Shown here in pieces: positions 1-64,000 of a stretch of 64,000 nt of DNA. Made by a program: the position numbers and the translations under genes. Within the stretch, counting starts at the first letter, position 1, and the number at the start of each line of letters is the position of its first letter. The DNA lies in contig NZ_CP046046.1 in assembly GCF_009676705.1 (NCBI RefSeq), positions 682,001-746,000 on the forward strand, read 5' to 3'. The DNA comes from Spiribacter sp. 2438. GTDB taxonomy: Bacteria > Pseudomonadota > Gammaproteobacteria > Nitrococcales > Nitrococcaceae. The notes beneath the pieces were generated by a model. The model was given only the letters and a program-made list of their open reading frames with translations, ran no database searches and was not told the origin of the DNA.

Positions 1-668
1 TGTTGCGGTCCTTCTGGCAGACGTTTCTGGCCACCGTGCTGGTGATTCTGATCGCCTACCCGGCGGCCTTCTACATCAGCACCCGTCCCGCCCGCTGGCG
101 GCCCCTGCTGCTGCTGGCGGTGGTGGTACCTTCCTGGACCAACCAGGTGATCCGTTCGGTGGGCTGGATGAATATCTTCGCGCCGGGCACGCCGATGTCC
201 GATCTGGCGGTGATTCTGGGCCTCACCGATCCCCGCATGGGGCTCTTTCCCTCCCAGTTCGCCGTAATCGTGGGCCTGGTCTACAACTTTCTGCCGTTCA
301 TGGTGCTACCGCTGTATGCCGCCTTCGAGCGCCTGGATCATGCCCAGGTGGAGGCGGCGCGGGATCTGTTTGCCTCGCCGTGGCGGGTGTTTCGCCATGC
401 GGTACTGCCGCAGACCCTGCCGGGGCTGATGGCGGGCACGGTGCTGGTGGCCATTCCCGCGTTCGGCATGTACGTGGTCACCGAACTGCTGGGCGGGGGC
501 AAGGCCACCATGATCGGCAATCTGGTGGCGCGGCAGTTCACCGGGGCCACCAACTGGCCGCTGGGGGCGGCCGGCGCCATCATCATGATCATCGCCACGC
601 TGGTGGGCCTCTGGGTGCTCCGCCGTCTGGGCCGACGCCTTGGCGGAGACCGGGAGGTGGTGATTTGA
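1..668 (+). CDS. potB: Polyamine ABC transporter permease, PotB type (5' end outside window)
   Basis: Inner-membrane permease of a spermidine/putrescine ABC importer. The frame is open from the window edge and about 221 residues are visible; PotB/PotH proteins are usually 280-300 aa, so the first membrane segment and true start lie upstream. Hydrophobic segments alternate with short loops. The loop with EAARDLFASPWRVFRHAVLPQ (roughly residues 118-138) matches the EAA motif that contacts the ATPase. The gene overlaps the next permease by 4 bases (TTGA) and is followed by a substrate-binding protein, the normal pot order; the ATPase gene potA is presumably upstream. Family is clear; the exact polyamine is not. 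Confidence 0.9.
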   Translation, partial: LRSFWQTFLATVLVILIAYPAAFYISTRPARWRPLLLLAVVVPSWTNQVIRSVGWMNIFAPGTPMSDLAVILGLTDPRMGLFPSQFAVIVGLVYNFLPFMVLPLYAAFERLDHAQVEAARDLFASPWRVFRHAVLPQTLPGLMAGTVLVAIPAFGMYVVTELLGGGKATMIGNLVARQFTGATNWPLGAAGAIIMIIATLVGLWVLRRLGRRLGGDREVVI

Positions 669-1450
669 GCCGGTCGTTCCAGCGGGGATTGCGCGTCTTC
701 TGGGTGGCGCTGATGGTGTTTTTGTACGCACCACTGGCGGTGGTGGTGTTCTTTTCGTTCAACAGCATCAACTCCTCGGCGCGCTTCGAGAGTTTTTCGC
801 TGATGTGGTACGAGCGGTTGTTCGCCAATGACGCGATTCTCTCGGCGCTGGCCAACACCGCGGTGCTGGCCGTGGTATCCACCGCCATTGCCGTGCCGCT
901 GGGCGCGCTCATGGGATACGGGCTCTACCGGCATCGGCACCGTCGACTGGCCTGGCTGATCTGGCTGATCTATCTCCCGGTGGTGATGCCGGATGTGGTG
1001 TTCGGCATTTCGGAGATGACCTTTTTTGTCACGCTGGATCGGCTGCTCGGCATTCTGCGCCCGGGCCTCGGGACCATGGTGATTGCCCACGTGACTTTCC
1101 AGGTGCCATTCGTGGCACTGCTGGTTTACGCTCGGCTGCTATCGCTGAACGCGCAGCTGTTTGAAGCCTGTGCCGACCTGTATGCCGGCCCCTGGCAACG
1201 GGCCCGGTTTTTCATCATTCCCGTGCTGGGGCCGGCGCTGGCGGCCAGTGTGTTGCTGGCATTGACCCTTTCCATCGACGATTTTGTGATCAGCTTCTTT
1301 ACCGCCGGCCCGGATAGCACCACACTCCCCATTTACATCTGGAGTGCCATTCGCAAAGGCGTGACCCCCGAGGTCAATGCCATCGCCACGCTGATGATTG
1401 TCAGCGTATTTCTGTTCGCCCTTTTGAGTCTGGTCCTGCGTCGCCGTTGA
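665..1450 (+). CDS. potC: Polyamine ABC transporter permease, PotC type
   Basis: Second inner-membrane permease subunit, 261 aa. I chose the TTG at 665 because it overlaps the potB stop (TTGA) and gives the expected N-terminus: a short basic stretch, then the first membrane helix with LMVFLYAPLAVVVFFSFN. Downstream ATGs would cut into that helix. The motif LFEACADLYAGPWQRARFFI is the EAA-type cytoplasmic loop, and FTAGPDSTTLPIYIWS near the C-terminus is typical of PotC/PotI. It is translationally coupled to potB and lies 34 bases before potD. Confidence 0.9.
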   Translation: MSRSFQRGLRVFWVALMVFLYAPLAVVVFFSFNSINSSARFESFSLMWYERLFANDAILSALANTAVLAVVSTAIAVPLGALMGYGLYRHRHRRLAWLIWLIYLPVVMPDVVFGISEMTFFVTLDRLLGILRPGLGTMVIAHVTFQVPFVALLVYARLLSLNAQLFEACADLYAGPWQRARFFIIPVLGPALAASVLLALTLSIDDFVISFFTAGPDSTTLPIYIWSAIRKGVTPEVNAIATLMIVSVFLFALLSLVLRRR

Positions 1451-1484
1451 CCGTCCGTTTCTGACTACCCTGGAGGTTTGCCCA

Positions 1485-2552
1485 ATGCTGTCGCGTTTTT
1501 CCGTTTTTGGTGTCCTCGCTGCCGGCGCCCTGGTGATTGCCAGCACCGCCAGCGCCCAGTCGGATCGCCTGGTGTTGCTCAACTGGTCCCAATATATCGA
1601 TCCGGCCCTCATTGAGGCCTTTGAAGACGAGCATGACGTCGAAGTCGTGGAGAATTTCTTCAACTCCAATGGCGAGCTGTTTTCCATGCTCCAGGCGGGC
1701 GGCGTTCGGCAATATGACGTGATCGTGCCGTCCAACTACTTCGTGCCGCGGCTCATCGAGGCCGGACTGGTGCAGCCACTGGACCATGACCGGATCCCCA
1801 ACCTGAATAACTTGATGGAAGAGTTCCGGGACCCGGGATACGACCCGAACAGCGAGTTCTCCGCGGCCTATCAGTGGGGCACCACCGGACTGGTCTACGA
1901 CCGCGCCGCCCTGGGTGAGCAGCCGGCCAGCTGGTCGGTGCTGTTCGACGAGTCCGTCAATCCCGATGCGCCGTTTGCCCTGCCGGAAGACGGGCAGGTG
2001 ACCCTGGGCGTGGCCTGTGCCTGGCTTGGCCACGGCTATGACTGCACGGACCGCGACGAGCTGGAGGAGGCCGCCCGCCTGGTGCTGGAAGCCAAGGATC
2101 GCCGCAATTTTGCGGGCTTCATTCAGGGCACGCCGGTGCTCCAGCAGCTGGTGCGGGGGTCGGTCAGCGCCGCGATCACCTACAACGGGGATTACCTCTT
2201 CTTCAAGACCGATGATCCCGAGGGCTACGCCGACATCGAATTCGTGATCCCGGAAGAGGGGGCGGAGTTCTGGGTGGACACCATGATGATCCCGGCGGAA
2301 GCCCCCAACGCGGCATTGGCCCATACTTTCATCAATTACATTCTGGATGCCCAGGTGGGGGCGCAGCTCTCCAACTGGACCTACTACTCAAGCCCCAACG
2401 AAGCGGCGCTGCCAATGCTGGACGAGGTGCTCCAGAACCCGCCGGTGACCCCCACCGATGAGGAAATGGAAGTGCTTGAGTTCACACCAAGCCTGCTGGG
2501 CGAGGATCTGCGCTTCATGCAGCAGCTGTGGAGGGAGGTGGAGTCACGGTAG
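1485..2552 (+). CDS. potD: Periplasmic spermidine/putrescine-binding protein
   Basis: Solute receptor of the pot importer, 355 aa. A classic signal peptide (residues 1-24) ends near ASTASAQ. The mature part begins with LVLLNWSQYIDP, the usual start of PotD/PotF proteins, and contains DVIVPSNYFVPRL and ITYNGDY, segments that line the polyamine site in this family. A GGAGG-like site precedes the ATG. It is last in the visible operon. Whether it prefers putrescine or spermidine cannot be read from the sequence. Acidic composition fits a salt-adapted periplasm (inference). Confidence 0.9.
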   Translation: MLSRFSVFGVLAAGALVIASTASAQSDRLVLLNWSQYIDPALIEAFEDEHDVEVVENFFNSNGELFSMLQAGGVRQYDVIVPSNYFVPRLIEAGLVQPLDHDRIPNLNNLMEEFRDPGYDPNSEFSAAYQWGTTGLVYDRAALGEQPASWSVLFDESVNPDAPFALPEDGQVTLGVACAWLGHGYDCTDRDELEEAARLVLEAKDRRNFAGFIQGTPVLQQLVRGSVSAAITYNGDYLFFKTDDPEGYADIEFVIPEEGAEFWVDTMMIPAEAPNAALAHTFINYILDAQVGAQLSNWTYYSSPNEAALPMLDEVLQNPPVTPTDEEMEVLEFTPSLLGEDLRFMQQLWREVESR

Positions 2553-2649
2553 GGGGGTGAGTCACCTCACCAGATTGTGCCGTTGGCTGTTTGAGGCGAT
2601 ACAGGCGGGAGCGGTGGCCGCCGGAGAGGCCGGTTGGTTTATTGTCGAG

Positions 2650-3480
2650 TCATCGTTGAGTTGTTCGGCACGAATAGACCAGGTTGCCATGCAGCCTGGC
2701 GATGTTCGCGTACCCGAGGCTCGAAATATTCGCCGAGAACCATTCGCTGTTTATGAGATTGCTATTCGGGAGGATTTCGAGAATTAGGATCGGCAAGCAA
2801 CGCTGGATCGTGGCAAGCGCGCCTGCCAGAGCCTCTTTTTCGTATCCTTCAACGTCAAGTTGCACAATGCCAACGTTCCGGTCCGCTGGAACGGCTTCGT
2901 CGATCGCAACGATGTCAACAGGGTCCTTGCTCTGGGCTTCGCAGTCCTCATTGACGATACGAGACGCGCCACCGAGCGACCGCCCACCGGTTTCTGCGGT
3001 TTGAACAAACAGCCGCTGCGATTTGGCGCCAAGGCCGGCCCGAGTCAGGCGGACATTACTGATGTTGTTCATCTCAAGGGTCATGCGAGCGCAGCGGTAG
3101 TTCTCTCTGTTCGGCTCAAATGCCCATATCAGCGCATCGGAACCGACTGCCTGGGAGAGGGCGGGTAAGAAGTCTCCGAAAAATGTGCCGGCATGAACAA
3201 CGTCCCGCCCGCCGCAATTGGCCCTGAGGTAGTCGACAGTATTCGGCTCATAAACTTTTCCCGCCAGGATTGCCTTTGCAGCGGGGCGATGAAACGATGA
3301 GGCCGGGACGCAGTAACCCCCATGCTGATTGTAGCCAGTGGCGCATTTCAAAGCGGAGAACCCACCCGCCCCCGGGGAAGCCTGTGAGGCGTTTGTGGCT
3401 GCCGCGGCAACCCGGCGATACAAAGCGCCCGCGAGCAGCCGACCCGCCCTTGAAACAGATCCTCTGATGGATGCGCTCAA
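2650..3480 (-). CDS. FkbM-family SAM-dependent methyltransferase
   Basis: Protein of 276 aa with a FkbM methyltransferase fold. The motif VHAGTFFGDFLPAL is an SAM-binding loop of the DVGANxG type, WAFEPNRENY follows, and VQLDVEGYEKEAL is the family hallmark. FkbM enzymes O-methylate sugars, polyketides or other small molecules; the substrate here is unknown. The gene stands alone, convergent with potD and next to decayed transposase fragments, with no glycan or polyketide genes nearby, so it may have arrived by transfer. The N-terminal 60 residues are less typical, and the true start could be further in. Confidence 0.75.
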   Translation of the reverse strand: MSASIRGSVSRAGRLLAGALYRRVAAAATNASQASPGAGGFSALKCATGYNQHGGYCVPASSFHRPAAKAILAGKVYEPNTVDYLRANCGGRDVVHAGTFFGDFLPALSQAVGSDALIWAFEPNRENYRCARMTLEMNNISNVRLTRAGLGAKSQRLFVQTAETGGRSLGGASRIVNEDCEAQSKDPVDIVAIDEAVPADRNVGIVQLDVEGYEKEALAGALATIQRCLPILILEILPNSNLINSEWFSANISSLGYANIARLHGNLVYSCRTTQR

Positions 3481-3609
3481 TTCCTTGTTTCCTTGTCAGG
3501 TATCCCTATAAATCCCCAGCCACGAGGGCGTATGAACCCCAAGTTCTCTTCATCGGCATCCTCAAAGGATTGGCACCTTAGCATTTCTGTGTCGTGATCG
3601 GATAACCGG

Positions 3610-3797
3610 GATCACCTCATGGTCTGCAGCCGATGCCCGGTGTGCGAGCGGTCCGTGACCCTGTACCGGGCGCGCCAGCTGCGAACGGTGTCTTCGCTAA
3701 TCCCGAACTCCAGGGCGATCTCACGCACCGTCAGGCTGTAAGGCGGCAGCAGCTTCGCCAGCACCGCCTCCTAGCGCTCGTGACTGTATCGAGGCAT
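3610..3797 (-). pseudogene. Transposase N-terminal fragment (HTH), dead
   Basis: Reading from the ATG at 3797 gives MPRYSHER, then a TAG stop, then an intact frame with a helix-turn-helix (LTVREIALEFGISEDTVRSW) and RSHTGHRLQTM. This is the N-terminal DNA-binding part of an insertion-sequence transposase, similar in layout to the intact transposase at 49589. The stop at codon 9 and the lack of a catalytic domain show it is a remnant. Confidence 0.7.
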
Positions 3798-3861
3798 AAC
3801 TCGTCGTCTCCTTCAGCCCCTCTGAACTTAAGAGGATACAAAATCGAGGCGACAAGTAGTC

Positions 3862-4055
3862 TGACAGTCGGGGTGCGCCAGGACTTCCTCAAAGGTTCCC
3901 TCGGCGAGCAATGACCCCGCTTCTGGCCGCCGCCGGGTTTGACATCCGCTGGCTGGTGATTTTCTGGCGCTGGATATTATCCGGCGTCCTGCAGCTGCTG
4001 GATCAGGGTGGCACTACTGCCCGATCAGATCTCGCATCAGCGGCCGCATAGCGGA
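3862..4055 (+). pseudogene. IS5-type transposase C-terminal fragment, frameshifted
   Basis: Two frames join into one typical transposase tail: DFLKGSLGE in one frame, and after an apparent one-base deletion near 3911, MTPLLAAAGFDIRWLVIFW in the next. FLKG..GDA.N.LLAAAGFN is a common C-terminal pattern in IS5-family enzymes. With the fragment at 3610-3797 it fills the gap between the methyltransferase and matB; no other gene is visible there. Confidence 0.6.
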
Positions 4056-4108
4056 ATGTTCAGGGTCAACTAAGTAGTCGGGGTTCCGGAGTACCCCGAC
4101 GTCCTTAT

Positions 4109-5647
4109 TCACTCCGCATATCGCTCTCGAAGCACATTCTTCTGTACTTTGCCCATGGTATTTCGAGGCAACTCATCGACGACAAAGATTACCTTGGGGA
4201 CTTTGTAGCCTGCTAGCTCTTCCCTCAGCTTAAGGACGATCTCCTCTTCATTTATTCTATTATTTAAGTCTTCTGGTACCACCACGGCGGCCACCTGCTC
4301 GCCGAAATCTGGGTGTGGTAGCCCGATGACTGCAGATTCGCGCACCCCATCCAACGCATCGATAGCGACCTCTATTTCCTTAGGATAGACGTTGTACCCG
4401 CCAGTGATCACAAGGTCCTTCGTTCGACCAACGATAGCGAAGTACCCGTCCTCGCTCACCGTGCCCAAGTCGCCGGTGACGAAATAGCCATCATGGGTGA
4501 ACTCCTCAGCCGTTTTCTGTGGCAGGCGCCAGTATCCGGCGAACACATTTGGGCCCTTGACTTGAAGGCTGCCCACCTCGCCGGGCTGGAGCTCATTTCC
4601 ATTTTCGCCCACGATACGGGCCTGGACACCCGGTAATGGTGACCCAACGGTACCGGGGCGGCGCTCCCCCTGCAGGGGGTTCGAAAGGTTCATGCCAGTC
4701 TCGGTCATGCCGTAACGCTCGAGGATATGGTGCCCAGTTTTCTCGTACCATGCCTCAAAAGTGTCCTCCAGAAGGGGCGCGGAGCCGGAAACGTACAGCC
4801 GCATGTTCCTGCAGAGCTCCGGGGCCAATTCTGGGTGCTGTAAAAGACGGGTGTAGAACGTGGGGACGCCCATTAGCACGGTGGCATGCGGGGTTAGTCT
4901 GATCACTTGATCGGCGTCGAACTTAGATAGGAAAAGAATTTTGGAAGCTTTCATCATTGCGCAGTGAAGTGCCACGAAGAGTCCGTGCACATGAAATATT
5001 GGTAAGGCGTGGATCAGCACATCGCTACTCTGCCAGTCCCAGGCGGATCCAAGCGCCAACGCGTTCGAAGACAGATTGCGGTGGGAAAGCATCGCTCCTT
5101 TGGGTCGGCCCGTAGTACCGGAAGTGTAGAGGATACAAGCCAGGTCGTTGCCACTCACCGGGTAAGGTGCAAGTGGCTCCGGCGCCCGCTCGACCAGACC
5201 TTGCGCCAGGCTTCCATTACCACCGCTATCAAGGGTTTCGACCCGCGTTCTCCGGTGAGTTGCCGCGAGCTCACGCATAGTCGATTCACCTGCAGGGTCC
5301 ACTACGACCAAAGCCGGCTCCGCGTCTTTTAAGAAATACTCAAGCTCCGAGGGTGTGTAGGAGGTATTGAGCGGGAGGAAGATGGCGCCGGCGCGCAGGC
5401 ATGCCAAGTATAGTATGACTGCCTCTGGGCTTTTTTCCACCTGAACCGCAACTCGATCGCCGGCTGTCACACCAAGTTGAGATAACAGGCCAGCCATCAG
5501 CGCTGTGTGTTGGTGGATCTGACCGTAGGTCCAGGTCTGTCCTGTCGGTAGCTCAATGCAGACCTGATCCTCGTAGTCTTGGCTACGTTGATGCAGCAGG
5601 CTATAGAAGCTTTCAGGCTGTGGCGTGTTCGGTGCGGCCGATTCCAT
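4109..5647 (-). CDS. matB: Malonyl-CoA synthetase (AMP-forming)
   Basis: Predicted to activate malonate with ATP and CoA to malonyl-CoA in the cytoplasm (512 aa). Acyl-adenylate motifs are present: YTSGTTGRPKGAMLSH near residue 170, GYFVTGDLG, VITGGYNVYPKEIE, and the C-terminal catalytic lysine in PRNTMGKVQKNVL. VQVEKSPEAVILYLACLRAG and FLPLNTSYTPSELEYF are characteristic of MatB rather than long-chain synthetases. I use the ATG at 5647 because a GGAG site lies about 9 bases upstream; a longer in-frame start at 5725 lacks one. It is divergent from its likely regulator, and a malonyl-CoA decarboxylase lies in the neighbouring operon, which supports malonate as substrate. Confidence 0.87.
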   Translation of the reverse strand: MESAAPNTPQPESFYSLLHQRSQDYEDQVCIELPTGQTWTYGQIHQHTALMAGLLSQLGVTAGDRVAVQVEKSPEAVILYLACLRAGAIFLPLNTSYTPSELEYFLKDAEPALVVVDPAGESTMRELAATHRRTRVETLDSGGNGSLAQGLVERAPEPLAPYPVSGNDLACILYTSGTTGRPKGAMLSHRNLSSNALALGSAWDWQSSDVLIHALPIFHVHGLFVALHCAMMKASKILFLSKFDADQVIRLTPHATVLMGVPTFYTRLLQHPELAPELCRNMRLYVSGSAPLLEDTFEAWYEKTGHHILERYGMTETGMNLSNPLQGERRPGTVGSPLPGVQARIVGENGNELQPGEVGSLQVKGPNVFAGYWRLPQKTAEEFTHDGYFVTGDLGTVSEDGYFAIVGRTKDLVITGGYNVYPKEIEVAIDALDGVRESAVIGLPHPDFGEQVAAVVVPEDLNNRINEEEIVLKLREELAGYKVPKVIFVVDELPRNTMGKVQKNVLRERYAE

Positions 5648-5731
5648 GTGATTTTTCTCCAACACAGTGGTCTGTCCTGTTCCCGGCTTTATCAGATCGG
5701 TAGGGCGCCTCCGGAGTAGGAACAATCTTGC

Positions 5732-5760
5732 TTGACGCCTTGCATTATGAATTATACATT
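5732..5760 (+). promoter_or_regulatory. Candidate promoter of the GntR regulator gene
   Basis: TTGACG, a 17-base spacer and TACATT form a plausible sigma-70 promoter in the matB/matR intergenic region. The AT-rich stretch ATGAATTATACATTAA overlaps the -10 and could hold an operator for the GntR protein, since FCD-type regulators often bind TNGTATACNA-like sites. This is by eye only. Confidence 0.4.
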
Positions 5761-5809
5761 AAGAATCCATAGGCTCAATCAACGTCAGCGGGAGTGAAGA
5801 CGCATCATC

Positions 5810-6466
5810 ATGGCCTCACTAAAGACGCCAGCGCTTTACAGCCAGGTTGCAGATCTGGTTCGGAAACGGATCTTTCAGCAGGAACTCCGTCCAGGCGAGC
5901 GTATTGACGAAGTTCGCCTCGCTGAGGAACTGGGTGTCAGCCGTACCCCGGTCCGCGAGGCGCTGAAAATCATGGATGCTCACGGGCTGGTCACGCTGGA
6001 ACCGAGGCGCGGCTGCCGCGTTCGCGTTCTCAATGGAGAGGACTTGGAACAGCTATTCCCCGTGATGGCAGTGCTGGAGGGATTGATTGCCAACCAAGCA
6101 GTCATCCGAAGCGACGCAACGGAGCTTAAAAACCTGGAGCGAATCCATCAAAACCTTGAGGACGCCGCAGAGGAGGGAGATATCGACCGATATTACGAAC
6201 ACAACTACGAATTTCATACGCGGCTGCAGGAGCTCTGCGGCAACCCCTACTTGCAAAGATCGGCAGCGGACCTGCGCCGGATCCTGATTCTTGCCCGGCA
6301 TCGGCAACTTAAGGCTCCTGGTCGGCTTCAGAACTCTTTGCAAGAGCATCGGGGTCTGATGGACGCCTTTCGGAATAAAGATCCTGAGGCTGCCGAAAAA
6401 CAGATGAGGTATCACCTACTTGAACAGGGCCGGACGCTAGAGACCGAGACTGCGGTAAAGCACTGA
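5810..6466 (+). CDS. matR: GntR-family (FadR/FCD subfamily) transcriptional regulator of malonate genes
   Basis: DNA-binding regulator of 218 aa. The N-terminal winged helix (residues 8-75) carries RPGERIDEVRLAEELGVSRT and PVREAL, the GntR signature. The C-terminal all-helical FCD domain has the metal/ligand residues expected in this subfamily, including YYEHNYEFHTRL and a late RYHLLEQ. It is divergent from matB and precedes the TRAP operon by 191 bases, the usual position of MatR-type repressors that sense malonate or malonyl-CoA. The specific effector is inferred from context. Confidence 0.8.
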   Translation: MASLKTPALYSQVADLVRKRIFQQELRPGERIDEVRLAEELGVSRTPVREALKIMDAHGLVTLEPRRGCRVRVLNGEDLEQLFPVMAVLEGLIANQAVIRSDATELKNLERIHQNLEDAAEEGDIDRYYEHNYEFHTRLQELCGNPYLQRSAADLRRILILARHRQLKAPGRLQNSLQEHRGLMDAFRNKDPEAAEKQMRYHLLEQGRTLETETAVKH

Positions 6467-6657
6467 CCTGTGTAGATGGTTCATGGTCCGTGGTTGTGTG
6501 GCAAAAACGGTTGACATGCTACACGGCTGGAGGGTCCCACAAGGCTAATTGGCTCCGAAAAAAATAAGCATCACCGCGCACCTATCGCCGATGTGCTAGA
6601 GCAATAGAGATATGCCTCGGTATTAGGTGAAACTAAAAGAAGTCGAGGAGAGAACCG

Positions 6658-7686
6658 ATGTCTCAGAAGAAAACTATCCGGCCCCGTTGGGCCTTTGCCG
6701 TGACTCTCGCGATGTTTGCGATGGCTGCTTCCATCGTGTGGCCGTTGAGTGCGGAAGCGCAAACACGGCTTGACGCCTCTCATCAGTGGCCAGGAGGGCA
6801 AGGCGATGTCCGCGATCAGATGGTGCAAATCGTTGCTGACCGGGCGGAAGAAGCCGATGTCGGACTGCAAGTGCGGGTTTACCCCGGCGCGTCCCTGTAC
6901 CAGCCGCTCGAGCAGTGGCCGGCGTTGTCCCGAGGTCGCTTGGCTATCACCGCCCTACCGCTTGCTTACGTTGGAGGTCGGGTACCTGAGGTCAATCTGA
7001 CGCTCATGCCTGGCTTAGTCCGTAACCACGATCACGCCCAGCGCATTAACGAGTCTCCCTTCATGGAAAGGCTTGAAGAAATCATGTTGGGACACAACGT
7101 GAAGGTGCTCGCTCACACGTGGCTGGCAGGCGGTTTCGGCTCGACTGAAGGGTGCATTGTCCATCCGGATGACGCCGACGGCATCGACATTCGCGCAGCG
7201 GGTTCCGCGTTCGAACAAATGCTGTCTGAAGCCGGAGCATCCATCGCCTCCATGCCCAGCTCTGAGATCTACACTGGTGTGCAGACTGGAGTTCTTAACG
7301 CCGCAAATACCAGCTCGGCGAGCTTCGTATCTTTCAGATTATACGAGCAGCTCGAGTGTGTGACTCCTCCGGGGGACTACGCGCTCTGGTTTATGTATCA
7401 GCCGATCCTTATGTCCACGCAAATTTGGGATAGCCTCAATGAAGAGCAGCAGGCCGTCTTGCTTGAAGCCGGTGCCGAAGCTCAAGAGTTCGCTTATCAC
7501 GCCGCAATTGAGGCGGACGAGCGCTTCGCAGAGGTTTATGAGGAGAATGGTCGGCAGGTCGCCTACATGACGGAGGAGGACTTCGAAGCATGGCGCGAGA
7601 TTGCTGAGCGCAGTGCATACGCTAACTTTGTCGATGATGTTGAAGGCGGGCAGGAACTCCTCGATATGGCCCTCGACGTCGAGTGA
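6658..7686 (+). CDS. TRAP transporter substrate-binding protein, DctP family (malonate?)
   Basis: Periplasmic receptor of a tripartite sodium-driven dicarboxylate importer, 342 aa. A signal peptide (residues 1-34) ends near SAEAQT. The DctP pattern is visible: VYPGASLYQ, the central IDIRAAGSAFEQML region that normally holds the carboxylate-binding arginine, and ILMSTQIWDSLNEEQQAVLLEAG near the C-terminus. A GAGGAGAG ribosome site precedes the ATG. Followed by the Q and M subunits and malonyl-CoA decarboxylase, it most likely binds malonate, as in the rhizobial MatPQM system. Confidence 0.85.
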   Translation: MSQKKTIRPRWAFAVTLAMFAMAASIVWPLSAEAQTRLDASHQWPGGQGDVRDQMVQIVADRAEEADVGLQVRVYPGASLYQPLEQWPALSRGRLAITALPLAYVGGRVPEVNLTLMPGLVRNHDHAQRINESPFMERLEEIMLGHNVKVLAHTWLAGGFGSTEGCIVHPDDADGIDIRAAGSAFEQMLSEAGASIASMPSSEIYTGVQTGVLNAANTSSASFVSFRLYEQLECVTPPGDYALWFMYQPILMSTQIWDSLNEEQQAVLLEAGAEAQEFAYHAAIEADERFAEVYEENGRQVAYMTEEDFEAWREIAERSAYANFVDDVEGGQELLDMALDVE

Positions 7687-7803
7687 TAGCAACCTTTGCA
7701 TGACATCCCTGCCGGGTCCTCTGGGCCCGGCAGGGCTTAAGGAATGAAAAGTGGGCCCACAGGGCCGTCGCGAAGACGGAACCCTCACTCGGTGGTGAGA
7801 ATC

Positions 7804-8427
7804 ATGTTTTTGTTTATTCGTGGGGTTACCGCTACCTCCCGGGCCGCCGCTGCAATAGCCGCCATTATGTTCGTTGTCGCGGCATTAGTCGTCTGCCAAA
7901 TGGTGTTCGTGCGCTACGTGTTGGGTGGTTCCACCTACTGGCAGACGGAGTTCGTCACATTCATGCTGATAGGTGCCACATTGCTCGGCAGTCCTTACGT
8001 CCTGCATGAGCGTGGTCACGTCAATGTAGATCTGTTGCCGATGCTCCTCGGACCCAGAGGCAAGCTGGCCCTTGTCTTGATCGGCAATTTTATAGCTTTT
8101 GCTTTTGTCGTCGTGGCGGCTTACACGGGACTTCTACTTTGGTTGGAGTATTACTCGACTGGCTGGCGCTCCTACACGGTATGGGCGCCGAGGCTCTGGA
8201 TACCCATGGCCTTTCTACCTGTGGGTATGATTCTGCTCGCCCTACAATACATCGCTCAGACTGCTGCCATCGTCATGGGGATAGAGGAGCCCTTCAGCAT
8301 GGAGGCTCAGCAACTGCTCAAGGAGCAGTCTGAGGCTGAGGCGAATGCAAAGCATCACAGGGAAAATCTTTCGAGTAAGACAGCGATGGGCCATCTCACC
8401 CAGAGTCATGGTGGGGGTAAAAAATGA
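7804..8427 (+). CDS. TRAP transporter small membrane subunit, DctQ family
   Basis: Small four-helix permease subunit, 207 aa. I prefer the ATG at 7804 (MFLFIRGVTATSRAAAA) because GGTGGTGAG sits just upstream; the in-frame ATG at 7744 lacks proper spacing. Conserved DctQ features include VFVRYVLGGSTYWQTEF at the end of helix 1 and HERGHVNVDL between helices 2 and 3. A hydrophilic tail of about 45 residues after the last helix is longer than usual. The stop overlaps the next start (ATGA). Confidence 0.85.
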   Translation: MFLFIRGVTATSRAAAAIAAIMFVVAALVVCQMVFVRYVLGGSTYWQTEFVTFMLIGATLLGSPYVLHERGHVNVDLLPMLLGPRGKLALVLIGNFIAFAFVVVAAYTGLLLWLEYYSTGWRSYTVWAPRLWIPMAFLPVGMILLALQYIAQTAAIVMGIEEPFSMEAQQLLKEQSEAEANAKHHRENLSSKTAMGHLTQSHGGGKK

Positions 8428-9743
8428 ACGAGTTTACTCTCGCATTGGTGATTTTGGCGGTCCTGATGGTGATTTTGCTTACCGGCACTCCGGTGGCTTT
8501 TGCCTTGGGAGCGACCGCGGTGCTCTTCCTCTTTCTCTTTGAGGGTGTCTTCGCTCTAGAAATGGTTGGCGAGATGCTCTACGCATCAATGAATAAGTTC
8601 ACGCTTCTGTCCATACCCATGTTCATTCTGATGGGTGCAGCGATTGCCTCGTCCCGAGCGGGAGCTGACCTTTACGAGGCACTGCATCGGTGGCTGTATA
8701 AACTGCCGGGTGGCCTTCTAGTATCGAATATAGGGGCTTGTGGGCTATTTTCGGCGCTGAACGGATCCTCTCCGGCGACATGCGCGGGCATTGGGAAAAT
8801 GGGGATTCCGGAGTTGCGCCGGCGCGGATACCCTGAAGGCCTGACCTGCGGTGCTATCGGTGCAGGGTCCACTTTGGGCATTCTTATCCCGCCCAGCGTC
8901 ACCATGATTATCTATGGGGTCAGCACTGAGACCTCCATCGGCCGGCTTTTTCTCGCCGGCATTGGTCCTGGCATTCTGCTCATCCTGCTTTTCTCGGCCT
9001 GGGCCGTCTACTACTCCTGGCGGGACGGAGCCCTATCCCGGATGGATGCGGATACGTACTTTAGCTGGGCGCAGCGCATGTCTATGGTGCCCAAGCTTTT
9101 GCCGTTCTTCATGGTAATCGCCTTCATCATGTGGGCGCTTTATGGTGGTGTAGCGACTCCCTCCGAGGCAGCCGGCGTCGGCGCGGTGTTCTGTGTGCTG
9201 TTAGTGATTGCCATCTATAAAGTATGGCAACCTCGGGCATTGTGGCGGATCCTGCGCACGAGCACCAAGGAGTCGGTGATGATCATGATGATCATCGGAT
9301 GCGCAGGGCTATTCGGCTTTATGCTCTCTCAGCTTTATGTCACCCAGGCCATCGCCAGTGCTGTGGGCGGTCTGGATGTAAACGCTTGGGTTTTGATGGG
9401 GCTCATTAATATCTTTTTGTTAATAGCAGGGCTATTTCTTCCTCCGGTGGCCGTTATCCCTATGACAGCACCCATTCTTCTGCCGATCATTCTAGATGCA
9501 GGATTTGATCCAATCTGGTTCGGCATAATTATGACGATAAACTTGGAGATAGGATTAATCACTCCGCCGGTTGGATTAAATTTGTATGTTCTCAAGGGCA
9601 TCGCTCCCGATGTGAAGTTATCTAAAATATTATGGGGGTCGCTGCCCTTCATGATTTTAATGCTGTTCGCTATCGTTATACTGAGTTTTTTCCCGTGGAT
9701 AGCGACGGGAATACCGGATGCACTTATGGGGCCGATGCGATGA
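8424..9743 (+). CDS. TRAP transporter large membrane subunit, DctM family
   Basis: Main transport subunit, 439 aa, with about twelve membrane segments. Family landmarks are GTPVAFALGATA near the N-terminus, NGSSPATCAGIGKMGIPEL, the sodium-site region GSTLGILIPPSVTMIIYG, and NLEIGLITPPVGLNLYVLKG near the C-terminus. The start overlaps dctQ by 4 bases and the stop overlaps matA by 4 bases, so the three are translationally coupled. Confidence 0.9.
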   Translation: MNEFTLALVILAVLMVILLTGTPVAFALGATAVLFLFLFEGVFALEMVGEMLYASMNKFTLLSIPMFILMGAAIASSRAGADLYEALHRWLYKLPGGLLVSNIGACGLFSALNGSSPATCAGIGKMGIPELRRRGYPEGLTCGAIGAGSTLGILIPPSVTMIIYGVSTETSIGRLFLAGIGPGILLILLFSAWAVYYSWRDGALSRMDADTYFSWAQRMSMVPKLLPFFMVIAFIMWALYGGVATPSEAAGVGAVFCVLLVIAIYKVWQPRALWRILRTSTKESVMIMMIIGCAGLFGFMLSQLYVTQAIASAVGGLDVNAWVLMGLINIFLLIAGLFLPPVAVIPMTAPILLPIILDAGFDPIWFGIIMTINLEIGLITPPVGLNLYVLKGIAPDVKLSKILWGSLPFMILMLFAIVILSFFPWIATGIPDALMGPMR

Positions 9744-11137
9744 GAAATCGGTGGTGGAATCGTCTGGTTAATCAGGTAGCCGACCGAGGCTTAGGTCTTT
9801 CCAAGCCCAACCAGAACCCAGATGTAATGAAACGTTTAGAGGAGAATTGTCGGGCGCTTCTCACCAGCCGCGGCGAGGCCTCCGGTGTTGCCCTGGCTCG
9901 CGAGGTCGCTCGCGCAGTCGATGAACTGGACGAGACGGGTAAGACCCGGTTCCTCCAGCTCCTGACCGAGCGGTTCGGTCCGGATCGGAACACCGTGCTG
10001 GCCGCGGCTGAGCGCTTTCGGAATAGCGATGGAAGGGCGGACCTGCAGGAGCTTCTACGGGTAGTGGAGCCTCCCCGTCAGGAGGTGTTCCGGCGCCTGA
10101 ACGGAGCACCGGACGGCACCCGTGTTCTGGTGCGACTGCGCGAGACCCTTGTGCGCCAACTCCGGGCTCACCCCGAATTGGAAACGGTGAACAGCGACCT
10201 GCAGCATCTGTTGAAATCCTGGTTCAACCCCGGTTTTCTGCAGTTGCGTCGAATCAGCTGGGACCGCAGTCCAGCCCTATTGATGGAAAAGCTGATTCAG
10301 TATGAGTCGGTGCATGCCATCCAGAGTTGGGAGGATCTGCGGCGACGTCTATCCGGCGACCGACGTTGCTTCGGCTTTTTCCACCCGGCGCTACCGGATG
10401 AGCCGCTTATATTCGTGGAGGTGGCCTTGGTCGAAGGACTGGCGACACAAACCGTGTCGTTACTCGACCCAGATGCACCTGTTGGGAACAACGCCCAAGC
10501 CGATACTGCCATTTTTTTCTCTATCAGTAACTGTCAGGTGGGGCTGCGTGGTGTGTCCTTCGGTAATTTCCTGCTGAAACAGGTCATGGGCGAACTCATT
10601 AGTGAGTTTCCCCACGTACAGCGATATGCCACCCTTTCCCCTGTTCCTGGATTCGCTTGCGCCCTGCGAGTCGAGGGCGATTACGAGGATGGGTTCACAC
10701 GTGACCGTATAGCTGCCTTAATTCAGGAATATGCGGAAACTTTGTGCTCGACAGCCGGTGTAGCTGATCCGGTAGACGCGCTGTATCAGTTGCTGGACGA
10801 TCCTTTGAGCAATCGCGTAGTGCTTGAGGAACCATTGTCCCGTCTAGTGCTTGCTTACCTCACAAGGGTCCGGCGCCGTGGAAGCGTGGCTGATTCCGTT
10901 GCTCGATTTCACCTCAGCAACGGCGCACGTCTCGAGCAGGTCGCGCCCTTCGCGGACAGTTCTTCAACGCGACTCGACGCTTCCTTTGGGATGATGGTTA
11001 ATTATCGTTATGTTGTCGATTCCGTTGAAAAAAACCATGAGCGCTTCGTCAAAACTGGAGAAGTAGCAATCTCAAGGCAACTGCAGAAGCAACTGAAGCA
11101 AGTCAATGCAGCTTGGGATAGTGGTGCTGCAGGATGA
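9740..11137 (+). CDS. matA: Malonyl-CoA decarboxylase
   Basis: Predicted to convert malonyl-CoA to acetyl-CoA and CO2 (465 aa). The N-terminal helical domain (residues 1-170) is followed by the catalytic GNAT-like domain with HPALPDEPLIFVEVAL, FFSISNCQVGLRGVSFGN and YATLSPVPGF. These carry the conserved serine of malonyl-CoA decarboxylases; the usual histidine in the HPALP segment is also present. The ATG at 9740 overlaps the dctM stop (ATGA). Together with matB it makes a two-step route from imported malonate to acetyl-CoA. Confidence 0.88.
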   Translation: MRNRWWNRLVNQVADRGLGLSKPNQNPDVMKRLEENCRALLTSRGEASGVALAREVARAVDELDETGKTRFLQLLTERFGPDRNTVLAAAERFRNSDGRADLQELLRVVEPPRQEVFRRLNGAPDGTRVLVRLRETLVRQLRAHPELETVNSDLQHLLKSWFNPGFLQLRRISWDRSPALLMEKLIQYESVHAIQSWEDLRRRLSGDRRCFGFFHPALPDEPLIFVEVALVEGLATQTVSLLDPDAPVGNNAQADTAIFFSISNCQVGLRGVSFGNFLLKQVMGELISEFPHVQRYATLSPVPGFACALRVEGDYEDGFTRDRIAALIQEYAETLCSTAGVADPVDALYQLLDDPLSNRVVLEEPLSRLVLAYLTRVRRRGSVADSVARFHLSNGARLEQVAPFADSSSTRLDASFGMMVNYRYVVDSVEKNHERFVKTGEVAISRQLQKQLKQVNAAWDSGAAG

Positions 11138-11244
11138 GTAAAACCAGCGGTCTAGATTCGTTGCGTCAACAGTTTATTGGCGCAATCAATGGTCATCGGT
11201 TGATCCCGGATCTCACCTTGTCGGCTAATCGGGGCGCCCGATGA
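11134..11244 (+). other. 36-codon reading frame coupled to matA, possible gene remnant
   Basis: An ATG overlaps the matA stop (ATGA) and opens a 36-aa frame beginning MSKTSGLDSLRQQFIGAING. The 4-base coupling is the same as between the operon's other genes, so this is probably the 5' end of a former fifth gene cut short, or a genuine small protein. I recognise no family. Confidence 0.35.
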
Positions 11245-11336
11245 TTGGTGAGCGCTGTTTATGTCACCGCGGCGACTGATGCACCATCGGTGTGATTTCG
11301 CAGGCTGATGAGTAGAGCCTCACGCAGCAACACACC

Positions 11337-12066
11337 ATGCGTTTCGCGGTATGGCACGAAGCAAAGGATATTCGCATCGAGCAGGTCGATGTGCCCACGA
11401 TCGACGATCCGCACGAGGTCAAGGTGAAGGTCGCTGCCTGCGGGATCTGCGGTAGCGACTTGCATGAATATGCCGCCGGGCCGATTTTCGTGCCGGTTGA
11501 AGAGCTGCATCCGATTAGTGGTGTCAACGGCCATCAGTTTTGACCCCCCGTACGGACATTAACTTTGACCCGGGGGCCGGCGATCAGCCGGCGGTTTTCT
11601 CCTTTAGCCTGTAGCTCTCACCATCGAGCCTATCCTCTCGCCCAACCGGGATGGGGCCTATGTGATGGATCAGTACAACCTAACTCCGCTGCTGGGCTTC
11701 CACGGGCTCTCCGGTGGCGGAGGCGGGTTCTCGGAGTACACCGTGCTGGGCGAGCACATGGTTCATCCCATGCCGGAAGACCTCTCTTTTGAGCAAGGCG
11801 CCCTAGTTGAGCTGGCCGCCGTCGCTCTGCACGCGGTGCGGCAGTGCGGTCTGCAGGCCGGGGATACCGCGGTGGTTTTCGGAGCCGGTCCGATTGGCCT
11901 TATGGTCATCGAAGCACTGAAGGCCGCTGGGGCGGCCGCCATTTATGCTGCGGAGATTTCCCCAGCCCGCCGCGAAAAGGCGCAGGAGTTGGGTGCCGTG
12001 GTTTTCGACCCGGAAAGTGAGGACGTGGTGGCCAGCGTCACTGCAGCCTCAGTGGGGGGCGATTAA
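11337..12066 (+). pseudogene. Zinc-dependent 2,3-butanediol/alcohol dehydrogenase, broken
   Basis: The first fragment (11337-11521) encodes MRFAVWHEAKDIRIEQVDVP and VAACGICGSDLHEY, the catalytic-zinc cysteine region. A foreign stretch (about 11522-11635) follows. The frame resumes as LLGFHGLSGGGGGFSEYTVL and AVVFGAGPIGLMVIEALKAA, the Rossmann nucleotide loop. The section that should hold the structural zinc cysteines is missing, and the C-terminal third is cut off at the attachment site near 12071. The gene cannot make a working enzyme. Confidence 0.8.
11522..11635. mobile_element. IS21-like terminal scar inside the dehydrogenase pseudogene
   Basis: Between the two coding fragments lie AGTTTTGACCCCCCGTACGG and ATTAACTTTGACCCGGGGG, two spaced GGGTCAAA-type repeats in the reverse sense. 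Tandem repeats of this kind occur at IS21-family ends. No istA or istB sequence remains, so this is a deletion scar; the borders are approximate. Confidence 0.45.
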
Positions 12067-12070
12067 GTCA

Positions 12071-12127
12071 TTGTTTTTAATGGCTCCCCGGGACGGATTC
12101 GAACCGCCGACCCAGTGATTAACAGTC
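12071..12127. repeat. Left attachment site of the tRNA-Asn element
   Basis: 57 bases identical to 20410-20466 except for one A/T difference. They correspond to the 3' half of tRNA-Asn, from just past the CCA end to the anticodon stem, after which the sequences diverge. This is the expected product of a tyrosine integrase recombining into a tRNA 3' end. It is not a functional tRNA because the 5' half is missing. Confidence 0.92.
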
Positions 12128-12299
12128 TCTTCCTGCCATTTTCCTGAAAGCTAGTCACAGTGCCATTTCCGGCAATATAAACCATAAAAAACAGAGACTT
12201 GTGATCGCCTACGGGGTGACATCAAGTGACATTGACAGCCATTCCATACCCGTTTACGTTGTGACTATATTGTGACTAATCACAAAAGCGAGGGGCGGA

Positions 12300-13565
12300 A
12301 TGACCGAGCTGACCAGCAAACTAATCAAGGAAATCGAACCCCCGACCAAAGGCCGGCGGCTGATCGCTGATCAGCATCGAGACGCGCCTCGAGGATTCAC
12401 GCTCAAAGTCGCAAAGTCGGGCGCTAGGGTGTTCGTGCTCAGGTATCGAGCCGCTGGCCGTGACCGTGAGGTGACGATCGGCGAATGTGGCACATGGAGT
12501 CTCAAGGCAGCGCGTCTGCAAGCCCATGAGGTACGCCGTCAGGTTGATGCTGGCACGGACCCGCTGGCGGAGCGGGCACGAGCGGACGGTGAGCCGACTG
12601 TCGCCGATGCAGTAAGGGAGTACTGCCAGCGTCATGCCCACCGCCAAAAAAATGGGCACAAGGTTCAGCGGGCGCTGGAGATGTACCTGCTGCCCAAGTT
12701 CAAGCATTACAAATTGCACGAAGTCCGCCGGCGAGACGTGATCAAGATCGTGGAGGATCTGGCGGCAACCTACCCCCGGCAGGCAGCGATGTTGCTCGCG
12801 TATATCAAGCTGGTGTTTTCATGGGCTGAGGACAGGGAGCTCATTGAAGCGAACCCAGTGGCGACGTTGAAACCCCAAAAGATCGACCCGCGCATGAAAT
12901 CAGCGCCGCGACGCCGAGTGCTCACGGATGTTGAGATTAAGGCGCTATGGAATGGCGTAGATGACAGCCCGTTGCAACGTCTAACGGCTATCGCGTTGAA
13001 GATGGTCCTACTGACCGGCCAGCGACCCGGCGAGGTTGCCGGCATGCGATGGGATGAAGTCGAGGGGAATGTTTGGATTATCCCGGCATCGCGTCGAGGA
13101 AAAACGGACACAAGTCACCTTGTACCCCTGACCAGCACGGCGATGGACCTACTCGCTGAGGCTCGTGAAGAGGGGCGCCGTCTGGACAAGCGCCGCCGGT
13201 CTGGTAGCAGCGGGTTCGTGTTTGAGACACGTCCGGGTGCGCCGATCACCGTTAATGCGATAGACCGCGCCGTAAAGCGCCATGTAGCCCGTCTCGGCAA
13301 TGTTGAGGTTCAGGATGGCGGTCACTGGCGACCCCACGACCTGCGACGCACATGCCGCACGAGACTGAGTGCAGCGCACATTCCAGAGTCGGTGGCCGAG
13401 GCGGTAATCGGTCACACCCGCAAGGGCATCATCGCCGTCTACGATCAGCATGCATACGCCGAGGAAAAGCGAGCTGCCCTTGAGACATGGGAGCGGCACT
13501 TGCTCGCGATTGTGACCGGAGAAGATCACGAGAATGTCGTGCCGTTGATAGGGGCAGGGGCATGA
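12300..13565 (+). CDS. int: Tyrosine-family site-specific integrase
   Basis: Recombinase of 421 aa that would catalyse insertion at tRNA-Asn. The N-terminal DUF4102-like arm (residues 1-95, GFTLKVAKSGARVFVLRYRA) is followed by a SAM-like core-binding domain and the catalytic domain. The catalytic arginine is in TGQRPGEVAGMRWDEV; HxxR is in WRPHDLRRTCRT, and the nucleophile region is IIAVYDQHAY, with a further histidine in VIGHTRKG. This is the P4/phage-satellite type, usually encoded next to the attachment site as here (173 bases from attL). Confidence 0.95.
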   Translation: MTELTSKLIKEIEPPTKGRRLIADQHRDAPRGFTLKVAKSGARVFVLRYRAAGRDREVTIGECGTWSLKAARLQAHEVRRQVDAGTDPLAERARADGEPTVADAVREYCQRHAHRQKNGHKVQRALEMYLLPKFKHYKLHEVRRRDVIKIVEDLAATYPRQAAMLLAYIKLVFSWAEDRELIEANPVATLKPQKIDPRMKSAPRRRVLTDVEIKALWNGVDDSPLQRLTAIALKMVLLTGQRPGEVAGMRWDEVEGNVWIIPASRRGKTDTSHLVPLTSTAMDLLAEAREEGRRLDKRRRSGSSGFVFETRPGAPITVNAIDRAVKRHVARLGNVEVQDGGHWRPHDLRRTCRTRLSAAHIPESVAEAVIGHTRKGIIAVYDQHAYAEEKRAALETWERHLLAIVTGEDHENVVPLIGAGA

Positions 13566-14107
13566 ACAAGCTAGAGGCGATACTAGCCGGCGATCATGTG
13601 CCGCGACGCCAAAGCCAGCGGGCACCCCGCAAGAGCCGAGCGGGCCGGAGGAAGTCCGCTAGTGTTCGCGGAGTCTCAAAGCTGGCATGGCTGGCGGTAG
13701 AGTTCGAGCGCTGGCGGCGCGGAGAGCGGGGGCGCCGCAAGGCTTGTGACCGCGTGGCACGCCGTTGGCAGGGCGATCTTATTGCGGACGGTGCGATGCA
13801 GTGGCCTTGGCAGGATCGGCGCGTGAGCAGCGACACAATCCGCACGATCTGGAACAAGGCACAGATACGGCGCAGGCGCGATGGCAGATTCCGCGCCGAT
13901 TGCGATCTTGAGCTCGAGGCAATGTGCTATGCATGGAGTGAGTCGAAGCGGACCGGTGAGGATGGCGCGTCAATATATGCCGACTATCTGACCCGCAAAC
14001 GATTCGCCCGCCGCTTCGGCTACGAATTGAGCGCCGAAGAAATTGAGGCGCGATCCGGCATCACGCTCGAAGAAGCCGAGGAACAGGCCCGCAGCTTTTC
14101 CCCCTAA
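13562..14107 (+). CDS. Hypothetical basic protein of the integrated element
   Basis: 181 aa, coupled to the integrase by an ATGA overlap. The N-terminal 50 residues are rich in Arg, Lys and Ser, which suggests nucleic-acid contact. The middle has a Trp-rich segment (MQWPWQDRRVSSDTIRTIW) and the C-terminus is acidic. I recognise no family. Its place between integrase and the AlpA-like gene suggests a role in element maintenance or control. Confidence 0.6.
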   Translation: MNKLEAILAGDHVPRRQSQRAPRKSRAGRRKSASVRGVSKLAWLAVEFERWRRGERGRRKACDRVARRWQGDLIADGAMQWPWQDRRVSSDTIRTIWNKAQIRRRRDGRFRADCDLELEAMCYAWSESKRTGEDGASIYADYLTRKRFARRFGYELSAEEIEARSGITLEEAEEQARSFSP

Positions 14108-14161
14108 TTTTTACGCCACGAGTCTTGGCCCTGACATTCAAAGTCAGACGGGGCCAAGTAA

Positions 14162-14365
14162 ATGCCAAACCGTACCAATCGGACGACTCACGAGCTCGCG
14201 GAATATCTCCGTAGATCCGAGCGGACGCTGATCCGCTGGCGCCATCAAGGCATCGGGCCGAGCTATTTCCGCCTGAATGGGCAGGTGCTTTATCCATCCG
14301 ACCTGACCGAGCAGTGGCTAGAGTCGAATCGCCATAACCCAGTTCGCGAGAAAGGGGTGGCGTGA
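14162..14365 (+). CDS. AlpA/excisionase-like helix-turn-helix protein
   Basis: 67 aa with a MerR-like HTH_17 fold: TTHELAEYLRRSERTLIRWR, then a wing with FRLNGQVLYPSDLTEQWLES. Such proteins act as excisionases or activators of integrase expression in P4-like satellites and prophages. Its stop overlaps the next start (GTGA). Confidence 0.75.
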   Translation: MPNRTNRTTHELAEYLRRSERTLIRWRHQGIGPSYFRLNGQVLYPSDLTEQWLESNRHNPVREKGVA

Positions 14366-14853
14366 TGGAAAGAAAAGGAAAAGCGCCAGCCGGAAACTGG
14401 CGCCTAAATGGTGACAATCTTAACTATAACCCATCCGAGACGCTCCTCAGCAAGTTGGAGGGAGTCCGGCCTCGTGGTGATGGCCGCTGGACCGCCTGCT
14501 GCCCGGCGCATGGCGATCGGTCGCCGAGTCTGTCGATCCGTGAGCAGGGCGATGGCACGCTGCTAGTGCATTGTTTCGCCGGTTGCTCGGCGACTGCGGT
14601 GCTGGAGTCTGTTGGGCTAAGTCTCAGCGATCTTTTCCCGGACAACATGCCGGAGCGGGCACCCACCCGCCCTGGTCAGTGCTGGGTGCCCCGCGATGTG
14701 CTCGCCGCCGTTGCCCGTGAGGCGCTGGTGGCGATGTTGGCCGCTGAGGCGGTCACGAGAGGCGAGACCCTCGACGAAACTGATCGCGACCGGTTGGCGC
14801 GAGCCGCCGCCACACTCCGGGATGCAGCGCGGGAGGTGGGCTATGACGTCTAA
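14362..14853 (+). CDS. CHC2 zinc-finger (primase-type) protein
   Basis: 163 aa. WTACCPAHGDRSPSLSI and LLVHCFAGCSATAVLESVGL form the C-x-x-H...C-x-x-C zinc ribbon of DnaG/P4-type primases (CPAH and CFAGC). No Toprim or polymerase domain follows, so this is a stand-alone zinc-finger module, as often seen upstream of DUF3987 proteins in small prophages. I use GTG at 14362, which overlaps the previous stop; the ATG at 14365 is an equally good start. Confidence 0.75.
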   Translation: MMERKGKAPAGNWRLNGDNLNYNPSETLLSKLEGVRPRGDGRWTACCPAHGDRSPSLSIREQGDGTLLVHCFAGCSATAVLESVGLSLSDLFPDNMPERAPTRPGQCWVPRDVLAAVAREALVAMLAAEAVTRGETLDETDRDRLARAAATLRDAAREVGYDV

Positions 14854-16333
14854 CCTCGAGCGAAAAGTCGAGCATATAGCGAGCCGGTGGCCTGACATCG
14901 TGCCGCTGCATCATGCAGCGCCGCCGGAGTTGCCCGTCGATCAATGGCCGAGCGTGCTGTTCGATTACGTCGAGGGTGCATCGGCAGAAACCGAGACGCC
15001 ACGGGCGCTGCCCGCCATGCTGGCCGTGGGTGCAATCTCAGCGGCGGTTCAGCGCGTGCTGTCGGTGCAGGTAAAACCGGGCTACGCCGAGCCCGCCAAC
15101 CTGTTCATCGCCGTGGCGTTGCCGCCGGGCACCCGCAAAAGCCAAGAGTTCAAGCGAGCCAGCCGCCCGCTAGTGCGCTGGGAGGCGAAGCAAAGGGAAT
15201 CGACTGACGAGCAAAGGGCCGAGGCTGAGTCCAAGCTCGCGACGCATAATCAGCGAGTCTCAGAGCTTCGCAAGAGAGCCGCCAAGGCCACCGACGATGA
15301 TGAAGCCGAGGATCTAGCCCAGCAGGTTGCGGACCTCGAGGCGAAAGCGCCGACCATCCCAAAGCCGGCGCGGCTTTTCACTGGCGACGTCACCACCGAG
15401 CACCTCGGCACGATGATGGCGGAGCAGCGGGAGGCGGTGGCTGTCATGAACGCCGAGGGTGGGCTGTTTGAGACGATGGCCGGGCGCTACGGCAATCAGG
15501 TTCCCAATTTCGACCTGTATCTGTCTGGTCATGCCGGTGACTCCGTTCGCGTTGATCGCGGAAGTCGGCAGCCGGTGATGCTGGATGATCCGCGCCTGAC
15601 GGTCTGCCTCGCGGTCCAGCCGGACGTGCTGAGCGCACTCTCCAGCAAGCCGGGGTTTCTTGGTCGCGGGCTGTTGGGGCGATTCCTTTATGCCGTGCCC
15701 GAGTCGAACCTCGGCGATCGTGATGGCGACGGGCCAGCGATGAACGCATGGGTTCTCGACCAGTATGTGGCCGCCGTTGGTGAGTTGATCGACTACGGGC
15801 AGACCGCCGATCCCGTGACGGTCCACCTGACCCCCGATGCGTTCCAGACGTGGCAGGCGCTATGGGCCGAGATTGAGGCCGATATGAAGGCCGGCGAGCG
15901 GTTCGAGCACATGCGCGACTGGGCAGGTAAGGCACCCGGCGCAGCGGCAAGGCTGGCAGCGCTGTTTCATGCGTTTCGTCATGGCCGCGAGTTGGCAATG
16001 CACGAGATCAGCGCCGATGACATGGACGCGGCAGCCGACACCATCCGCGCACTCGCGGATCATGCGGTTGCGGTCTATGACGCTATGCAAGCCGATCCGT
16101 TGATCGAGGGGGCTCGCGTGGTGCTGCGCTGGATACGCCGTCACGGGTTGACCACATTCACCGCCCGCCAGTGCTACCAAAACCACAAATCCCGGTATCC
16201 GGTTATGTCCGACCTTGAGCCGGTGCTCGCGATGCTGGTGGATCGCAGCTATATCCGCGAGGCCGATCAGGCGATCGGCAAGCCGGGCCGGCCATCGTTG
16301 GCGTATGACGTTAATCCGGGGTTCTGGGGTTAA
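14843..16333 (+). CDS. DUF3987-family replication protein (YfjI-like)
   Basis: 496 aa, with GGGAGG just before the ATG at 14843, overlapping the CHC2 gene by 11 bases. The DUF3987 pattern is visible: LFIAVALPPGTRKSQEFKRA near residue 90 (a degenerate P-loop-like region), a charged helical stretch, then FTGDVTTEHLG and GRGLLGRFLYAVPES. DUF3987 proteins usually accompany a primase zinc finger in satellites and are thought to act as the replicative helicase or primase partner. That role is inference. Confidence 0.75.
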   Translation: MTSNLERKVEHIASRWPDIVPLHHAAPPELPVDQWPSVLFDYVEGASAETETPRALPAMLAVGAISAAVQRVLSVQVKPGYAEPANLFIAVALPPGTRKSQEFKRASRPLVRWEAKQRESTDEQRAEAESKLATHNQRVSELRKRAAKATDDDEAEDLAQQVADLEAKAPTIPKPARLFTGDVTTEHLGTMMAEQREAVAVMNAEGGLFETMAGRYGNQVPNFDLYLSGHAGDSVRVDRGSRQPVMLDDPRLTVCLAVQPDVLSALSSKPGFLGRGLLGRFLYAVPESNLGDRDGDGPAMNAWVLDQYVAAVGELIDYGQTADPVTVHLTPDAFQTWQALWAEIEADMKAGERFEHMRDWAGKAPGAAARLAALFHAFRHGRELAMHEISADDMDAAADTIRALADHAVAVYDAMQADPLIEGARVVLRWIRRHGLTTFTARQCYQNHKSRYPVMSDLEPVLAMLVDRSYIREADQAIGKPGRPSLAYDVNPGFWG

Positions 16334-16436
16334 TGGGGGTTAAGGGGGCACATATGAAAAACCATCGTGAGGTTAATTCTCTCTCTCCTGATTCAAATGA
16401 ATCTGTCCAGATAGCGACCCCCAAACCTCAAAACGG

Positions 16437-16619
16437 GTGGAGCGGATGTTACTGGCGGCGGCTTCTGAGGCGGACGTCGCCGAGCCGCTGGAGGTGCTGG
16501 CGGCTGAGTTCGCGGATGACCTCGCTGCTCTCAGGGCTGGTCGCGTTTCATTCTTGGCGCTGGTGGATGCCATGCACACGCTGGCACGGGTTCGCCAGTG
16601 GCGACGGGCATGGGGTTAA
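16437..16619 (+). CDS. Small hypothetical protein of the element
   Basis: 60 aa from a GTG start (VERMLLAAASEADVAEPLEV), predicted to be one or two helices, rich in Ala and Leu. A frame running through 16354-16707 overlaps it, but that frame turns Trp/Arg-rich in the shared part, which looks like shadow translation. No family recognised. Confidence 0.45.
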   Translation: MERMLLAAASEADVAEPLEVLAAEFADDLAALRAGRVSFLALVDAMHTLARVRQWRRAWG

Positions 16620-16779
16620 GGGGGGCACGACAGAGACCGGCCTCGCGGCACCCCGTACCCTTTTCGAGGCCAAGGTGATCGCAAATCACTTGGCAACGGG
16701 AATTTAACTAATTGTTACGCCAATAAAATCGGCCACATAAAGGCAGTTTAATCCGGTATTAGTCACGAGATAATCACAC

Positions 16780-17130
16780 ATGGGCAAGAAAAATGAGCTA
16801 CCACCCCGCTATACCCACGACTGGATCGAGTCCCTCGACCAGCGCACGAGTCTGGCCCGCGCTGTTCGCGATCGCCTGCAACGTCTCGAGGCTGACATGG
16901 GCGGCGGGGATTCGCTGAGCTATCAGCGGCGCAGTCTCGCCAAGCGGGCCATTTTCATGGAGGCGCTAATTGAGCAGCGTGAGGCAGCCATTGCGCGTGG
17001 CGAGGACGTGGATCAGGGGCAGTTAACTCAAGCGACCAACACGCTGATCGGGCTGCTCAAAACCATCGGGCTCGATCGGCGGGCCCGAGATCTGACTCCG
17101 GCGGAATACCTGCGGAGTCGCGCCTCGTGA
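16780..17130 (+). CDS. terS: Phage terminase small subunit
   Basis: 116 aa, directly before and coupled to the large terminase (GTGA overlap). The helical content and the motif LARAVRDRLQRLEADMGGGD fit a small DNA-binding packaging subunit. The C-terminus LTPAEYLRSRAS resembles P27-like terminase small subunits. Identification depends largely on position; the sequence alone gives only moderate support. Confidence 0.7.
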   Translation: MGKKNELPPRYTHDWIESLDQRTSLARAVRDRLQRLEADMGGGDSLSYQRRSLAKRAIFMEALIEQREAAIARGEDVDQGQLTQATNTLIGLLKTIGLDRRARDLTPAEYLRSRAS

Positions 17131-18533
17131 ATCACCCCGCGCCTGCAATGTGCGACCCGATTACGGCACTCACGGACCCGAAGCTACTAGCTCCGATGCT
17201 ACCGGGCGTCGATTCGGGATCGTGGGATGCGTGGCTGGATGTTGTACGCGGGCTGTATGGGATGCCCGTCGAAGATGCGGATCGCTGGCGGCAGCTAACG
17301 GGCAGAAAGCCGCCTGAGCAGACGCTCCGGCAGGCGTATGCGCTGGCGGGCAGACGTGGTGGGAAAACCGCGATCAGCGCCGCGCTGGCAATCTATGAGA
17401 CGTGCCTGCGGGACTGGTCCGCACTCGCGGCACCGGGCGAGCGGATCGTGGGCGCGGTAGTCGCGGCAGACCGGCGGCAGGCTGGGCAGGCCATGCGGTA
17501 CATGGTTGGCGGGCTCGAGGCCAGTCCGGTGCTCAGGGGCATGATCGAGCGCACCACCACCGAGTCCGTGGATCTGGCAGGTGGTGTCGAGCTGGCGGTG
17601 ATGACGGCATCCCATCGGTCGATCCGGGGGCGATCATTCGCGGTGCTCATCGCCGATGAGCTGGCCCATTGGCAGGCGGATGGCATGAACCCGGACGTTG
17701 AGATCCTTCGCGCTGCGGAGCCCGCGCTGGCGCTGACGGATGGGCTGCTGCTGGGCATATCGACGCCGCACCGGCGGGACGGCGTGCTGTACTCCAGATA
17801 CCAGCGAAACTGGGGCCGCGACGATGCGCCCGCGCTGGTGATTCAGGCACCGAGCACGACGATGAACCCGCGACTGCCGCAGTCACTGGTGGATGACGCG
17901 CTGGCGGAGGATGAGCCGGCGGCGCGGTTCGAATACCTTGCCGAGTTTCGAGATGACCTCGCCAGTTTCGTAGACCGCACACTCGTGGAGTCACTTGTGT
18001 CTGACGTGGCCGAGCGCCCGCCAGAGCGGGGGCATCGCTATCGGGCCTTTGTTGACGTGTCCGGTGGGCGAGGCGATTCGTTTACATGGGCCATAGCGCA
18101 CAACAAAGGTCAGACCGCCATGCTCGATCTGGTGCGTGAGGTTCGACCGCCATTCAACCCCACCGAGGTGGTGGCCCGGTGCGCGGAGGACATTCAGCGC
18201 TACCGGCTGCGCGAAGTTACTGGCGACCGCTACGCGGGCGAGTGGGTGACGGAGGCATTCGGCACGGCTGGCGTGAAGTACCAGCCAAGCGAGAAGAATC
18301 GCTCGGAGTTGTATCTGGACCTGTTGCCCATGATGACGGCGGGGCAGGTGGAGTTGCTGGAGCATGACCGGCTGGTGAGTCAGTTGGCGTCGCTCGAGCG
18401 ACGGACAAGAACCGGAGGCAGGGACAGCGTGGACCACCCCCGAAACGGGAGTGATGACGTTGCAAACGCCGCGGCAGGGGCGCTGGTGGCAGCGCCTCGA
18501 GTTAGCGGGATTCACAAACTCAATACATGGTGA
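17127..18533 (+). CDS. terL: Phage terminase large subunit (packaging ATPase/nuclease)
   Basis: 468 aa. The ATPase domain has a Walker A-like AGRRGGKT (residues 74-81), an adenine-motif region around GERIVGAVVAADRRQAGQA, and Walker B in VLIADELAHW. The C-terminal RNase H-like nuclease has YRAFVDVSGGRGDSF as its first acidic motif, RLREVTGDRYAGEWV as the second, and SDDVANAAAGAL near the end. It would pump DNA into a prohead. No portal, protease or capsid gene follows, so the capsid would have to come from a helper, or the structural genes have been deleted. Confidence 0.9.
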   Translation: MNHPAPAMCDPITALTDPKLLAPMLPGVDSGSWDAWLDVVRGLYGMPVEDADRWRQLTGRKPPEQTLRQAYALAGRRGGKTAISAALAIYETCLRDWSALAAPGERIVGAVVAADRRQAGQAMRYMVGGLEASPVLRGMIERTTTESVDLAGGVELAVMTASHRSIRGRSFAVLIADELAHWQADGMNPDVEILRAAEPALALTDGLLLGISTPHRRDGVLYSRYQRNWGRDDAPALVIQAPSTTMNPRLPQSLVDDALAEDEPAARFEYLAEFRDDLASFVDRTLVESLVSDVAERPPERGHRYRAFVDVSGGRGDSFTWAIAHNKGQTAMLDLVREVRPPFNPTEVVARCAEDIQRYRLREVTGDRYAGEWVTEAFGTAGVKYQPSEKNRSELYLDLLPMMTAGQVELLEHDRLVSQLASLERRTRTGGRDSVDHPRNGSDDVANAAAGALVAAPRVSGIHKLNTW

Positions 18534-18653
18534 CCAGCAATGCGTGCATTCCGAACCGATGACTGAGCCAGCAATCCGGCCCTTCGTTATGACGGCCAGT
18601 TGCCACCGCGCCGAGGGCGCCGCCCTGCTGAGACAAGGCCGATCAATTATAGG

Positions 18654-18682
18654 ATGGGCCAACCCGAAGGTTTCGGGCTGGC
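18654..18682. terminator. Hairpin downstream of terL
   Basis: A 13-base stem with one mismatch (GGGCCAACCCGAA / TTCGGGCTGGCCC) and a GGT loop lies between convergent terL and the outer-membrane protein gene. There is no U-tract on the plus side, so it may be a weak bidirectional terminator. Confidence 0.4.
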
Positions 18683-18745
18683 CCTCTAGCATGTACCTTA
18701 ATGCCTAGCACAGCCCTGATGCTCAAACAAAGCCATGCCCTATTT

Positions 18746-19366
18746 TTAGAAATGATAAACGATACCGAGATCAACGGTCTGTTCAATCGGATCGAAATCT
18801 ACGTCATCGACTGTCTCGTCGGAATAATCATAGCGCATGGCTTCTAGCCGAAGGCCGATATTCTGAGAGGCCATGTACTCAACTCCAAGCCCAATGCCGA
18901 CTCCAGTGAAGTCTTCATCCCCGCTACCAACGTCGTCGAACGATAATTCGAATTCCCTCTCGCCATATGCAATTTTGCCGTATATCAGAAGCCCTGGATT
19001 TGGAACAAAGCCAATTCTCGCTGCTACTGCATAGCCGTCTCCAGTCTCTGCATCAACCCGGTCTCCGTCAATATTGGCCACTCGCCCGTCGAGATTGTTT
19101 GTAAGCGTATATTGACCTTCCGCTCCGAAATAAAACTGGCCTTGCTGCACACCGTAGCCCGCGATTACATCCAACTTGGTGAATATGCTATCTTCGATTC
19201 CGAGATTAAGAACATCGCCGTCGGCGTCTTCTTCAATGGTAGCAGATGTGAACAGACCAGTGGAGCCACCTATATAAGCACCGGTGAAATCTGCATTCGC
19301 GGACGAACCAAAACCCAGCAAAATAAGACCTGAAAAAGCAGTTGCCAATTTTTTCGCTCTATTCAT
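18746..19366 (-). CDS. Outer-membrane beta-barrel protein (opacity/OmpA-barrel type)
   Basis: 206 aa with a signal peptide (FSGLILLGFGSSANA, cut before DFTG). The mature chain alternates polar and hydrophobic residues, with barrel strands such as GAYIGGSTGLF, FYFGAEGQYTL and VDLGIVYHF. The terminal Phe is the usual BAM recognition signal. I use the ATG at 19366, preceded by GGGGAT. It is on the opposite strand to the phage genes, noticeably richer in A/T, and placed like a lysogenic-conversion cargo gene. A role in phage exclusion or surface change is speculation. Confidence 0.75.
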   Translation of the reverse strand: MNRAKKLATAFSGLILLGFGSSANADFTGAYIGGSTGLFTSATIEEDADGDVLNLGIEDSIFTKLDVIAGYGVQQGQFYFGAEGQYTLTNNLDGRVANIDGDRVDAETGDGYAVAARIGFVPNPGLLIYGKIAYGEREFELSFDDVGSGDEDFTGVGIGLGVEYMASQNIGLRLEAMRYDYSDETVDDVDFDPIEQTVDLGIVYHF

Positions 19367-19545
19367 TTCTACTATCCCCAATGGTTTTATGTCTTCCTTA
19401 AAAAAACGATGCTTACATGGATCTCTCCGTTTTTTAGAATATGTCGCATTCCTTTGGAGGCGTCAACTATTGTTTAAAGTCGAATCTTACCGATAAACAT
19501 TAGGGATATTACAAAGCTTTTCGGTGTGGAGATATGCGAGAAACG

Positions 19546-20040
19546 GTGATCTTGCCCAGTAACAGTGGACACTCGATTAAGTCGCTATCCGGGCTTCGAA
19601 CGCATCGGGGCTGATGTATCCGAGGGCAGAATGGCGACGGGTTCGGCTGTACTCCACTTCGATGTGCTCGAAAAGGGCTTGGCGCACGGCATCGGGGTGC
19701 ATCAGCGACACATCGTGGATGCTTTCGACCTTCAGGCTGTGGAAGAAGCTTTCCACCACCGCATTATCGTAGCAATTGCCACGGCCGCTCATGCTGGCGA
19801 TCAGCCCGTAGCGACGGATCAGGTTGCGATGGTCCCAGCCACAGTAAACGCTGCCACGCTCGGTGTGCATGATCACACCGCTCGGCTCGCCACGCCGGGC
19901 CAGCGCCGCTCGCAGCGCCGCGCAGGCAAGCTCAGCGTCGATGCGCGTGCTGGTCGCCCAGCCGATCACCTTGCGCGTGCACAGATCCAGAACCACTGCG
20001 AGGTAAAGCCAGCCCTGGGTAGTCCGCAGGCCGGTGATAT
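19546..20040 (-). pseudogene. IS3-family transposase (orfB) 3' fragment with IS end
   Basis: The minus strand encodes the DDE domain of an IS3-type orfB without its start: DITGLRTTQGWLYLAVVLDL, then MHTERGSVYCGWDH (the second catalytic Asp of the usual HSDRGSQY is Glu here) and GRGNCYDNAVVESFF. The frame opens abruptly near 20040, where element DNA resumes. The IS end is at about 19546 (GTGATCTTGCCCAGTAACAG), and the same 101 bases recur at 62801. Orf A and the 5' half of orf B are absent. Confidence 0.8.
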
Positions 20041-20092
20041 CACTGGGCGTGCCGAGGCGCTCGATTACCGCATCGAGGCGTTGCTCGGCTGA
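20041..20092 (+). pseudogene. 3' stub of a plus-strand element gene (tentative)
   Basis: Right of the IS3 fragment a plus-strand frame ends with AEALDYRIEALLG and a stop at 20092, about 50 bases before a plus-strand terminator. It could be the tail of an element gene whose body was lost with the IS event. The opposite strand also has a coiled-coil-like reading here, so the assignment is weak. Confidence 0.25.
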
Positions 20093-20143
20093 CGTGGCGC
20101 GCTGCTCTGCGGCGTCGGCGCGCCGGTCCCAATGAAAGCGGCA

Positions 20144-20174
20144 CCCCCGTGGCTTATGGCTGCGGGGGTTTTTT
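20144..20174 (+). terminator. Rho-independent terminator at the element's right end
   Basis: CCCCCG pairs with CGGGGG across a 12-base loop and is followed directly by six T residues. It reads on the plus strand, although the only intact gene here is on the minus strand. That supports loss of a plus-strand operon between terL and this point. Confidence 0.65.
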
Positions 20175-20346
20175 AATGCCCTGACACCGCCACCCGATAC
20201 TCACGAGCAAGCTGCTCACGAGTGCCATGCCCCTCGGACACGAGGTAGTCGATGTAAATCCTGAGCCCCTCTTCGGCATGCTCACGGGTGGGCAAGTCGC
20301 CTGAGAACCGCCCACCCTTTTTCTTGTGGGTGATGTAGTGCGGCAT
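20173..20346 (-). CDS. 57-aa protein next to the right attachment site
   Basis: Small protein starting MPHYITHKKKGGRFSGDLPT and continuing with an acidic-helical part (EEGLRIYIDYLVSEGHG). Codon use and length look genuine. It is the last gene before attR and points into the element. No family recognised; small genes at this position in satellites are often regulatory, which is speculation. Confidence 0.5.
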   Translation of the reverse strand: MPHYITHKKKGGRFSGDLPTREHAEEGLRIYIDYLVSEGHGTREQLAREYRVAVSGH

Positions 20347-20409
20347 TCTAGGTTGTGACTAAGTTGTGACTAATGCGTTTCGGGTTGTCGGGCGGCGCTA
20401 GCTAAGTGG

Positions 20410-20466
20410 TTGTTTTTATTGGCTCCCCGGGACGGATTCGAACCGCCGACCCAGTGATTAACAGTC
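20410..20466. repeat. Right attachment site (within tRNA-Asn)
   Basis: 57-base copy matching 12071-12127 with one mismatch. It covers the CCA end, T arm and anticodon region of the intact tRNA gene. Repeat-to-repeat distance is 8339 bases, the size of the integrated element plus one repeat. Confidence 0.92.
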
Positions 20467-20494
20467 ACTCGCTCTACCGCTGAGCTACCGGGGA
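20420..20494 (-). tRNA. tRNA-Asn (GTT)
   Basis: On the minus strand the 75-nt gene starts TCCCCGGTAGCTCAGC and ends CCGGGGAGCCA. The 7-base acceptor stem pairs fully, the anticodon loop is CTGTTAA (anticodon GTT, asparagine), GGTTCGAATCC is the T arm, and CCA is encoded. Its 3' half is the integration target of the neighbouring element and was restored by the attachment-site duplication. Confidence 0.96.
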
Positions 20495-20571
20495 ATTGCT
20501 GATTGGCCGAAGCGCGTAGTGTAGCGATTCGGGCCGCGTCGTCAACCGGCGCGGCCCGGGGTCGCCGGGCC

Positions 20572-21762
20572 TCAGTCGCGGCCGAAAACGCCTTCCAGCC
20601 GGTCCATGGCCTTCTCGAGATTCTCCATGCTGGTGGCATAGGAGATCCGCGCATGGCCTGACAGGCCAAAAGCGGTCCCGGGCACCAGGGCCACGTTGGC
20701 CTCCCCGATCAGGTACTCAGCCAGTTCGGTGTCGGTGTCCACAGCGTCCAGCGCCTTCATGGCGCCACTGACGTCGGGGTAAGCATAAAAGGTGCCGTCC
20801 CCGGCGATGCAACTGACCCCTTGCATGGCGTTCAGTCGTTCCACCACATAGTCATGCCGCTCCCGAAAGGCCTTGAGCATCGGCTCGATGACCCCCTGAT
20901 CGCCGTCCAGGGCGGCCACCGAGGCCGCCTGGGAAATGGAGCTGGGGTTGGAGGTGCTCTGGGACTGGATTTTTTTCATGGCGCCGATCAGGGGAGCCGG
21001 ACCCGCGGCATAGCCGATGCGCCAGCCGGTCATGGCATAGGCCTTGGAGACGCCATTCACCAGCACCGTGCGGTCCGCCAGATCCGGGCAGGCCATGGCG
21101 ATGTTGGAAAATCCTTCCTCCGTCCAGAGGATGTGCTCGTAGATATCGTCACTGACGATGACAATGTCGGGATGGCCCCGCAGCACCTCGCCCAGAGCCT
21201 GCAGTTCCGCCCGGGAGTAGGCGCTGCCCGTGGGGTTGGACGGGCTGTTGAGCACCACCGCGCGGGTGCGCTCGGTGATCGCGTTGGCGAGCTGCTCCGG
21301 CGTGATTTTGAATCGCTGGGTCTGGTCGGCCTCGACAATCCTGGGTACGCCGTCGGCCAACAGAACCATGTCGGGATAGGACACCCAGAATGGCGCCGGA
21401 ATCACCACCTCGTCGCCTTCGTTCAGCAGGGCGGTGAACAGGTTATAGAGGCTCTGCTTGGCGCCGCTGGACACCAGAATCTGGTTGCCCTCGTAGTGCA
21501 GCCCGCTGTCCCGCTCGAATTTGGCCTGAATGGCCTGCTTCAGCGCCGGGGTGCCGTCCACCGGTGTATAGCGGGTCTGGCCCGAGCGGATCGCCTGGAT
21601 GGCGGCTTCGCTGATATGCTGCGGTGTATCAAAGTCGGGCTCGCCCGCGCCCAGCCCGATGATGTCATGACCCGCGGCCCGCATCTCCGCCGCTCGGGCG
21701 GTCACGGCCATGGTCGGTGAGGGTTTGACGCGCTGAACCCGGCCGGCAAGTTGAATATCCAA
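20572..21762 (-). CDS. aspC: PLP-dependent aspartate aminotransferase (class I, AspB/AATase type)
   Basis: Transfers the amino group of aspartate to 2-oxoglutarate (396 aa). The PLP lysine is in VNGVSKAYAMTGWRIGYAAG; SSGAKQSLYN and NSPSNPTGSAYS are cofactor-site motifs, and the C-terminal HARISYATS carries the substrate carboxylate arginine. The most likely start is a TTG at 21762 with GGAGG about 9 bases upstream. It is divergent from uvrB with a 67-base gap. Aspartate is the probable main substrate, though related subgroup-I-gamma enzymes also accept prephenate. Confidence 0.87.
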   Translation of the reverse strand: MDIQLAGRVQRVKPSPTMAVTARAAEMRAAGHDIIGLGAGEPDFDTPQHISEAAIQAIRSGQTRYTPVDGTPALKQAIQAKFERDSGLHYEGNQILVSSGAKQSLYNLFTALLNEGDEVVIPAPFWVSYPDMVLLADGVPRIVEADQTQRFKITPEQLANAITERTRAVVLNSPSNPTGSAYSRAELQALGEVLRGHPDIVIVSDDIYEHILWTEEGFSNIAMACPDLADRTVLVNGVSKAYAMTGWRIGYAAGPAPLIGAMKKIQSQSTSNPSSISQAASVAALDGDQGVIEPMLKAFRERHDYVVERLNAMQGVSCIAGDGTFYAYPDVSGAMKALDAVDTDTELAEYLIGEANVALVPGTAFGLSGHARISYATSMENLEKAMDRLEGVFGRD

Positions 21763-21829
21763 GGATGGCCTCCATTAATGATTCCCTGGCGGGGAATGAT
21801 ACGCGAATCGGCAACAGGGCTGCATTGGC

Positions 21830-23860
21830 ATGAGCAATGACCACCACTTCAATCTGAAAAGCGAATTCGAGCCGGCGGGGGATCAGCCCACGGCGATCAC
21901 GACCCTCGCCGAGAGCCTCCGGGCCGGCCATGATCATCAAACACTGCTGGGTGTCACCGGGTCGGGCAAGACCTTCACCATGGCGAGCCTGATTGCCCGG
22001 GAGCAGCGCCCGGCGGTGATTCTGGCGCCCAACAAGACCCTCGCCGCCCAGCTCTATGGCGAGATGAAGGCGTTCTTCCCGGACAACGCGGTGGAGTATT
22101 TCGTCTCTTACTACGATTACTACCAGCCCGAGGCCTATGTGCCCGCCTCGGACACGTTTATCGAGAAAGACGCCTCGGTGAACGAGCACATTGAGCAGAT
22201 GCGACTGTCCGCCACCAAGGCGATTATCGAGCGCCGGGATACCATCATCGTCGCCTCGGTGTCGTCAATTTACGGCCTGGGGGATCCCACTGCTTACCTC
22301 GAAATGGTATTGCACCTCGCCCGGGGCGAGCAGGTGGATCAGCGCCGTATCCTGCGCCGTCTCGCCCAGCTTCAGTACGCCCGCAACGACGTGGAATTCT
22401 CCCGCGGCACCTATCGAGCCCGGGGGGATGTCATCGATATCTTCCCGGCGGAGTCCGAGGATGAGGCGGTCCGGGTGGAGCTCTTTGATGACGAGATCGA
22501 AAGCCTGGCCTGGTTTGATCCGCTGACCGGCGAGATCCTCCGGCGCGTGCCGCGTCTGACCATCTATCCCAAGTCCCATTACGTCACGCCCCGGGAGACC
22601 GTGCTCGCCGCCATTGACCAGATCAAAGGCGAGCTTAAGGAACGCCTGGAGGAGTTGCGCCAGGCCGGGCGGCTGCTGGAGGCCCAGCGGCTGGAGCAGC
22701 GTACCCAGTTTGATCTGGAGATGATGCAGGAGCTGGGCTACTGCAATGGCATCGAGAACTACTCGCGCTATCTCTCCGGCCGCGGACCCGGCGAGCCGCC
22801 ACCCTGCCTGTTCGACTACGTGCCGGAAGACGCCATTCTCTTCATCGACGAATCCCACGTCACCGTGAGTCAGGTGGGGGGCATGTTCCGCGGCGATCGG
22901 GCCCGCAAGGAGACCCTGGTGGAGTACGGGTTCCGGCTGCCCTCGGCGCTGGATAACCGGCCGCTCAAGTTCGAGGAATTTGACGTCATTGCGCCGCAGC
23001 GCATCTATGTTTCTGCCACCCCCGGACCCTATGAGCAGACCCACTCGGCGGTGGTGGCCGAGCAGGTGGTTCGGCCCACCGGCTTGGTGGATCCCGCGGT
23101 GGAAGTGCGACCCGCCGGCACCCAGGTGGACGATGTGCTCGGCGAGATCCGGGAGCGCAGCGACGCGGGCGAGCGGGTACTGGTGACCACCCTGACCAAG
23201 CGCATGTCCGAAGATCTGACCGAGTATCTGGCTGAAAACGGCGTCCGGGTCCGGTACCTGCACTCCGACATCGACACGGTAGAGCGCACCGAGATCATTC
23301 GGGACCTGCGCCTGGGCGAGTTTGATGTGCTGGTCGGCATCAACCTGCTGCGGGAGGGGCTGGATATCCCGGAAGTCTCCCTGGTGGCGATCCTGGATGC
23401 GGACAAGGAAGGCTTCCTGCGGGCCGAGCGCTCACTGATTCAGACCATCGGCCGAGCGGCGCGCAACGTGAATGGCCGTGCCATTCTCTACGCGGACGAA
23501 GTGACCAATTCCATGCGCCGGGCCATGGACGAAACGGAGCGGCGGCGTGAAAAGCAGCTGGCCCACAATGCCGAGCACGGCATCACGCCCCAGGGAATTC
23601 GCAAGGCGATTGCGGATGTCATGGAGCGCGGCGGCGCCAGTGCGCCGGATACCGCCGAGCATTATGCCGAGGTCGCCGAGGAGGCCCGTGCCTACGCCGA
23701 CCTCAGCACCGCCCAGGCGGTGAAGCGCATTCGCGAGCTGGAGCAGCAGATGCATCAGCACGCCCGCAATCTGGAATTCGAGGAAGCGGGGCGGTTGCGT
23801 GACGAAATCAAGCGCTTGCAGCGCCATGCCCTGGGCGAGCCGGACCGGGATACCGGCTAG
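21830..23860 (+). CDS. uvrB: Excinuclease ABC subunit B
   Basis: Damage-verification helicase-like subunit of nucleotide excision repair, 676 aa, normal length. Walker A is [10 protein letters not shown] (residues 42-51) and the beta-hairpin [12 protein letters not shown] is intact. FIDESHVTV is the DEAD-like box and [17 protein letters not shown] is motif VI. The C-terminal UVR domain ([20 protein letters not shown]) binds UvrC. No clear LexA box is visible upstream. Confidence 0.97.
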
Positions 23861-23875
23861 ACCCGCCCCAGGCGG

Positions 23876-25246
23876 TTATTGCCCGTCCTCCTGGAGTTTT
23901 CGGTACAGGGTCCGTCGGCCGATCCCGAGAATTTCCGCGGCGCGGCGGCGATTGCCGCCTACTGCCTGGAGAACCCGACGAATGTGGGCGGCTTCTACGT
24001 CTGCCAGTGGCCCCAGGGTGCGCTCGCCTGCCGGGTCCTGGGGCTCGGCGCCGAGGCGGGTTTCGCCAACTCGGCCCGGCAGATCGCGCTGCCGGATGGC
24101 GGTTCCATCGCAGAAGGCCAGGGCCCGCTCCATGGCATTGGCGAGCTCGCGCACATTGCCTGGCCAGTCATGCAACTGCAGCGCTTCCATCGCGTCCGTC
24201 GCGATGTCCGGGGGCTCCTGCCCCTGGCGTTTCGCGCCCGCCGCCAGAAACCCTGCCGCCAGCGTGCCGATGTCTTCGGCCCGGTCCCGCAGCGGCGGCA
24301 CCGGGATTGTGAAAGTGTCGAGCCGGTAATAGAGATCTTCACGAAAGTCGCCATCCGTTACCGCCCGCTCCAGGTCACGGTGGGTCGCGGCGACGATGCG
24401 CACATCCACCCGGGTCTCTTCATCGGCGCCCACGGGCCGGAGCGACCCATCCTCGAGCACTCGGAGGAGTTTGGCCTGGAGGGCCATGGGCATTTCGCCG
24501 ATTTCATCCAGAAACAGCGTGCCGCCATCGGCGGCAGCCACCAGACCCACCCGATCATGAGCCGCGCCGGTAAAAGCGCCGCGCCGATGGCCAAAGAATT
24601 CGGTTTCCAGGAGGTCGGCCGGCACGCTGGCGCAGTTCACCGCGATGAATGGCCCCCGGTGCCGACCACTCTCTTCATGAATGGCCCGCGCCACCAGCTC
24701 CTTGCCGGTGCCGCTTTCACCGCGAATCAGCACCGGCGCCTCGGTCACGGCGACGCGCTCGATGGCTTCGTAGAGCCGCTGCATGGGCGGGCTGTTGCCG
24801 ACCATGCCCCGAAAACCTTCGCGTCCATGCAGGGCCTCGTAGCCATGAAGTTCGCGCCGCAGTCGGATGTTCTCGAGCACTCGGCCGACGCTGAGGCGCA
24901 GGTGATCAAAGTCCAGCGGCTTGGTCAGAAAGTCATCGGCGTCCTTTTTGAGCGCGCTCACCGCCTGTTCGATGGTGCCGAAGCCGGTGATGAGCACGAA
25001 TCCGAGGGTGCGTCCGGCGGGTTGACGCCGGACATGTTCGAGCAGATCGATGCCGCTGCCGTCGGGCAGGCGCAGGTCACTCACCACCAGGTCCGGCGTG
25101 GACTCCATCAGTCGGTCGCGGGCGTCACTCACGGAGGCCGCGGTCATCACCTGATAGCCGGCTTCCTGGAGCTCCTCGGCCACCAGATTGCGCATGCTGG
25201 CGTCGTCCTCCACCACCAGGATTCGGGGGCTGGGGGTCTGGCTCAT
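23876..25246 (-). CDS. NtrC-family sigma-54-dependent response regulator
   Basis: 456 aa in three domains: receiver (residues 8-125, phospho-Asp in [15 protein letters not shown], Lys in DDFLTKPLD), sigma-54 AAA+ activator ([22 protein letters not shown] for sigma-54 contact, [12 protein letters not shown]), and a C-terminal Fis-type helix-turn-helix ([20 protein letters not shown]). It is phosphorylated by the histidine kinase gene whose stop overlaps its start (ATGA). The target promoters are unknown; the divergently transcribed DUF4168 gene near the kinase is one candidate. Confidence 0.93.
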
Positions 25247-26721
25247 GCGCCGGTCTCCGTCTCGGTGCGTGGCAGCCGGAGGCAGAACCGGGCGCCGCCC
25301 AGCTCACCGGGCTTCTCAAGCTGCAATGACCCGCCGTGGCTGCGGGCGATGCCATGGGCCACGGCCAGCCCCAGGCCGGTGCCACTGCCCACGGGTTTGG
25401 TGGTGTGAAACGGCTCGAACAGACGAGCCTGCTCCGCCTGGGGAATGCCTGGGCCATCGTCCTCGACCATGATGTGGTACTCGTCACCGTCGCGCCGGGC
25501 AGTCACCTGAACCCGGCCCGACGGTGCCGCCTGAACGGCATTACGCAACAGGTTGGAAAGGGCTTCTTCAATGCGCGGGGGATCCACCAGCAGTTGGTCA
25601 CCCTGGAGGGCGTTGTCCAGGTCGATTTGTGCGTGGCCCGATGCGACGTCATCCCGGGCGCGATGAACGGCGCTGTCGACGATCTCGCCAAGATCGCTGG
25701 GGCGTCGCTGCAGCGGCCGGGTGCGGGCAAAGTCCATCAGCTGCCGCACGGTGTGGCTGATGCGGGTGACCTCATCGCGCATGCCTTCCAGGGCGTCACG
25801 CACCGCCGGTGACAGTTCCTGCTGGCGGAGCAGCTTCTGGGCACGGCCATCCAGAACCCCCAGCGGCGTGCCCAGCTGGTGGGCAACGCCGGCGGAGAGT
25901 TCGCCAATGGCCGCCAGTTTTCGTGAGGCCTGCAGGTCCGCCTGCAGCTCACTCTCCCGGGTGCGGCGCTGGGCGATTTCCTCGGTGGCCGTGTCGATGC
26001 GCTCCAGCATGGTGTTGAACCCCTCGCTCAATTGACGGATTTCCCGGGGGCCGCTGGGGTTGACCCGATGGTCCAGGCGGCCCTCGGCGGCTTCCTTCAT
26101 CCCCGAGGACAGGGCGGCTAACGGCTTGCCAATGGCCCGCCGATGCCCGACCACCACAATGAGGGACAGCAGCAGGGCCACTCCACCCAATCCGGCGCCG
26201 CCTGCGGTGCGGATGAGTGCCAGCGTGTCCCGCAGCTCATCGGGGTGTCGGGTCAACTGCAGGATGGCGGCAATGCGGCCACCGGACGTGGTCAGGGGCA
26301 TGAAATAGACATGGGTGGGCTCATCGCCCAACGCGGCATAGCCCTCGCTTTGCGGGTCCAGCACGGAAAAGGCTTCGGCCCGTTCATCAGCGAAGCGACG
26401 CACACCGACGCCCGCGCCAGCAAGCAGTTCGCCGTCCCGTCCGTAGATGTGAGCGCCATAGATTCGACCGAAGGAAAAGGCCGATCGCAACGATCGTTGA
26501 AGCAGCACCGGCTCGCCGGTGCGAATGGCCTGGTTGAGTGGCTGTTGCAATGACCGGGCGATGAGCTCGATGTCTTCGCGCATCCGCGCTTCGGCTTCCC
26601 TTTCCAGCCACGACACCGACAGGTACCCGATGACCCCGACGGCCAGCGTAATGGGGAGAACGACACCAAGCAGCAGGGCCGGGAGCAGCGGCAGCGAAGT
26701 GGGTCGAATTGGCAGTGTCAT
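25243..26721 (-). CDS. Membrane sensor histidine kinase paired with the NtrC-type regulator
   Basis: 492 aa from the ATG at 26721, which has AGGA upstream; a longer frame to 26808 has no ribosome site. Layout: membrane helix (about residues 10-32), periplasmic sensor of about 130 residues, second helix ([12 protein letters not shown]), HAMP linker, HisKA with the phospho-His in [17 protein letters not shown], then HATPase_c with [19 protein letters not shown] and [13 protein letters not shown]. The receiver partner follows with a 4-base overlap. The signal is unknown. Confidence 0.93.
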
Positions 26722-26873
26722 CCGGGCAGTTCCTGTGTCATTTCGGCTCAGTTTGACGGGGTGATGGTGGCGGGGATGGCTCCGGGCCGCCGCATCACCA
26801 CTTGGCATCGTCCTTGCACCCTCACAGGTGCTTCCATGATGGAAGGTAACATTTGTTCAAACAGGAGAAATTG

Positions 26874-27209
26874 ATGCGACTTCGAACACTGCTTGCCCCG
26901 CTTGGTTTGGCTGCCCTGCTGACCCTCTCCCTGGGAGCGGTTGCCCAGGAGACGGATTTCTCGGACCAGCAGCTGGATCAGTTCGTGTCGGCACAGGATG
27001 ACGTCATGGATATCCGTGACGAGTATGTGCAGCGGATTGAAGCCACTGATGACCGCGACGAGGCCATGGCACTGGAGCAGGAGGCCAACCAGATGATGGT
27101 GGAGGCCGTGGAGGACACCGGGCTCACCGTCGAGACCTACAGCGAGATTGCCCAGGCTGCCTCGCAGGACATGGAGCTCGCCGAGCGGATTCAGGCGAAG
27201 ATGAACTGA
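26874..27209 (+). CDS. DUF4168 periplasmic protein
   Basis: 111 aa. AGGAG precedes the ATG at 26874 (MRLRTLLAPLGLAALL), which begins a signal peptide ending near GAVAQE. The mature part is an acidic helical hairpin with DQQLDQFVSAQDDVMDIRDE and ETYSEIAQAASQDMELAERI, the DUF4168 pattern. The function of the family is not established. It is divergent from the two-component system and may be controlled by it. Confidence 0.75.
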   Translation: MRLRTLLAPLGLAALLTLSLGAVAQETDFSDQQLDQFVSAQDDVMDIRDEYVQRIEATDDRDEAMALEQEANQMMVEAVEDTGLTVETYSEIAQAASQDMELAERIQAKMN

Positions 27210-27281
27210 TCCTGGCGCCATGAAGTCACGCTGGGGGCACCGCCCCCAGCATTCATAATGTTTTACACACGGAAAAATGCA

Positions 27282-27620
27282 ATGAACCTTGATCGGAACA
27301 GAAGCCGCAGCCCGTGGGGTATCTTCCTGGCGTCGCTGATTGTCATGACGCTGGCGCTCGGTGCCATCCCTGCCGCCGCCCAGGAGGGCATGGTAGAGGA
27401 CTGCGAAATCGACGAGTTCGACTTTACTGAGCGGGACGGCCGGCTGCTCATCGAAGGGACGGCCACCTGTTCCCAGGCACGCATGGAGTTTGTGCTATTC
27501 GATGATGACACCGGACGGCAGATCGCCGAGGATTTCGTCTATATCATGGATGGCGAGTTTTCCGCCCAGCTGAACGCGCCGGTTCCGGACGCGATCCTGA
27601 TTGAATACACCATCGAGTAG
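27282..27620 (+). CDS. Secreted acidic hypothetical protein
   Basis: 112 aa with an N-terminal basic region, a hydrophobic stretch (IFLASLIVMTLALGAIPAAA) and a likely cleavage site before QEGMVED. The mature part has two cysteines (EDCEID, TATCSQ), possibly a disulfide, and many Asp/Glu. It resembles a small beta-sandwich but I recognise no family. It follows the DUF4168 gene on the same strand, 72 bases downstream. Confidence 0.65.
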   Translation: MNLDRNRSRSPWGIFLASLIVMTLALGAIPAAAQEGMVEDCEIDEFDFTERDGRLLIEGTATCSQARMEFVLFDDDTGRQIAEDFVYIMDGEFSAQLNAPVPDAILIEYTIE

Positions 27621-27626
27621 TTCGCG

Positions 27627-27938
27627 TCAGAAACGCTCGGCACGGAGCACTTCACAATCCACCACGCTGACGACGCCAATGTGTCGGTGGAGGATTTCGA
27701 AAATGCCCTCGAGGAGCGGATCTACCCGTTCCGGGCGGACGATGCACGAGAAGTTGACCATGCCGCTGGCCCGGCCCACTTCCCCTTCGCCACTCCAGTG
27801 GCCGGAGCGGCCGGATCCGCTCAAAACGGGCAGCACCGTAAAGCCGGTGACATCGGCTTCAATCAGCGCCTTGGCCAGACGCTTTTCCATTACCGCCTCA
27901 ATGACGATATCGACGCGTTTTGCCGCATAGGTCTGCAT
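27627..27938 (-). CDS. sbtB: PII-like regulatory protein SbtB
   Basis: 103 aa with the PII-like ferredoxin fold: KRVDIVIEAVMEKRLAKALIE, then GFTVLPVLSGSGRSGHWSGE (the T-loop region) and HRHIGVVSVVDCEVLRAERF. In cyanobacteria SbtB binds adenyl nucleotides and controls the bicarbonate transporter SbtA. I use the ATG at 27938 because GGAGG lies 9 bases upstream within the end of sbtA; the two genes are 4 bases apart. The short C-terminus lacks the disulfide-forming tail of some cyanobacterial SbtB proteins. Confidence 0.8.
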   Translation of the reverse strand: MQTYAAKRVDIVIEAVMEKRLAKALIEADVTGFTVLPVLSGSGRSGHWSGEGEVGRASGMVNFSCIVRPERVDPLLEGIFEILHRHIGVVSVVDCEVLRAERF

Positions 27939-27942
27939 GGGG

Positions 27943-28923
27943 TCAGCCTCCACTCAGCCACTGAGCGATGATCAAGTATAGCGGTATGCCCAGGGTCAGA
28001 TTGAACGGAAAGGTGACCGCCAGGGACATGGTCAGATAAACCGCCGGGTTGGCCTCGGGCAGCGCCACCCGCATGGCCGCCGGCACCGCGATGTAGGACG
28101 CCGATGCCGCCAGTGCCATGAATGTCATGACGCCGCCCGGGCTCAATCCCAGCAGCGTGCCGGTCAGCGCGCCGATTGAAGCGCCCACCAGTGGCATCAA
28201 TACGCCAAAGCCGAATAACCCGGGTGTCAGTACCCCACGGGATTTGCGGATGCCGCGACCGGCCAGCAGGCCCATGTCCAGCAGAAAGAGGCACAGGACC
28301 CCCTGAAACGGCGCATCGATGAACGGGGCGACCATGGCCATGCCCTCGTCACCGGTGATCCAGCCAATGATGAAAGCGCCCACCAGCAGGACGATGGAAC
28401 CGTTAAGGAGAATTTCGCGCAGGACATCCTCCTCCATCTCGGCGGATTGGCGACCGAATCGGGTCACGATCCACAGCGCCGAAAGAATGGCCGGTGCCTC
28501 CATCACCGCGGCCACGGCCACCATATAGCCCTCTGGCTGGAATCCGGCGGATGTGGCCACGGAAGTCGCTGCCACAAAGGTCACGATGGAAATGGATCCG
28601 TAGTGACCGGCCAGGGCCGCCGCATCGGTCACCGACAATCGAGTCATGCCCTTGAGCAGACCGAAGGCGATGAAGGGCAGGGCCAGAGAAAGCACCAGCC
28701 CCGCCAGCAGCGACAGCACCAGGGTCAGATCCACGCCATGATCGGCGACGCTGACCCCGCCCTTGAAGCCGATGGCAAACAGCAGGTAGATCGACAGGCC
28801 CTTGGCAATAGCCTCGGGAATGGACAGGTCCGATCGCGCCAGTGCAGCGGCCATGCCCAGCACGAAGAAAAGAATGATCGGAGAGGTCAGGTTGTTGACG
28901 GCGATGGCCAGCGTGCCTTCCAT
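27943..28923 (-). CDS. sbtA: Sodium-dependent bicarbonate transporter, SbtA family
   Basis: 326 aa inner-membrane protein with about ten helices in two halves. Family signs: FFVLGMAAALARSDLSIPEA, then AIGFKGGVSVADHGVDL, ALAGHYGSISIVTFVAATSV and ASASYIAVPAAMRVALPEAN. SbtA takes up bicarbonate with sodium. Pairing with an SbtB gene makes the assignment strong. A non-cyanobacterial carrier suggests either CO2 fixation or supply of bicarbonate to carboxylases; no carboxysome or RuBisCO gene is in the window. GGGAG precedes the start. Confidence 0.85.
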   Translation of the reverse strand: MEGTLAIAVNNLTSPIILFFVLGMAAALARSDLSIPEAIAKGLSIYLLFAIGFKGGVSVADHGVDLTLVLSLLAGLVLSLALPFIAFGLLKGMTRLSVTDAAALAGHYGSISIVTFVAATSVATSAGFQPEGYMVAVAAVMEAPAILSALWIVTRFGRQSAEMEEDVLREILLNGSIVLLVGAFIIGWITGDEGMAMVAPFIDAPFQGVLCLFLLDMGLLAGRGIRKSRGVLTPGLFGFGVLMPLVGASIGALTGTLLGLSPGGVMTFMALAASASYIAVPAAMRVALPEANPAVYLTMSLAVTFPFNLTLGIPLYLIIAQWLSGG

Positions 28924-29622
28924 GAATGCTCCCGTTATGGCGGTTGACGGACGATCCGGTCAGGCCAACCCGAACTAACGGGCGAAGAGTTTAACCCATC
29001 GCCTTAATCCCGGCAGAACCCGCCGGGTTTAAACCCCCGGTCAGCCCTGCCGGGTTAGAATGGCCGGCCGTTCGTTGATCCGGCCCCGGAGGCGTAATGA
29101 CCCCTGAAACCCATGAGTGGGCCCAGTCCCTGGACACATTGCATGATCAGGCCTGGAAACGTCTGGCACGGGGCGTGGCCGATCGCCGCGCGCCCTGTCG
29201 GCACCCGACACTGGCTACCGTAGATGCCGAAGGGACACCGCAGGCGCGGACGGTGGTGCTGCGCGCCGCCGATCCAAAGGCCGCACGGCTTCGTGTCTAC
29301 ACCGACCGGCATGCCGACAAGGTGGACGAGGTGCAGCTCACGCCCAAAGCGACGGTTCACGTCTGGGACAACGTCGCCCATCTCCAGCTTCGGTTGATCG
29401 CGTCAGTGGAGGTACTGATCGGGCCGGCGGTCGAGCCGGTCTGGGCACAGCTCTCGGATCATGCCCGGCAGTGCTATGGGTTTTCGCCGGCGTCGGGATC
29501 AGCCATTGACGACGGCCTGGCCTATGACAAGCAGCCCTCCGCCGACAGCCTGGCGGTGCTGGAACTGACCCTCCAGCACATGGAGGTGCTCCACCTCGGC
29601 CACCGGCACCGGCGGGCCCGGT

Positions 29623-30768
<1,146 letters not shown>

Positions 30769-30863
30769 TTACAAAATGAGCGTGCCAGCATACCCAACAG
30801 TTGGCAGTACTCACACAGTCGGGGTGGATTCCCGGCGATACTGACAGGACGTGGAGGCAGTCC

Positions 30864-31514
30864 ATGTGTGGCCGATTCGCGTTAAATGCCTCGGGTGAGA
30901 AGATCGCCCGGGCCCTGGAGGCGGACGACATCCCGGAGTCGACCGCCTCTTTCAATATTCCGCCGGGTACCCATCAGCTGGTGGCCTGCCTCGACGATGA
31001 TCTCAAGGTTCGATTTGAGGCGCTCTGGTGGGGATTTCGGCCCCCGTGGGCGGGCGAGGACGCACCGCGGCCCATCAATGCCCGTGCCGAAAAGGTCGCT
31101 CGATCACCGTTCTTTCGGGATGCCTTTGCCCGGCGCCGCTGCCTGATCCCCGCCACCGGGTGGTACGAATGGCAGAATCGTGACGGGGACAAGCAACCCC
31201 ACTATGTCACCAATGACTCGGATCTCATGTGGTTCGCGGGCATCTACGACCCGCCCCGGACGGACAGCGAGGGGTGTTTTGCGATTATCACCCAGCCAGC
31301 GGCCCGGCCCATCGCCCATCTCCACCCCCGCATGCCGCTGGTGCTGGATCCGGGCTGTCTGCGGGACTGGCTGGATCCCTCCCGGCAGGAGAGGGAAGCG
31401 GTCAAGGCCGTGACGCGTCCACTGCCGCCGGCCCGCCTCCGGGCCTGGCCCGTGGACCCGCGGGTTAATCGGCCGGCCAATGACGATGCCGGGCTGATTG
31501 AGCCGCTGGGGTAA
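30864..31514 (+). CDS. SRAP-domain abasic-site protein (YedK/HMCES family)
   Basis: 216 aa starting MCGRFALN, where Cys2, exposed after Met removal, forms a covalent bond to abasic sites in single-stranded DNA. The start is fixed by GGAGG at 30853. Other family residues are PINARAEKVARSPFF, RCLIPATGWYEW (catalytic Glu) and HPRMPLVL (His). It shields abasic sites at replication forks. Confidence 0.93.
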   Translation: MCGRFALNASGEKIARALEADDIPESTASFNIPPGTHQLVACLDDDLKVRFEALWWGFRPPWAGEDAPRPINARAEKVARSPFFRDAFARRRCLIPATGWYEWQNRDGDKQPHYVTNDSDLMWFAGIYDPPRTDSEGCFAIITQPAARPIAHLHPRMPLVLDPGCLRDWLDPSRQEREAVKAVTRPLPPARLRAWPVDPRVNRPANDDAGLIEPLG

Positions 31515-31523
31515 TGCCGCCGC

Positions 31524-33212
31524 CTAGGCGGTTTCGGCGTAGGCGGCACCCCGGGGCAGCTTGCCGATGCCCGGGTTAAAGGTGTTGGTGGGGTCCAGTT
31601 GGCGATAGAACGCGGCCAGCGGCGGCTTGGCCGGATAGAGATGTCCGACATTATGCTCCGCGGGATATTCGGCGCCGCGACGATCGAGAATCTCCAGCAT
31701 CTCCGCTTTGTGGGCTTCGACGTCGGCACCACGGCGAAAGACGTAATCCTGGTGGAAGACATTGCAGAAGAAATGACCGTAATAGAGCCGGTGAACCAGG
31801 TCGCGGTTGATATGCTCAGGCAACTCCTCGAACCAGTCCCGGTCGTTGCGGGCCAGGGCGATGTCCAGCGCCAGAATGTCCTCCACCTCCCGATGATGGA
31901 TGGTCTGGTAGCGCACGCCGGCGCCAGCGGCGGCAAACCGGTGCAGCATGGCGCGCTCGGCCTCGTCCGGCGTACACCGGAACCAGGCGTCCGGAAAGCA
32001 GGCCTCGAGGAACCCTTCGGTTTCTTCGGCCATGTCACCGTTGACCCGCAGGATCAGGTGGTGCTCATAGCGCTCCCGCCATTCCAGGACCCGGGTCGGC
32101 AGCGGATTGGGGGCCAGGTAGGACAGGCGCTGCAGCACCTGATCGGTGATCTGGGCGGGCAGCATGGGCAGTCGCCGAAATGCGCCATCAATTCGGTTCT
32201 TGAGGGCGAAGGCGCGGGGCAGTCTTGCGGTACCCAGCCACTTGATCAGCAGGAAGCTGTCCTTGCCGTAACGCCGGGCGACGTCAAAGAGCTCCCGGTG
32301 CAGATACTCCGCGGTAATGGGCAGTTTGGAGGCCTCCCGCAGGAAGCGGGCCCGAAATTCCGCCATCTGTGCCGTGTCATTGCTGCCGATGTAATAGGTT
32401 CGAACGTCGGATTCCTGCTCAAAGGTGTCCATGCGCACGGCAAACACCATCACCTTGCCGGCGCTGCCCGAGACCCCGTGGAGCAGCCGCGGGTCGTTGT
32501 TGAAACGGGCGGCACCGGGCTCGTCAGCGCCGCGGATGATTTCCGGGTAACCGTCGTCGGAGGCTTTGCCGGCGTTCCAGTCAATGTCTTCGGGTTGGTA
32601 TTCACCGCGCTCCAGGCGGCCCAGGATTTCCTCCGGGGTCTCGCCGAGGTCAATGCCCAGATCATTGACCAGCTCGAGCTGGCCGGACTCATTCACCCAG
32701 GCGTACAAAGCTAGTTCGGTGTAGGCCGGCCCGCGGCGGCACAGTGCGCCGCCGGAGTTGTTGCAGACACCACCCACCACCGTGGCGCCCAGGGACGTCG
32801 AGCCGATCACCGAGTGGGGTTCACGACCGTGGGGCGCCAGTGTCTGAGTCAGCTCGAAGAGCGTCGCCCCCGGCAGGGCAATCGCCTGTCGTGCCCCACC
32901 CAGCAGCTGCAGGCCCTTGATGCGCATGGCATTGATGGCCACCGCGGGTCGCTGATACTCGCCTTTCGGCGTCGATCCTTCGGTGAGCCCGGTATTGGCC
33001 GCCTGAGGAATCACCACGGCGCCGGCCTCCACCGCCGCCTGGGTGGCCTGCCAGAGCTCCACGAGAGTGCCCGGGTGCACCACCGCGACCACCTCGCCGG
33101 AGCCAGATCGATAGCCGGTTCGGTAGGGACGGGTGGCCTCCTGGTCGGTGAGCACGTGGTCACTGCCAGCAATGGACTCGAGGCGCTGGACCAGATGGGT
33201 TGCGTCGGTCAT
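31524..33212 (-). CDS. dld: Quinone-dependent D-lactate dehydrogenase
   Basis: 562 aa membrane-associated flavoenzyme that oxidises D-lactate to pyruvate and passes electrons to quinone; the E. coli enzyme is of similar length. The FAD domain shows VIPQAANTGLTEGSTP and GREPHSVIGSTSLGATVVGG with VCNNSGGALCRRGPAYTEL. The C-terminal Dld-specific region holds LHRFAAAGAGVRYQTIHH and the end motif YRQLDPTNTFNPGIGKLPRG. It pairs functionally with ldhA at 39009, which makes or uses D-lactate with NADH. Confidence 0.93.
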   Translation of the reverse strand: MTDATHLVQRLESIAGSDHVLTDQEATRPYRTGYRSGSGEVVAVVHPGTLVELWQATQAAVEAGAVVIPQAANTGLTEGSTPKGEYQRPAVAINAMRIKGLQLLGGARQAIALPGATLFELTQTLAPHGREPHSVIGSTSLGATVVGGVCNNSGGALCRRGPAYTELALYAWVNESGQLELVNDLGIDLGETPEEILGRLERGEYQPEDIDWNAGKASDDGYPEIIRGADEPGAARFNNDPRLLHGVSGSAGKVMVFAVRMDTFEQESDVRTYYIGSNDTAQMAEFRARFLREASKLPITAEYLHRELFDVARRYGKDSFLLIKWLGTARLPRAFALKNRIDGAFRRLPMLPAQITDQVLQRLSYLAPNPLPTRVLEWRERYEHHLILRVNGDMAEETEGFLEACFPDAWFRCTPDEAERAMLHRFAAAGAGVRYQTIHHREVEDILALDIALARNDRDWFEELPEHINRDLVHRLYYGHFFCNVFHQDYVFRRGADVEAHKAEMLEILDRRGAEYPAEHNVGHLYPAKPPLAAFYRQLDPTNTFNPGIGKLPRGAAYAETA

Positions 33213-33252
33213 CTCTCTCTCCTCAGCGATCGATGATCACAATAGCTTTGAC

Positions 33253-33891
33253 CTACCGACCGTAACTGACAATGTCAGTTGCATCCAGCAGGCCCAGCTC
33301 AAGGCCCACGCGATAAAAACTGGTCACCGAAAACTCGCTGATGTCACTGGCGGTGTGGGCCACGGTGATGCCCCCGCACAGCCGCCGGGACGCCGCTTTG
33401 GTTACCTCCTGGAGAAGGGCAAAATCCCGGAACCAGTCCTTCAGTGGGGGTTTGCCCAGGGCATGGCGGCGGCGATTGCGCTCATGGATGGCCTGATCCA
33501 CCGCTGCTTCGAGCCGCGGGATGACCCCCTGGTCATGGGATCGAAGCACTTCCTCCAGCTGGGAATAGCGGTACTCAAGAATGACGTTATGTCGGTCTGC
33601 GTCGCGGGCATGATAGGCGGCGATGGACTCGTCCAGACAGACCAGAGCGCGGCCCAGACCAAACCGGGCGGCGACCCGGGGAGTGATGGCGGCAATGCCA
33701 CGGGCCTCCAGTGGATCACCCTGGATGATCAATAACCGTGGTTTGGAAGACGGGCTTTGCTGCCAGTGGGCCTGCAGGCGAGTTGCCACCTGCGCTGCGA
33801 CTTCAGCAGGCTCCCTGGGGTCATAACCCCCCATGCCTTCAATCACCACGGGGTGATAGTCCGCCAGACGGTTCAGGAGATCGGCTTTCAC
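33253..33891 (-). CDS. Hypothetical conserved protein
   Basis: About 212 aa from a GTG at 33891; the frame is open to an ATG at 33969, but that extension overlaps the methyltransferase gene upstream and looks like shadow sequence. Visible segments: RLLIIQGDPLEARGIAAIT, GLGRALVCLDESIAAYHARD and CGGITVAHTASDISEFSV near the C-terminus. The first could be a nucleotide-binding strand-loop. I recognise no family. It follows an isoprenylcysteine-methyltransferase-type gene with about 28 bases between. Confidence 0.6.
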   Translation of the reverse strand: MKADLLNRLADYHPVVIEGMGGYDPREPAEVAAQVATRLQAHWQQSPSSKPRLLIIQGDPLEARGIAAITPRVAARFGLGRALVCLDESIAAYHARDADRHNVILEYRYSQLEEVLRSHDQGVIPRLEAAVDQAIHERNRRRHALGKPPLKDWFRDFALLQEVTKAASRRLCGGITVAHTASDISEFSVTSFYRVGLELGLLDATDIVSYGR

Positions 33892-33919
33892 AGCGTGTAT
33901 TGTGTCGTGATCGCGACCC

Positions 33920-34372
33920 TTAGATCCACCGGCGGGTGCGCCGGCAATAAGCCCGGTATGGTTCGCCAAAACGACTGGCCAGCGCCTGTTCTTCGGGACG
34001 GATCTGGTAGTGGGTTAGATAGAGAACGAAGGCCGGCAGCATGATGATGCCCGCCGGGTTGCCGACCCAGACCATCCAGGCCACCAGTAAAAGCGCGTCG
34101 GCGAGGTAAATGGGATTGCGGCTGAGCGCAAACGGCCCGCGGGTGATGAGTCGACTGGCCCGCTCCGGCGATAGCGGGTTGACGGTGGTTTGATATCGAA
34201 AGAACCAGACCGCTGCCGCCAGCATGATCCCAACGGCGATGAGGGCCACCACCACCGCCATGGCGGCCTGGCCCTCCCGGTCAATGCGAAGGGCCGGAAA
34301 AATCCGGTCGATGATCCAGACGCCGGCGCCGGCGATCAGCAGTACAACAGGCGGGGGCAGTCGGGTTTTCAT
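33920..34372 (-). CDS. Isoprenylcysteine/phospholipid methyltransferase-like membrane protein
   Basis: 150 aa with four hydrophobic segments. The ICMT/PEMT signature is near the C-terminus: RGPFALSRNPIYLADALLLV, then RPEEQALASRFGEPYRAYCR. These residues bind SAM and the lipid head. Bacterial members of this family have mostly unknown substrates, possibly lipids or isoprenoids. Confidence 0.8.
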   Translation of the reverse strand: MKTRLPPPVVLLIAGAGVWIIDRIFPALRIDREGQAAMAVVVALIAVGIMLAAAVWFFRYQTTVNPLSPERASRLITRGPFALSRNPIYLADALLLVAWMVWVGNPAGIIMLPAFVLYLTHYQIRPEEQALASRFGEPYRAYCRRTRRWI

Positions 34373-34483
34373 GACCTGATGATCGGCGAATGAGGGAGCG
34401 GCGGCAATGGCCTAGGCAGCGCGCGGTCGCCATGTCGGTTCTGAATTGTTAGCGTTTTCGAAGAAAAGACAAGGAACTTCGCG

Positions 34484-34786
34484 ATGCCGTCACTCCAGGT
34501 GGTCTTTCACGCGCCGACAGCCCAGGCGCTGGACCGCGCCCGACGGAACCTGGTGAATTTTCAGGCTATTGAGCCCGAGGCGGAACTGCGCCTGGTGGTC
34601 AACGGCGGGGCGGTGCAAGCGGCCCTGGACAATCCGGATCCGGCCACCGACGGGTTCGTGTTCCTGTGCCGGAACACCCTGCAGCGGCAGGGGTTGCGGA
34701 ATGATCGTCAGCTGGCGGAGGTGGGCGCCGCGGTGGTCGAGCTGGCGCGGCTGCAGGCGCAGGGCTGGCAGTACATCCGAGCGTGA
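34484..34786 (+). CDS. DsrE/DsrF-like protein
   Basis: 100 aa with the DsrE-like pattern: LQVVFHAPTAQALDRARRNL, LRLVVNGGAVQAAL and GFVFLCRNTLQRQGL. The Cys in FLCRNT occupies the place of the sulfur-carrying cysteine in related proteins. It neighbours a persulfide-type hydrolase and a sulfide-responsive repressor, so a part in reduced-sulfur handling is likely but inferred. An AAGGAA site precedes the ATG. Confidence 0.7.
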   Translation: MPSLQVVFHAPTAQALDRARRNLVNFQAIEPEAELRLVVNGGAVQAALDNPDPATDGFVFLCRNTLQRQGLRNDRQLAEVGAAVVELARLQAQGWQYIRA

Positions 34787-34814
34787 GACGGCTAGCGCCG
34801 CGGCCAGTCGCGGA

Positions 34815-35720
34815 TCAGGCGCTGCGGTTCGCCGAGGCCGGCAACTGCCAATGAGCCCGGAATTCATCCACCGGGATTTTCAGGTAACGCAGGCCGTTGT
34901 CCTCCGGGGCTGGGAAGTGCCCGGCGCGGATATTCACCTGCACCGCGGGCAGGATCAGCACGGGCATGGGCAGTGTGGCATCCCGGGCCTCGCGCTTTGC
35001 TACGAAATCGTCCTCCGAGGCGCCCTGGCCAACATGGATGTTGTCGCGGATTTGCTCGCCCACGGTGGTTTCCCAGGCCAAGCCCCGGTTCTCGGTCCCA
35101 TAGTCGTGGAGCACAAACACGCGATAGTCAGCCGGCAGTTCGTTGAGCAGGTGCTGGATGGAGCGATAAAGCTGGCGGGCATCGCCAGCGGGGAAATCGC
35201 AACGGGCGGTGCCGGCATCCGGCATAAAAAGGGTATCGCCGACGAATACGGCATCGCCGATGACGTATGTAATGTGATCACTGGTGTGGCCCGGTGTGTA
35301 AATGACCCGTGCGGGCAGCTCACCCACCGAAAAGGTGTCCCCATCGGCGAACAGTCGATCGAACTGGCGGCCGTCAGCGGGAAAATCCGCGCCCAGATTG
35401 AATAGCCAGACCAGGCGCTCCTGCACCCCGGTGATGTGTTCGCCGATGGCGGTTGGTGCGTCGAAATGCGAGCGAAGGAAAGGAATGGCCATCATGTGAT
35501 CGGCATGGGCGTGGGTTTCCAGGATCCACTCGACTTCAAGCCCCTCCGCCTCGATGATGTCGACCAGCTTTTGGGCCGTGTCGGTGCCGCTCCGCCCGGA
35601 ATGCGGGTCGTAGTCGAGGGCGGCGTCGATGATCGCCGCTCGGCGGCTCACCGGATCCCAGACAACATAGGAGAAGGTATTGCTGGGCTCATGCAATACG
35701 CAGCGGACTTCGGGCTTCAT
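34815..35720 (-). CDS. MBL-fold hydrolase (persulfide dioxygenase/Blh type)
   Basis: 301 aa. The metallo-beta-lactamase motif is ETHAHADHMM (HxHxDH), with further metal ligands in YTPGHTSDHITYV and VGDTLFMPDAGTARCDFP and the late VLHDYG. The length and the DxGTxRCDFP motif match ETHE1/Blh-type persulfide dioxygenases, which oxidise glutathione persulfide to sulfite. It is divergent from an ArsR-type repressor and the TauE exporter, the standard arrangement of bigR loci in proteobacteria. GGAG precedes the start. Confidence 0.87.
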   Translation of the reverse strand: MKPEVRCVLHEPSNTFSYVVWDPVSRRAAIIDAALDYDPHSGRSGTDTAQKLVDIIEAEGLEVEWILETHAHADHMMAIPFLRSHFDAPTAIGEHITGVQERLVWLFNLGADFPADGRQFDRLFADGDTFSVGELPARVIYTPGHTSDHITYVIGDAVFVGDTLFMPDAGTARCDFPAGDARQLYRSIQHLLNELPADYRVFVLHDYGTENRGLAWETTVGEQIRDNIHVGQGASEDDFVAKREARDATLPMPVLILPAVQVNIRAGHFPAPEDNGLRYLKIPVDEFRAHWQLPASANRSA

Positions 35721-35779
35721 GGCAAAACTCCACGCTCCGGCAATGACCAGTACACCTCCAGCTTAGGGAGTTATTTTAT

Positions 35780-35810
35780 TTTAGACAACCCTAATTTAGA
35801 ATAGTCTAAA
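35780..35810. promoter_or_regulatory. Candidate BigR/SqrR-type operator
   Basis: In the gap between divergent blh-type and bigR-type genes lies a perfect inverted repeat TTTAGA-ATAG-TCTAAA (35795-35810). An upstream TTTAGAC (35780) also pairs with GTCTAAA (35804-35810). AT-rich and central, it is where the repressor should block both promoters. Binding is inferred. Confidence 0.6.
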
Positions 35811-35852
35811 CAAACAGATGACTCTCGTTACCAGACCGCGGAGAAATTGCCC

Positions 35853-36176
35853 ATGGCCACACCGGCAGACAATCCCATGGGGGCGCTGACCGACCGCGAG
35901 CGGGCGCATGAGACGGCGCGCTTCCTGAAGGTGCTCGCCAATGAAAATCGGCTGATGGTTCTGTGCTCTTTGAACGATGGGGAGTTAACGGTGGGGGCGC
36001 TGCATCAGCGGGTACCGCTGTCCCAGTCGGCGCTGTCTCAGCACCTGGCTGTTCTGCGTCGCGAGGGCTTTGTCATCACCCGCCGGGAAGCGCAGACCAT
36101 CTACTATCGTATTGCAGAGCCACGCGTTCACCAGCTCATGCCAGTGGTGTGTGATCTGTTTAGCGATCCGACGTGA
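35853..36176 (+). CDS. bigR: ArsR-family repressor, BigR/SqrR-like (persulfide sensor)
   Basis: 107 aa winged-helix protein. The recognition helix is in LSQSALSQHLAVLRREGFVI. It has exactly two cysteines, in MVLCSLND and VVCDLF, the two positions that form an intramolecular tetrasulfide in SqrR/BigR when persulfides rise. ArsR metal motifs (CVC) are absent. I use the ATG at 35853 with GGAG upstream; a TTG at 35847 is in frame. It is coupled to the exporter (GTGA overlap). Confidence 0.85.
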   Translation: MATPADNPMGALTDRERAHETARFLKVLANENRLMVLCSLNDGELTVGALHQRVPLSQSALSQHLAVLRREGFVITRREAQTIYYRIAEPRVHQLMPVVCDLFSDPT

Positions 36177-36943
36177 TCACGACCCTCGTTGGTGCCGCCG
36201 TCATCGGCATTGCCCTGGGTATCCTCGGCTCCGGGGGATCCATACTGACCATTCCGGTGCTGGTGTTCGGGCTTGGCATTCCGGAGAAAACCGCCATTGC
36301 CAGTTCACTGATTATCGTCGGCGCCATCGCCGGCTTCGGTGCGATGATGGCGGCCCGGCGGGGGCTTGTGGAGCGTCGCTGTCTGGTTCTCTTCGGCATC
36401 CCGGGTGTGGTCGGCGCCGCGGCGGGTGGCGCCTTCGCACCGCTGGCGCCGGACTGGCTGCAAATGAGCGTGTTCGCTGTGCTGGTGGTCGCGGCAGCCT
36501 GGACCACCGCGAGAGCCTCATTGACACTGGCCGCCTACCCCGGCTGTGGCCCCTGGCCGCGGGCCATGGTCGCCGGTGCCGGCATTGGTGCATTGACCGG
36601 ATTTGTGGGTGTCGGCGGCGGGTTTCTGCTGGTTCCGGCTCTGCTTCGGTTCGGCGGGCTTGGCCTGGACCGGGCCGTGGGCACGAGCCTTGCGCTGATT
36701 GCCATCAATTGCTTGATAGGCCTGGGCGGGCAGCTGGTCGGGCCAGCGCCGGATCTGATGGCCCCCGGCCTTCTGGCGACTTTTGTCGTCGCGGGAACCC
36801 TCGGCCTCGTGGGTGGGCGATATTACGCACGGCATGTGCCGGCAAAAGCCGCGCGTATCGCTTTCATCGCCTTGCTGGCGATTATCGCTGTCTACACCGG
36901 TTGGCACACCCTGTTGTTGGCCGGGGCCGAAACCCTTGGCTAG
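36173..36943 (+). CDS. TauE/SafE-family sulfite exporter
   Basis: 256 aa with seven to eight hydrophobic segments in two repeats. TauE signatures appear twice: ILGSGGSILTIPVLVFGLGI and FVGVGGGFLLVPALLRFG. The GTG start overlaps the bigR stop by 4 bases. In this context it most likely exports sulfite made by the persulfide dioxygenase, keeping sulfide oxidation non-toxic. Confidence 0.87.
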   Translation: MITTLVGAAVIGIALGILGSGGSILTIPVLVFGLGIPEKTAIASSLIIVGAIAGFGAMMAARRGLVERRCLVLFGIPGVVGAAAGGAFAPLAPDWLQMSVFAVLVVAAAWTTARASLTLAAYPGCGPWPRAMVAGAGIGALTGFVGVGGGFLLVPALLRFGGLGLDRAVGTSLALIAINCLIGLGGQLVGPAPDLMAPGLLATFVVAGTLGLVGGRYYARHVPAKAARIAFIALLAIIAVYTGWHTLLLAGAETLG

Positions 36944-37001
36944 GGTGGGTAAAAGCCCGGTGATATGCTTTCGGCAGCGGAAGCGGGGGTGATTTCCGCC
37001 T

Positions 37002-37458
37002 GTGAGAGATCATGCAGCCCTGGCTTTCGCCCTACAGGGCGGCGGGTCATACGGAGCCTTTAGCTGGGGCGTGCTGGACCGCTTTCTGGAAGCCGGCATA
37101 CGGCCGGGCGGGTTGAGCGGGACCAGTGCTGGCGCATTGAACGCGGCCGCCCTTGCGGCCGGGTGGACTGCTGACGGGCCGGAGGGCGCGCGCGCTGCTC
37201 GCGTCTACCGGTATCCCGACACTTTTTCAGGCCGTTGAGATCGATGGTCGGTTTTACTGGGACGGCGGCTATGTGGCCAACCCGGCGTTGTTGCCCCTGG
37301 TCAGGGCGGGTCACTCCAGCGATCTGATGTTGATCCAGCTTCTGCCGGAAAACTCCCCCGAGGTGCCACCCCGCGGTGTTGACGGCATCATGCAGCGTGC
37401 CCGGGAAATGGGGTTCAGCACCCACCTGCTGAGCGATTTCGCAGCGGGGCCGAGCTAG
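37002..37458 (+). pseudogene. Patatin-like phospholipase with internal deletion
   Basis: The first part starts at a GTG and encodes the glycine loop LQGGGSYGAFSWG and the serine elbow GGLSGTSAGALNAAAL of patatin hydrolases. At about 37190 the frame changes and jumps to FYWDGGYVANPALLPLVRAG, which carries the catalytic Asp (DGG). More than 100 residues of the middle are missing, and the two halves are in different frames. It ends next to the convergent lipoprotein gene. Confidence 0.75.
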
Positions 37459-38030
37459 TCGACTCGCCATACGCCCCATATCGGGTCCCCCTGGACTTCC
37501 AGACCCAACTCACGCAGCCAGTCCGCCACCACATGGTTGGAGTTGTAAAAGAGGGTGTAGTCCCTTGGGTCGTGGACAAATTCCAGGTCATAAACCGGGT
37601 TGTAATGTCGGGTCTCAATGGCGTCGTCGAACCGGGCCTCAAGTCGGCGGTCCAGCGCATCGATCTGTTCGGCTTCCACCGGGAGTTCGTGGATGGTCTG
37701 GATGACTACCGGAATCTGTTGCCGGATGCGTTGAGGGGCCGGCGGCCCGGTCAACTCCCGGCGTCCCAGCGCGCCCTGAGTTGGCCATAGCAATGTCGAC
37801 CAGCCCCGGATGAACCCGGTCTCCTCCAGGGCATACCAACGCCACTCGCCATAGAGATAGCGGACGAGGGAGTCGTCTTCCCGGGTAAGGACCAGGGTAG
37901 TGTGGCGCCCGTGGTCCACCAGGAAGGCCGGGCGGGGGTCGTCAAGTGCGGTTTCATCCAGCGGGGTGACGTTCCCGGCGCAGCCCGTCAAAAGCAGGCC
38001 TGCCATGATAAGTAGCAGGCCCGTTCGCAC
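37455..38030 (-). CDS. Lipoprotein, DUF2459-like
   Basis: 191 aa from GTG at 38030, which overlaps the previous stop by one base (TAGTG). It starts with a lipoprotein signal (GLLLIMAGLLLTGCAGN, lipid Cys about residue 17). Mature features: FLVDHGRHTTLVL, GEWRWYALEETG and HYNPVYDLEFVHDPRDYTLFYNSN. The pattern of HTTLVL and a late YNSNHVVADWLRELGL suggests a papain-like or NlpC-type fold related to DUF2459, but the match is not certain. The next ATG, 38006, would remove part of the signal. Confidence 0.65.
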   Translation of the reverse strand: MRTGLLLIMAGLLLTGCAGNVTPLDETALDDPRPAFLVDHGRHTTLVLTREDDSLVRYLYGEWRWYALEETGFIRGWSTLLWPTQGALGRRELTGPPAPQRIRQQIPVVIQTIHELPVEAEQIDALDRRLEARFDDAIETRHYNPVYDLEFVHDPRDYTLFYNSNHVVADWLRELGLEVQGDPIWGVWRVD

Positions 38031-38374
38031 TAGGCGGACCGGCGTGCGGCAATGAACGAGCGAACCATCAGGACCAGCAGGATGGCGCAAAGCCCGAGCA
38101 TGGCCACGTTGATCGATAAGGCCAGTGGGCTCATATCCGCCGCCCGGACCGCCAGTGCGGCCGCGGGGGCGAGGGCGCCAAGCAACGTCACCACCGCAGC
38201 CGCATGCATTAAATGCCGCCGCGCATTGCTGAAGACGAGCGCAAGGCCGCTCAGGACAGCGAGCAGGATCCCGGGATAGGCCGGCAGAAGGGCGGTCTGA
38301 GTGCCGGTAGCAAGGTAAGCGCCGAATCCGAGGGCCATGAGCAGTACGGCAAATATGAGGGTGTTCTGTGGCAT
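38030..38374 (-). CDS. Small membrane protein of unknown function
   Basis: 114 aa with four hydrophobic segments (LIFAVLLMALGFGAYL, YPGILLAVLSGLALVF, AAAVVTLLGALAPAAA, SINVAMLGLCAILLVLM). The pattern resembles TMEM14-like or similar small bacterial membrane families but no clear signature is seen. Co-transcribed with the lipoprotein gene. Confidence 0.65.
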   Translation of the reverse strand: MPQNTLIFAVLLMALGFGAYLATGTQTALLPAYPGILLAVLSGLALVFSNARRHLMHAAAVVTLLGALAPAAALAVRAADMSPLALSINVAMLGLCAILLVLMVRSFIAARRSA

Positions 38375-38469
38375 GGGCTAAATTCCAGTTTTGGCAGTGA
38401 GGGCGGCAGTTAAGGGTGACTTGCGCCCCTGTCGGCTCGCAAGGGGTCCCTGTGGCACACTCTACGACT

Positions 38470-38865
38470 ATGCGATTCCTAATCCGAATATTCTTTCGCA
38501 CCCTGCGCCGGGTACTCACCCCGTTCATGATTGCGGGCTATCATCTGTCCAGGCCCCGGGGCATTCAGCGAACGGCCGAGGACCAGCGTGCCGTGGATGA
38601 GGGTACCGGCTGGTTGGCGCTGTACCACTTTCCCGCCTGTCCGTTCTGCATCAAGGTCCGCCGGGTCATGGATCGCCTGTCGCTGAACGTCGAGCTGCGC
38701 AATGCCCTCCAGCCCGGCGAACACCGGCAGACCCTTGAGCGGGAAGGCGGCCGGATCAAGGTCCCCTGCCTGCGGATCGCGGCGGAGGATGGCCGCGTGC
38801 AGTGGCTTTACGAATCAGACGACATCATCGCGTATCTCGAGGAGCGGTTCGGCTCGTCGGGGTGA
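38470..38865 (+). CDS. Glutaredoxin-like protein with N-terminal hydrophobic segment
   Basis: 131 aa. After an N-terminal stretch (MRFLIRIFFRTLRRVLTPFM) comes a thioredoxin fold with the redox site YHFPACPFCIKVRRVMDRL (CPFC), cis-proline in KVPCLRI and a C-terminal SDDIIAYLEERF of the glutaredoxin/GST-N type. It likely reduces mixed disulfides with glutathione, held at the inner membrane. Confidence 0.8.
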   Translation: MRFLIRIFFRTLRRVLTPFMIAGYHLSRPRGIQRTAEDQRAVDEGTGWLALYHFPACPFCIKVRRVMDRLSLNVELRNALQPGEHRQTLEREGGRIKVPCLRIAAEDGRVQWLYESDDIIAYLEERFGSSG

Positions 38866-38889
38866 TTGGGTGCCTGCAAGGACGCCGCA

Positions 38890-39012
38890 ATGACCGATGC
38901 CCGCCGGCAGAGTCCGGCCGCCGCGCGCAACCGGCAAGCCATCCTTGAGGTCCTGCAGGGAGTGCTACCTCACCGTGCTGCTCCGGCGGCCGTGAACAGG
39001 AAAAACGAATGA
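38890..39012 (+). pseudogene. DUF938 methyltransferase-like N-terminal stub
   Basis: 40 codons starting MTDARRQSPAAARNRQAILE and continuing VLQGVLPHR, the characteristic start of DUF938 SAM-dependent proteins (SPAAxRNxxPILEVL). The next expected motif, LEIASGTGEH, is missing; the frame ends where the ldhA start begins (ATGA). A deletion fused the stub to the ldhA leader. Confidence 0.6.
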
Positions 39013-40022
39013 CGAATTCAGCGATGCGCATCTATTTCTATAGCGCGCAAAAGTACGACCAGACCTTCTTTGAACAGGCGAACACCGCCCATGGCTTTGA
39101 TCTGGCTTTCACCGAGTCACCGCTGAATGCCGACACGGCCCGACTGGCCAGTGGGGCGGAGGTCATCTGCGCATTCGTCAACGACACCCTGGACGCCGCC
39201 TGCCTGCAAGCGCTGGCTGACGCCGGGGTGCGCACGGTGGCCCTGCGGTGCGCCGGGTTCAATCACGTTGATCTCGCCGAGGCCAAGCGTCAGGGACTGG
39301 CGGTGGTTTCGGTGCCGGCCTACTCCCCGGAAGCGGTCGCCGAGCACACGCTGGCCCTGATTCTGACGCTGAATCGGAACACCCATCGCGCCTATGCCCG
39401 GGTCCGGGAGGGGGACTTCAACCTCAAGGGCCTGCTGGGTTTCAATCTCAATGGCCGCACGGTGGGCCTCATTGGCACAGGGCGGATCGGTGTCGCCACC
39501 GCCCGCGTGCTCTACGGGCTGGGTGTGTCACTGATCGGCTACGACGTCCACGAAAACCCGGCCTTCACGGCCCTGGGTGGCCGTTACGTGGAGCTCGATG
39601 ATCTGTATGCCCAGGCCGATATCATCAGTCTTCACTGTCCGCTGACCGAATCTAATCACTACCTGATCAACGCGGCGTCCATCGCCCGCATGAAAGACGG
39701 CGTAATGCTGGTGAACACCAGCCGCGGGGGGTTGGTGGATACCGAGGCGGTGATCGAAGCGCTCAAATCCAAGAAAGTGGGGCACCTGGCCCTGGACGTC
39801 TACGAGCAGGAAAGTGACGTATTTTTCCGCGACCTGTCGGACGAAATTCTTGCCGACGACGTGCTCTCGCGCCTGTTGACCTTCCCGAACGTGCTGATCA
39901 CGGGGCACCAGGGGTTCTTTACCCAGGAGGCCATGACGCAAATCGCCGAGGTCACGCTCAGTAACGTGGCCACCGTTGCTCGGGGCGAGGTGTGCGACAA
40001 TGAACTCACGCGGCTTTTATAA
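39009..40022 (+). CDS. ldhA: NAD-dependent D-lactate dehydrogenase (2-hydroxyacid dehydrogenase)
   Basis: 337 aa, reduces pyruvate to D-lactate with NADH. The nucleotide loop is TVGLIGTGRIGVATARVLYG. RCAGFNHVDL holds a substrate contact, MLVNTSRGGLVDTEAVIEAL the catalytic Arg, LALDVYEQES the Glu, and LITGHQGFFTQEA the His. FxEQ and YSPEAVAEHTLALIL are typical of LdhA. AGGA precedes the ATG at 39009; an ATG at 39024 is a weaker choice. It forms a lactate cycle with dld. Confidence 0.92.
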   Translation: MTNSAMRIYFYSAQKYDQTFFEQANTAHGFDLAFTESPLNADTARLASGAEVICAFVNDTLDAACLQALADAGVRTVALRCAGFNHVDLAEAKRQGLAVVSVPAYSPEAVAEHTLALILTLNRNTHRAYARVREGDFNLKGLLGFNLNGRTVGLIGTGRIGVATARVLYGLGVSLIGYDVHENPAFTALGGRYVELDDLYAQADIISLHCPLTESNHYLINAASIARMKDGVMLVNTSRGGLVDTEAVIEALKSKKVGHLALDVYEQESDVFFRDLSDEILADDVLSRLLTFPNVLITGHQGFFTQEAMTQIAEVTLSNVATVARGEVCDNELTRLL

Positions 40023-40095
40023 GGGTTGCAACCCGTCGCGTAGGTTTACCGCCCAAGGATTTCTCTTGAAACGCCCAAGAAAGGATCATGCTGGT

Positions 40096-40656
40096 ATGAA
40101 CAGGGTTCACTCAGTTGGCGGCAAATGGCTCGCGCGGATACAGGCCATTGGCTTCAGCCTCGCCTTTGCATTGACGCTCGTGGCCATGCCGGCCATGGCC
40201 ATTCAGGACGTCATCGATGCGCTGGAGGAGGCCGGCCTGGAAGTCTCGGAGGAAGACCGGGACGAGATTCTTGAAGCGACCCCGGAGACTCTGTCCATCG
40301 TGATGGGGCGGGTGGTTAACCGCGCCGTTGGCATTAATCCTGAGGCAGCGCCGGATGTCGCACGCAATATTGCCAACGCGGTCCCGGAACAGGCGCAGAC
40401 AGCGGCTGTCGCCGCGACACGGGCGGCTCCCGCGCAAGCCGTGGAGGTGACCACGGCCGCGGTCGAATCCAATCCGGATCGAGCGGCGGCCATTGCCGGG
40501 GCGGTGTCTGTCGAAGTGCCAGAGGCGGCGGTTGAAGTGGCCGTCGCCGCGGCCACCGCTGCTCCCGAGCGCGAGGCCGAGGTGCGCTCAGCAGTTCGCG
40601 GCAATGCGCCAACCCGGTCACAGGAAATCGATGCCGCGGTGGAAGAAGCGCTATAG
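40096..40656 (+). CDS. Secreted Ala-rich protein with 15-residue helical repeats
   Basis: 186 aa. A signal peptide ends at VAMPAMA before IQDVIDA. The mature part starts with an acidic helix-pair region (VIDALEEAGLEVSEEDRDEI). It then has six consecutive 15-residue units each beginning with Pro: PEQAQTAAVAATRAA, PAQAVEVTTAAVESN, PDRAAAIAGAVSVEV, PEAAVEVAVAAATAA, PEREAEVRSAVRGNA, PTRSQEIDAAVEEAL. This is a solenoid-like repeat array, unlikely to arise by chance. No family recognised; a periplasmic scaffold is possible. Confidence 0.7.
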   Translation: MNRVHSVGGKWLARIQAIGFSLAFALTLVAMPAMAIQDVIDALEEAGLEVSEEDRDEILEATPETLSIVMGRVVNRAVGINPEAAPDVARNIANAVPEQAQTAAVAATRAAPAQAVEVTTAAVESNPDRAAAIAGAVSVEVPEAAVEVAVAAATAAPEREAEVRSAVRGNAPTRSQEIDAAVEEAL

Positions 40657-40734
40657 CGATCCAAGGGACGCCGATACCGGTGATGCGTCGCGCCAAGCAC
40701 TTTACAGCCGCGGCGTAGTCCTGACCGGGAGATC

Positions 40735-41121
40735 ATGATGGTGATATTTGTCTACGGTCTCCTGAGGCCCGGCTTCGAAGGCGCAGAGCTTCTGGGGAAC
40801 GCCCAGTCGCTCGGAGCAGCGACCGTGGTGGGACAGCTCTACGACCTCGGTGGGTTCCCGGGCCTTGTACCTGGCGATGGCCTCGTCCACGGCGAAGTCT
40901 GCCGGGTGGACGCCGATCGCTTGCCCGCACTGGACAGATTCGAGGACTACGATCCCGATGATCCTGAGGGCTCCCTCTATGTACGAGTTACCTCGAACGC
41001 CTGGCTGGAAGCAACCGGCGACGCACTATCCGTCCAGGTCTATCAGTACAATCGACACGTATCGCCGACCGGCCGAATCATGGATGGAGACTATGCGGGT
41101 TACGTGGCGGCGCGGCACTGA
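40735..41121 (+). CDS. Gamma-glutamylcyclotransferase (GGCT/AIG2)-like protein
   Basis: 128 aa with the GGCT fold: IFVYGLLRPGFEGAELL (YGxLxxG substrate loop), GQLYDLGGFPGLVPGDGLVH and LPALDRFEDYDPDDPEGSLY with the likely catalytic Glu. Family members act on gamma-glutamyl peptides or as general cyclotransferases. GGGAG precedes ATGATG; either ATG could start. Confidence 0.8.
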   Translation: MMVIFVYGLLRPGFEGAELLGNAQSLGAATVVGQLYDLGGFPGLVPGDGLVHGEVCRVDADRLPALDRFEDYDPDDPEGSLYVRVTSNAWLEATGDALSVQVYQYNRHVSPTGRIMDGDYAGYVAARH

Positions 41122-41145
41122 AGCTGGCGATTAACTGGAGAAGGC

Positions 41146-41565
41146 ATGAACATCCTGTTCCTGTGTACCGGAAACTCCTGTCGTTCCCAGATGGCGGAGG
41201 GCTTCGCCCGCAGCCTCGCGGCGGGCAGCGTCGCAATTGAATCGGCGGGTATCGAGGCCCACGGCAAGAACCCGCGGGCTATCGCGGTCATGGAGGAGGT
41301 GGGCGTCGATATTTCCGCGCAGGAGTCCACGCGGCTGACCGACGCCATGCTGGAGCGGGCGGATCTGGTGGTCACGGTCTGCGGTCATGCCGATGAACAC
41401 TGTCCGCTGCTGCCACCGGGAACCCGGAAGCGGCACTGGCCGCTGGAAGACCCCGCCCGGGCCACCGGCTCCGAGGACGAGGTCATGGCAGAATTCCGCC
41501 GTATCCGCGATGAGATTCGCGAGCGGGTGGCGGAGTTGATGGCCATGGTCAGCCACGCTGGCTGA
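41146..41565 (+). CDS. arsC: Arsenate reductase / low-MW tyrosine phosphatase-like protein
   Basis: 139 aa. The phosphatase P-loop is FLCTGNSCRSQMAEGFAR, where CxGNSCRS and the later VTVCGHADEHCPLLPP provide the three-cysteine relay of thioredoxin-coupled ArsC. A late HWPLEDPARATGS holds the acid Asp. It would reduce arsenate to arsenite. No arsB/acr3 lies nearby, so phosphatase activity on other substrates is possible. Confidence 0.85.
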   Translation: MNILFLCTGNSCRSQMAEGFARSLAAGSVAIESAGIEAHGKNPRAIAVMEEVGVDISAQESTRLTDAMLERADLVVTVCGHADEHCPLLPPGTRKRHWPLEDPARATGSEDEVMAEFRRIRDEIRERVAELMAMVSHAG

Positions 41566-41660
41566 AGAGCGTTCTGTTGGACCACGATGTGGAGTTGGCA
41601 GAGGATCAGAAACGGCATCTTCCACCCATGGAATAGTGTTCTCCGTTTTAAGGCGTGCCG

Positions 41661-42014
41661 ATGTTGAGCAACGATGATTTGCAAGTCTTGAAGGAACGGC
41701 TGCAACAGGATCTTGCCGCTCTTGAGCGGGGCGCCGATTCACGTCAATCGGGAACGGAGACCGTGGAGCTTGATCAGACCCGAACCGGTCGCCTGACACG
41801 CATGGATGCGGTTCAGGGCCAGGCCATGGCAAAGGCGACGGAAGCCCGAGCGCTGCGACAGATGCAGCGGATTCGTACGGCGCTGCGCCGCATCGACGAG
41901 GGCACCTACGGAGACTGTGTTCGTTGTGAAGAACCGATAGCTGCGGGTCGCTTGCGGGCCGACCCTGCCACGCCTATCTGCATCAGCTGCGCGGAGCAAT
42001 CCGAACAGCGCTGA
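41661..42014 (+). CDS. DksA/TraR-family zinc-finger protein
   Basis: 117 aa with a coiled-coil first part (LKERLQQDLAALERGADS) and a C-terminal C4 zinc finger (GDCVRCEEPIAAGRL, ICISCAEQ). DksA/TraR proteins bind RNA polymerase at the secondary channel and adjust stringent-response transcription. The coiled-coil tip lacks a clear DxxDxA, so it is more TraR-like or a DksA paralogue. The ATG at 41661 follows AAGG. Confidence 0.85.
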   Translation: MLSNDDLQVLKERLQQDLAALERGADSRQSGTETVELDQTRTGRLTRMDAVQGQAMAKATEARALRQMQRIRTALRRIDEGTYGDCVRCEEPIAAGRLRADPATPICISCAEQSEQR

Positions 42015-42031
42015 GCCGGCGATTTTCTCCG

Positions 42032-42113
42032 GGGGTCTGCCCCAGATCTGGGGACACCTCCTGCTTCCCATGATGAAGCTTTTCAAATGTGTCCGCAGCT
42101 ATGGGTAGACCCC
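42032..42113. repeat. Imperfect inverted-repeat pair (REP/MITE-like)
   Basis: A 26-base arm (GGGGTCTGCCCCAGAT..., 42032-42057) matches in reverse complement a 25-base arm (42089-42113, ending GGGTAGACCCC), with about 31 bases between. The arms share the outer GGGGTCT and inner GGACAC. Such pairs are typical of REP sequences mobilised by RAYT transposases or of small MITEs. The rest of 42015-42268 shows no gene. Confidence 0.6.
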
Positions 42114-42268
42114 ACGCGACACCCATTGTCGCGACCGAGTGGTATCTTCCCGACCGTCAATTATCCAAAACCTTATCCACCAGAAGCCTGATCTTCAGGC
42201 CCATCTGGCGTGTCTCTGTGCGCGCCAATTGAACTGATGACTTTTCCTTTCTCCAGCGGAGGATTTGA

Positions 42269-42418
42269 ATGATCAAAGATCGCAAAAAAGCGGCAGCGGT
42301 TCAGGAGCGACGTTTCGCGGCACGCAAGCGCGGCTATTCAAAGGCGGTTCGGCGTTTTATGCGGCGCGCCGGTGACCAGTACAGTGCAATCAAAGCGGAA
42401 CTGCCGGTGAGGTGGTGA
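42269..42418 (+). CDS. 49-aa basic protein
   Basis: An ATG with GCGGAGG about 8 bases upstream opens 49 codons: MIKDRKKAAAVQERRFAARK, then RGYSKAVRRFMRRAGDQYSA and IKAELPVRW. It is strongly basic and probably helical, which suggests RNA or DNA binding. The strong ribosome site and codon use support expression. No family recognised. The 139 bases to the next gene contain nothing clear. Confidence 0.5.
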   Translation: MIKDRKKAAAVQERRFAARKRGYSKAVRRFMRRAGDQYSAIKAELPVRW

Positions 42419-42557
42419 ATCCCTTTCGCCCGGCCTGAGTAAGTTCAGGCCATCCATACGACGCACTATGTCGCGGCTTGATGTTCAACTGAAGGGCTGA
42501 ACCCGGTCGCGTTGTCGCTTGCCGCGTACATAGAACCAATCTGGCTGAGGAGTGTTT

Positions 42558-44744
42558 ATGCCGAATTATCAGAAGTGCTGGCGTACGGATCTGAGTGACG
42601 TCACTCCTAAAGAACGGGAGCTCGCACGACTGGCTATTAATTTATACCAAGCAGCGGTTAATGGGGAAGCAAAACTTGCCGCTCATCGATCCACCAGGGC
42701 CACTTGGAGGTTGCTGGCACCCGTTATTGAGGATCGTTTGAAAGACAAGGAAGGGATGGATCTTGAATTTGATGATGAGAATGAATTGGAGATGCTCCTA
42801 GAAAGCCTTGATACGGAAGATGACGATGATGAAGAGGAAGATCACCTTTCAGGGTTAGAGCATTTATTCAACCGCATTCCCAGTCATGTGCAGGAGGAGC
42901 TGCAGACGAGGGACGTCGGTGCGTTGTTGACGAAGGTCACCAAGCTCCTCGTGAGCTTACTACAGCTCGATGAAACGGAGCAGGAACTGCTGCTGTTTGT
43001 CGAACTGCTACTGACTTCGGGCGCTTTACGCAATATCTGTCGGGCATCCAGCACGGGTACGCTGCCGGTCAACACCAAACGGCTCGCCGCAGCGCTGGAT
43101 CTCTCAGAGGACTCCATTCAGCGGGCGCTGCGCTCTAACAGCAAGCTTCGAACCTTGGCACTCGTGAAAGTCGATGAGCATTCAGATCTGGAAGACTGCT
43201 TAAAGCCAGGTCCAGTGCTCGAAAAGGCAATCGCTTATGCACCACGCGATCGGGAAGAACTGCTAGGCATATTTCTGGAGCCACTTGGGCGCGCCAAGGT
43301 TGAAGAGAACGCATTTTCACATCTCGAAACTCAGGTAACGGTCCTGAAGCAGGTCTTGGGTGAAGCGGGCAAGACCTGCGCCGGTGGCGTCAATGCCCTG
43401 TTCTATGGCGCTCCGGGCACTGGAAAAACCGAGCTGGCCAAAGTGATCGCCAAAGAGCTGGCGGTCCAGGCCTATTCGGTCCGATCAGCCGATGAAAGCG
43501 GTGAGCCGATGGGTCGGGAGGGGCGTCTCGGAGGCTATCAACTGGCCCAGACGTTGATGGGTAGCGCGCAGGCTCCGCTGCTGGTGTTTGATGAGATGGA
43601 GGATCTTCAGAGCACCCAGGAACTGATGCTCTCCCGTATGACCGGCTATTCGCCAACTCGGGAGAAGGGATGGTTCAACCGGGCCCTCGAGTCAAATCCG
43701 GTGCCGACCATTTGGATTACGAACGACCGGTGGTCGCTGGATCCGGCAGTGCTCCGGCGCTTTCTGCTGCCAGTGGAATTTCGGACACCTCCCCTTTCGG
43801 TTCGAGAAGCGATTGCTGGCCGCATACTCGGTGACAGTGGCGCAACGGATAGTTTGATCAAGGAGGTAGCGTCGGACATCGCGGTTACGCCGGCGGTTCT
43901 GGATAACGCGCGCCGGGTGGTTGGATTAAGCCCCGGGGCGAACGTCGATGCGCGGGTTCGGCACGTGTTGATGAACATGCGTCAGGCGGTGCGCGGAAGA
44001 TCGACGCCACGCGTTCGCCGCTCGGATACCACGCTGGATCTGAAGCTGCTGAACATCGAAGGTACAGAGTCACCGGAGACGGTGATTCGTGGCATCCAGG
44101 GAAGCGGCCAGGGGCGCCTGTGCCTTTACGGTGAACCCGGTACGGGTAAGACGCAGTTCGCTGAAATTCTTGCTGAGGCTCTGGACCGTGAACTGATTGT
44201 CGCCCAGGCCTCCGACATTTTGAACTGTTACGTTGGTGAGACCGAGCAAAACTTGGCGGAATTGTTCGAATCTGCAGATCCTGAGCATGCGGTGCTGCTG
44301 CTGGATGAGGTGGACAGCTTTCTGGAAGATCGCCGAAACGCGCAGCGGAGTTGGGAGCGAACCCGGGTCAATGAACTGTTGCAGCAGATGGAGCGCTTCC
44401 CCGGCGTTTTTATCGCGGCCACGAACTTGATGGATGGGTTGGATCCTGCCGCGTTGCGCAGGTTTGATATCAAGCTGATGTTTCGGCCGATGAATGCAAG
44501 CCAGCGTCGCCGGGTTTTTGCACAGGAGGCGTTTGGCGACCCGGAAGCGCCGGTACCTGAAACCTCTGCACGACTGCTCGCGGGGCTTGAAGGGCTCACG
44601 CTCGGCGATGTTGCAAATGTTTGTCGTCAACGCCGGGTGCTTAACGAGGCGCTGGTTCCCGAACAGTTCCTGCGCAGGCTCCGGTCCGAATGGGAGCTGA
44701 AGAAGGCACATGGAGAAAACTCAATCCCCAGGCAAGAGTTCTGA
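42558..44744 (+). CDS. Twin-AAA+ ATPase of the accessory island
   Basis: 728 aa, start at 42558 after GAGGAG. The N-terminal 240 residues are helical, with a very acidic patch (SLDTEDDDDEEEDHLSG). AAA+ domain 1 has GAPGTGKTELAKVIAKELA, Walker B LLVFDEMEDL and IWITNDRWSLDPAVLRRFLL. Domain 2 has GEPGTGKTQFAEIL, LLLDEVDSFLEDRR, a sensor-1 Asn in AATNLMDGLDPAALRRF and arginine fingers RRFD. Two active AAA+ rings suggest an unfoldase or remodelling machine. It sits alone before a strong terminator; the next gene encodes a WYL regulator. Function unknown. Confidence 0.82.
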   Translation: MPNYQKCWRTDLSDVTPKERELARLAINLYQAAVNGEAKLAAHRSTRATWRLLAPVIEDRLKDKEGMDLEFDDENELEMLLESLDTEDDDDEEEDHLSGLEHLFNRIPSHVQEELQTRDVGALLTKVTKLLVSLLQLDETEQELLLFVELLLTSGALRNICRASSTGTLPVNTKRLAAALDLSEDSIQRALRSNSKLRTLALVKVDEHSDLEDCLKPGPVLEKAIAYAPRDREELLGIFLEPLGRAKVEENAFSHLETQVTVLKQVLGEAGKTCAGGVNALFYGAPGTGKTELAKVIAKELAVQAYSVRSADESGEPMGREGRLGGYQLAQTLMGSAQAPLLVFDEMEDLQSTQELMLSRMTGYSPTREKGWFNRALESNPVPTIWITNDRWSLDPAVLRRFLLPVEFRTPPLSVREAIAGRILGDSGATDSLIKEVASDIAVTPAVLDNARRVVGLSPGANVDARVRHVLMNMRQAVRGRSTPRVRRSDTTLDLKLLNIEGTESPETVIRGIQGSGQGRLCLYGEPGTGKTQFAEILAEALDRELIVAQASDILNCYVGETEQNLAELFESADPEHAVLLLDEVDSFLEDRRNAQRSWERTRVNELLQQMERFPGVFIAATNLMDGLDPAALRRFDIKLMFRPMNASQRRRVFAQEAFGDPEAPVPETSARLLAGLEGLTLGDVANVCRQRRVLNEALVPEQFLRRLRSEWELKKAHGENSIPRQEF

Positions 44745-44762
44745 GGGTTGAGAGCTTCGGTA

Positions 44763-44789
44763 AAAGGACGCGGGCTTCCCGCGTCCTTT
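44763..44789. terminator. Hairpin terminator after the AAA+ gene
   Basis: A 12-base perfect stem, AAAGGACGCGGG / CCCGCGTCCTTT with a CTT loop, lies 18 bases after the stop; both ends are A/T-rich. It would separate the AAA+ gene from the WYL gene, so they are probably independent transcripts. Confidence 0.75.
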
Positions 44790-44893
44790 GTATTAACAAT
44801 GAGGATCGCGCGGTCTGCCTCCAGCGGGTAATATCGGCACATCGGCGAGAGCCAGGGAACCGGTTCTTCGGCCCGTGAGACAGGGAGGTCGGT

Positions 44894-45925
44894 ATGCCCG
44901 GAGCGCAGTTAGAAACACTTCAGCGTCGGACAGATCTTCTAACGCTGCTAAAACCGCCAGGAACGAGTTGGTCGGATTGCCATACCATACGGCGTCTGCA
45001 AGAGGCGTTTCCTGACCACTACGCGAACTCGGCGGGTCTTCGTAAGCTCCAGCGAGACATCAAGGAGCTCATTGACTCCGGCGATGCGGAGGCAGGTCAG
45101 CGGCAGGGTGGCACCTGGCGCTATCGTCGGGCCCGCTATGACCTCTGGGACGATTCCAGAATTCGGCGGAGCGATACGACGCGTTTGCTGTTTCCACTCC
45201 TCGAAGAGGCATCGCGCTCTGGCAGGCTCGAAGAGGTTTGGCATCGTGTTCTCATCGATCAGCAGATGGGCTTGCTCACCCGGGAGCAACTTCTGGTGAT
45301 CCCTGATCACCTGCAGCTACAACAAGTTCGTATACCGGCAGGCATCCTCCATAATGTTGTATCAGCACTCATCGAATCTCATCCGGTAGAGGCAAGGTAT
45401 CAAAAAAAGAGTGGTGAGATGAGTGAGGGCAAGCTTCATCCCCAAGCTCTCATTCAGCGAGGACCGATTCCCTACCTCTTAGCGATCAAGGATGGGGAGC
45501 GGGAAATCATCAAGCATTTTCCGCTTCATCGAATGCAAAACCTCACAGTGCTTGCGGAGGATACCGGGATTCGACTCCCGAATTTTGATCTTCAGGAGCA
45601 CATCGCCCAAGGCCATGGCGACTTCGGTCAGGGCGATTCCGTCGACCTCCAGATTCGTGCAAGAGGGTACATCGCTGAGATCCTTCAGGCGTGCCCGCTT
45701 ACCGCAGACCAAACGCTTGAGTCGGAACCGGACGACCCCGAGTTCGAAATCCGTGTCAGCGCCAAGCTGCCATCCACCGGGTCCCTGTGGCGCTGGCTCC
45801 TCGCAGCCGGTGCAAATATTGAAGTGATTGAACCGGAGGATCTCCGGGCCAGAGTGGGTGCGGAGTTGCGCAAAGGAAGTCGGCTCTACTCAAAATTCTC
45901 GATGCAGGAATCAGGCGACAATTAG
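44894..45925 (+). CDS. WYL-domain transcriptional regulator
   Basis: 343 aa with a GGGAGG site. The N-terminal winged helix (TSWSDCHTIRRLQEAF, LRKLQRDIKELIDSG) is followed by a WYL-like ligand domain with ARYQKKSGEMSEGKLHPQAL, PYLLAIKDGEREIIKHFPLH and a C-terminal extension typical of WYL proteins. WYL regulators often control phage-defence operons and may sense nucleotides or nucleic acids. It lies between the AAA+ ATPase and the nuclease gene. Effector unknown. Confidence 0.8.
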   Translation: MPGAQLETLQRRTDLLTLLKPPGTSWSDCHTIRRLQEAFPDHYANSAGLRKLQRDIKELIDSGDAEAGQRQGGTWRYRRARYDLWDDSRIRRSDTTRLLFPLLEEASRSGRLEEVWHRVLIDQQMGLLTREQLLVIPDHLQLQQVRIPAGILHNVVSALIESHPVEARYQKKSGEMSEGKLHPQALIQRGPIPYLLAIKDGEREIIKHFPLHRMQNLTVLAEDTGIRLPNFDLQEHIAQGHGDFGQGDSVDLQIRARGYIAEILQACPLTADQTLESEPDDPEFEIRVSAKLPSTGSLWRWLLAAGANIEVIEPEDLRARVGAELRKGSRLYSKFSMQESGDN

Positions 45926-46086
45926 GGTTTGCGGTAACTGAGGAAATCGCGGATCCATAGGATAGTTGAAGAGAACCATGCTAGAACGCTGATTCTACGA
46001 AAGGCGTAGCGGGCATCGCGACAGTCTTCGTCGCGGGGTGGTTTTAGAATGTCGGATTAGCTACCACGACGGAGCATAATGATCTT

Positions 46087-47595
46087 ATGAGCAAAACGAC
46101 TGCGCTCTCTAAGTCCAAAATCCTTGCCTATCGGCAGTGCCCCAAACGGCTGTGGCTGGAGGTTCACTCTCCTGGGCTGAGTCAGGATTCGGCAGCTACT
46201 CAGGCGAGGTTCGCCGTCGGGGATAAGGTTGGGGACATTGCGCAGCAGCTCTACGACTCGGATGGGGTCGGCGCTCTGATCGACCCACACACTGAAGGTT
46301 TTGCCGCAGCGTTCCAGCGAACTGCTGACCTTCTGGAGTCGTCGCTACCCATTTTTGAAGCCGGGTTTCGGGCCGAAGGCGCCCTAGCCTTTGCCGATGT
46401 AATGCTGCCGATGGAAGAAAGTGGCAAAGCTGCCTGGCGGATGGTTGAGGTCAAGTCCTCAACCTCGGTGAAGGACTACCACCGTGACGATGTCGCCATC
46501 CAATCCTTTGTCGCACGCAACTCAGACGTGCCCTTAACCGAAGTGGCGTTGGCGCATATTGACAATACTTGGATCTATCCGGGTGATGGTGATTATCGCG
46601 GCCTCTTGCGCGAAGTTGATCTGACGCAAGAGTCGCTCAAGCGCGAGGCTGAAGTCCGCGGGTGGATTGCCGAGGCCCAACAGATTGTGGCCCTGCCGGA
46701 GGCGCCCAACACAGCCATGGGTCCGCAGTGCACAAAACCCTATGCCTGTGGCTTTATCAACCACTGTCAAAGCCAGACGCCGAGTGCCGAGCACCCGATC
46801 GCTTGGCTGCCGGGCCATTTAAAAAAGGATCTCAAGCAACACATCGAGGCGAATTCGCTCACGGAACTGCGGGATCTTCCCGATGATTTGCTCAACGAAA
46901 AACAAAAGCGCATCAAAACGGTCACGGTGTCCGGCGACCCCTATTTCGACCAGCAGGCAACACGCGAGGCGCTTGCCGCCCATTCGTTGCCGGCCTATTT
47001 TATGGATTTTGAAACCATCGATTTCGCTGTGCCGATCTGGAAGGGAACCCGCCCCTACCAGAAGATCCCCTTCCAGTTCAGCGTCCATTACCTGTCACCG
47101 ACAGAAAAACTGGGCCATGAAGGGTTCCTCGATCTCTCGGGCGATGAGCCATCGAGCGGATTCGCCGAGGCATTGATCTCGGCCTGTGGGGATACCGGGC
47201 CCATCTATGTTTACAACGAGGGCTTTGAAAAACGGGTTATCTGCGAGCTTGCCGAGCGTCTTCCGCATCTCGCCGAGCCGTTACTGGGCCTGAACGCGCG
47301 TGTGGTGGATCTGCTGCCGCTGGCGCGATCGCATTATTACCACCCCAGCCAGCAGGGGAGTTGGAGTATTAAGCATGTGCTGCCCGCGCTTTGCCCTGAC
47401 CTGCGCTACGACGATCTTGATGGCGTTCAGGACGGTGCGATGGCCATGGCCAGGTTCCTGGAGGCACTGGACCCGACAACCAGCGATGCACGGAAAGCGC
47501 AGATTGAGCGGGAGTTAGAGGAATATTGTAAGTTGGATACCTATGCGATGGTTCGTATGTGGGCGATTTTTTCGGGTGAGGAACTCACGGCCTAA
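46087..47595 (+). CDS. Cas4-like/DEDD exonuclease fusion (DUF2779 family)
   Basis: 502 aa. The N-terminal half is a Cas4/RecB-type nuclease: Cys in YRQCPKRLWLEV, PD-(D/E)XK acids in ALAFADVML and MVEVKSSTSVKDYH, and a Cys cluster (GPQCTKPYACGFINHC) that with the N-terminal Cys fits a 4Fe-4S cluster. The C-terminal half (DUF2779) resembles a DEDD exonuclease: YFMDFETIDFAVP (first D/E), VYNEGFEKRVI, then VVDLLPLARSHYY and EEYCKLDTYAMVRMW (final Asp). It is predicted to degrade DNA or RNA. The ribosome site is weak. Confidence 0.78.
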   Translation: MSKTTALSKSKILAYRQCPKRLWLEVHSPGLSQDSAATQARFAVGDKVGDIAQQLYDSDGVGALIDPHTEGFAAAFQRTADLLESSLPIFEAGFRAEGALAFADVMLPMEESGKAAWRMVEVKSSTSVKDYHRDDVAIQSFVARNSDVPLTEVALAHIDNTWIYPGDGDYRGLLREVDLTQESLKREAEVRGWIAEAQQIVALPEAPNTAMGPQCTKPYACGFINHCQSQTPSAEHPIAWLPGHLKKDLKQHIEANSLTELRDLPDDLLNEKQKRIKTVTVSGDPYFDQQATREALAAHSLPAYFMDFETIDFAVPIWKGTRPYQKIPFQFSVHYLSPTEKLGHEGFLDLSGDEPSSGFAEALISACGDTGPIYVYNEGFEKRVICELAERLPHLAEPLLGLNARVVDLLPLARSHYYHPSQQGSWSIKHVLPALCPDLRYDDLDGVQDGAMAMARFLEALDPTTSDARKAQIERELEEYCKLDTYAMVRMWAIFSGEELTA

Positions 47596-47755
47596 GGGGG
47601 TCTGGAACCGGCAATCCCACAGGCGTCAGGTCCCTGGTGATTGCTGGGGAAACGCGCCGCCCATTTAAGCAAGACATAACCTATCAGTATGTTTTAGTAG
47701 GGCATGAAGATACGAAATCATTATCGCCCTAACTTACTTTCGGGGAGCGAATTTA

Positions 47756-48688
47756 ATGCAAAATGAAGTGAATAATGAGTTTACAGAGTCACGCACGGAG
47801 CCGTTGCTTCCTTATTACGTATACCTACTTCTCAATCCTTTAGCCCGTAACCGTGTGTTCTACGTGGGTAAGGGTACTGGGCAGCGGGCTGGCGCCCATT
47901 ACAACGATGTAAACCGATTGCTCAAGCAACTAGCTCAGGAAAGTGAAGACCAGTTGACCAAGGCTGAGCTGACGAGCAAACAGGCTGTAGTCCGCAAGAT
48001 TGCAGAGGCGGGAAAAAAGCCGCTGGAAGTGATTGTGGGTCGGTATGAGACTGAGCAAGAGGCCTTCGCCGTGGAGGCGACGCTTTTGCATTTTTTATAT
48101 GGAAAAAGTTCTCTAACCAATATTGCGAGCGGGCGTCGCCACCGTTACATCCGAACCAAAGAAGAATTTGAAGAGATTGTAAAAAATGCACGGGATCAAG
48201 AAAATATCCCAAGAAAAGCAGGTGTTGATGAGGAAAAAGTCACAGGACTTCGTACTAACGAATACCGAAATCAAAAAATATTGGGTTTAGAAGAAGCAAG
48301 TGCCTATGACACACTCGCGGAACTCCAACAGATTCTAACGGAGAATGCGTTTTTATGGCGTGATTTCGATAACCCTGGCGACCAGTATTTTCACCCCGGA
48401 GAATCCAACGGCTATCTTGCGGTAATCGTCAACATTGGCGGCATTGATTTCAATGTTCAATTCACTAAGAAATTGAAATTCAGTATCCAATATATTTATA
48501 CGCGAGATCCGAATGATAATGAAAACGCCTTGAATAATCTCAAGGATAAAATTGGCTTAGAGTTGAGCGAAGCAAAAGCGGGTCGAAAATATTCCTGGTT
48601 AAAGCCTGATGAAAAATATCGTAATATCCCAGATATTCCATCTCTTTTGACAGTTTTAAAAAGCTTTAGAGAAGCGATGGTAGCCTGA
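47756..48688 (+). CDS. GIY-YIG nuclease-domain protein (LEM-3-like)
   Basis: 310 aa. GIY-YIG core: PYYVYLLLNPLARNRVFYVG, KGTGQRAGAHYNDV and the acidic residue in AVEATLLHFLYG. The C-terminal 170 residues are AT-rich in codon use, with GYLAVIVNIGGIDFNVQFTK and no recognised domain. LEM-3-like GIY-YIG proteins occur in bacterial islands and may cut DNA or branched structures. GGGGAG lies upstream. It is followed after about 51 bases by a small gene and probably shares its transcript. Confidence 0.75.
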   Translation: MQNEVNNEFTESRTEPLLPYYVYLLLNPLARNRVFYVGKGTGQRAGAHYNDVNRLLKQLAQESEDQLTKAELTSKQAVVRKIAEAGKKPLEVIVGRYETEQEAFAVEATLLHFLYGKSSLTNIASGRRHRYIRTKEEFEEIVKNARDQENIPRKAGVDEEKVTGLRTNEYRNQKILGLEEASAYDTLAELQQILTENAFLWRDFDNPGDQYFHPGESNGYLAVIVNIGGIDFNVQFTKKLKFSIQYIYTRDPNDNENALNNLKDKIGLELSEAKAGRKYSWLKPDEKYRNIPDIPSLLTVLKSFREAMVA

Positions 48689-48739
48689 ATTAATTATGCT
48701 AAAAATCCCAATGGTCTTGTATAAAATGTAAGGTGCATA

Positions 48740-49381
48740 ATGGTACAAATAGATTTAAATGATCGACGGTTGGAGCTTGATGATCGATGGTTGGAGCTTG
48801 CCGCTCAAGAGGCAAGGTACCAATGGGAGGGGGACGAAGGGCGCTTGGCCAAATGGCTCCAATCAGCTCCTGACATATCAGAGCAGGGTCTAAGGAAGTG
48901 GCTCACCAAATGGAAGCTTGCGCGGGTTAATCCTTTGCTTTACCGGGAAGTTCTCGCCCGGGAACTGCAGAAAGCTCGTGAAGAGCTAAGAAATACCGGC
49001 GCAAGAGATCTGCCTAAGGCTGTTGGGAAATTATCTACTGCGTTGAAAGAAAACGGAGCTAGCCCAACTCGTCAGACTAGTCTTGCATCAAAGTTCGTGT
49101 TCTCTTTATTTCCGGGGAGTATTCCGCCATATGACCAATTTGGGCGGCAAGGGCTGGGGGCTTTTTTTGAAGATGATATCGAGGCACACGATTATTCGCA
49201 GTACTTCAAATTATTTATGAAATTCCACGAAGCACTTTGTAGTAATAATAGAGCGGAAAAGGTAATTGCACAGCGTCTCCCAAAAAATTCTAGTTATTTA
49301 TCTCAAGTTCTACGAATGAGGTTTGCGGATAAGTGCCTGATGCTGATTGGAGGCTTTGATCCAAAGCGAATGGAGAGATAA
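48740..49381 (+). CDS. Hypothetical partner of the GIY-YIG protein
   Basis: 213 aa with AAGGTG before the ATG. The N-terminus has a tandem seven-residue repeat (DRRLELD/DRWLELA), which is a 21-base duplication in the DNA. The rest is helical and basic (WLTKWKLARVNPLLYREVLA), with SLFPGSIPPYDQFGRQGL near the middle, an element reminiscent of HEPN- or GIY-YIG-associated proteins but not conclusive. No catalytic motif seen. Confidence 0.6.
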   Translation: MVQIDLNDRRLELDDRWLELAAQEARYQWEGDEGRLAKWLQSAPDISEQGLRKWLTKWKLARVNPLLYREVLARELQKAREELRNTGARDLPKAVGKLSTALKENGASPTRQTSLASKFVFSLFPGSIPPYDQFGRQGLGAFFEDDIEAHDYSQYFKLFMKFHEALCSNNRAEKVIAQRLPKNSSYLSQVLRMRFADKCLMLIGGFDPKRMER

Positions 49382-49487
49382 ATCGAAACGGGGCCCAATT
49401 GTTTTTGCATGTTGACACATTGGGTAGCCGATTTAATGCAGACAAAACCCGGTGCGTACTTTTGTTGAGCGAGATCAGTCGGAAAGG

Positions 49488-50543
49488 TGTTAGGTCCCCG
49501 ACAATTGCATTGACCTGACGCGTCGGGCGTTGATCGCGCGTGGAGCGGTAATGCAAGAGTTTGTGGACGAGCTATGGGGCCACGCCTGATGGAGATACGA
49601 TTGCACAAGAACGCCACCACGACTCCGGCCCGACGGGCGGCCATACAGACGTCGGACAAGCCGGTCCGGGAGGTGGCCAGGGAGGTTGGGGTCTCCGAGG
49701 GCACCATCCGCCGCTGGCGCAGACGGGAGACGACGGAGGACCGTTCGCTCACTGCGCATCGGCTGCAAACGACCATGACGCCGGCACAGGAAGCGGTGGT
49801 GGTGGCCGTGCGCAAGACTTTGTGGTCGCGGCTCGAGGACCTGCTGGCGGTCACTCGTGAGTTCATCTGTGAGAAGGCCTCGCGCTCGGCGGTCCACCGG
49901 GCGCTGAAACGCCACGGGCTCTCGAGGCTGCCCACGGCAGCGCTGCCCAAGGCCCCCGCCAAGCCGTTCAAGGCCTATGAGCCGGGGTATCTCCATGTGG
50001 ACGTCAAATACCTCCCGCAAATGGTCGATAAAGACCACCGGCGGTACCTGTTTGTGGCCATCGACCACGCCACCCGCTGGGTCTACGTCGAGCTCTGCGA
50101 TGATAAGGCTGCGGCAACCGCACGTCGCTTCCGGCGCCACTTGCAAAAGGTGTGTCCGGTCCGTATTCGGACCAACCTGACCGATAACGGCAAGGAGTTC
50201 ACCAACCGGCTGTTTGGCTCCCGGGCGCGGCAGCCCGCCGGGGCCCATGAGTTCGACCAGCTTTGTGAGGCCCTGGGCACCGAACACCGGCTGACCAAGC
50301 CGAAGTCGCCTCAGACCAACGGCATGGTGGAGCGGTTCAACGGCCGGATCAGCCAAGTTTTGGCCACCCACCACTTTGACAGCCGGGTCAGCTTGGAGAA
50401 GACGCTCAAGCGGTATGTGAACTCTACAATCACCACCTGCCGCAAAAAGCCCTCGGCCGCACCGATTAAGGCCATGACAAACTGTGACGCTGAGCGCCCC
50501 GAATTGTATTATCGCCAGCCGCGTAATCATCCGGAACCTGACA
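49488..50543 (+). mobile_element. IS481-family insertion sequence (complete or nearly so)
   Basis: A 1056-base element bounded by TGTTAGGTCCCCGACAATT (left) and the complement of TGTCAGGTTCCGGATGATT (right), 14 of 19 bases matching, with one transposase gene inside. No target duplication is evident. It separates the GIY-YIG pair from the DUF262 gene and cut a gene whose tail lies at 50562-50652. Confidence 0.75.
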
Positions 50544-50557
50544 GATACTCAATATGA
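49589..50557 (+). CDS. IS481-family transposase
   Basis: 322 aa from the ATG at 49589 (MEIRLHKNATTTPARRAAIQ). The helix-turn-helix is KPVREVAREVGVSEGTIRRW. The DDE catalytic core has LHVDVKYLPQM (Asp), TNLTDNGKEFTNRL (Asp) and NGMVERFNGRI (Glu). All three are present, so the enzyme could be active. A decayed copy of the first 30 codons is at 59485. Confidence 0.9.
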   Translation: MEIRLHKNATTTPARRAAIQTSDKPVREVAREVGVSEGTIRRWRRRETTEDRSLTAHRLQTTMTPAQEAVVVAVRKTLWSRLEDLLAVTREFICEKASRSAVHRALKRHGLSRLPTAALPKAPAKPFKAYEPGYLHVDVKYLPQMVDKDHRRYLFVAIDHATRWVYVELCDDKAAATARRFRRHLQKVCPVRIRTNLTDNGKEFTNRLFGSRARQPAGAHEFDQLCEALGTEHRLTKPKSPQTNGMVERFNGRISQVLATHHFDSRVSLEKTLKRYVNSTITTCRKKPSAAPIKAMTNCDAERPELYYRQPRNHPEPDRYSI

Positions 50558-50980
50558 TTCTCGATGAAGATTGTGATGATTCACGGGTTATTGATTTGCT
50601 TGAAAGGAATCTCAAGATAGTCCATATTAATGAAAGTAGAGCGAAAACATAAGATATCGGCCTAAGAATGGATATGCCGCAAGGTAGGAGCTCAGACTAT
50701 AGTCCTAACGCTAGGTTAATCAAGCATAATATCCGCGTGAGGGACGTAAAAAACGGAGTCGGTCTTAGTAATGAAACTTGAGAGGGGGGTCCGGTATGGT
50801 CGAGATAGAGCTGAGATCGAAAGGTAACGTCCCTGAAAAATGGTCGAGTTCGCAAGTGCAATTTCTTTCTGTTTTCGGCAGCTTCGTAATCATCAGGACC
50901 TATAATCTACTCGCGTTAATCGCGTAGCGATCGCCCTTGTTGTCAGCCGGTAAGAACCCCTTTCGTTAAGGATTAAGTTT
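50558..50980. other. 423-bp gap with a truncated reading-frame tail
   Basis: A plus-strand frame immediately right of the IS (50562-50652) reads LDEDCDDSRVIDLLERNL and ends KT-stop. It has no start, so it is probably the tail of a gene interrupted by the IS. The remainder is A/T-rich and holds the putative promoter region of the DUF262 gene; nothing else is recognised. Confidence 0.4.
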
Positions 50981-52693
50981 ATGAAAAATCCCCAAAACCT
51001 GACACTCAGCCAGCTCTTGCATGGGCGCTTGTTCCGTATTCCGGAGTACCAGCGGCCGTATAGTTGGCAAAACCAGCAGCGCAAGGAATTGTTTGATGAT
51101 TTGCTGACACTGCATGATAAGAACCAGGATTTCCACTTCATGGCAACGGTGGTGGGTGTTAACAATGGCCAGCGGGTTCTCGGCACAGATGAGTACCAGG
51201 TGGTGGACATCGTTGACGGCCAGCAGCGACTGACAACATTAATTCTTTTGCTCAAGGCGATTGCGCTGGCTTTGGCGAATGACGATCCAGAGCGTCAAAA
51301 GCTGGAATCACAGCTTGTCAAAAGTGATGACAGCACGCTGGCATTGCTGCAAACCAATCACGATTACTCGGGATTTTTTATTGACTATATGCGGCACGGT
51401 AAGCGAACCACTGTTACGGACTTTGCCAGCGCAGCGGATAGAAACATCGTTGAGGGGATTACAAGCGCAGAAAGTTTCGTGGCGCGATGGCAGCGCGAGA
51501 CCAGAGAGCCTTTGATGACGCTTCTGAGTTCAGTTAAAAACCGGCTGCGGTTTATCTTCCACGCGCTGGACGATGAGCGCATGGTTTACACCGTTTTTGA
51601 GATCCTTAACACCCGTGGGTTGCCTGTCGCTTGGCTAGATCGGTGCAAAGCCGTGTTGATGGGAATTGCGTTTGAAGAGGCGCTGAATCCTCCTGAAATG
51701 ATTCGGGAGCTTCACGACATTTGGCAACGGATTTACAAGCAGGTTGGTGTGCGTCAAGCGCTGAGTTCTGAGGCGCTGCGATTTGCTGCCACGCTGTGGT
51801 CCTCCGACTCGCTAAGCAAAGTCTGCTCCGATGCGGATGCGCTTGAAGTGTTCCGCGACGCCGCCATTGGTAATCCAAACAACACGGTGGCGGTTTCAAG
51901 ATTTATTGAGCAAGTTGCTGGTGCAGTTGATGAGTTACTAGCGGATACCCAAAAGTCTGCAGTTACCAAAATCGCCCATGCCCGCCTTCTGGCGGTAGCC
52001 ATTGAACTGCGGTTCTCCGGCGCAGAACAGCAGCGGCTATTGAAACAATGGGAGCACACTTCTTTTCGCATTTTCGGTTTGTTTCGGCGGGACTCGCGCA
52101 CCGGCGTCGGCGCATACGTCCGCTTGGCCCGTTCGATCTTTGGCAGTGACGGGAGCGAGCCCTCGTACGCGGAATGCATGCAAGCCATCAAAGCGTTGGC
52201 AGGAAGCGACAGTCAATTCACCGCGCGAGAAGGTGCAGAAGCGCTGCGCAATACCGATTGCTACGACGGCTGGGAGGAATCCCTGCGCTACTTTCTCTAC
52301 GCCCGCGAGCGCTGGCTGGATGAGCAAAGCGGCCGCCTTGTTGCTTCAGCACAATGGAATAAGATCTGGGCAGAAAGCGCGAGCCGTACCATTGAGCACA
52401 TTCTCCCGCAGTCGCCGGATACGGACAGTGCCTGGGCAGAACTGCTAAGGGCATCCGGCGTGAAAGCCGAGAGTGTCTGTAACCGTCTTGGAAATCTGGT
52501 GTTACTGCCCAAGCCCTTGAACAGCCAAGCGAGTAATTCCGATTTCAGTGTTAAGCGTAAAACCTATCGCCAAACCGGTTTGGCCATCACCGATGAAATC
52601 GCCAGTCACGATAGTTGGGGCCTTGAACAGATCGAGGCCCGCGAAAATGAGCTTATCGAATGGGCGGCGGAGTATTGGGCGGATGTGGAGTAA
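50981..52693 (+). CDS. DUF262-DUF1524 (GmrSD-type) nuclease
   Basis: 570 aa. The N-terminal DUF262/ParB-like domain has FRIPEYQRPYSWQ and QVVDIVDGQQRLTTLILL (DGQQRxTT motif for NTP use). The C-terminal DUF1524 His-Me finger nuclease has TIEHILPQSPDTDS and NRLGNLVLLPKPLNSQASN. This is the fused form of GmrS and GmrD; family members act as type IV restriction enzymes on modified phage DNA or as partners of modification systems. It is a stand-alone gene here. AAGGA is upstream of the ATG. Confidence 0.82.
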   Translation: MKNPQNLTLSQLLHGRLFRIPEYQRPYSWQNQQRKELFDDLLTLHDKNQDFHFMATVVGVNNGQRVLGTDEYQVVDIVDGQQRLTTLILLLKAIALALANDDPERQKLESQLVKSDDSTLALLQTNHDYSGFFIDYMRHGKRTTVTDFASAADRNIVEGITSAESFVARWQRETREPLMTLLSSVKNRLRFIFHALDDERMVYTVFEILNTRGLPVAWLDRCKAVLMGIAFEEALNPPEMIRELHDIWQRIYKQVGVRQALSSEALRFAATLWSSDSLSKVCSDADALEVFRDAAIGNPNNTVAVSRFIEQVAGAVDELLADTQKSAVTKIAHARLLAVAIELRFSGAEQQRLLKQWEHTSFRIFGLFRRDSRTGVGAYVRLARSIFGSDGSEPSYAECMQAIKALAGSDSQFTAREGAEALRNTDCYDGWEESLRYFLYARERWLDEQSGRLVASAQWNKIWAESASRTIEHILPQSPDTDSAWAELLRASGVKAESVCNRLGNLVLLPKPLNSQASNSDFSVKRKTYRQTGLAITDEIASHDSWGLEQIEARENELIEWAAEYWADVE

Positions 52694-53134
52694 CGGCGAG
52701 CTTCCTCACCACTGACCCCGCCCTCGGCCGGCGTTAACCCAGCCTCGCCGAACGGTTTGGGCGTGCGCATAAACACCGCACCCCCAAACGGTCAAATTTT
52801 GTTGGCGTTGTCACGCGGCTCAACCGCCAGGCTGGGCGCTATGCCCACGCCCGGCAGTACAAGCGCATGCGCCGCGTGATCAAACGCCAGCGCACAATTG
52901 TTGGCTGGCTGCTGCGCGACATAGACCGCAAGGCCACCCCGGATCAGATGGCCCAACGTGCCGAGCCCATAAGAACAAAAGACCAAGAGTAAGAACAAGC
53001 TCTACGCCTTCCACGCCCCGGAGGTCGAGTGCATCAGCAATGGCAAGGCCCGACCCTGAGTGTCAACCTTGTACCCGACAGTGACCGAAGGGGTTCCTGT
53101 ATAACAAAAGCGCACTGAACGGGAGTACGAGCAC
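52694..53134 (+). pseudogene. IS5-family transposase remnants
   Basis: The frame 52798-52992 reads FVGVVTRLNRQAGRYAHARQ, then YKRMRRVIKRQRTIVGWLLR, followed by a frame change to NKLYAFHAPEVECISNGKAR (to 53059). These are consecutive pieces of one IS5-type enzyme, joined by a frameshift. The left 100 and right 75 bases hold nothing recognisable. Confidence 0.6.
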
Positions 53135-53413
53135 GTGAACGAAGAGTCCAACGAGGTTCCCACGGAGCCCACGCTGGAGCGGCGCACGCAGCGGCAGTTC
53201 ACCAGCGCTGAGAAGCTGCGCTTGCTGGGCGCCCAAATGGAGGCGCCTACCGGCCGTGGCTGGAGCCTGCAGCGGCTGCGCGAGCGCATGCTCAAGGCCG
53301 CCGCCCGCGTCCAGCGCCATGCACGCCGGCTGCATGTGATCCTGGAGCGTCGCGCCGCGACGCTGTGGCGCAAGGTCCTGGGGCGGCGTCACCAATGGCG
53401 ACTGGCCGCATGA
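53135..53413 (+). pseudogene. Chimeric transposase fragment (92 aa)
   Basis: GTG start; the first 40 residues (VPTEPTLERRTQRQFTSAEK) look like the N-terminus of an IS3-type orfA, and the rest (LKAAARVQRHARRLHVILER) like the basic tail of another transposase. A joint between them near residue 40 suggests a fusion by deletion. It is probably not functional. Confidence 0.4.
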
Positions 53414-53810
53414 CGGCGTCCGGTTCAACTCGAAAAGCCATCCTCGAGGCACCGGAACAATCCGGCGATGAGGGCGCTCGTCCGCAGCGTGGCCAACCGG
53501 CTTCGAGAGCCTTTTTTAAGGCTGCTCAGCGGGTCTCGCACCCGGTTCGGGACCGATGAACCCGCCACCGGCTTCAGCAACGAAGGCGATCGGCACATGA
53601 ACAGTCCAGTCAGCCAGGCCAAATCACCGCCTGGTGGATTAGGCGGGGTGGATGGTGGCTCCCGACATCACAAACCTCCTCGGTTTTCGGCTCTCGATTG
53701 CTCCAGCAGGTCTCTCCCCGCGAAGCGGGCTCGAAACAGAGCATAACTCCTTGGAAGTACATGATTACTCAGGTCGCAACACATAGGCCCATCAAATCCA
53801 ACTTCGAGGC
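53414..53810. other. 397-bp gap without a convincing gene
   Basis: GC-rich at the left, turning A/T-rich at the right. Short frames exist but none has a ribosome site or a recognisable family. It probably holds more insertion-sequence debris, continuing the run from 52798. Confidence 0.4.
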
Positions 53811-54572
53811 TCAAACAGCCCCGTATAATGACAAGGCGAAGTCGGGTTCACCATCCTTGGGTAGCGGCCCGAGCAAATGAGTCGGATAGTGCTTTACCCA
53901 TGGTGAATCGGCGTTTCGGTTTGGGTGGTTCACGCTATGCCATTCCAGTAATCGTAGCGGCATGCCTTCTGGATGTATGGCTGCTACGTCAAAGAATAGT
54001 TCTTCAAAATCGCCATAATTTCCGCCAAAGCCAGTTCCTGGGCGGATGATCGCGACAATCCTCGGCAGTATTTTCTGTTCGATATACAGTGCCTGATAGG
54101 TAGCTACACCCTCACCGCGAATATAGAGCAGGCTGAATGACGCGGGACCATGTGTGTCGTCGAGCTCTTGGTCGCGTTTCAGAATAAACCACGTTGCGAA
54201 TGCTGTAATGGGGTTAGCATTCGTTAGGCGCATGGCGAAGTTGTATCGCTCCATTAACCCCGGATGGAACGATTCAGGTAGGCGTGGAGCCCAACCATTT
54301 GGAATCAAATCCTCCTTAACCAAGCGCCGCTGACCAAAGATCTGATAACCCCGAAATGGTTCGAGTATGAACGTCTCGTCCAATTTTTCCACGGAGGTTA
54401 TGGTATCGACATACACAAAACTATTAACCCCGAGGCGCTTTGCGTGACGCACTGGGCTGCCATCAACGCCTGCGGCAGGATAGAAAAGAGAATCTGCCAA
54501 AATCTCCTGCAATGGCAGACTGTTACTTGCATCTAAGCGATTTTGTATTTCGGTGGTTAACCAATCCTTCAT
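53811..54572 (-). CDS. Hypothetical island protein
   Basis: 253 aa from the ATG at 54572, chosen because GGGAGG lies about 11 bases upstream; ATGs at 54620 and 54707 have no such site. Visible segments: LPLQEILADSLFYPAAGVDG, RLGVNSFVYVDTITSVEKLD, GERIVA-like loops absent, and AFATWFILKRDQELDDTHGP. No catalytic motif or domain is recognised. It runs opposite to its neighbours and stands alone within the defence-like island. Confidence 0.6.
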   Translation of the reverse strand: MKDWLTTEIQNRLDASNSLPLQEILADSLFYPAAGVDGSPVRHAKRLGVNSFVYVDTITSVEKLDETFILEPFRGYQIFGQRRLVKEDLIPNGWAPRLPESFHPGLMERYNFAMRLTNANPITAFATWFILKRDQELDDTHGPASFSLLYIRGEGVATYQALYIEQKILPRIVAIIRPGTGFGGNYGDFEELFFDVAAIHPEGMPLRLLEWHSVNHPNRNADSPWVKHYPTHLLGPLPKDGEPDFALSLYGAV

Positions 54573-55041
54573 CTTGCTGAGCCTCCCATAAAGTCCCGCG
54601 ACTAGCTTATTCACCGCCATGGGATATGCGTGAGTTTTCCGTGGTTTTGTTATACTTTCACAGAGGTTGCAGAGGATACCTGACAAGTGCGTCAGAGGAT
54701 GTCGCACGGGTTGGTTTCAAAGTGGATCTGGTATAAGAGAAGCTCAAAGCCCGCCATTATGAGCGGCGTGATTTGCGAAGCCGCGCTCTTTGTCTGCTGG
54801 TCGGGCGCTGTTAACAGATGGCGCGAACATCACGGTGCCTTTGACGATCTCTTTGTTTTTGTAGCACTCCGACGAGGAATCGGGGGTTCCCATGTGCCCC
54901 GTCGTAGAGGATCTTGGATCGGGGCAGGGGAGAGGGGCAGCGTAGAACCGGACGACATTATTTGTCGCAGGTGCGTGATAGTTTGCGGTTGTATTTTGCA
55001 GTTGTCGATCTAGGATAGCTAAATTATCAAGGATGAGAGGT
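54573..55041. other. 469-bp divergent intergenic region
   Basis: Between the unknown minus-strand gene and the Mre11/Rad50-like operon. It is A/T-rich near 54640 (TTTTGTTATACTTTC), which could hold the minus-strand promoter. No gene is supported. Confidence 0.3.
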
Positions 55042-55323
55042 ATGGAAACAATGGAGCAAGACTTGCAGGGTGGCAACGCGACAGAGCGAAAAAATCTCAC
55101 TCTAGAAGCCTTTGATGAAACAAGAGTTCGTCTCGCTAGGTTACTTCGGCTTATCGAGTTAGGAGCGCCGCAGTTCATGATCGATAACGAATATCACTGG
55201 TTCCAAACGGAGGTACGTCGCGCCGACCAGCGAGTGCGAGGGATAGAGCTGACGCCATACACGCAAAAGCAACAAGCAGAGTTGGATATGCTAGCAGAGA
55301 TCGAGCGTCTCGATGACGATTAA
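55042..55323 (+). CDS. Small helical protein leading the Mre11/Rad50-like operon
   Basis: 93 aa from the ATG at 55042 with AAGGATGAGAGGT upstream. It is predicted helical and charged: NLTLEAFDETRVRLARLLRL, YHWFQTEVRRADQRVRGIEL, QQAELDMLAEIERLDDD. Its end overlaps the nuclease start by 11 bases, so the three genes are coupled. No family recognised; an adaptor or DNA-end protein is possible. Confidence 0.65.
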   Translation: METMEQDLQGGNATERKNLTLEAFDETRVRLARLLRLIELGAPQFMIDNEYHWFQTEVRRADQRVRGIELTPYTQKQQAELDMLAEIERLDDD

Positions 55324-56455
55324 GTTTATCCATACATCTGACTGGCAGATCGGCAAGGTATTCCGTTTCGTCGATGACGGCACAATGGGGCTTCTTCAGG
55401 AGGCACGACTTGCAGCGATCACCCGGCTAGGTGATATAGCGGTTGAACAGGGTGCCAGTCATGTGTTGGTTGCGGGTGATGTCTACGACATGGAGGCACT
55501 ATCCCCCCGTTCCCTCAATCAGCCGCTGGAACGCATGCGGAGATTTGAAAACGTTACCTGGCATTTGATGCCCGGCAACCACGATCCGAACCGCCCTCAC
55601 GGCCTCTGGGACCAGTTCCAGCGAAATAGAGTCCCGGAAAATGTAGTGCTGCACCTGTCGGCCGAACCGAGGATTTTTAACGGAGATGGCTTTGCAGTGC
55701 TTCCGGCGCCTCTTCAGTACCGGCACACCCTGCGAGATCCCACTGAATACATGGATAAAGTGGAAACACCGGCCGGAATTATCCGTATAGGTCTGGCGCA
55801 CGGCACGGTCAAGGGGTTTGGCTCGGATGACAAGGACATCTCGAACTACATTAGCCCGGAAAGGCCGAAGGCGGCGGGGCTTGCTTATTTGGCACTGGGC
55901 GACTGGCATGGACAGAAGAAAATCAACGAGAAGGTCTGGTACAGCGGCACACATGAAACGGATGGGTTCGAGGTCGCTGGTGGTGGTCAGGCGCTGTTGG
56001 TTGAAATCCAAGGAGCTGATTCTGGACCCGTCGTTACACCGATCGAGACCGGCCAATATCGGTGGATGACGTACCGTGAACAAATTAACAGCCGTGAAGA
56101 TATCGATACTCTCGTCAAGACCTTGCGTGGCAGTGAAGGTGATCTGAACCGAATTCTGGTGCGCCTTGTTGTTGAGGGTGCGGTTTCACTTCAGGACCGA
56201 CAGTTTTTTGAACAACAGATCGTGGATCAGGTTTCAGCAGCTTTCGGTTACCTGCGAGTCGACGATACTGGGCTGTTTCCTCGACCCAACGACCAAGACC
56301 TCGAGCAGATCGATCGAGGTGGTTTCGTGCGAACGGCCGCCGATGTCCTTCGGAAAAAGGCCGAGGATAAAAGTGACTCCGAGCACGAGGTTGCTGCATT
56401 GGCGCTCCAGCGTCTGTTCGTTGAGCACATGAAATTACAGAATAGCAGCCAATGA
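55313..56455 (+). CDS. Mre11/SbcD-like metallophosphoesterase
   Basis: 380 aa calcineurin-like nuclease. Motifs: FIHTSDWQIGKVF (the usual DxH is D-W-Q, so the first His is replaced by Gln), VLVAGDVYDMEAL, LMPGNHDPNR, GLAHGTVKGFG and LALGDWHGQKKI. The D-x-Q variant occurs in YhaO-type relatives, so activity is not excluded. The C-terminal part (residues 250-380) is the cap region. It is coupled to the Rad50-like gene by an ATGA overlap. Predicted to cut DNA ends with the ATPase partner. Confidence 0.85.
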   Translation: MTIKFIHTSDWQIGKVFRFVDDGTMGLLQEARLAAITRLGDIAVEQGASHVLVAGDVYDMEALSPRSLNQPLERMRRFENVTWHLMPGNHDPNRPHGLWDQFQRNRVPENVVLHLSAEPRIFNGDGFAVLPAPLQYRHTLRDPTEYMDKVETPAGIIRIGLAHGTVKGFGSDDKDISNYISPERPKAAGLAYLALGDWHGQKKINEKVWYSGTHETDGFEVAGGGQALLVEIQGADSGPVVTPIETGQYRWMTYREQINSREDIDTLVKTLRGSEGDLNRILVRLVVEGAVSLQDRQFFEQQIVDQVSAAFGYLRVDDTGLFPRPNDQDLEQIDRGGFVRTAADVLRKKAEDKSDSEHEVAALALQRLFVEHMKLQNSSQ

Positions 56456-59160
56456 AAATACGCTCCATCGCCGTCAATCAGTTCAAGAAATTCACAACGC
56501 CAATGCGTCTCGCCGATATTTGCGACGGCTTGAACATCGTTGTTGGTCCTAACGAGATGGGGAAGTCAACGTTGCTCGATGCGCTGCGTGCCGCGCTGTT
56601 TGAGAGATATAGTTCCAGGGCGCAGCCGATTAGAGCGCTTCAAAATGATCGAAATAAGGCGGCACCTGTTGTCGAGCTCGAATTCGAAATCGATGAAGAA
56701 GTTTATCGGGTCGGAAAACGGTTTTTAAAAAATGCCTACGCTCACTTGTGCTGTCCGGACGGACGAAAGCTGGAGGGTGATGAGGCCGAAGACAATCTGC
56801 GCCGCCTTCTTGGGTTCGATAGACCGGGCAATGTGGGTGCGACGCCCGAAACCCTTGGGATGTGGAATGTGCTTTGGGTTCAGCAAGGCCAGTCCTTTGG
56901 TGCGCTTGAACTGCCTGATAGCGCGCGATCAAACCTTCACAGCGCGCTTGAGTCGGAGGTCGGAGAGGTACTCGGTGGCCGGCGCGGACAGGGTTTGATC
57001 GACACAGTGCGCAAACAGCTCTCCGGCTTCCTCACTTCCAACGGTAATCCGCGAGGGAGCTACAAACAGCGAATTGAAGAGGTCGGGGAGCGGAGGTCTG
57101 AGCTCGAAACGCTGCAAGGTCGTCGTAGCGATCTCTCCCAAACCTTGGATCAATTGGAGGCAGCGCAGGAGAAATTGGCGCGGCTTTCATTGGGAGCGCA
57201 AGATCAGGAGGACAAGGAAGCGCTAGACCGGGCGCGGAGGAGACTCAGCGAGCTTGCCAAGCTGGAGTCAAGTATTGAGGCGGCGACGACTGATGTTGAG
57301 CTGAAGAAACGTAAGCTCGAACAGGCGGAAGCGGCTATTGCCGAGCGTGGCGCTTTGAGGGATCAAATCAAGAGCGAAGAAGCGGCCGTCCAGGCAGCGA
57401 AGAAGAAGCTCGACGAGGTTCGGCAGGCCGAGCAGGAGTTGAAGAAACAGGTCGAGAGTCTTCGCAATGATTCAAAGCAAGCTGAGGAAGTGGTCGCCGA
57501 GGGTGACAAAGCTGTGTCGATGGCCCGCCGCGTTCTCACTGCGGTTCAGCGTAGGGATCGTATCCGAGGGTTTCAGGAGCGGTACAAGAAAGCACAAGTG
57601 GCCGAGGCGAAGCAAAGAGACGCCCAACAGGGCGCGATGGCCATTTTCGTGACCAATGAGCGAATTGAACACATACGAGATGCGATGAGGCAGCTGGAAA
57701 TGTCCCGCTCCCGTCTTGCTGCTGCCGCCACTATCATTGCGTTCGATATGCCTTACGACCGCCTAAATAGGATCGAGGTCAATGGCGTGGCTCTTGGGGC
57801 CGGTCAGCCATCGATGGAAGCGGTTGAAGAGACGACCATCAGCATTCCCGATTACGGCAGCATTTCTATTCAGCCTGCGATTAAGGACCGAGACCGGCTT
57901 ATCGCACAGCAGCGTGACGCCGAAAACGTGCTTAAGGCGGCGTTGGAAGAGTGCAGCGTTAAATCGGTTGAAGATGCCGAGGCCCAATTTGCGAGGCGCG
58001 AAGAGCTTATACGTGAAGCAGAGTTCGCGCGACAGGAAGCTGAGCTGCATGCACCGGAGACAGATGAATACGCTGCTGGTGCCGAGCCGCTTTTTGACTA
58101 CATTACTCGCCTGAAGGCCATTCTCGAACGTGAGATGGCGGATCTCGAGATTGAGAACTTGCCATCCGAAACGGATGCTGAGCAGGCCGTGGAGGCTGCC
58201 GAGGGAAGCGCGCAGCAAGCAAGGGACACTCAGATCGCCGCGCGAGCGGCGCTTGCCGGCCCGGAAGGAGAGATGAGCCGGGTGCAGAACGAGTTAGGGA
58301 GTGTGCAGGAGCGATACGATGAGAGCCACAAACGTATCGATAAGCTGAAGATCAATCTGACTGAAGCCGAAAAGCAGGTTTCAGATAAGGATCTTGAGGC
58401 CGTTGTGGCGACCGCGCGTAAGGCGCTGGCGGATCAGGAGCGCGCTGTCTCAGAGCTGGAACGGCAGCGCAAAGATGAGACCTTGGAACAACTAGATGCG
58501 CGTATCGCCCGGTTGGAAACGGCGCTCCAAAAGCGCCGTGACAAGCGTTCTGGTTTGAAAGAGAAGGTTGTTCGGCTGCAGTCGCATGTAGAAGCGCTTG
58601 AGGGTGCGGGCTTAGATGAGTTGATTCAGAAGAAAGAACGCGAAGTGGAAATGGCCAGAGATCAGCTTCAGCGCCATGAGCGCGAAGTCGCCGTGCTTAC
58701 CCTGCTGTTATCTACATTGCAGTCTGCAGAGACCGATGCGAAGGAGCGCTATCTCTCGCCCGTCCTGCAACAAGTCCGTCGCTACTTGAAGTGTTTGTTT
58801 CCCAACGCTGAGATCGCTATTGATGAGAACTTCCATATCGTTGATGTCATTCGGGAGAATGGCCATAAAGAGTCTTTCGAACACTTGAGTATGGGAACGC
58901 AGGAGCAGATCGCTGTTCTCGTCCGTCTCGCTTTTGCAGAGATGCTTGTCGAAAAAGGCCATCCCGCGGCGGTAGTTTTAGATGATGCGCTGGTCTTTTC
59001 TGATGATCACCGAATGGAGCGCATGTTCGACATCCTAAATATGGTTGGGAAGAACGTTCAGGTCATCGTGTTGACTTGTCGTGAACAACTTTTCGAGGGT
59101 ATTGGTGGCAAGCACTTAGAATTGCAGCCTATTAATACGGATGAACTGCCTTCCGCATGA
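56452..59160 (+). CDS. Rad50/SbcC-like SMC ATPase without zinc hook
   Basis: 902 aa. Walker A VVGPNEMGKSTLLDALRAAL (about residues 31-50) and, at the C-terminus, the ABC signature FEHLSMGTQEQIAVLVRLAF and Walker B AAVVLDDALVFSDDHR. Long coiled coils (roughly 195-390 and 600-760) carry many Gln, Glu and Arg. Between them is a beta-rich insert (FDMPYDRLNRIEVNGVALGA and TTISIPDYGSISIQPA). No CxxC hook is present, unlike Rad50/SbcC. It resembles the YhaN-type branch. With the nuclease it likely forms a DNA-end-processing complex. Confidence 0.88.
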   Translation: MKIRSIAVNQFKKFTTPMRLADICDGLNIVVGPNEMGKSTLLDALRAALFERYSSRAQPIRALQNDRNKAAPVVELEFEIDEEVYRVGKRFLKNAYAHLCCPDGRKLEGDEAEDNLRRLLGFDRPGNVGATPETLGMWNVLWVQQGQSFGALELPDSARSNLHSALESEVGEVLGGRRGQGLIDTVRKQLSGFLTSNGNPRGSYKQRIEEVGERRSELETLQGRRSDLSQTLDQLEAAQEKLARLSLGAQDQEDKEALDRARRRLSELAKLESSIEAATTDVELKKRKLEQAEAAIAERGALRDQIKSEEAAVQAAKKKLDEVRQAEQELKKQVESLRNDSKQAEEVVAEGDKAVSMARRVLTAVQRRDRIRGFQERYKKAQVAEAKQRDAQQGAMAIFVTNERIEHIRDAMRQLEMSRSRLAAAATIIAFDMPYDRLNRIEVNGVALGAGQPSMEAVEETTISIPDYGSISIQPAIKDRDRLIAQQRDAENVLKAALEECSVKSVEDAEAQFARREELIREAEFARQEAELHAPETDEYAAGAEPLFDYITRLKAILEREMADLEIENLPSETDAEQAVEAAEGSAQQARDTQIAARAALAGPEGEMSRVQNELGSVQERYDESHKRIDKLKINLTEAEKQVSDKDLEAVVATARKALADQERAVSELERQRKDETLEQLDARIARLETALQKRRDKRSGLKEKVVRLQSHVEALEGAGLDELIQKKEREVEMARDQLQRHEREVAVLTLLLSTLQSAETDAKERYLSPVLQQVRRYLKCLFPNAEIAIDENFHIVDVIRENGHKESFEHLSMGTQEQIAVLVRLAFAEMLVEKGHPAAVVLDDALVFSDDHRMERMFDILNMVGKNVQVIVLTCREQLFEGIGGKHLELQPINTDELPSA

Positions 59161-59833
59161 TCAGTAACTCAAACCGTCACGGTGTTGTTTAGGTAATAAG
59201 TGAAATAACCGGACCCAACCCATTTTATTAAATAACTCTGGGGTCCACTGCAAGTGGGTACGATCACGACCCGATATCCACGCATTCTCATCCTTAAGAA
59301 TTTTGTTCTGCCGCACTGTGTTCGTTCGCGTAGCTCACACGGTCCCAATCCGGGTCGTCTCTAAACCATGCACAGGCACCGAAAACTTCTAGCTGTTACG
59401 TCCCGGATGATTCTTTTTCCCGAGGAGCTATCCTTTGTGGTGTGCACGCGAACTGCTGAACACTGTGCTCGAGAAGGCCCGACGTTGAACATCCGGTTGC
59501 ACGCCAACGCGACGACGACACCGAAGACGAGAGCGTACATTCAGTCATCCGACAAGAGCATCAGGGGGGTTCTACCCCACCACCGTGGACGGTCTCGTTA
59601 AGCGCCCTGATTCGACCGCGCGGGTGACAGATGAAAAATTGGCGCGGACGTCGCGTCGAGGCGGTGTATTCATAGGCTCATGGTCGACTGAGCCGCCGAT
59701 CGTATTTTGGGAAATACCATCTACGACAAAAGATGTCGTCGGGTATTAGTATTCTCTGGTCTTAGTTAGGGATGCTCAACAAGAATGAATAGGTCTCCTT
59801 AATGGTCGGGGATGTTCGAGGCGAAGGTGAGAG
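59161..59833. other. 673-bp gap with an IS481-type remnant
   Basis: At 59485-59570 the plus strand reads LNIRLHANATTTPKTRAYIQ and SSDKSIRGV, about 30 residues matching the start of the transposase at 49589 (MEIRLHKNATTTP). It then decays. The rest is A/T-rich with no gene I can support. Confidence 0.55.
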
Positions 59834-60133
59834 ATGGGTGTGAAGGCGCGCGAGGCCCGCAGCGATGAAATTTATGATCCGGTACGCGCCTCGCGGATAG
59901 CGAAGGCAGGCTTTAGCCTTATTTGTTCAGCGGTCCTTTTTTGTTTAGCAGCGTCGCTCATGGCTGGATGTTCTTCCTACCCTGTCAGTCAATCAGGAGC
60001 ACTGGACAGCGCGTGCGGGCAGATCGGGTGTAATACAGGTGGTTTGACTTTTTACCCACATGAACACCCGTGCGACCGCCCAGAACCTGGACAGCATTAT
60101 CGACTCGACTCTCTGGAATTGGAGTGCTTTTAG
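59834..60133 (+). CDS. Small lipoprotein A of the island lipoprotein cluster
   Basis: 99 aa. A long N-terminal leader (about 22 residues) precedes the hydrophobic stretch GFSLICSAVLFCLAASLMAG and the lipobox LMAGC (lipid Cys about residue 46). Short mature part with four more cysteines (SACGQIGCN, PCDRPE, ECF), so disulfides are likely. AAGGTGAGAG precedes the ATG. No family recognised. Confidence 0.55.
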   Translation: MGVKAREARSDEIYDPVRASRIAKAGFSLICSAVLFCLAASLMAGCSSYPVSQSGALDSACGQIGCNTGGLTFYPHEHPCDRPEPGQHYRLDSLELECF

Positions 60134-60184
60134 GTCAGCTTCATTACGAATAGCGCATTCGTACTGGACAAAGAGGAGACGGCG

Positions 60185-60685
60185 ATGAAGGAATTGAAAC
60201 ATTATTTAGCAGCGGTAGGCGTTGCTGCGGCTGCAGTCGGATGCTCAACCGTCTCCGAAGTAGAAGAACGCGACGCCTATGCACAGCCGAATTGGTATGT
60301 GGATTGCGCTGAATCTGGAGCTGAAGGCCGATTTTGGTGGAGAGAAGAGTATGTCTATGCCTGTGGTTTGGGTGAGAGTCGATTTGTGCAAGCGGCAGAA
60401 GAGGAGATGTATGCGATCGCACTCAATAACTTTGCCAGAAGAATGAGCGGTACCGTCGATTCTCGTACAAGTGTTTATTTTGAAGATGGAGCTAAAAGTT
60501 CCACCTCCTCGATAACTTATTCTGTCGATACCACCCTGATCCGCGAACATGTAACTGAAGAAAAAGCGACCTTTCGGCATGGTGGGAGTTTCCACACCTT
60601 CGTCCGGCTGAAAATGGCAAGAAGCACGTTCGAGAATCTTATGGAGGAAGCTTCCAATGAAAGGCGTCGCGGTCGCAATGGCTAG
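60185..60685 (+). CDS. Lipoprotein B, LPP20-like
   Basis: 166 aa with GAGGAG upstream. Lipobox AAVGCSTV at residue 20. The mature part has QPNWYVDCAESG, VYACGLGESRFVQAAEEEMY and AIALNNFARRMSGTV. This order (W-Y near the start, G-x-G-x-S, helix ending ARRMS) resembles LPP20 lipoproteins of Gram-negative bacteria. It overlaps the next gene by 29 bases. Confidence 0.65.
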   Translation: MKELKHYLAAVGVAAAAVGCSTVSEVEERDAYAQPNWYVDCAESGAEGRFWWREEYVYACGLGESRFVQAAEEEMYAIALNNFARRMSGTVDSRTSVYFEDGAKSSTSSITYSVDTTLIREHVTEEKATFRHGGSFHTFVRLKMARSTFENLMEEASNERRRGRNG

Positions 60686-60980
60686 CATCATCGTAGCTGG
60701 TTGTAGTACGACAATCCCGGAACAGCCGCTAGGACAGTATTGCTACACGGACAAGGAGCTGCAAGTCGTTGATGATGAGATTACCTCATCGCAGGCAGTG
60801 ATCAAATGTTCCGACAAGCCGAAAGTAAATCATGTAACCAGGTCTGCTGGTGTATCAAAAGAGTGCAGATCTTATCGCCACACGATCAGACAAAAAGGTG
60901 TTACGCGGCATGTCAAGGGTTTCCTCTGCAAATTCCCGGATGGTACTTGGGAGCCTGTTAATGGTGTTTTCGCTTATTAG
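60657..60980 (+). CDS. Lipoprotein C of the cluster
   Basis: 107 aa with GGAGG about 10 bases upstream, inside the end of the previous gene. Lipobox IVAGCSTT. The mature part has four further cysteines (GQYCYTD, VIKCSDK, KECRSYR, FLCKFPDGTW). No family recognised. The overlap suggests translational coupling to lipoprotein B. Confidence 0.6.
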   Translation: MKGVAVAMASIIVAGCSTTIPEQPLGQYCYTDKELQVVDDEITSSQAVIKCSDKPKVNHVTRSAGVSKECRSYRHTIRQKGVTRHVKGFLCKFPDGTWEPVNGVFAY

Positions 60981-61353
60981 CGGATGCACCGCCAGTAATG
61001 GGTCATATTATGGTCAGATTAGCACCGCAGATGGTTATTACTCCAACGATTCCATGATTGGTATCATAGCGAATATCACTCGGCACAACGCTTATTCAGT
61101 CCCGCGCGGGAGTCGCGATCAGCACGAGCAATGTGTTTACTTCGCGTTGGATCATCTTTTCTTGGGTGAAAAGTGCGACTGGTACTCGTCAAACGGGTCT
61201 ACAAAAGGACAGGTGGAGGTGGTGGCGCATAGAGAGCAGGAGGGCAGCTACTGCACGACGCTATATAACTCGGTATTTCATCGCGATTCCTGGAAAAACT
61301 GGCAAGAGACAGCGTGCAGGACTCGCGGTCAATGGCGATTTGTGAGTAGGTAA
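60910..61353 (+). CDS. Lipoprotein D of the cluster
   Basis: 147 aa from the ATG at 60910, or 137 aa from 60940. The signal and lipobox are SLLMVFSLISGCTAS. The frame overlaps the previous gene by 71 bases in another frame, unusual but with consistent lipoprotein features in both. The mature part has GSYYGQISTADGYYSNDSMI and cysteines in EQCVYFALDH, GEKCDWYS, SYCTTLYN and TACRTRG. No family recognised. Confidence 0.55.
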   Translation: MSRVSSANSRMVLGSLLMVFSLISGCTASNGSYYGQISTADGYYSNDSMIGIIANITRHNAYSVPRGSRDQHEQCVYFALDHLFLGEKCDWYSSNGSTKGQVEVVAHREQEGSYCTTLYNSVFHRDSWKNWQETACRTRGQWRFVSR

Positions 61354-61577
61354 TCTGGTAGTCCCCAAATCTATAACCGGGGCGATGAGTAGAGTTTATC
61401 AGGTGGCCATGACTACCTCCTGTTTCGGGGTTGTTAAGGGCCATCTGATGATCTGGAAAACTAGGTTAACGGACACCGGCATGAATAAGTATCTTACACT
61501 AATCCAAATATTTTTGCCTGGAATAGACTTTTCGTCTCCTACGCAGGTACCGACGCATCTGAATCAAGGAGGAATGT

Positions 61578-62477
61578 ATGTCAATTGAGGATCTCGCGGG
61601 CAGTTTAAGGAAAGCCACCGGAGGGGTACCACCTGCTTCGTCTGGGTCAGGCGCATCAGGCGGCGGAGATATGCCACCTTGGCTGGTTAAATTCATCCTT
61701 CTTGCAGTTGGTATATTCATTCTATCGGCCTTTTTGCCAATAGAGTTGATCGTTCTTATTGCTATTGGTTACGGAGCCCTTTTTATCTATGCACGTTTTT
61801 TTTACCCGAACAGATTTCTTGCCCGTATTGAATCAGAGGTGGCCGAAGAGGGGCAGCAGAAAAGGACTGCTATTTACCGGGAAGTAGGGCTATATCCTAC
61901 GAGAGATTCCAACAGCCTAGTCAGTCGAGGGTATGTGTGCCCAGAACTCGGCCTTTACGTTCTCATCGCTCCGAGAAGCACCCTGTTACAAGGCGAAGAG
62001 GAAATCCCTGCGTCGACTCACCGAGCCGCTGCAGAGTCAACCTCTGAGTATGATACCTCTTGGCGGCTATTGTCTCATGAAGAAGCGACAACTATTTGCG
62101 ATAAGCTAATTGAGGTCGCGGACTCTTTGAATTACACAATAACGAGAACTGGAGCAACGATTCTCTCTAAGATCGGGGGTAAAAAAGCTATATTTGAGAA
62201 AATGGAAATTTTTGAGCCTGTTATCGAGGGTGTCACAGCGTCGGAGCAGCGGCACGGGGAAGACCGTGATTTCAGTTACGATATTCAATATGAGATCGAT
62301 GATTCCGGCTTGGTGTCAGAAGTGACGAAGAACATTGGCATTACTGGCGGCCATCGTATGCTTACCGTATGTGCTGACATGAGACAGGTAATGGACAGCA
62401 AAGCGTTTCAGCGTTCGGTTACCGTTGAGGAACTGTCGGGAGGGCTATCTGAAATCAATAAATATAATACTGCCTAA
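61578..62477 (+). CDS. Membrane-anchored cytoplasmic-domain protein of the lipoprotein cluster
   Basis: 299 aa with AAGGAGG upstream. A Gly/Ser-rich N-terminal linker (PASSGSGASGGGDMPPW) precedes two membrane segments (VKFILLAVGIFILSAFLPIE, LIVLIAIGYGALFIYARFFY). The large C-terminal domain has no catalytic motif I recognise; segments include TRDSNSLVSRGYVCPELGLY and NIGITGGHRMLTVCADMRQV. It follows the lipoproteins after 224 bases and may be their inner-membrane partner. Confidence 0.6.
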   Translation: MSIEDLAGSLRKATGGVPPASSGSGASGGGDMPPWLVKFILLAVGIFILSAFLPIELIVLIAIGYGALFIYARFFYPNRFLARIESEVAEEGQQKRTAIYREVGLYPTRDSNSLVSRGYVCPELGLYVLIAPRSTLLQGEEEIPASTHRAAAESTSEYDTSWRLLSHEEATTICDKLIEVADSLNYTITRTGATILSKIGGKKAIFEKMEIFEPVIEGVTASEQRHGEDRDFSYDIQYEIDDSGLVSEVTKNIGITGGHRMLTVCADMRQVMDSKAFQRSVTVEELSGGLSEINKYNTA

Positions 62478-62550
62478 CCGTCGGATATTTGAATATGCCT
62501 CTCAAATTCCCGTTGTCAAATTCCTGATCAAGGTAAAAAGGAGATTCATT

Positions 62551-62700
62551 ATGGCGACATATACGTTTATCGGTGCGGTAAGGCTCCCCGGTGGGGGAAG
62601 GCAGGATGTAGAAGTCCAAGCGGGAGGTGCTTTGCAAGCTAGGAAACTCCTAGAAATGCAATATGGGAAATCAAATGTCATCGGCATCCGTCCCAAATAA
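62551..62700 (+). CDS. 49-aa conserved-looking protein
   Basis: AAAGGAGATTCATT before the ATG is a strong ribosome site. Sequence: MATYTFIGAVRLPGGGRQDV, EVQAGGALQARKLLEMQYGK, SNVIGIRPK, a beta-beta-alpha-beta pattern. Proteins of this shape are common as small ORFs near membrane clusters but have no assigned role. The hairpin after it (62719-62762) may end the transcript. Confidence 0.55.
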   Translation: MATYTFIGAVRLPGGGRQDVEVQAGGALQARKLLEMQYGKSNVIGIRPK

Positions 62701-62718
62701 GAAATTTGTTGTGGCGCC

Positions 62719-62762
62719 CTCCAGATCTGCACAGGTTAAAGTGCGGATTTCAGGAGGGCATT
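62719..62762. terminator. Imperfect hairpin after the 49-aa gene
   Basis: GCCCTCC at 62719 pairs with GGAGGGC near 62755, with an additional AGATCTGCAC/GTGCGGATTT match inside. There is no U-tract, so it could be a terminator or a mobile-element end. Confidence 0.35.
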
Positions 62763-62800
62763 ATGAGCGGCGAAGTACCCGGCAAACGCTAGACAAAGAA

Positions 62801-63035
62801 GTGATCTTGCCCAGTAACAGTGGACACTCGATTAAGTCGCTATCCGGGCTTCGAACGCATCGGGGCTGATGTATCCGAGGGCAGAATGGCGACGGGTTCG
62901 GGGTACTCCACTCCGATGTACTGGAAAAGGGCTTGGGGCTTGGCGCAGGGCACCGGGGGTGGATCAGGGCCACCCCAGGGAGGCTCTCGACCTTCTGGCT
63001 TTTGGGAGAAGCTGGCACATCCATGGCACATTCAA
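62801..63035 (-). pseudogene. IS3-family end, second decayed copy
   Basis: 62801-62901 is identical over 101 bases to 19546-19646 (the IS3 end and last codons of orfB). Then similarity falls sharply: 62902-63035 still follows the same order (GGAAAAGGGCTTGG...) with many substitutions and frame changes. It marks the right end of the accessory island; the remaining bases to the tRNA hold no gene. Confidence 0.7.
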
Positions 63036-63198
63036 TGCACAGAGGCGCTTATGACTGGTTAAGTTCATCCCCGGTCGAGATTGCCTTGAACCCATCTTCA
63101 GGTTCCTTGCTATGTCCTGATTTAATCGCAAAAACAGCAACTTAACATACCCCTTTGGCAACGCCCCCCAATCCCGCTATACTCCGCTCCCTGACGAC

Positions 63199-63275
63199 AG
63201 GCGCGTAGCTCAGCTGGTTAGAGCACCACCTTGACATGGTGGGGGTCGGTGGTTCGAGTCCACTCGCGCCTACCA
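63199..63275 (+). tRNA. tRNA-Val (GAC)
   Basis: 77 nt, starting AGGCGCGTAGCTCAGC and ending CGCGCCTACCA. The acceptor stem pairs fully, the D arm is CAGCTGGTTAGAG, the anticodon loop TTGACAT gives GAC (valine), the T arm is GGTTCGAGTCC and CCA is encoded. It sits between the island and thrS. Confidence 0.96.
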
Positions 63276-63335
63276 CATTCATTCCCGACAACAGCATGTG
63301 GCCTTTGGTATGGGTCACCACTGTGGAGCCGCTTC

Positions 63336-64000
63336 ATGCCCCAGATCACCCTCCCGGACGGCAGTCAGCGCGACTATGCCGGCCTCGTCTCCGTGCTCGA
63401 CATCGCCCAGGACATCGGCCCCGGTCTTGCCAAGGCGACCCTGGCGGGCCGGGTCAATGGCACGCTGGTGGACGCCTGCGACCTCATCGAAGACGACGCC
63501 GAGCTCCAGATCATCACCCCCAGGGACCCGGAGGGCGTCGACATCATCCGTCACTCCTGCTGCCACCTGCTGGGCCAGGCGGTCAAGCAGCTGTATCCCG
63601 AAGCACAGATGGCCATCGGGCCGGTGATTGAGGACGGCTTTTACTACGACATCCGCTACGACGCCGGCTTCCATCCCGAGGATCTGGAGCGCATCGAAAA
63701 GCGCATGGCGGAGCTGATTGATCAGGAATACGACGTCATAAAACGGGTGACGCCGCGGTTCGAGGTCATGCAGCTGTTCCGGGAGCGGGGCGAGAACTAC
63801 AAGGTCGAACTGGTGGAAAACCTGGCCGATGTGGAGTCCATGGCGCTCTATCATCACCAGGAATACGTGGACATGTGCCTCGGGCCCCACGTGCCCAACA
63901 CCCGCTTCCTCAAGGCGTTCAAGCTCACCAAGCTGGCCGGCGCCTACTGGCGGGGGGATGCCCGCAACGAAATGCTTCAGCGCATTTACGGCACGGCGTT
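63336..64000 (+). CDS. thrS: Threonyl-tRNA synthetase (3' end outside window)
   Basis: Charges tRNA-Thr; about 221 residues are visible. The N-terminal TGS domain ([20 protein letters not shown]) and the editing domain ([20 protein letters not shown], HxxxH plus a later CLGPH) match bacterial ThrRS. The ATG at 63336 follows GGAG at 11 bases. The catalytic and anticodon domains lie beyond the window end. Confidence 0.95.

Follow-up and report, generated by a model that had tools for sequence, protein, structure and literature searches.

The 64-kb stretch of Spiribacter sp. 2438 DNA analyzed here (the window) carries an 8.3-kb mobile island inserted in a tRNA-Asn gene. We consider this island to be probably an integrated phage satellite that would package itself with its own terminase into the heads of a helper phage. 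Of the two readings offered in a preliminary description, satellite or prophage with lost capsid genes, the first is thus the one we prefer.

Boundaries and gene content

The ends of the island are marked by a direct repeat of 67 nt (94% identical, the copies 8339 bp apart). The preliminary description had claimed repeats of 57 bp around an element in tRNA-Asn, and both the flanking repeats and the site were recovered; the tRNA-Asn(gtt) gene overlaps the right copy (Table 1). In addition, the repeat TTGTGACTA occurs in four exact copies in the window, where 0.13 would be expected, and these are paired just inside each end. Because the 67-nt repeat and the TTGTGACTA pairs are present at both ends, the left and right ends belong to one element. 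The left pair would represent arm-type integrase sites. The island's neighbours are presumably aminotransferase-like and uvrB-like genes, as recognized by eye.

Table 1. Features of the island in window coordinates; values following family names are E-values.
Feature	Position	Strand	Basis
attL, copy of the tRNA-Asn 3' end plus flank	12064..12130	.	67-nt direct repeat, 94%
Two TTGTGACTA repeats, left, 11 bp apart	12259..12278	+	exact copies in 64-kb window
Tyrosine integrase, 421 aa	12300..13565	+	PF00589 2.6e-25; Arm-DNA-bind_3 2.4e-17
181-aa ORF, overlaps int by ATGA (4 nt)	13562..14107	+	ORF overlap; PICMI iolg position
AlpA/excisionase-like HTH regulator, 67 aa	14162..14365	+	HTH_17 4.2e-9; phrog_66 excisionase 2.2e-7
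CHC2 zinc-finger protein, 163 aa	14362..14853	+	phrog_6088 DNA primase 7.1e-15
DUF3987 replication protein, 495 aa	14846..16333	+	PF13148 1.8e-96; phrog_2373 DNA helicase 5.4e-64 (scan with ORF from 14696)
Tentative 60-aa ORF before TerS	16437..16619	+	codon-position GC 0.80/0.50/0.72, like neighbours
TerS-like protein, 116 aa, 4-nt overlap with TerL	16780..17130	+	41% identical to G051 protein; 36-row alignment
TerL, 468 aa	17127..18533	+	phrog_2 1.1e-21; alignment
Outer-membrane beta-barrel protein, 211 aa, GC 0.48	18746..19381	-	PF13505 4.3e-16
IS3-family transposase C-terminal fragment	19577..20095	-	NF033516 1.2e-42, profile 237-369 of 369
Terminator-like hairpin	20143..20169	+	scan
57-aa ORF adjoining right TTGTGACTA repeats	20173..20346	-	ORF list; codon-position GC
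Two TTGTGACTA repeats, right	20353..20372	+	exact copies in 64-kb window
attR, overlaps tRNA-Asn	20403..20469	.	67-nt direct repeat
tRNA-Asn(gtt)	20420..20494	-	

HMM matches were obtained for each of the integrase, AlpA-like, CHC2, DUF3987 and TerL proteins named previously. The integrase is full-length, and both it (50% identity) and TerL (44%) resemble those of an element in the same tRNA-Asn (G051). The 4-nt overlap of int by the next ORF is present in 12 of the 40 members of the integrase cluster; profile scans gave no convincing family match for the 181-aa ORF and no match for the 60-aa ORF. The CHC2 protein matched PF01807 at 4.4e-4, below the Pfam cut-off, and has homologous ORFs in two further loci (L027 and L028). 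As reported earlier, portal, capsid and tail genes are missing: no portal, major capsid, protease or connector family, and no tail gene, which would be a prophage trait, was found among the island's 10 scanned ORFs.

The proposed pair of terminase subunits stood for TerL by HMM, while TerS was assigned from its conserved position, without a family match. TerL scored 21.6 bits against Pfam TerL_ATPase (cut-off 23.7), a second scan just reaching the cut-off, and its profile matched T4 gp17 (3ezk) and TerL 6z6d in the PDB. The alignment shows conservation of GRRGGKT and LIADE, which we take to be Walker A and Walker B, and of Asp 310, 367 and 443/444, presumably nuclease residues. Compared with the TerL of the element L014, dN is 0.34 and dS about 2.1, and this low ratio shows that TerL is under purifying selection. 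The 116-aa protein had no Pfam or PHROG match up to E = 1, and its profile matched neither PDB TerS nor the TerS of related phages. Because its homologue sits directly upstream of related TerL in many loci, we regard it as the putative TerS. In L032, the TerS-like protein is followed by 1.1 kb without TerL before the contig end, and no TerS homologue was detected in L015 and L022.

Related terminases in other elements

Fourteen repeat-bounded elements with a related TerL were identified, this island included, and 11 of the other 13 are located at tRNA genes. The full list of 17 Pfam families matched by 133 scanned proteins of these elements (E <= 1e-4) contains no portal and no major capsid family; for PHROG, 25 of 74 families were among those listed. 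One of the 13 others has a tape-measure-like protein, a label based on PHROG matches of representatives and local HMMs. The nearest TerL (62% identity, SH-aLRT 100) is that of L014, a 9.56-kb element without capsid genes at tRNA-Ser. The hosts of the capsid-less elements with related TerL are distant bacteria, and strains of Marinobacter koreensis, Alcanivorax jadensis and Halospina denitrificans are among those harbouring relatives. Members share neither a single gene order nor a single replication gene, and the integrase lies at the opposite end in L015, L022 and L030. Two IMG/VR contigs hold units of 9338 and 9705 bp, with an integrase and a related TerL between exact terminal repeats, which makes them circular or tandem units. 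This recurrence of capsid-less elements, the nearest relative among them, supports the satellite branch of the earlier proposal.

We also compared 89 TerL loci. An integrase cluster lies within 8 kb in 34 of them, and a portal, as detectable with five local clusters only, was present in none of these 34 versus 30 of the 55 others. Full phages, too, have related TerLs, and on the TerL tree the loci with a portal are intermixed with those lacking one; the tree states missed portals whose ORF overlaps TerL, and the counts for the 34 and 55 loci were corrected. When the window's TerL alone was used as query, viral contigs gave no match, and a two-sequence profile retrieved only relatives of 20-22%, which at first suggested a satellite-only TerL. 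A 19-sequence profile then retrieved 114 relatives, of which 80 were retained; some of these belong to portal-bearing phages, and the idea was therefore dropped. Separately, the insertion splitting the TerL of G589 was considered as an intron or intein and rejected, Rfam finding only a tRNA in the stretch; by eye, we take the insertion to be a transposase-like ORF.

No HK97-type capsid gene was found in 14 same-genus genomes, so that a resident helper is not evident. PF06381 was found in 0 of the 14, but its control gave no match either, which makes this count uninformative. The integrase of G048 is 52% identical, with no TerL at E <= 1e-10 and a contig that ends inside the element. In G041, a second tRNA-Asn copy bounds 24.9 kb; the ORFs of this stretch matched only host-like flank proteins (blastp, local protein set), and it was set aside.

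The region right of TerL and other readings

In L014 and L133, TerL is followed by a gene pair encoding 262/257 aa and 91 aa, without capsid or portal match. This pair is absent from the island, where the outer-membrane protein gene and the IS3 fragment occupy its place. The NF033516 match of the latter is under the cut-off, as a fragment would be. We consider that these two probably replaced other genes, and because the part right of TerL was probably rearranged, this copy may be impaired. A change in this region had rightly been suspected earlier, but on weak details: the plus-strand terminator noted at 20144 does correspond to a hairpin, although sites of this kind are no more numerous than by chance (7 in the scan, 6.9 expected), and the supposed gene stub near 20041 runs antisense to the frame of the IS3 transposase, which stays open over 19580-20095 of the minus strand.

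It is conceivable, though on balance unlikely, that a member of the satellite family was inactivated by the IS3/outer-membrane protein rearrangement and is now immobile, a sub-case of our preferred reading with which its odds overlap. The missing pair would fit this scenario, as would the tblastn result for the ORFs of relatives on 18500-20420, which gave short, weak matches only (best E 1.8e-4). However, only two elements are known to have the pair and the genes following TerL vary among relatives, so it is perhaps dispensable, and no reading frame is interrupted in int, AlpA or the replication and terminase genes.

We regard as improbable that the island is the remnant of a temperate phage whose portal, capsid and tail genes were deleted right of TerL. 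The IS3 fragment and the GC-poor outer-membrane protein gene do occupy the place expected for structural genes after TerL, and portal-bearing phages do have related TerLs. Yet the 14 same-genus genomes showed no prophage at this site with matches to both flanks of the gap, Pfam gave neither a portal nor a major capsid protein for the 13 other repeat-bounded elements, the closest relative among them, the integrase-linked loci have no detectable portal, both ends and the core ORFs are open, and TerL dN/dS is low. On the first and third of these grounds, the deletion remnant of the preliminary description is not supported in the form proposed there. Very unlikely, finally, is an integrative element whose terminase serves another role, such as defence interfering with phage packaging: no helper is known and satellites often interfere with helpers, according to the excerpted PMC6092414, but the island keeps its TerS-like protein as well as the conserved ATPase/nuclease residues of TerL, as would be expected for a packaging motor.

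Proposed cycle and comparison with known satellites

Our model of the integrated satellite suggests that, upon infection by a helper phage, AlpA, Int and probably the int-overlapping ORF would excise the island, which the CHC2 and DUF3987 proteins would replicate, probably into concatemers. Island DNA would be selected by the island's own TerS; its own TerL would dock at the portal of procapsids made by the helper and pump this DNA in, with head, portal and tail supplied by the helper. Helper induction, replication, packaging and transfer are modelled here on relatives or on published PICMI and PICI work.

We also propose, tentatively and with slightly less than even confidence, a widespread proteobacterial satellite class in which a complete TerS and TerL motor accompanies integrase and replication genes (PICMI-like in the window island). 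Its members would rely on the helper's portal and encode few virion parts, if any (head protease, tape measure or major capsid protein). If this class exists, the portal is left to the helper and would therefore be the fixed docking point, with the terminase setting the helper range. A lineage with the whole motor and without portal or shell would mean that a packaging motor can work across phage-satellite boundaries, and the determinant of satellite-helper specificity would become directly testable. Satellites that might escape capsid-based finders could be sought by the combination of TerS and TerL with int, AlpA and a replication gene. Comparable islands in other bacteria suggest that such phage parasites, borrowing helper shells, form a family.

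P4-like satellites carry P4 genes for regulation and capsid remodelling (sid, psu, delta); the general Pfam and PHROG scans gave no so-named match for the scanned ORFs. The remaining comparisons draw on excerpts of the cited papers. PICMIs are defined by co-localised int, alpA and prim (DUF3987 or DUF5906; PMC10803314), and the island likewise combines int, alpA and a DUF3987-type prim. In most, not all, PICMIs, iolg lies between int and alpA and overlaps int, as the 181-aa ORF does here; PICMIs are also small and without capsid genes, and are packaged as concatemers in full-size helper heads (PMC10803314). In contrast, they insert beside fis and, in the excerpt, have no identifiable packaging genes (PMC10803314). 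Gram-negative PICIs contain int, AlpA, a primase/replication gene and sometimes TerS (PMC6092414); the att-bounded island shares int, AlpA and the replication gene and adds TerL, a term ('terL') that occurs 0 times in the PMC6092414 text. VEIMEs and tycheposons, both named in PMC10803314 and PMC11389934, are marine satellite-like elements, VEIMEs having been found in virions. Both terminase subunits are shared with cf-PICIs (TerS by position only), which encode the capsid, protease, portal and connectors not found in the island (PMC10690885). Mulch and Flayer, satellites of Streptomyces phages, also have both subunits, but encode portal and capsid with no recognisable primase in the excerpted account, the reverse of this island (PMC10690885). 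Within the literature excerpted, the described satellites either use the helper TerL with at most their own TerS or adaptor, or encode a complete set of capsid genes along with their terminase.

Ends and gene content of the tRNA-Asn element

The host genome is a single contig of 1.9 Mb, in which the element is bracketed by direct repeats at tRNA-Asn. The preliminary description had placed a 57-bp repeat at this gene; the pair is there, and its extent is 67 nt at 94% identity. Close to either end, on the inner side, TTGTGACTA is present as a tandem pair with its copies 11 bp apart; these look like integrase arm sites. All four exact copies in the 64-kb window (0.13 expected) are at the element ends, and this pairwise placement indicates that the left and right termini are those of a single element. 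A copy of the 10-mer with one mismatch was also found upstream of TerS; there are five such matches, a number reached by 1 of 100 shuffles. To the left, ORFs resemble, by eye, pieces of a zinc-dependent dehydrogenase, and the stop of the last falls within the left att repeat, as if it had been truncated by an earlier event at the same site.

Positions of features in the window
Feature	Position	Strand	Remark
Dehydrogenase-like ORFs	11337-12066		
Left direct repeat	12064-12130		
TTGTGACTA, left pair	12259, 12270		
TTGTGACTA, one mismatch	16759-16768	opposite to TerS	
IS3 transposase C-terminal fragment	open to 20095	minus	right of TerL
57-aa ORF			right of TerL
TTGTGACTA, right pair	20353, 20364		
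Right direct repeat	20403-20469		3′ part of tRNA-Asn
tRNA-Asn	20420-20494	minus	
Second partial IS3 copy	about 62801-63013		87% identical; near tRNA-Val
tRNA-Val	63199		

The gene set noted previously was recovered, TerS by position, as a run in one direction: the integrase, a 181-aa ORF overlapping int through ATGA, an AlpA-like HTH protein, a CHC2 protein, a DUF3987 protein, a TerS-like protein and TerL. Codon-position GC is similar across these genes. In the TerL alignment A3, TerL retains the Walker A and Walker B regions together with the aspartates that a terminase nuclease should have. Among PDB entries, its profile matched 3ezk (T4 gp17) and 6z6d (terminase large subunit) at E 2e-4 to 8e-4. 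The family search with the TerS-like protein gave no match. We infer its identity because a homologue sits just upstream of related TerL genes, one small ORF sometimes intervening, at 37 loci by clustering (36 rows in the TerS alignment A5, one duplicate omitted). The TerS-like profile gave no match to the TerS proteins of those relatives that have a portal.

The region 3′ of TerL holds an OMP gene with a GC of 0.48, the IS3 fragment and the short ORF. The nearest TerL, from a Halospina element (L014), is 62% identical (dN 0.34, dS 2.10, the latter near saturation), and TerS gives dN 0.68 and dS 1.64. TerL at least has been maintained as a protein while both elements are without capsids. L014 and a 9.6-kb relative at tRNA-Leu (L133) share a post-TerL pair, a 262/257-aa gene (39%) and a 91-aa gene (35%), neither of which was found in the window (tblastn, E <= 0.05), and the ORFs of other relatives gave nothing beyond short, weak matches to the region right of TerL. 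The right part has therefore probably been rearranged, in line with the gene loss proposed near this end, and the window copy is possibly an impaired satellite; the missing pair, however, has no capsid or portal match.

Related elements and their structural genes

A profile of two TerLs identified 14 loci in bacterial genomes (identity 39-62%), whose hosts we take, from organism names, to be alphaproteobacteria, gammaproteobacteria and a MAG labelled Deltaproteobacteria. As the TerL profile matched only 4 of 398 phylum genomes, the window genome included, the family is rare but wide. The TerS profile added four genomes among 369 of the class; one (L032) carries a TerS-like protein at 9996-10322, and no TerL was found in the 1.1 kb that remain before its contig stops.

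Fourteen elements, including that of the window, are bounded by direct repeats 7.4-15.7 kb apart. The repeats overlap a detected tRNA in 11 of the 13 others (Asn, Ser and Leu, two each; Gln, Trp, Thr, Pro and Lys), with none detected in L021 and L022. Some bounding repeats are short (L014, 16 nt; L016, 17; L028, 13), and longer ones existed in L016 and L028. The integrase cluster is present in 13/14, at the opposite end in L015, L022 and L030, and a TerS homologue was detected in 12/14 (not in L015 or L022). The L030 TerL is only 29% identical to that of the window. Another locus, L131, has its TerL split at about 8420-9290 by an insertion that resembles an IS and carries a transposase-like ORF of 270 aa.

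Within the genus, the tRNA-Asn 3′ end is present in 13 of 14 genomes, in two copies in the window genome, G051, G041 and G048 and in one in the remaining nine. G051 carries a 9752-bp element (integrase 50%, TerS 41% and TerL 44% identical to the window's) whose replication gene has no similarity to that of the window; 3′ of its TerL come genes of 209 aa and 81 aa and one for a DUF2213 protein. G041 has host-like genes between its copies, and in these 24.9 kb (C5:60671-85621) blastp against the assembled protein set found no phage-like gene. The G048 element, with a 52% identical integrase, is interrupted by the contig end. In four single-copy genomes (G039, G040, G042, G044) the right flank is 80-82% conserved as far as the tRNA. 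An HK97-type capsid gene was found in 0/14 same-genus genomes (the control matched 4/14 control genomes).

The repeat-bounded elements were pooled, giving 140 ORFs without Int, TerS, TerL and ORFs < 75 aa; 133 were scanned after window ORFs were corrected, two CHC2 ORFs added and some short or antisense ORFs removed. Pfam (E <= 1e-4) returned 17 families, including DUF3987 (four proteins), DUF5906 (three), DUF2213 (two), Phage_scaffold (one) and an HK97-gp10-like tail component (one), and no portal or major capsid protein. PHROG gave four head maturation protease families among the 25 of 74 families listed, a coverage at which rarer structural families could go unseen. A tape-measure-like protein occurs in one element, L019 (phrog_28, 4.7e-11). 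DUF2213 proteins lie in L004 (8849-9295, by HMM) and L027 (12414-12884, clustering with it), both without capsid or portal; two pooled proteins bear the PHROG label head maturation protease, and the DUF2213 protein may act on a helper's head.

The preliminary description had left two readings, a satellite and a prophage that lost its structural genes. A prophage with deleted capsid genes could also leave a rearranged right part, but it is unlikely given that none of the 14 elements has a Pfam portal or major capsid match; the element is likely a satellite with its own terminase.

Relation to phages

A 19-TerL profile gave 114 viral-contig relatives, of which 80 were kept. Some are phages with a PF06381-type portal and a different TerS, some have an HK97-type capsid gene and some a tape measure gene. 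In a tree of 89 TerLs (96 clustered, minus six duplicates and one short row), the window sequence pairs with L014 only (SH-aLRT 100), and the pair has no settled deeper placement. Another group (L004, L020, L024, L026, L027, L028, L029; support 99) has no portal, MCP or TMP label. These states are clustered yet intermixed (21 changes versus a shuffled mean of 40.5, with a few rows mislabelled). With corrected labels and five portal clusters, a portal was detected in 0/34, an MCP in 3/34 and a TMP in 11/34 of the loci whose integrase cluster is no more than 8 kb from TerL, whereas the loci lacking it had a portal in 30/55. Compactness accounts for part of this split, as the integrase of a prophage is usually more distant from TerL; satellite-type TerS loci had a portal in 3/37. 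Nine loci (L019, L035, L036, L039, L048, L051, L061, L066, L081) have a tape-measure-like protein downstream of a related TerL and, over 8 kb, neither a portal nor a capsid label; they could be satellites supplying a motor and a tail part.

Four of 34 small viral contigs available at full length carry exact terminal repeats of 60-123 bp, which marks them as units, circular or in tandem, that measure 8.1-9.7 kb (L033, 9338 bp; L038, 9705; L047, 9422; L097, 8117). Besides integrase and TerL, L033 and L038 encode a tape-measure-like ORF of 698 aa that runs unbroken over the join, L038 with a TerS match. L047 and L097 have an HK97-type MCP and TerL, with no integrase-cluster match or evident portal; L047 has a tape-measure-like ORF as well.

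Comparison with known satellites

Known satellite families are listed in PMC11389934, in the part available. Among the titles and abstract starts that our literature search covered, which left aside the original papers on VEIMEs, tycheposons and cf-PICIs, none describes a capsid-less satellite with both terminase subunits; this does not establish novelty. A terS gene is present in some Gram-negative PICIs (PMC6092414, in part), and the available part of PMC10690885 describes cf-PICIs as having both terminase and capsid. PICMIs, in the accessible portion of PMC10803314, lie beside fis and have int, mostly an ORF overlapping or adjoining it, alpA and a DUF3987/DUF5906-type prim; they are packaged as concatemers, and that portion reports no terS, sid or ppi homologue. 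The window element matches these core genes, but not the insertion site or the packaging genes, and so is not a PICMI member, though it may operate as PICMIs do, using a motor of its own.
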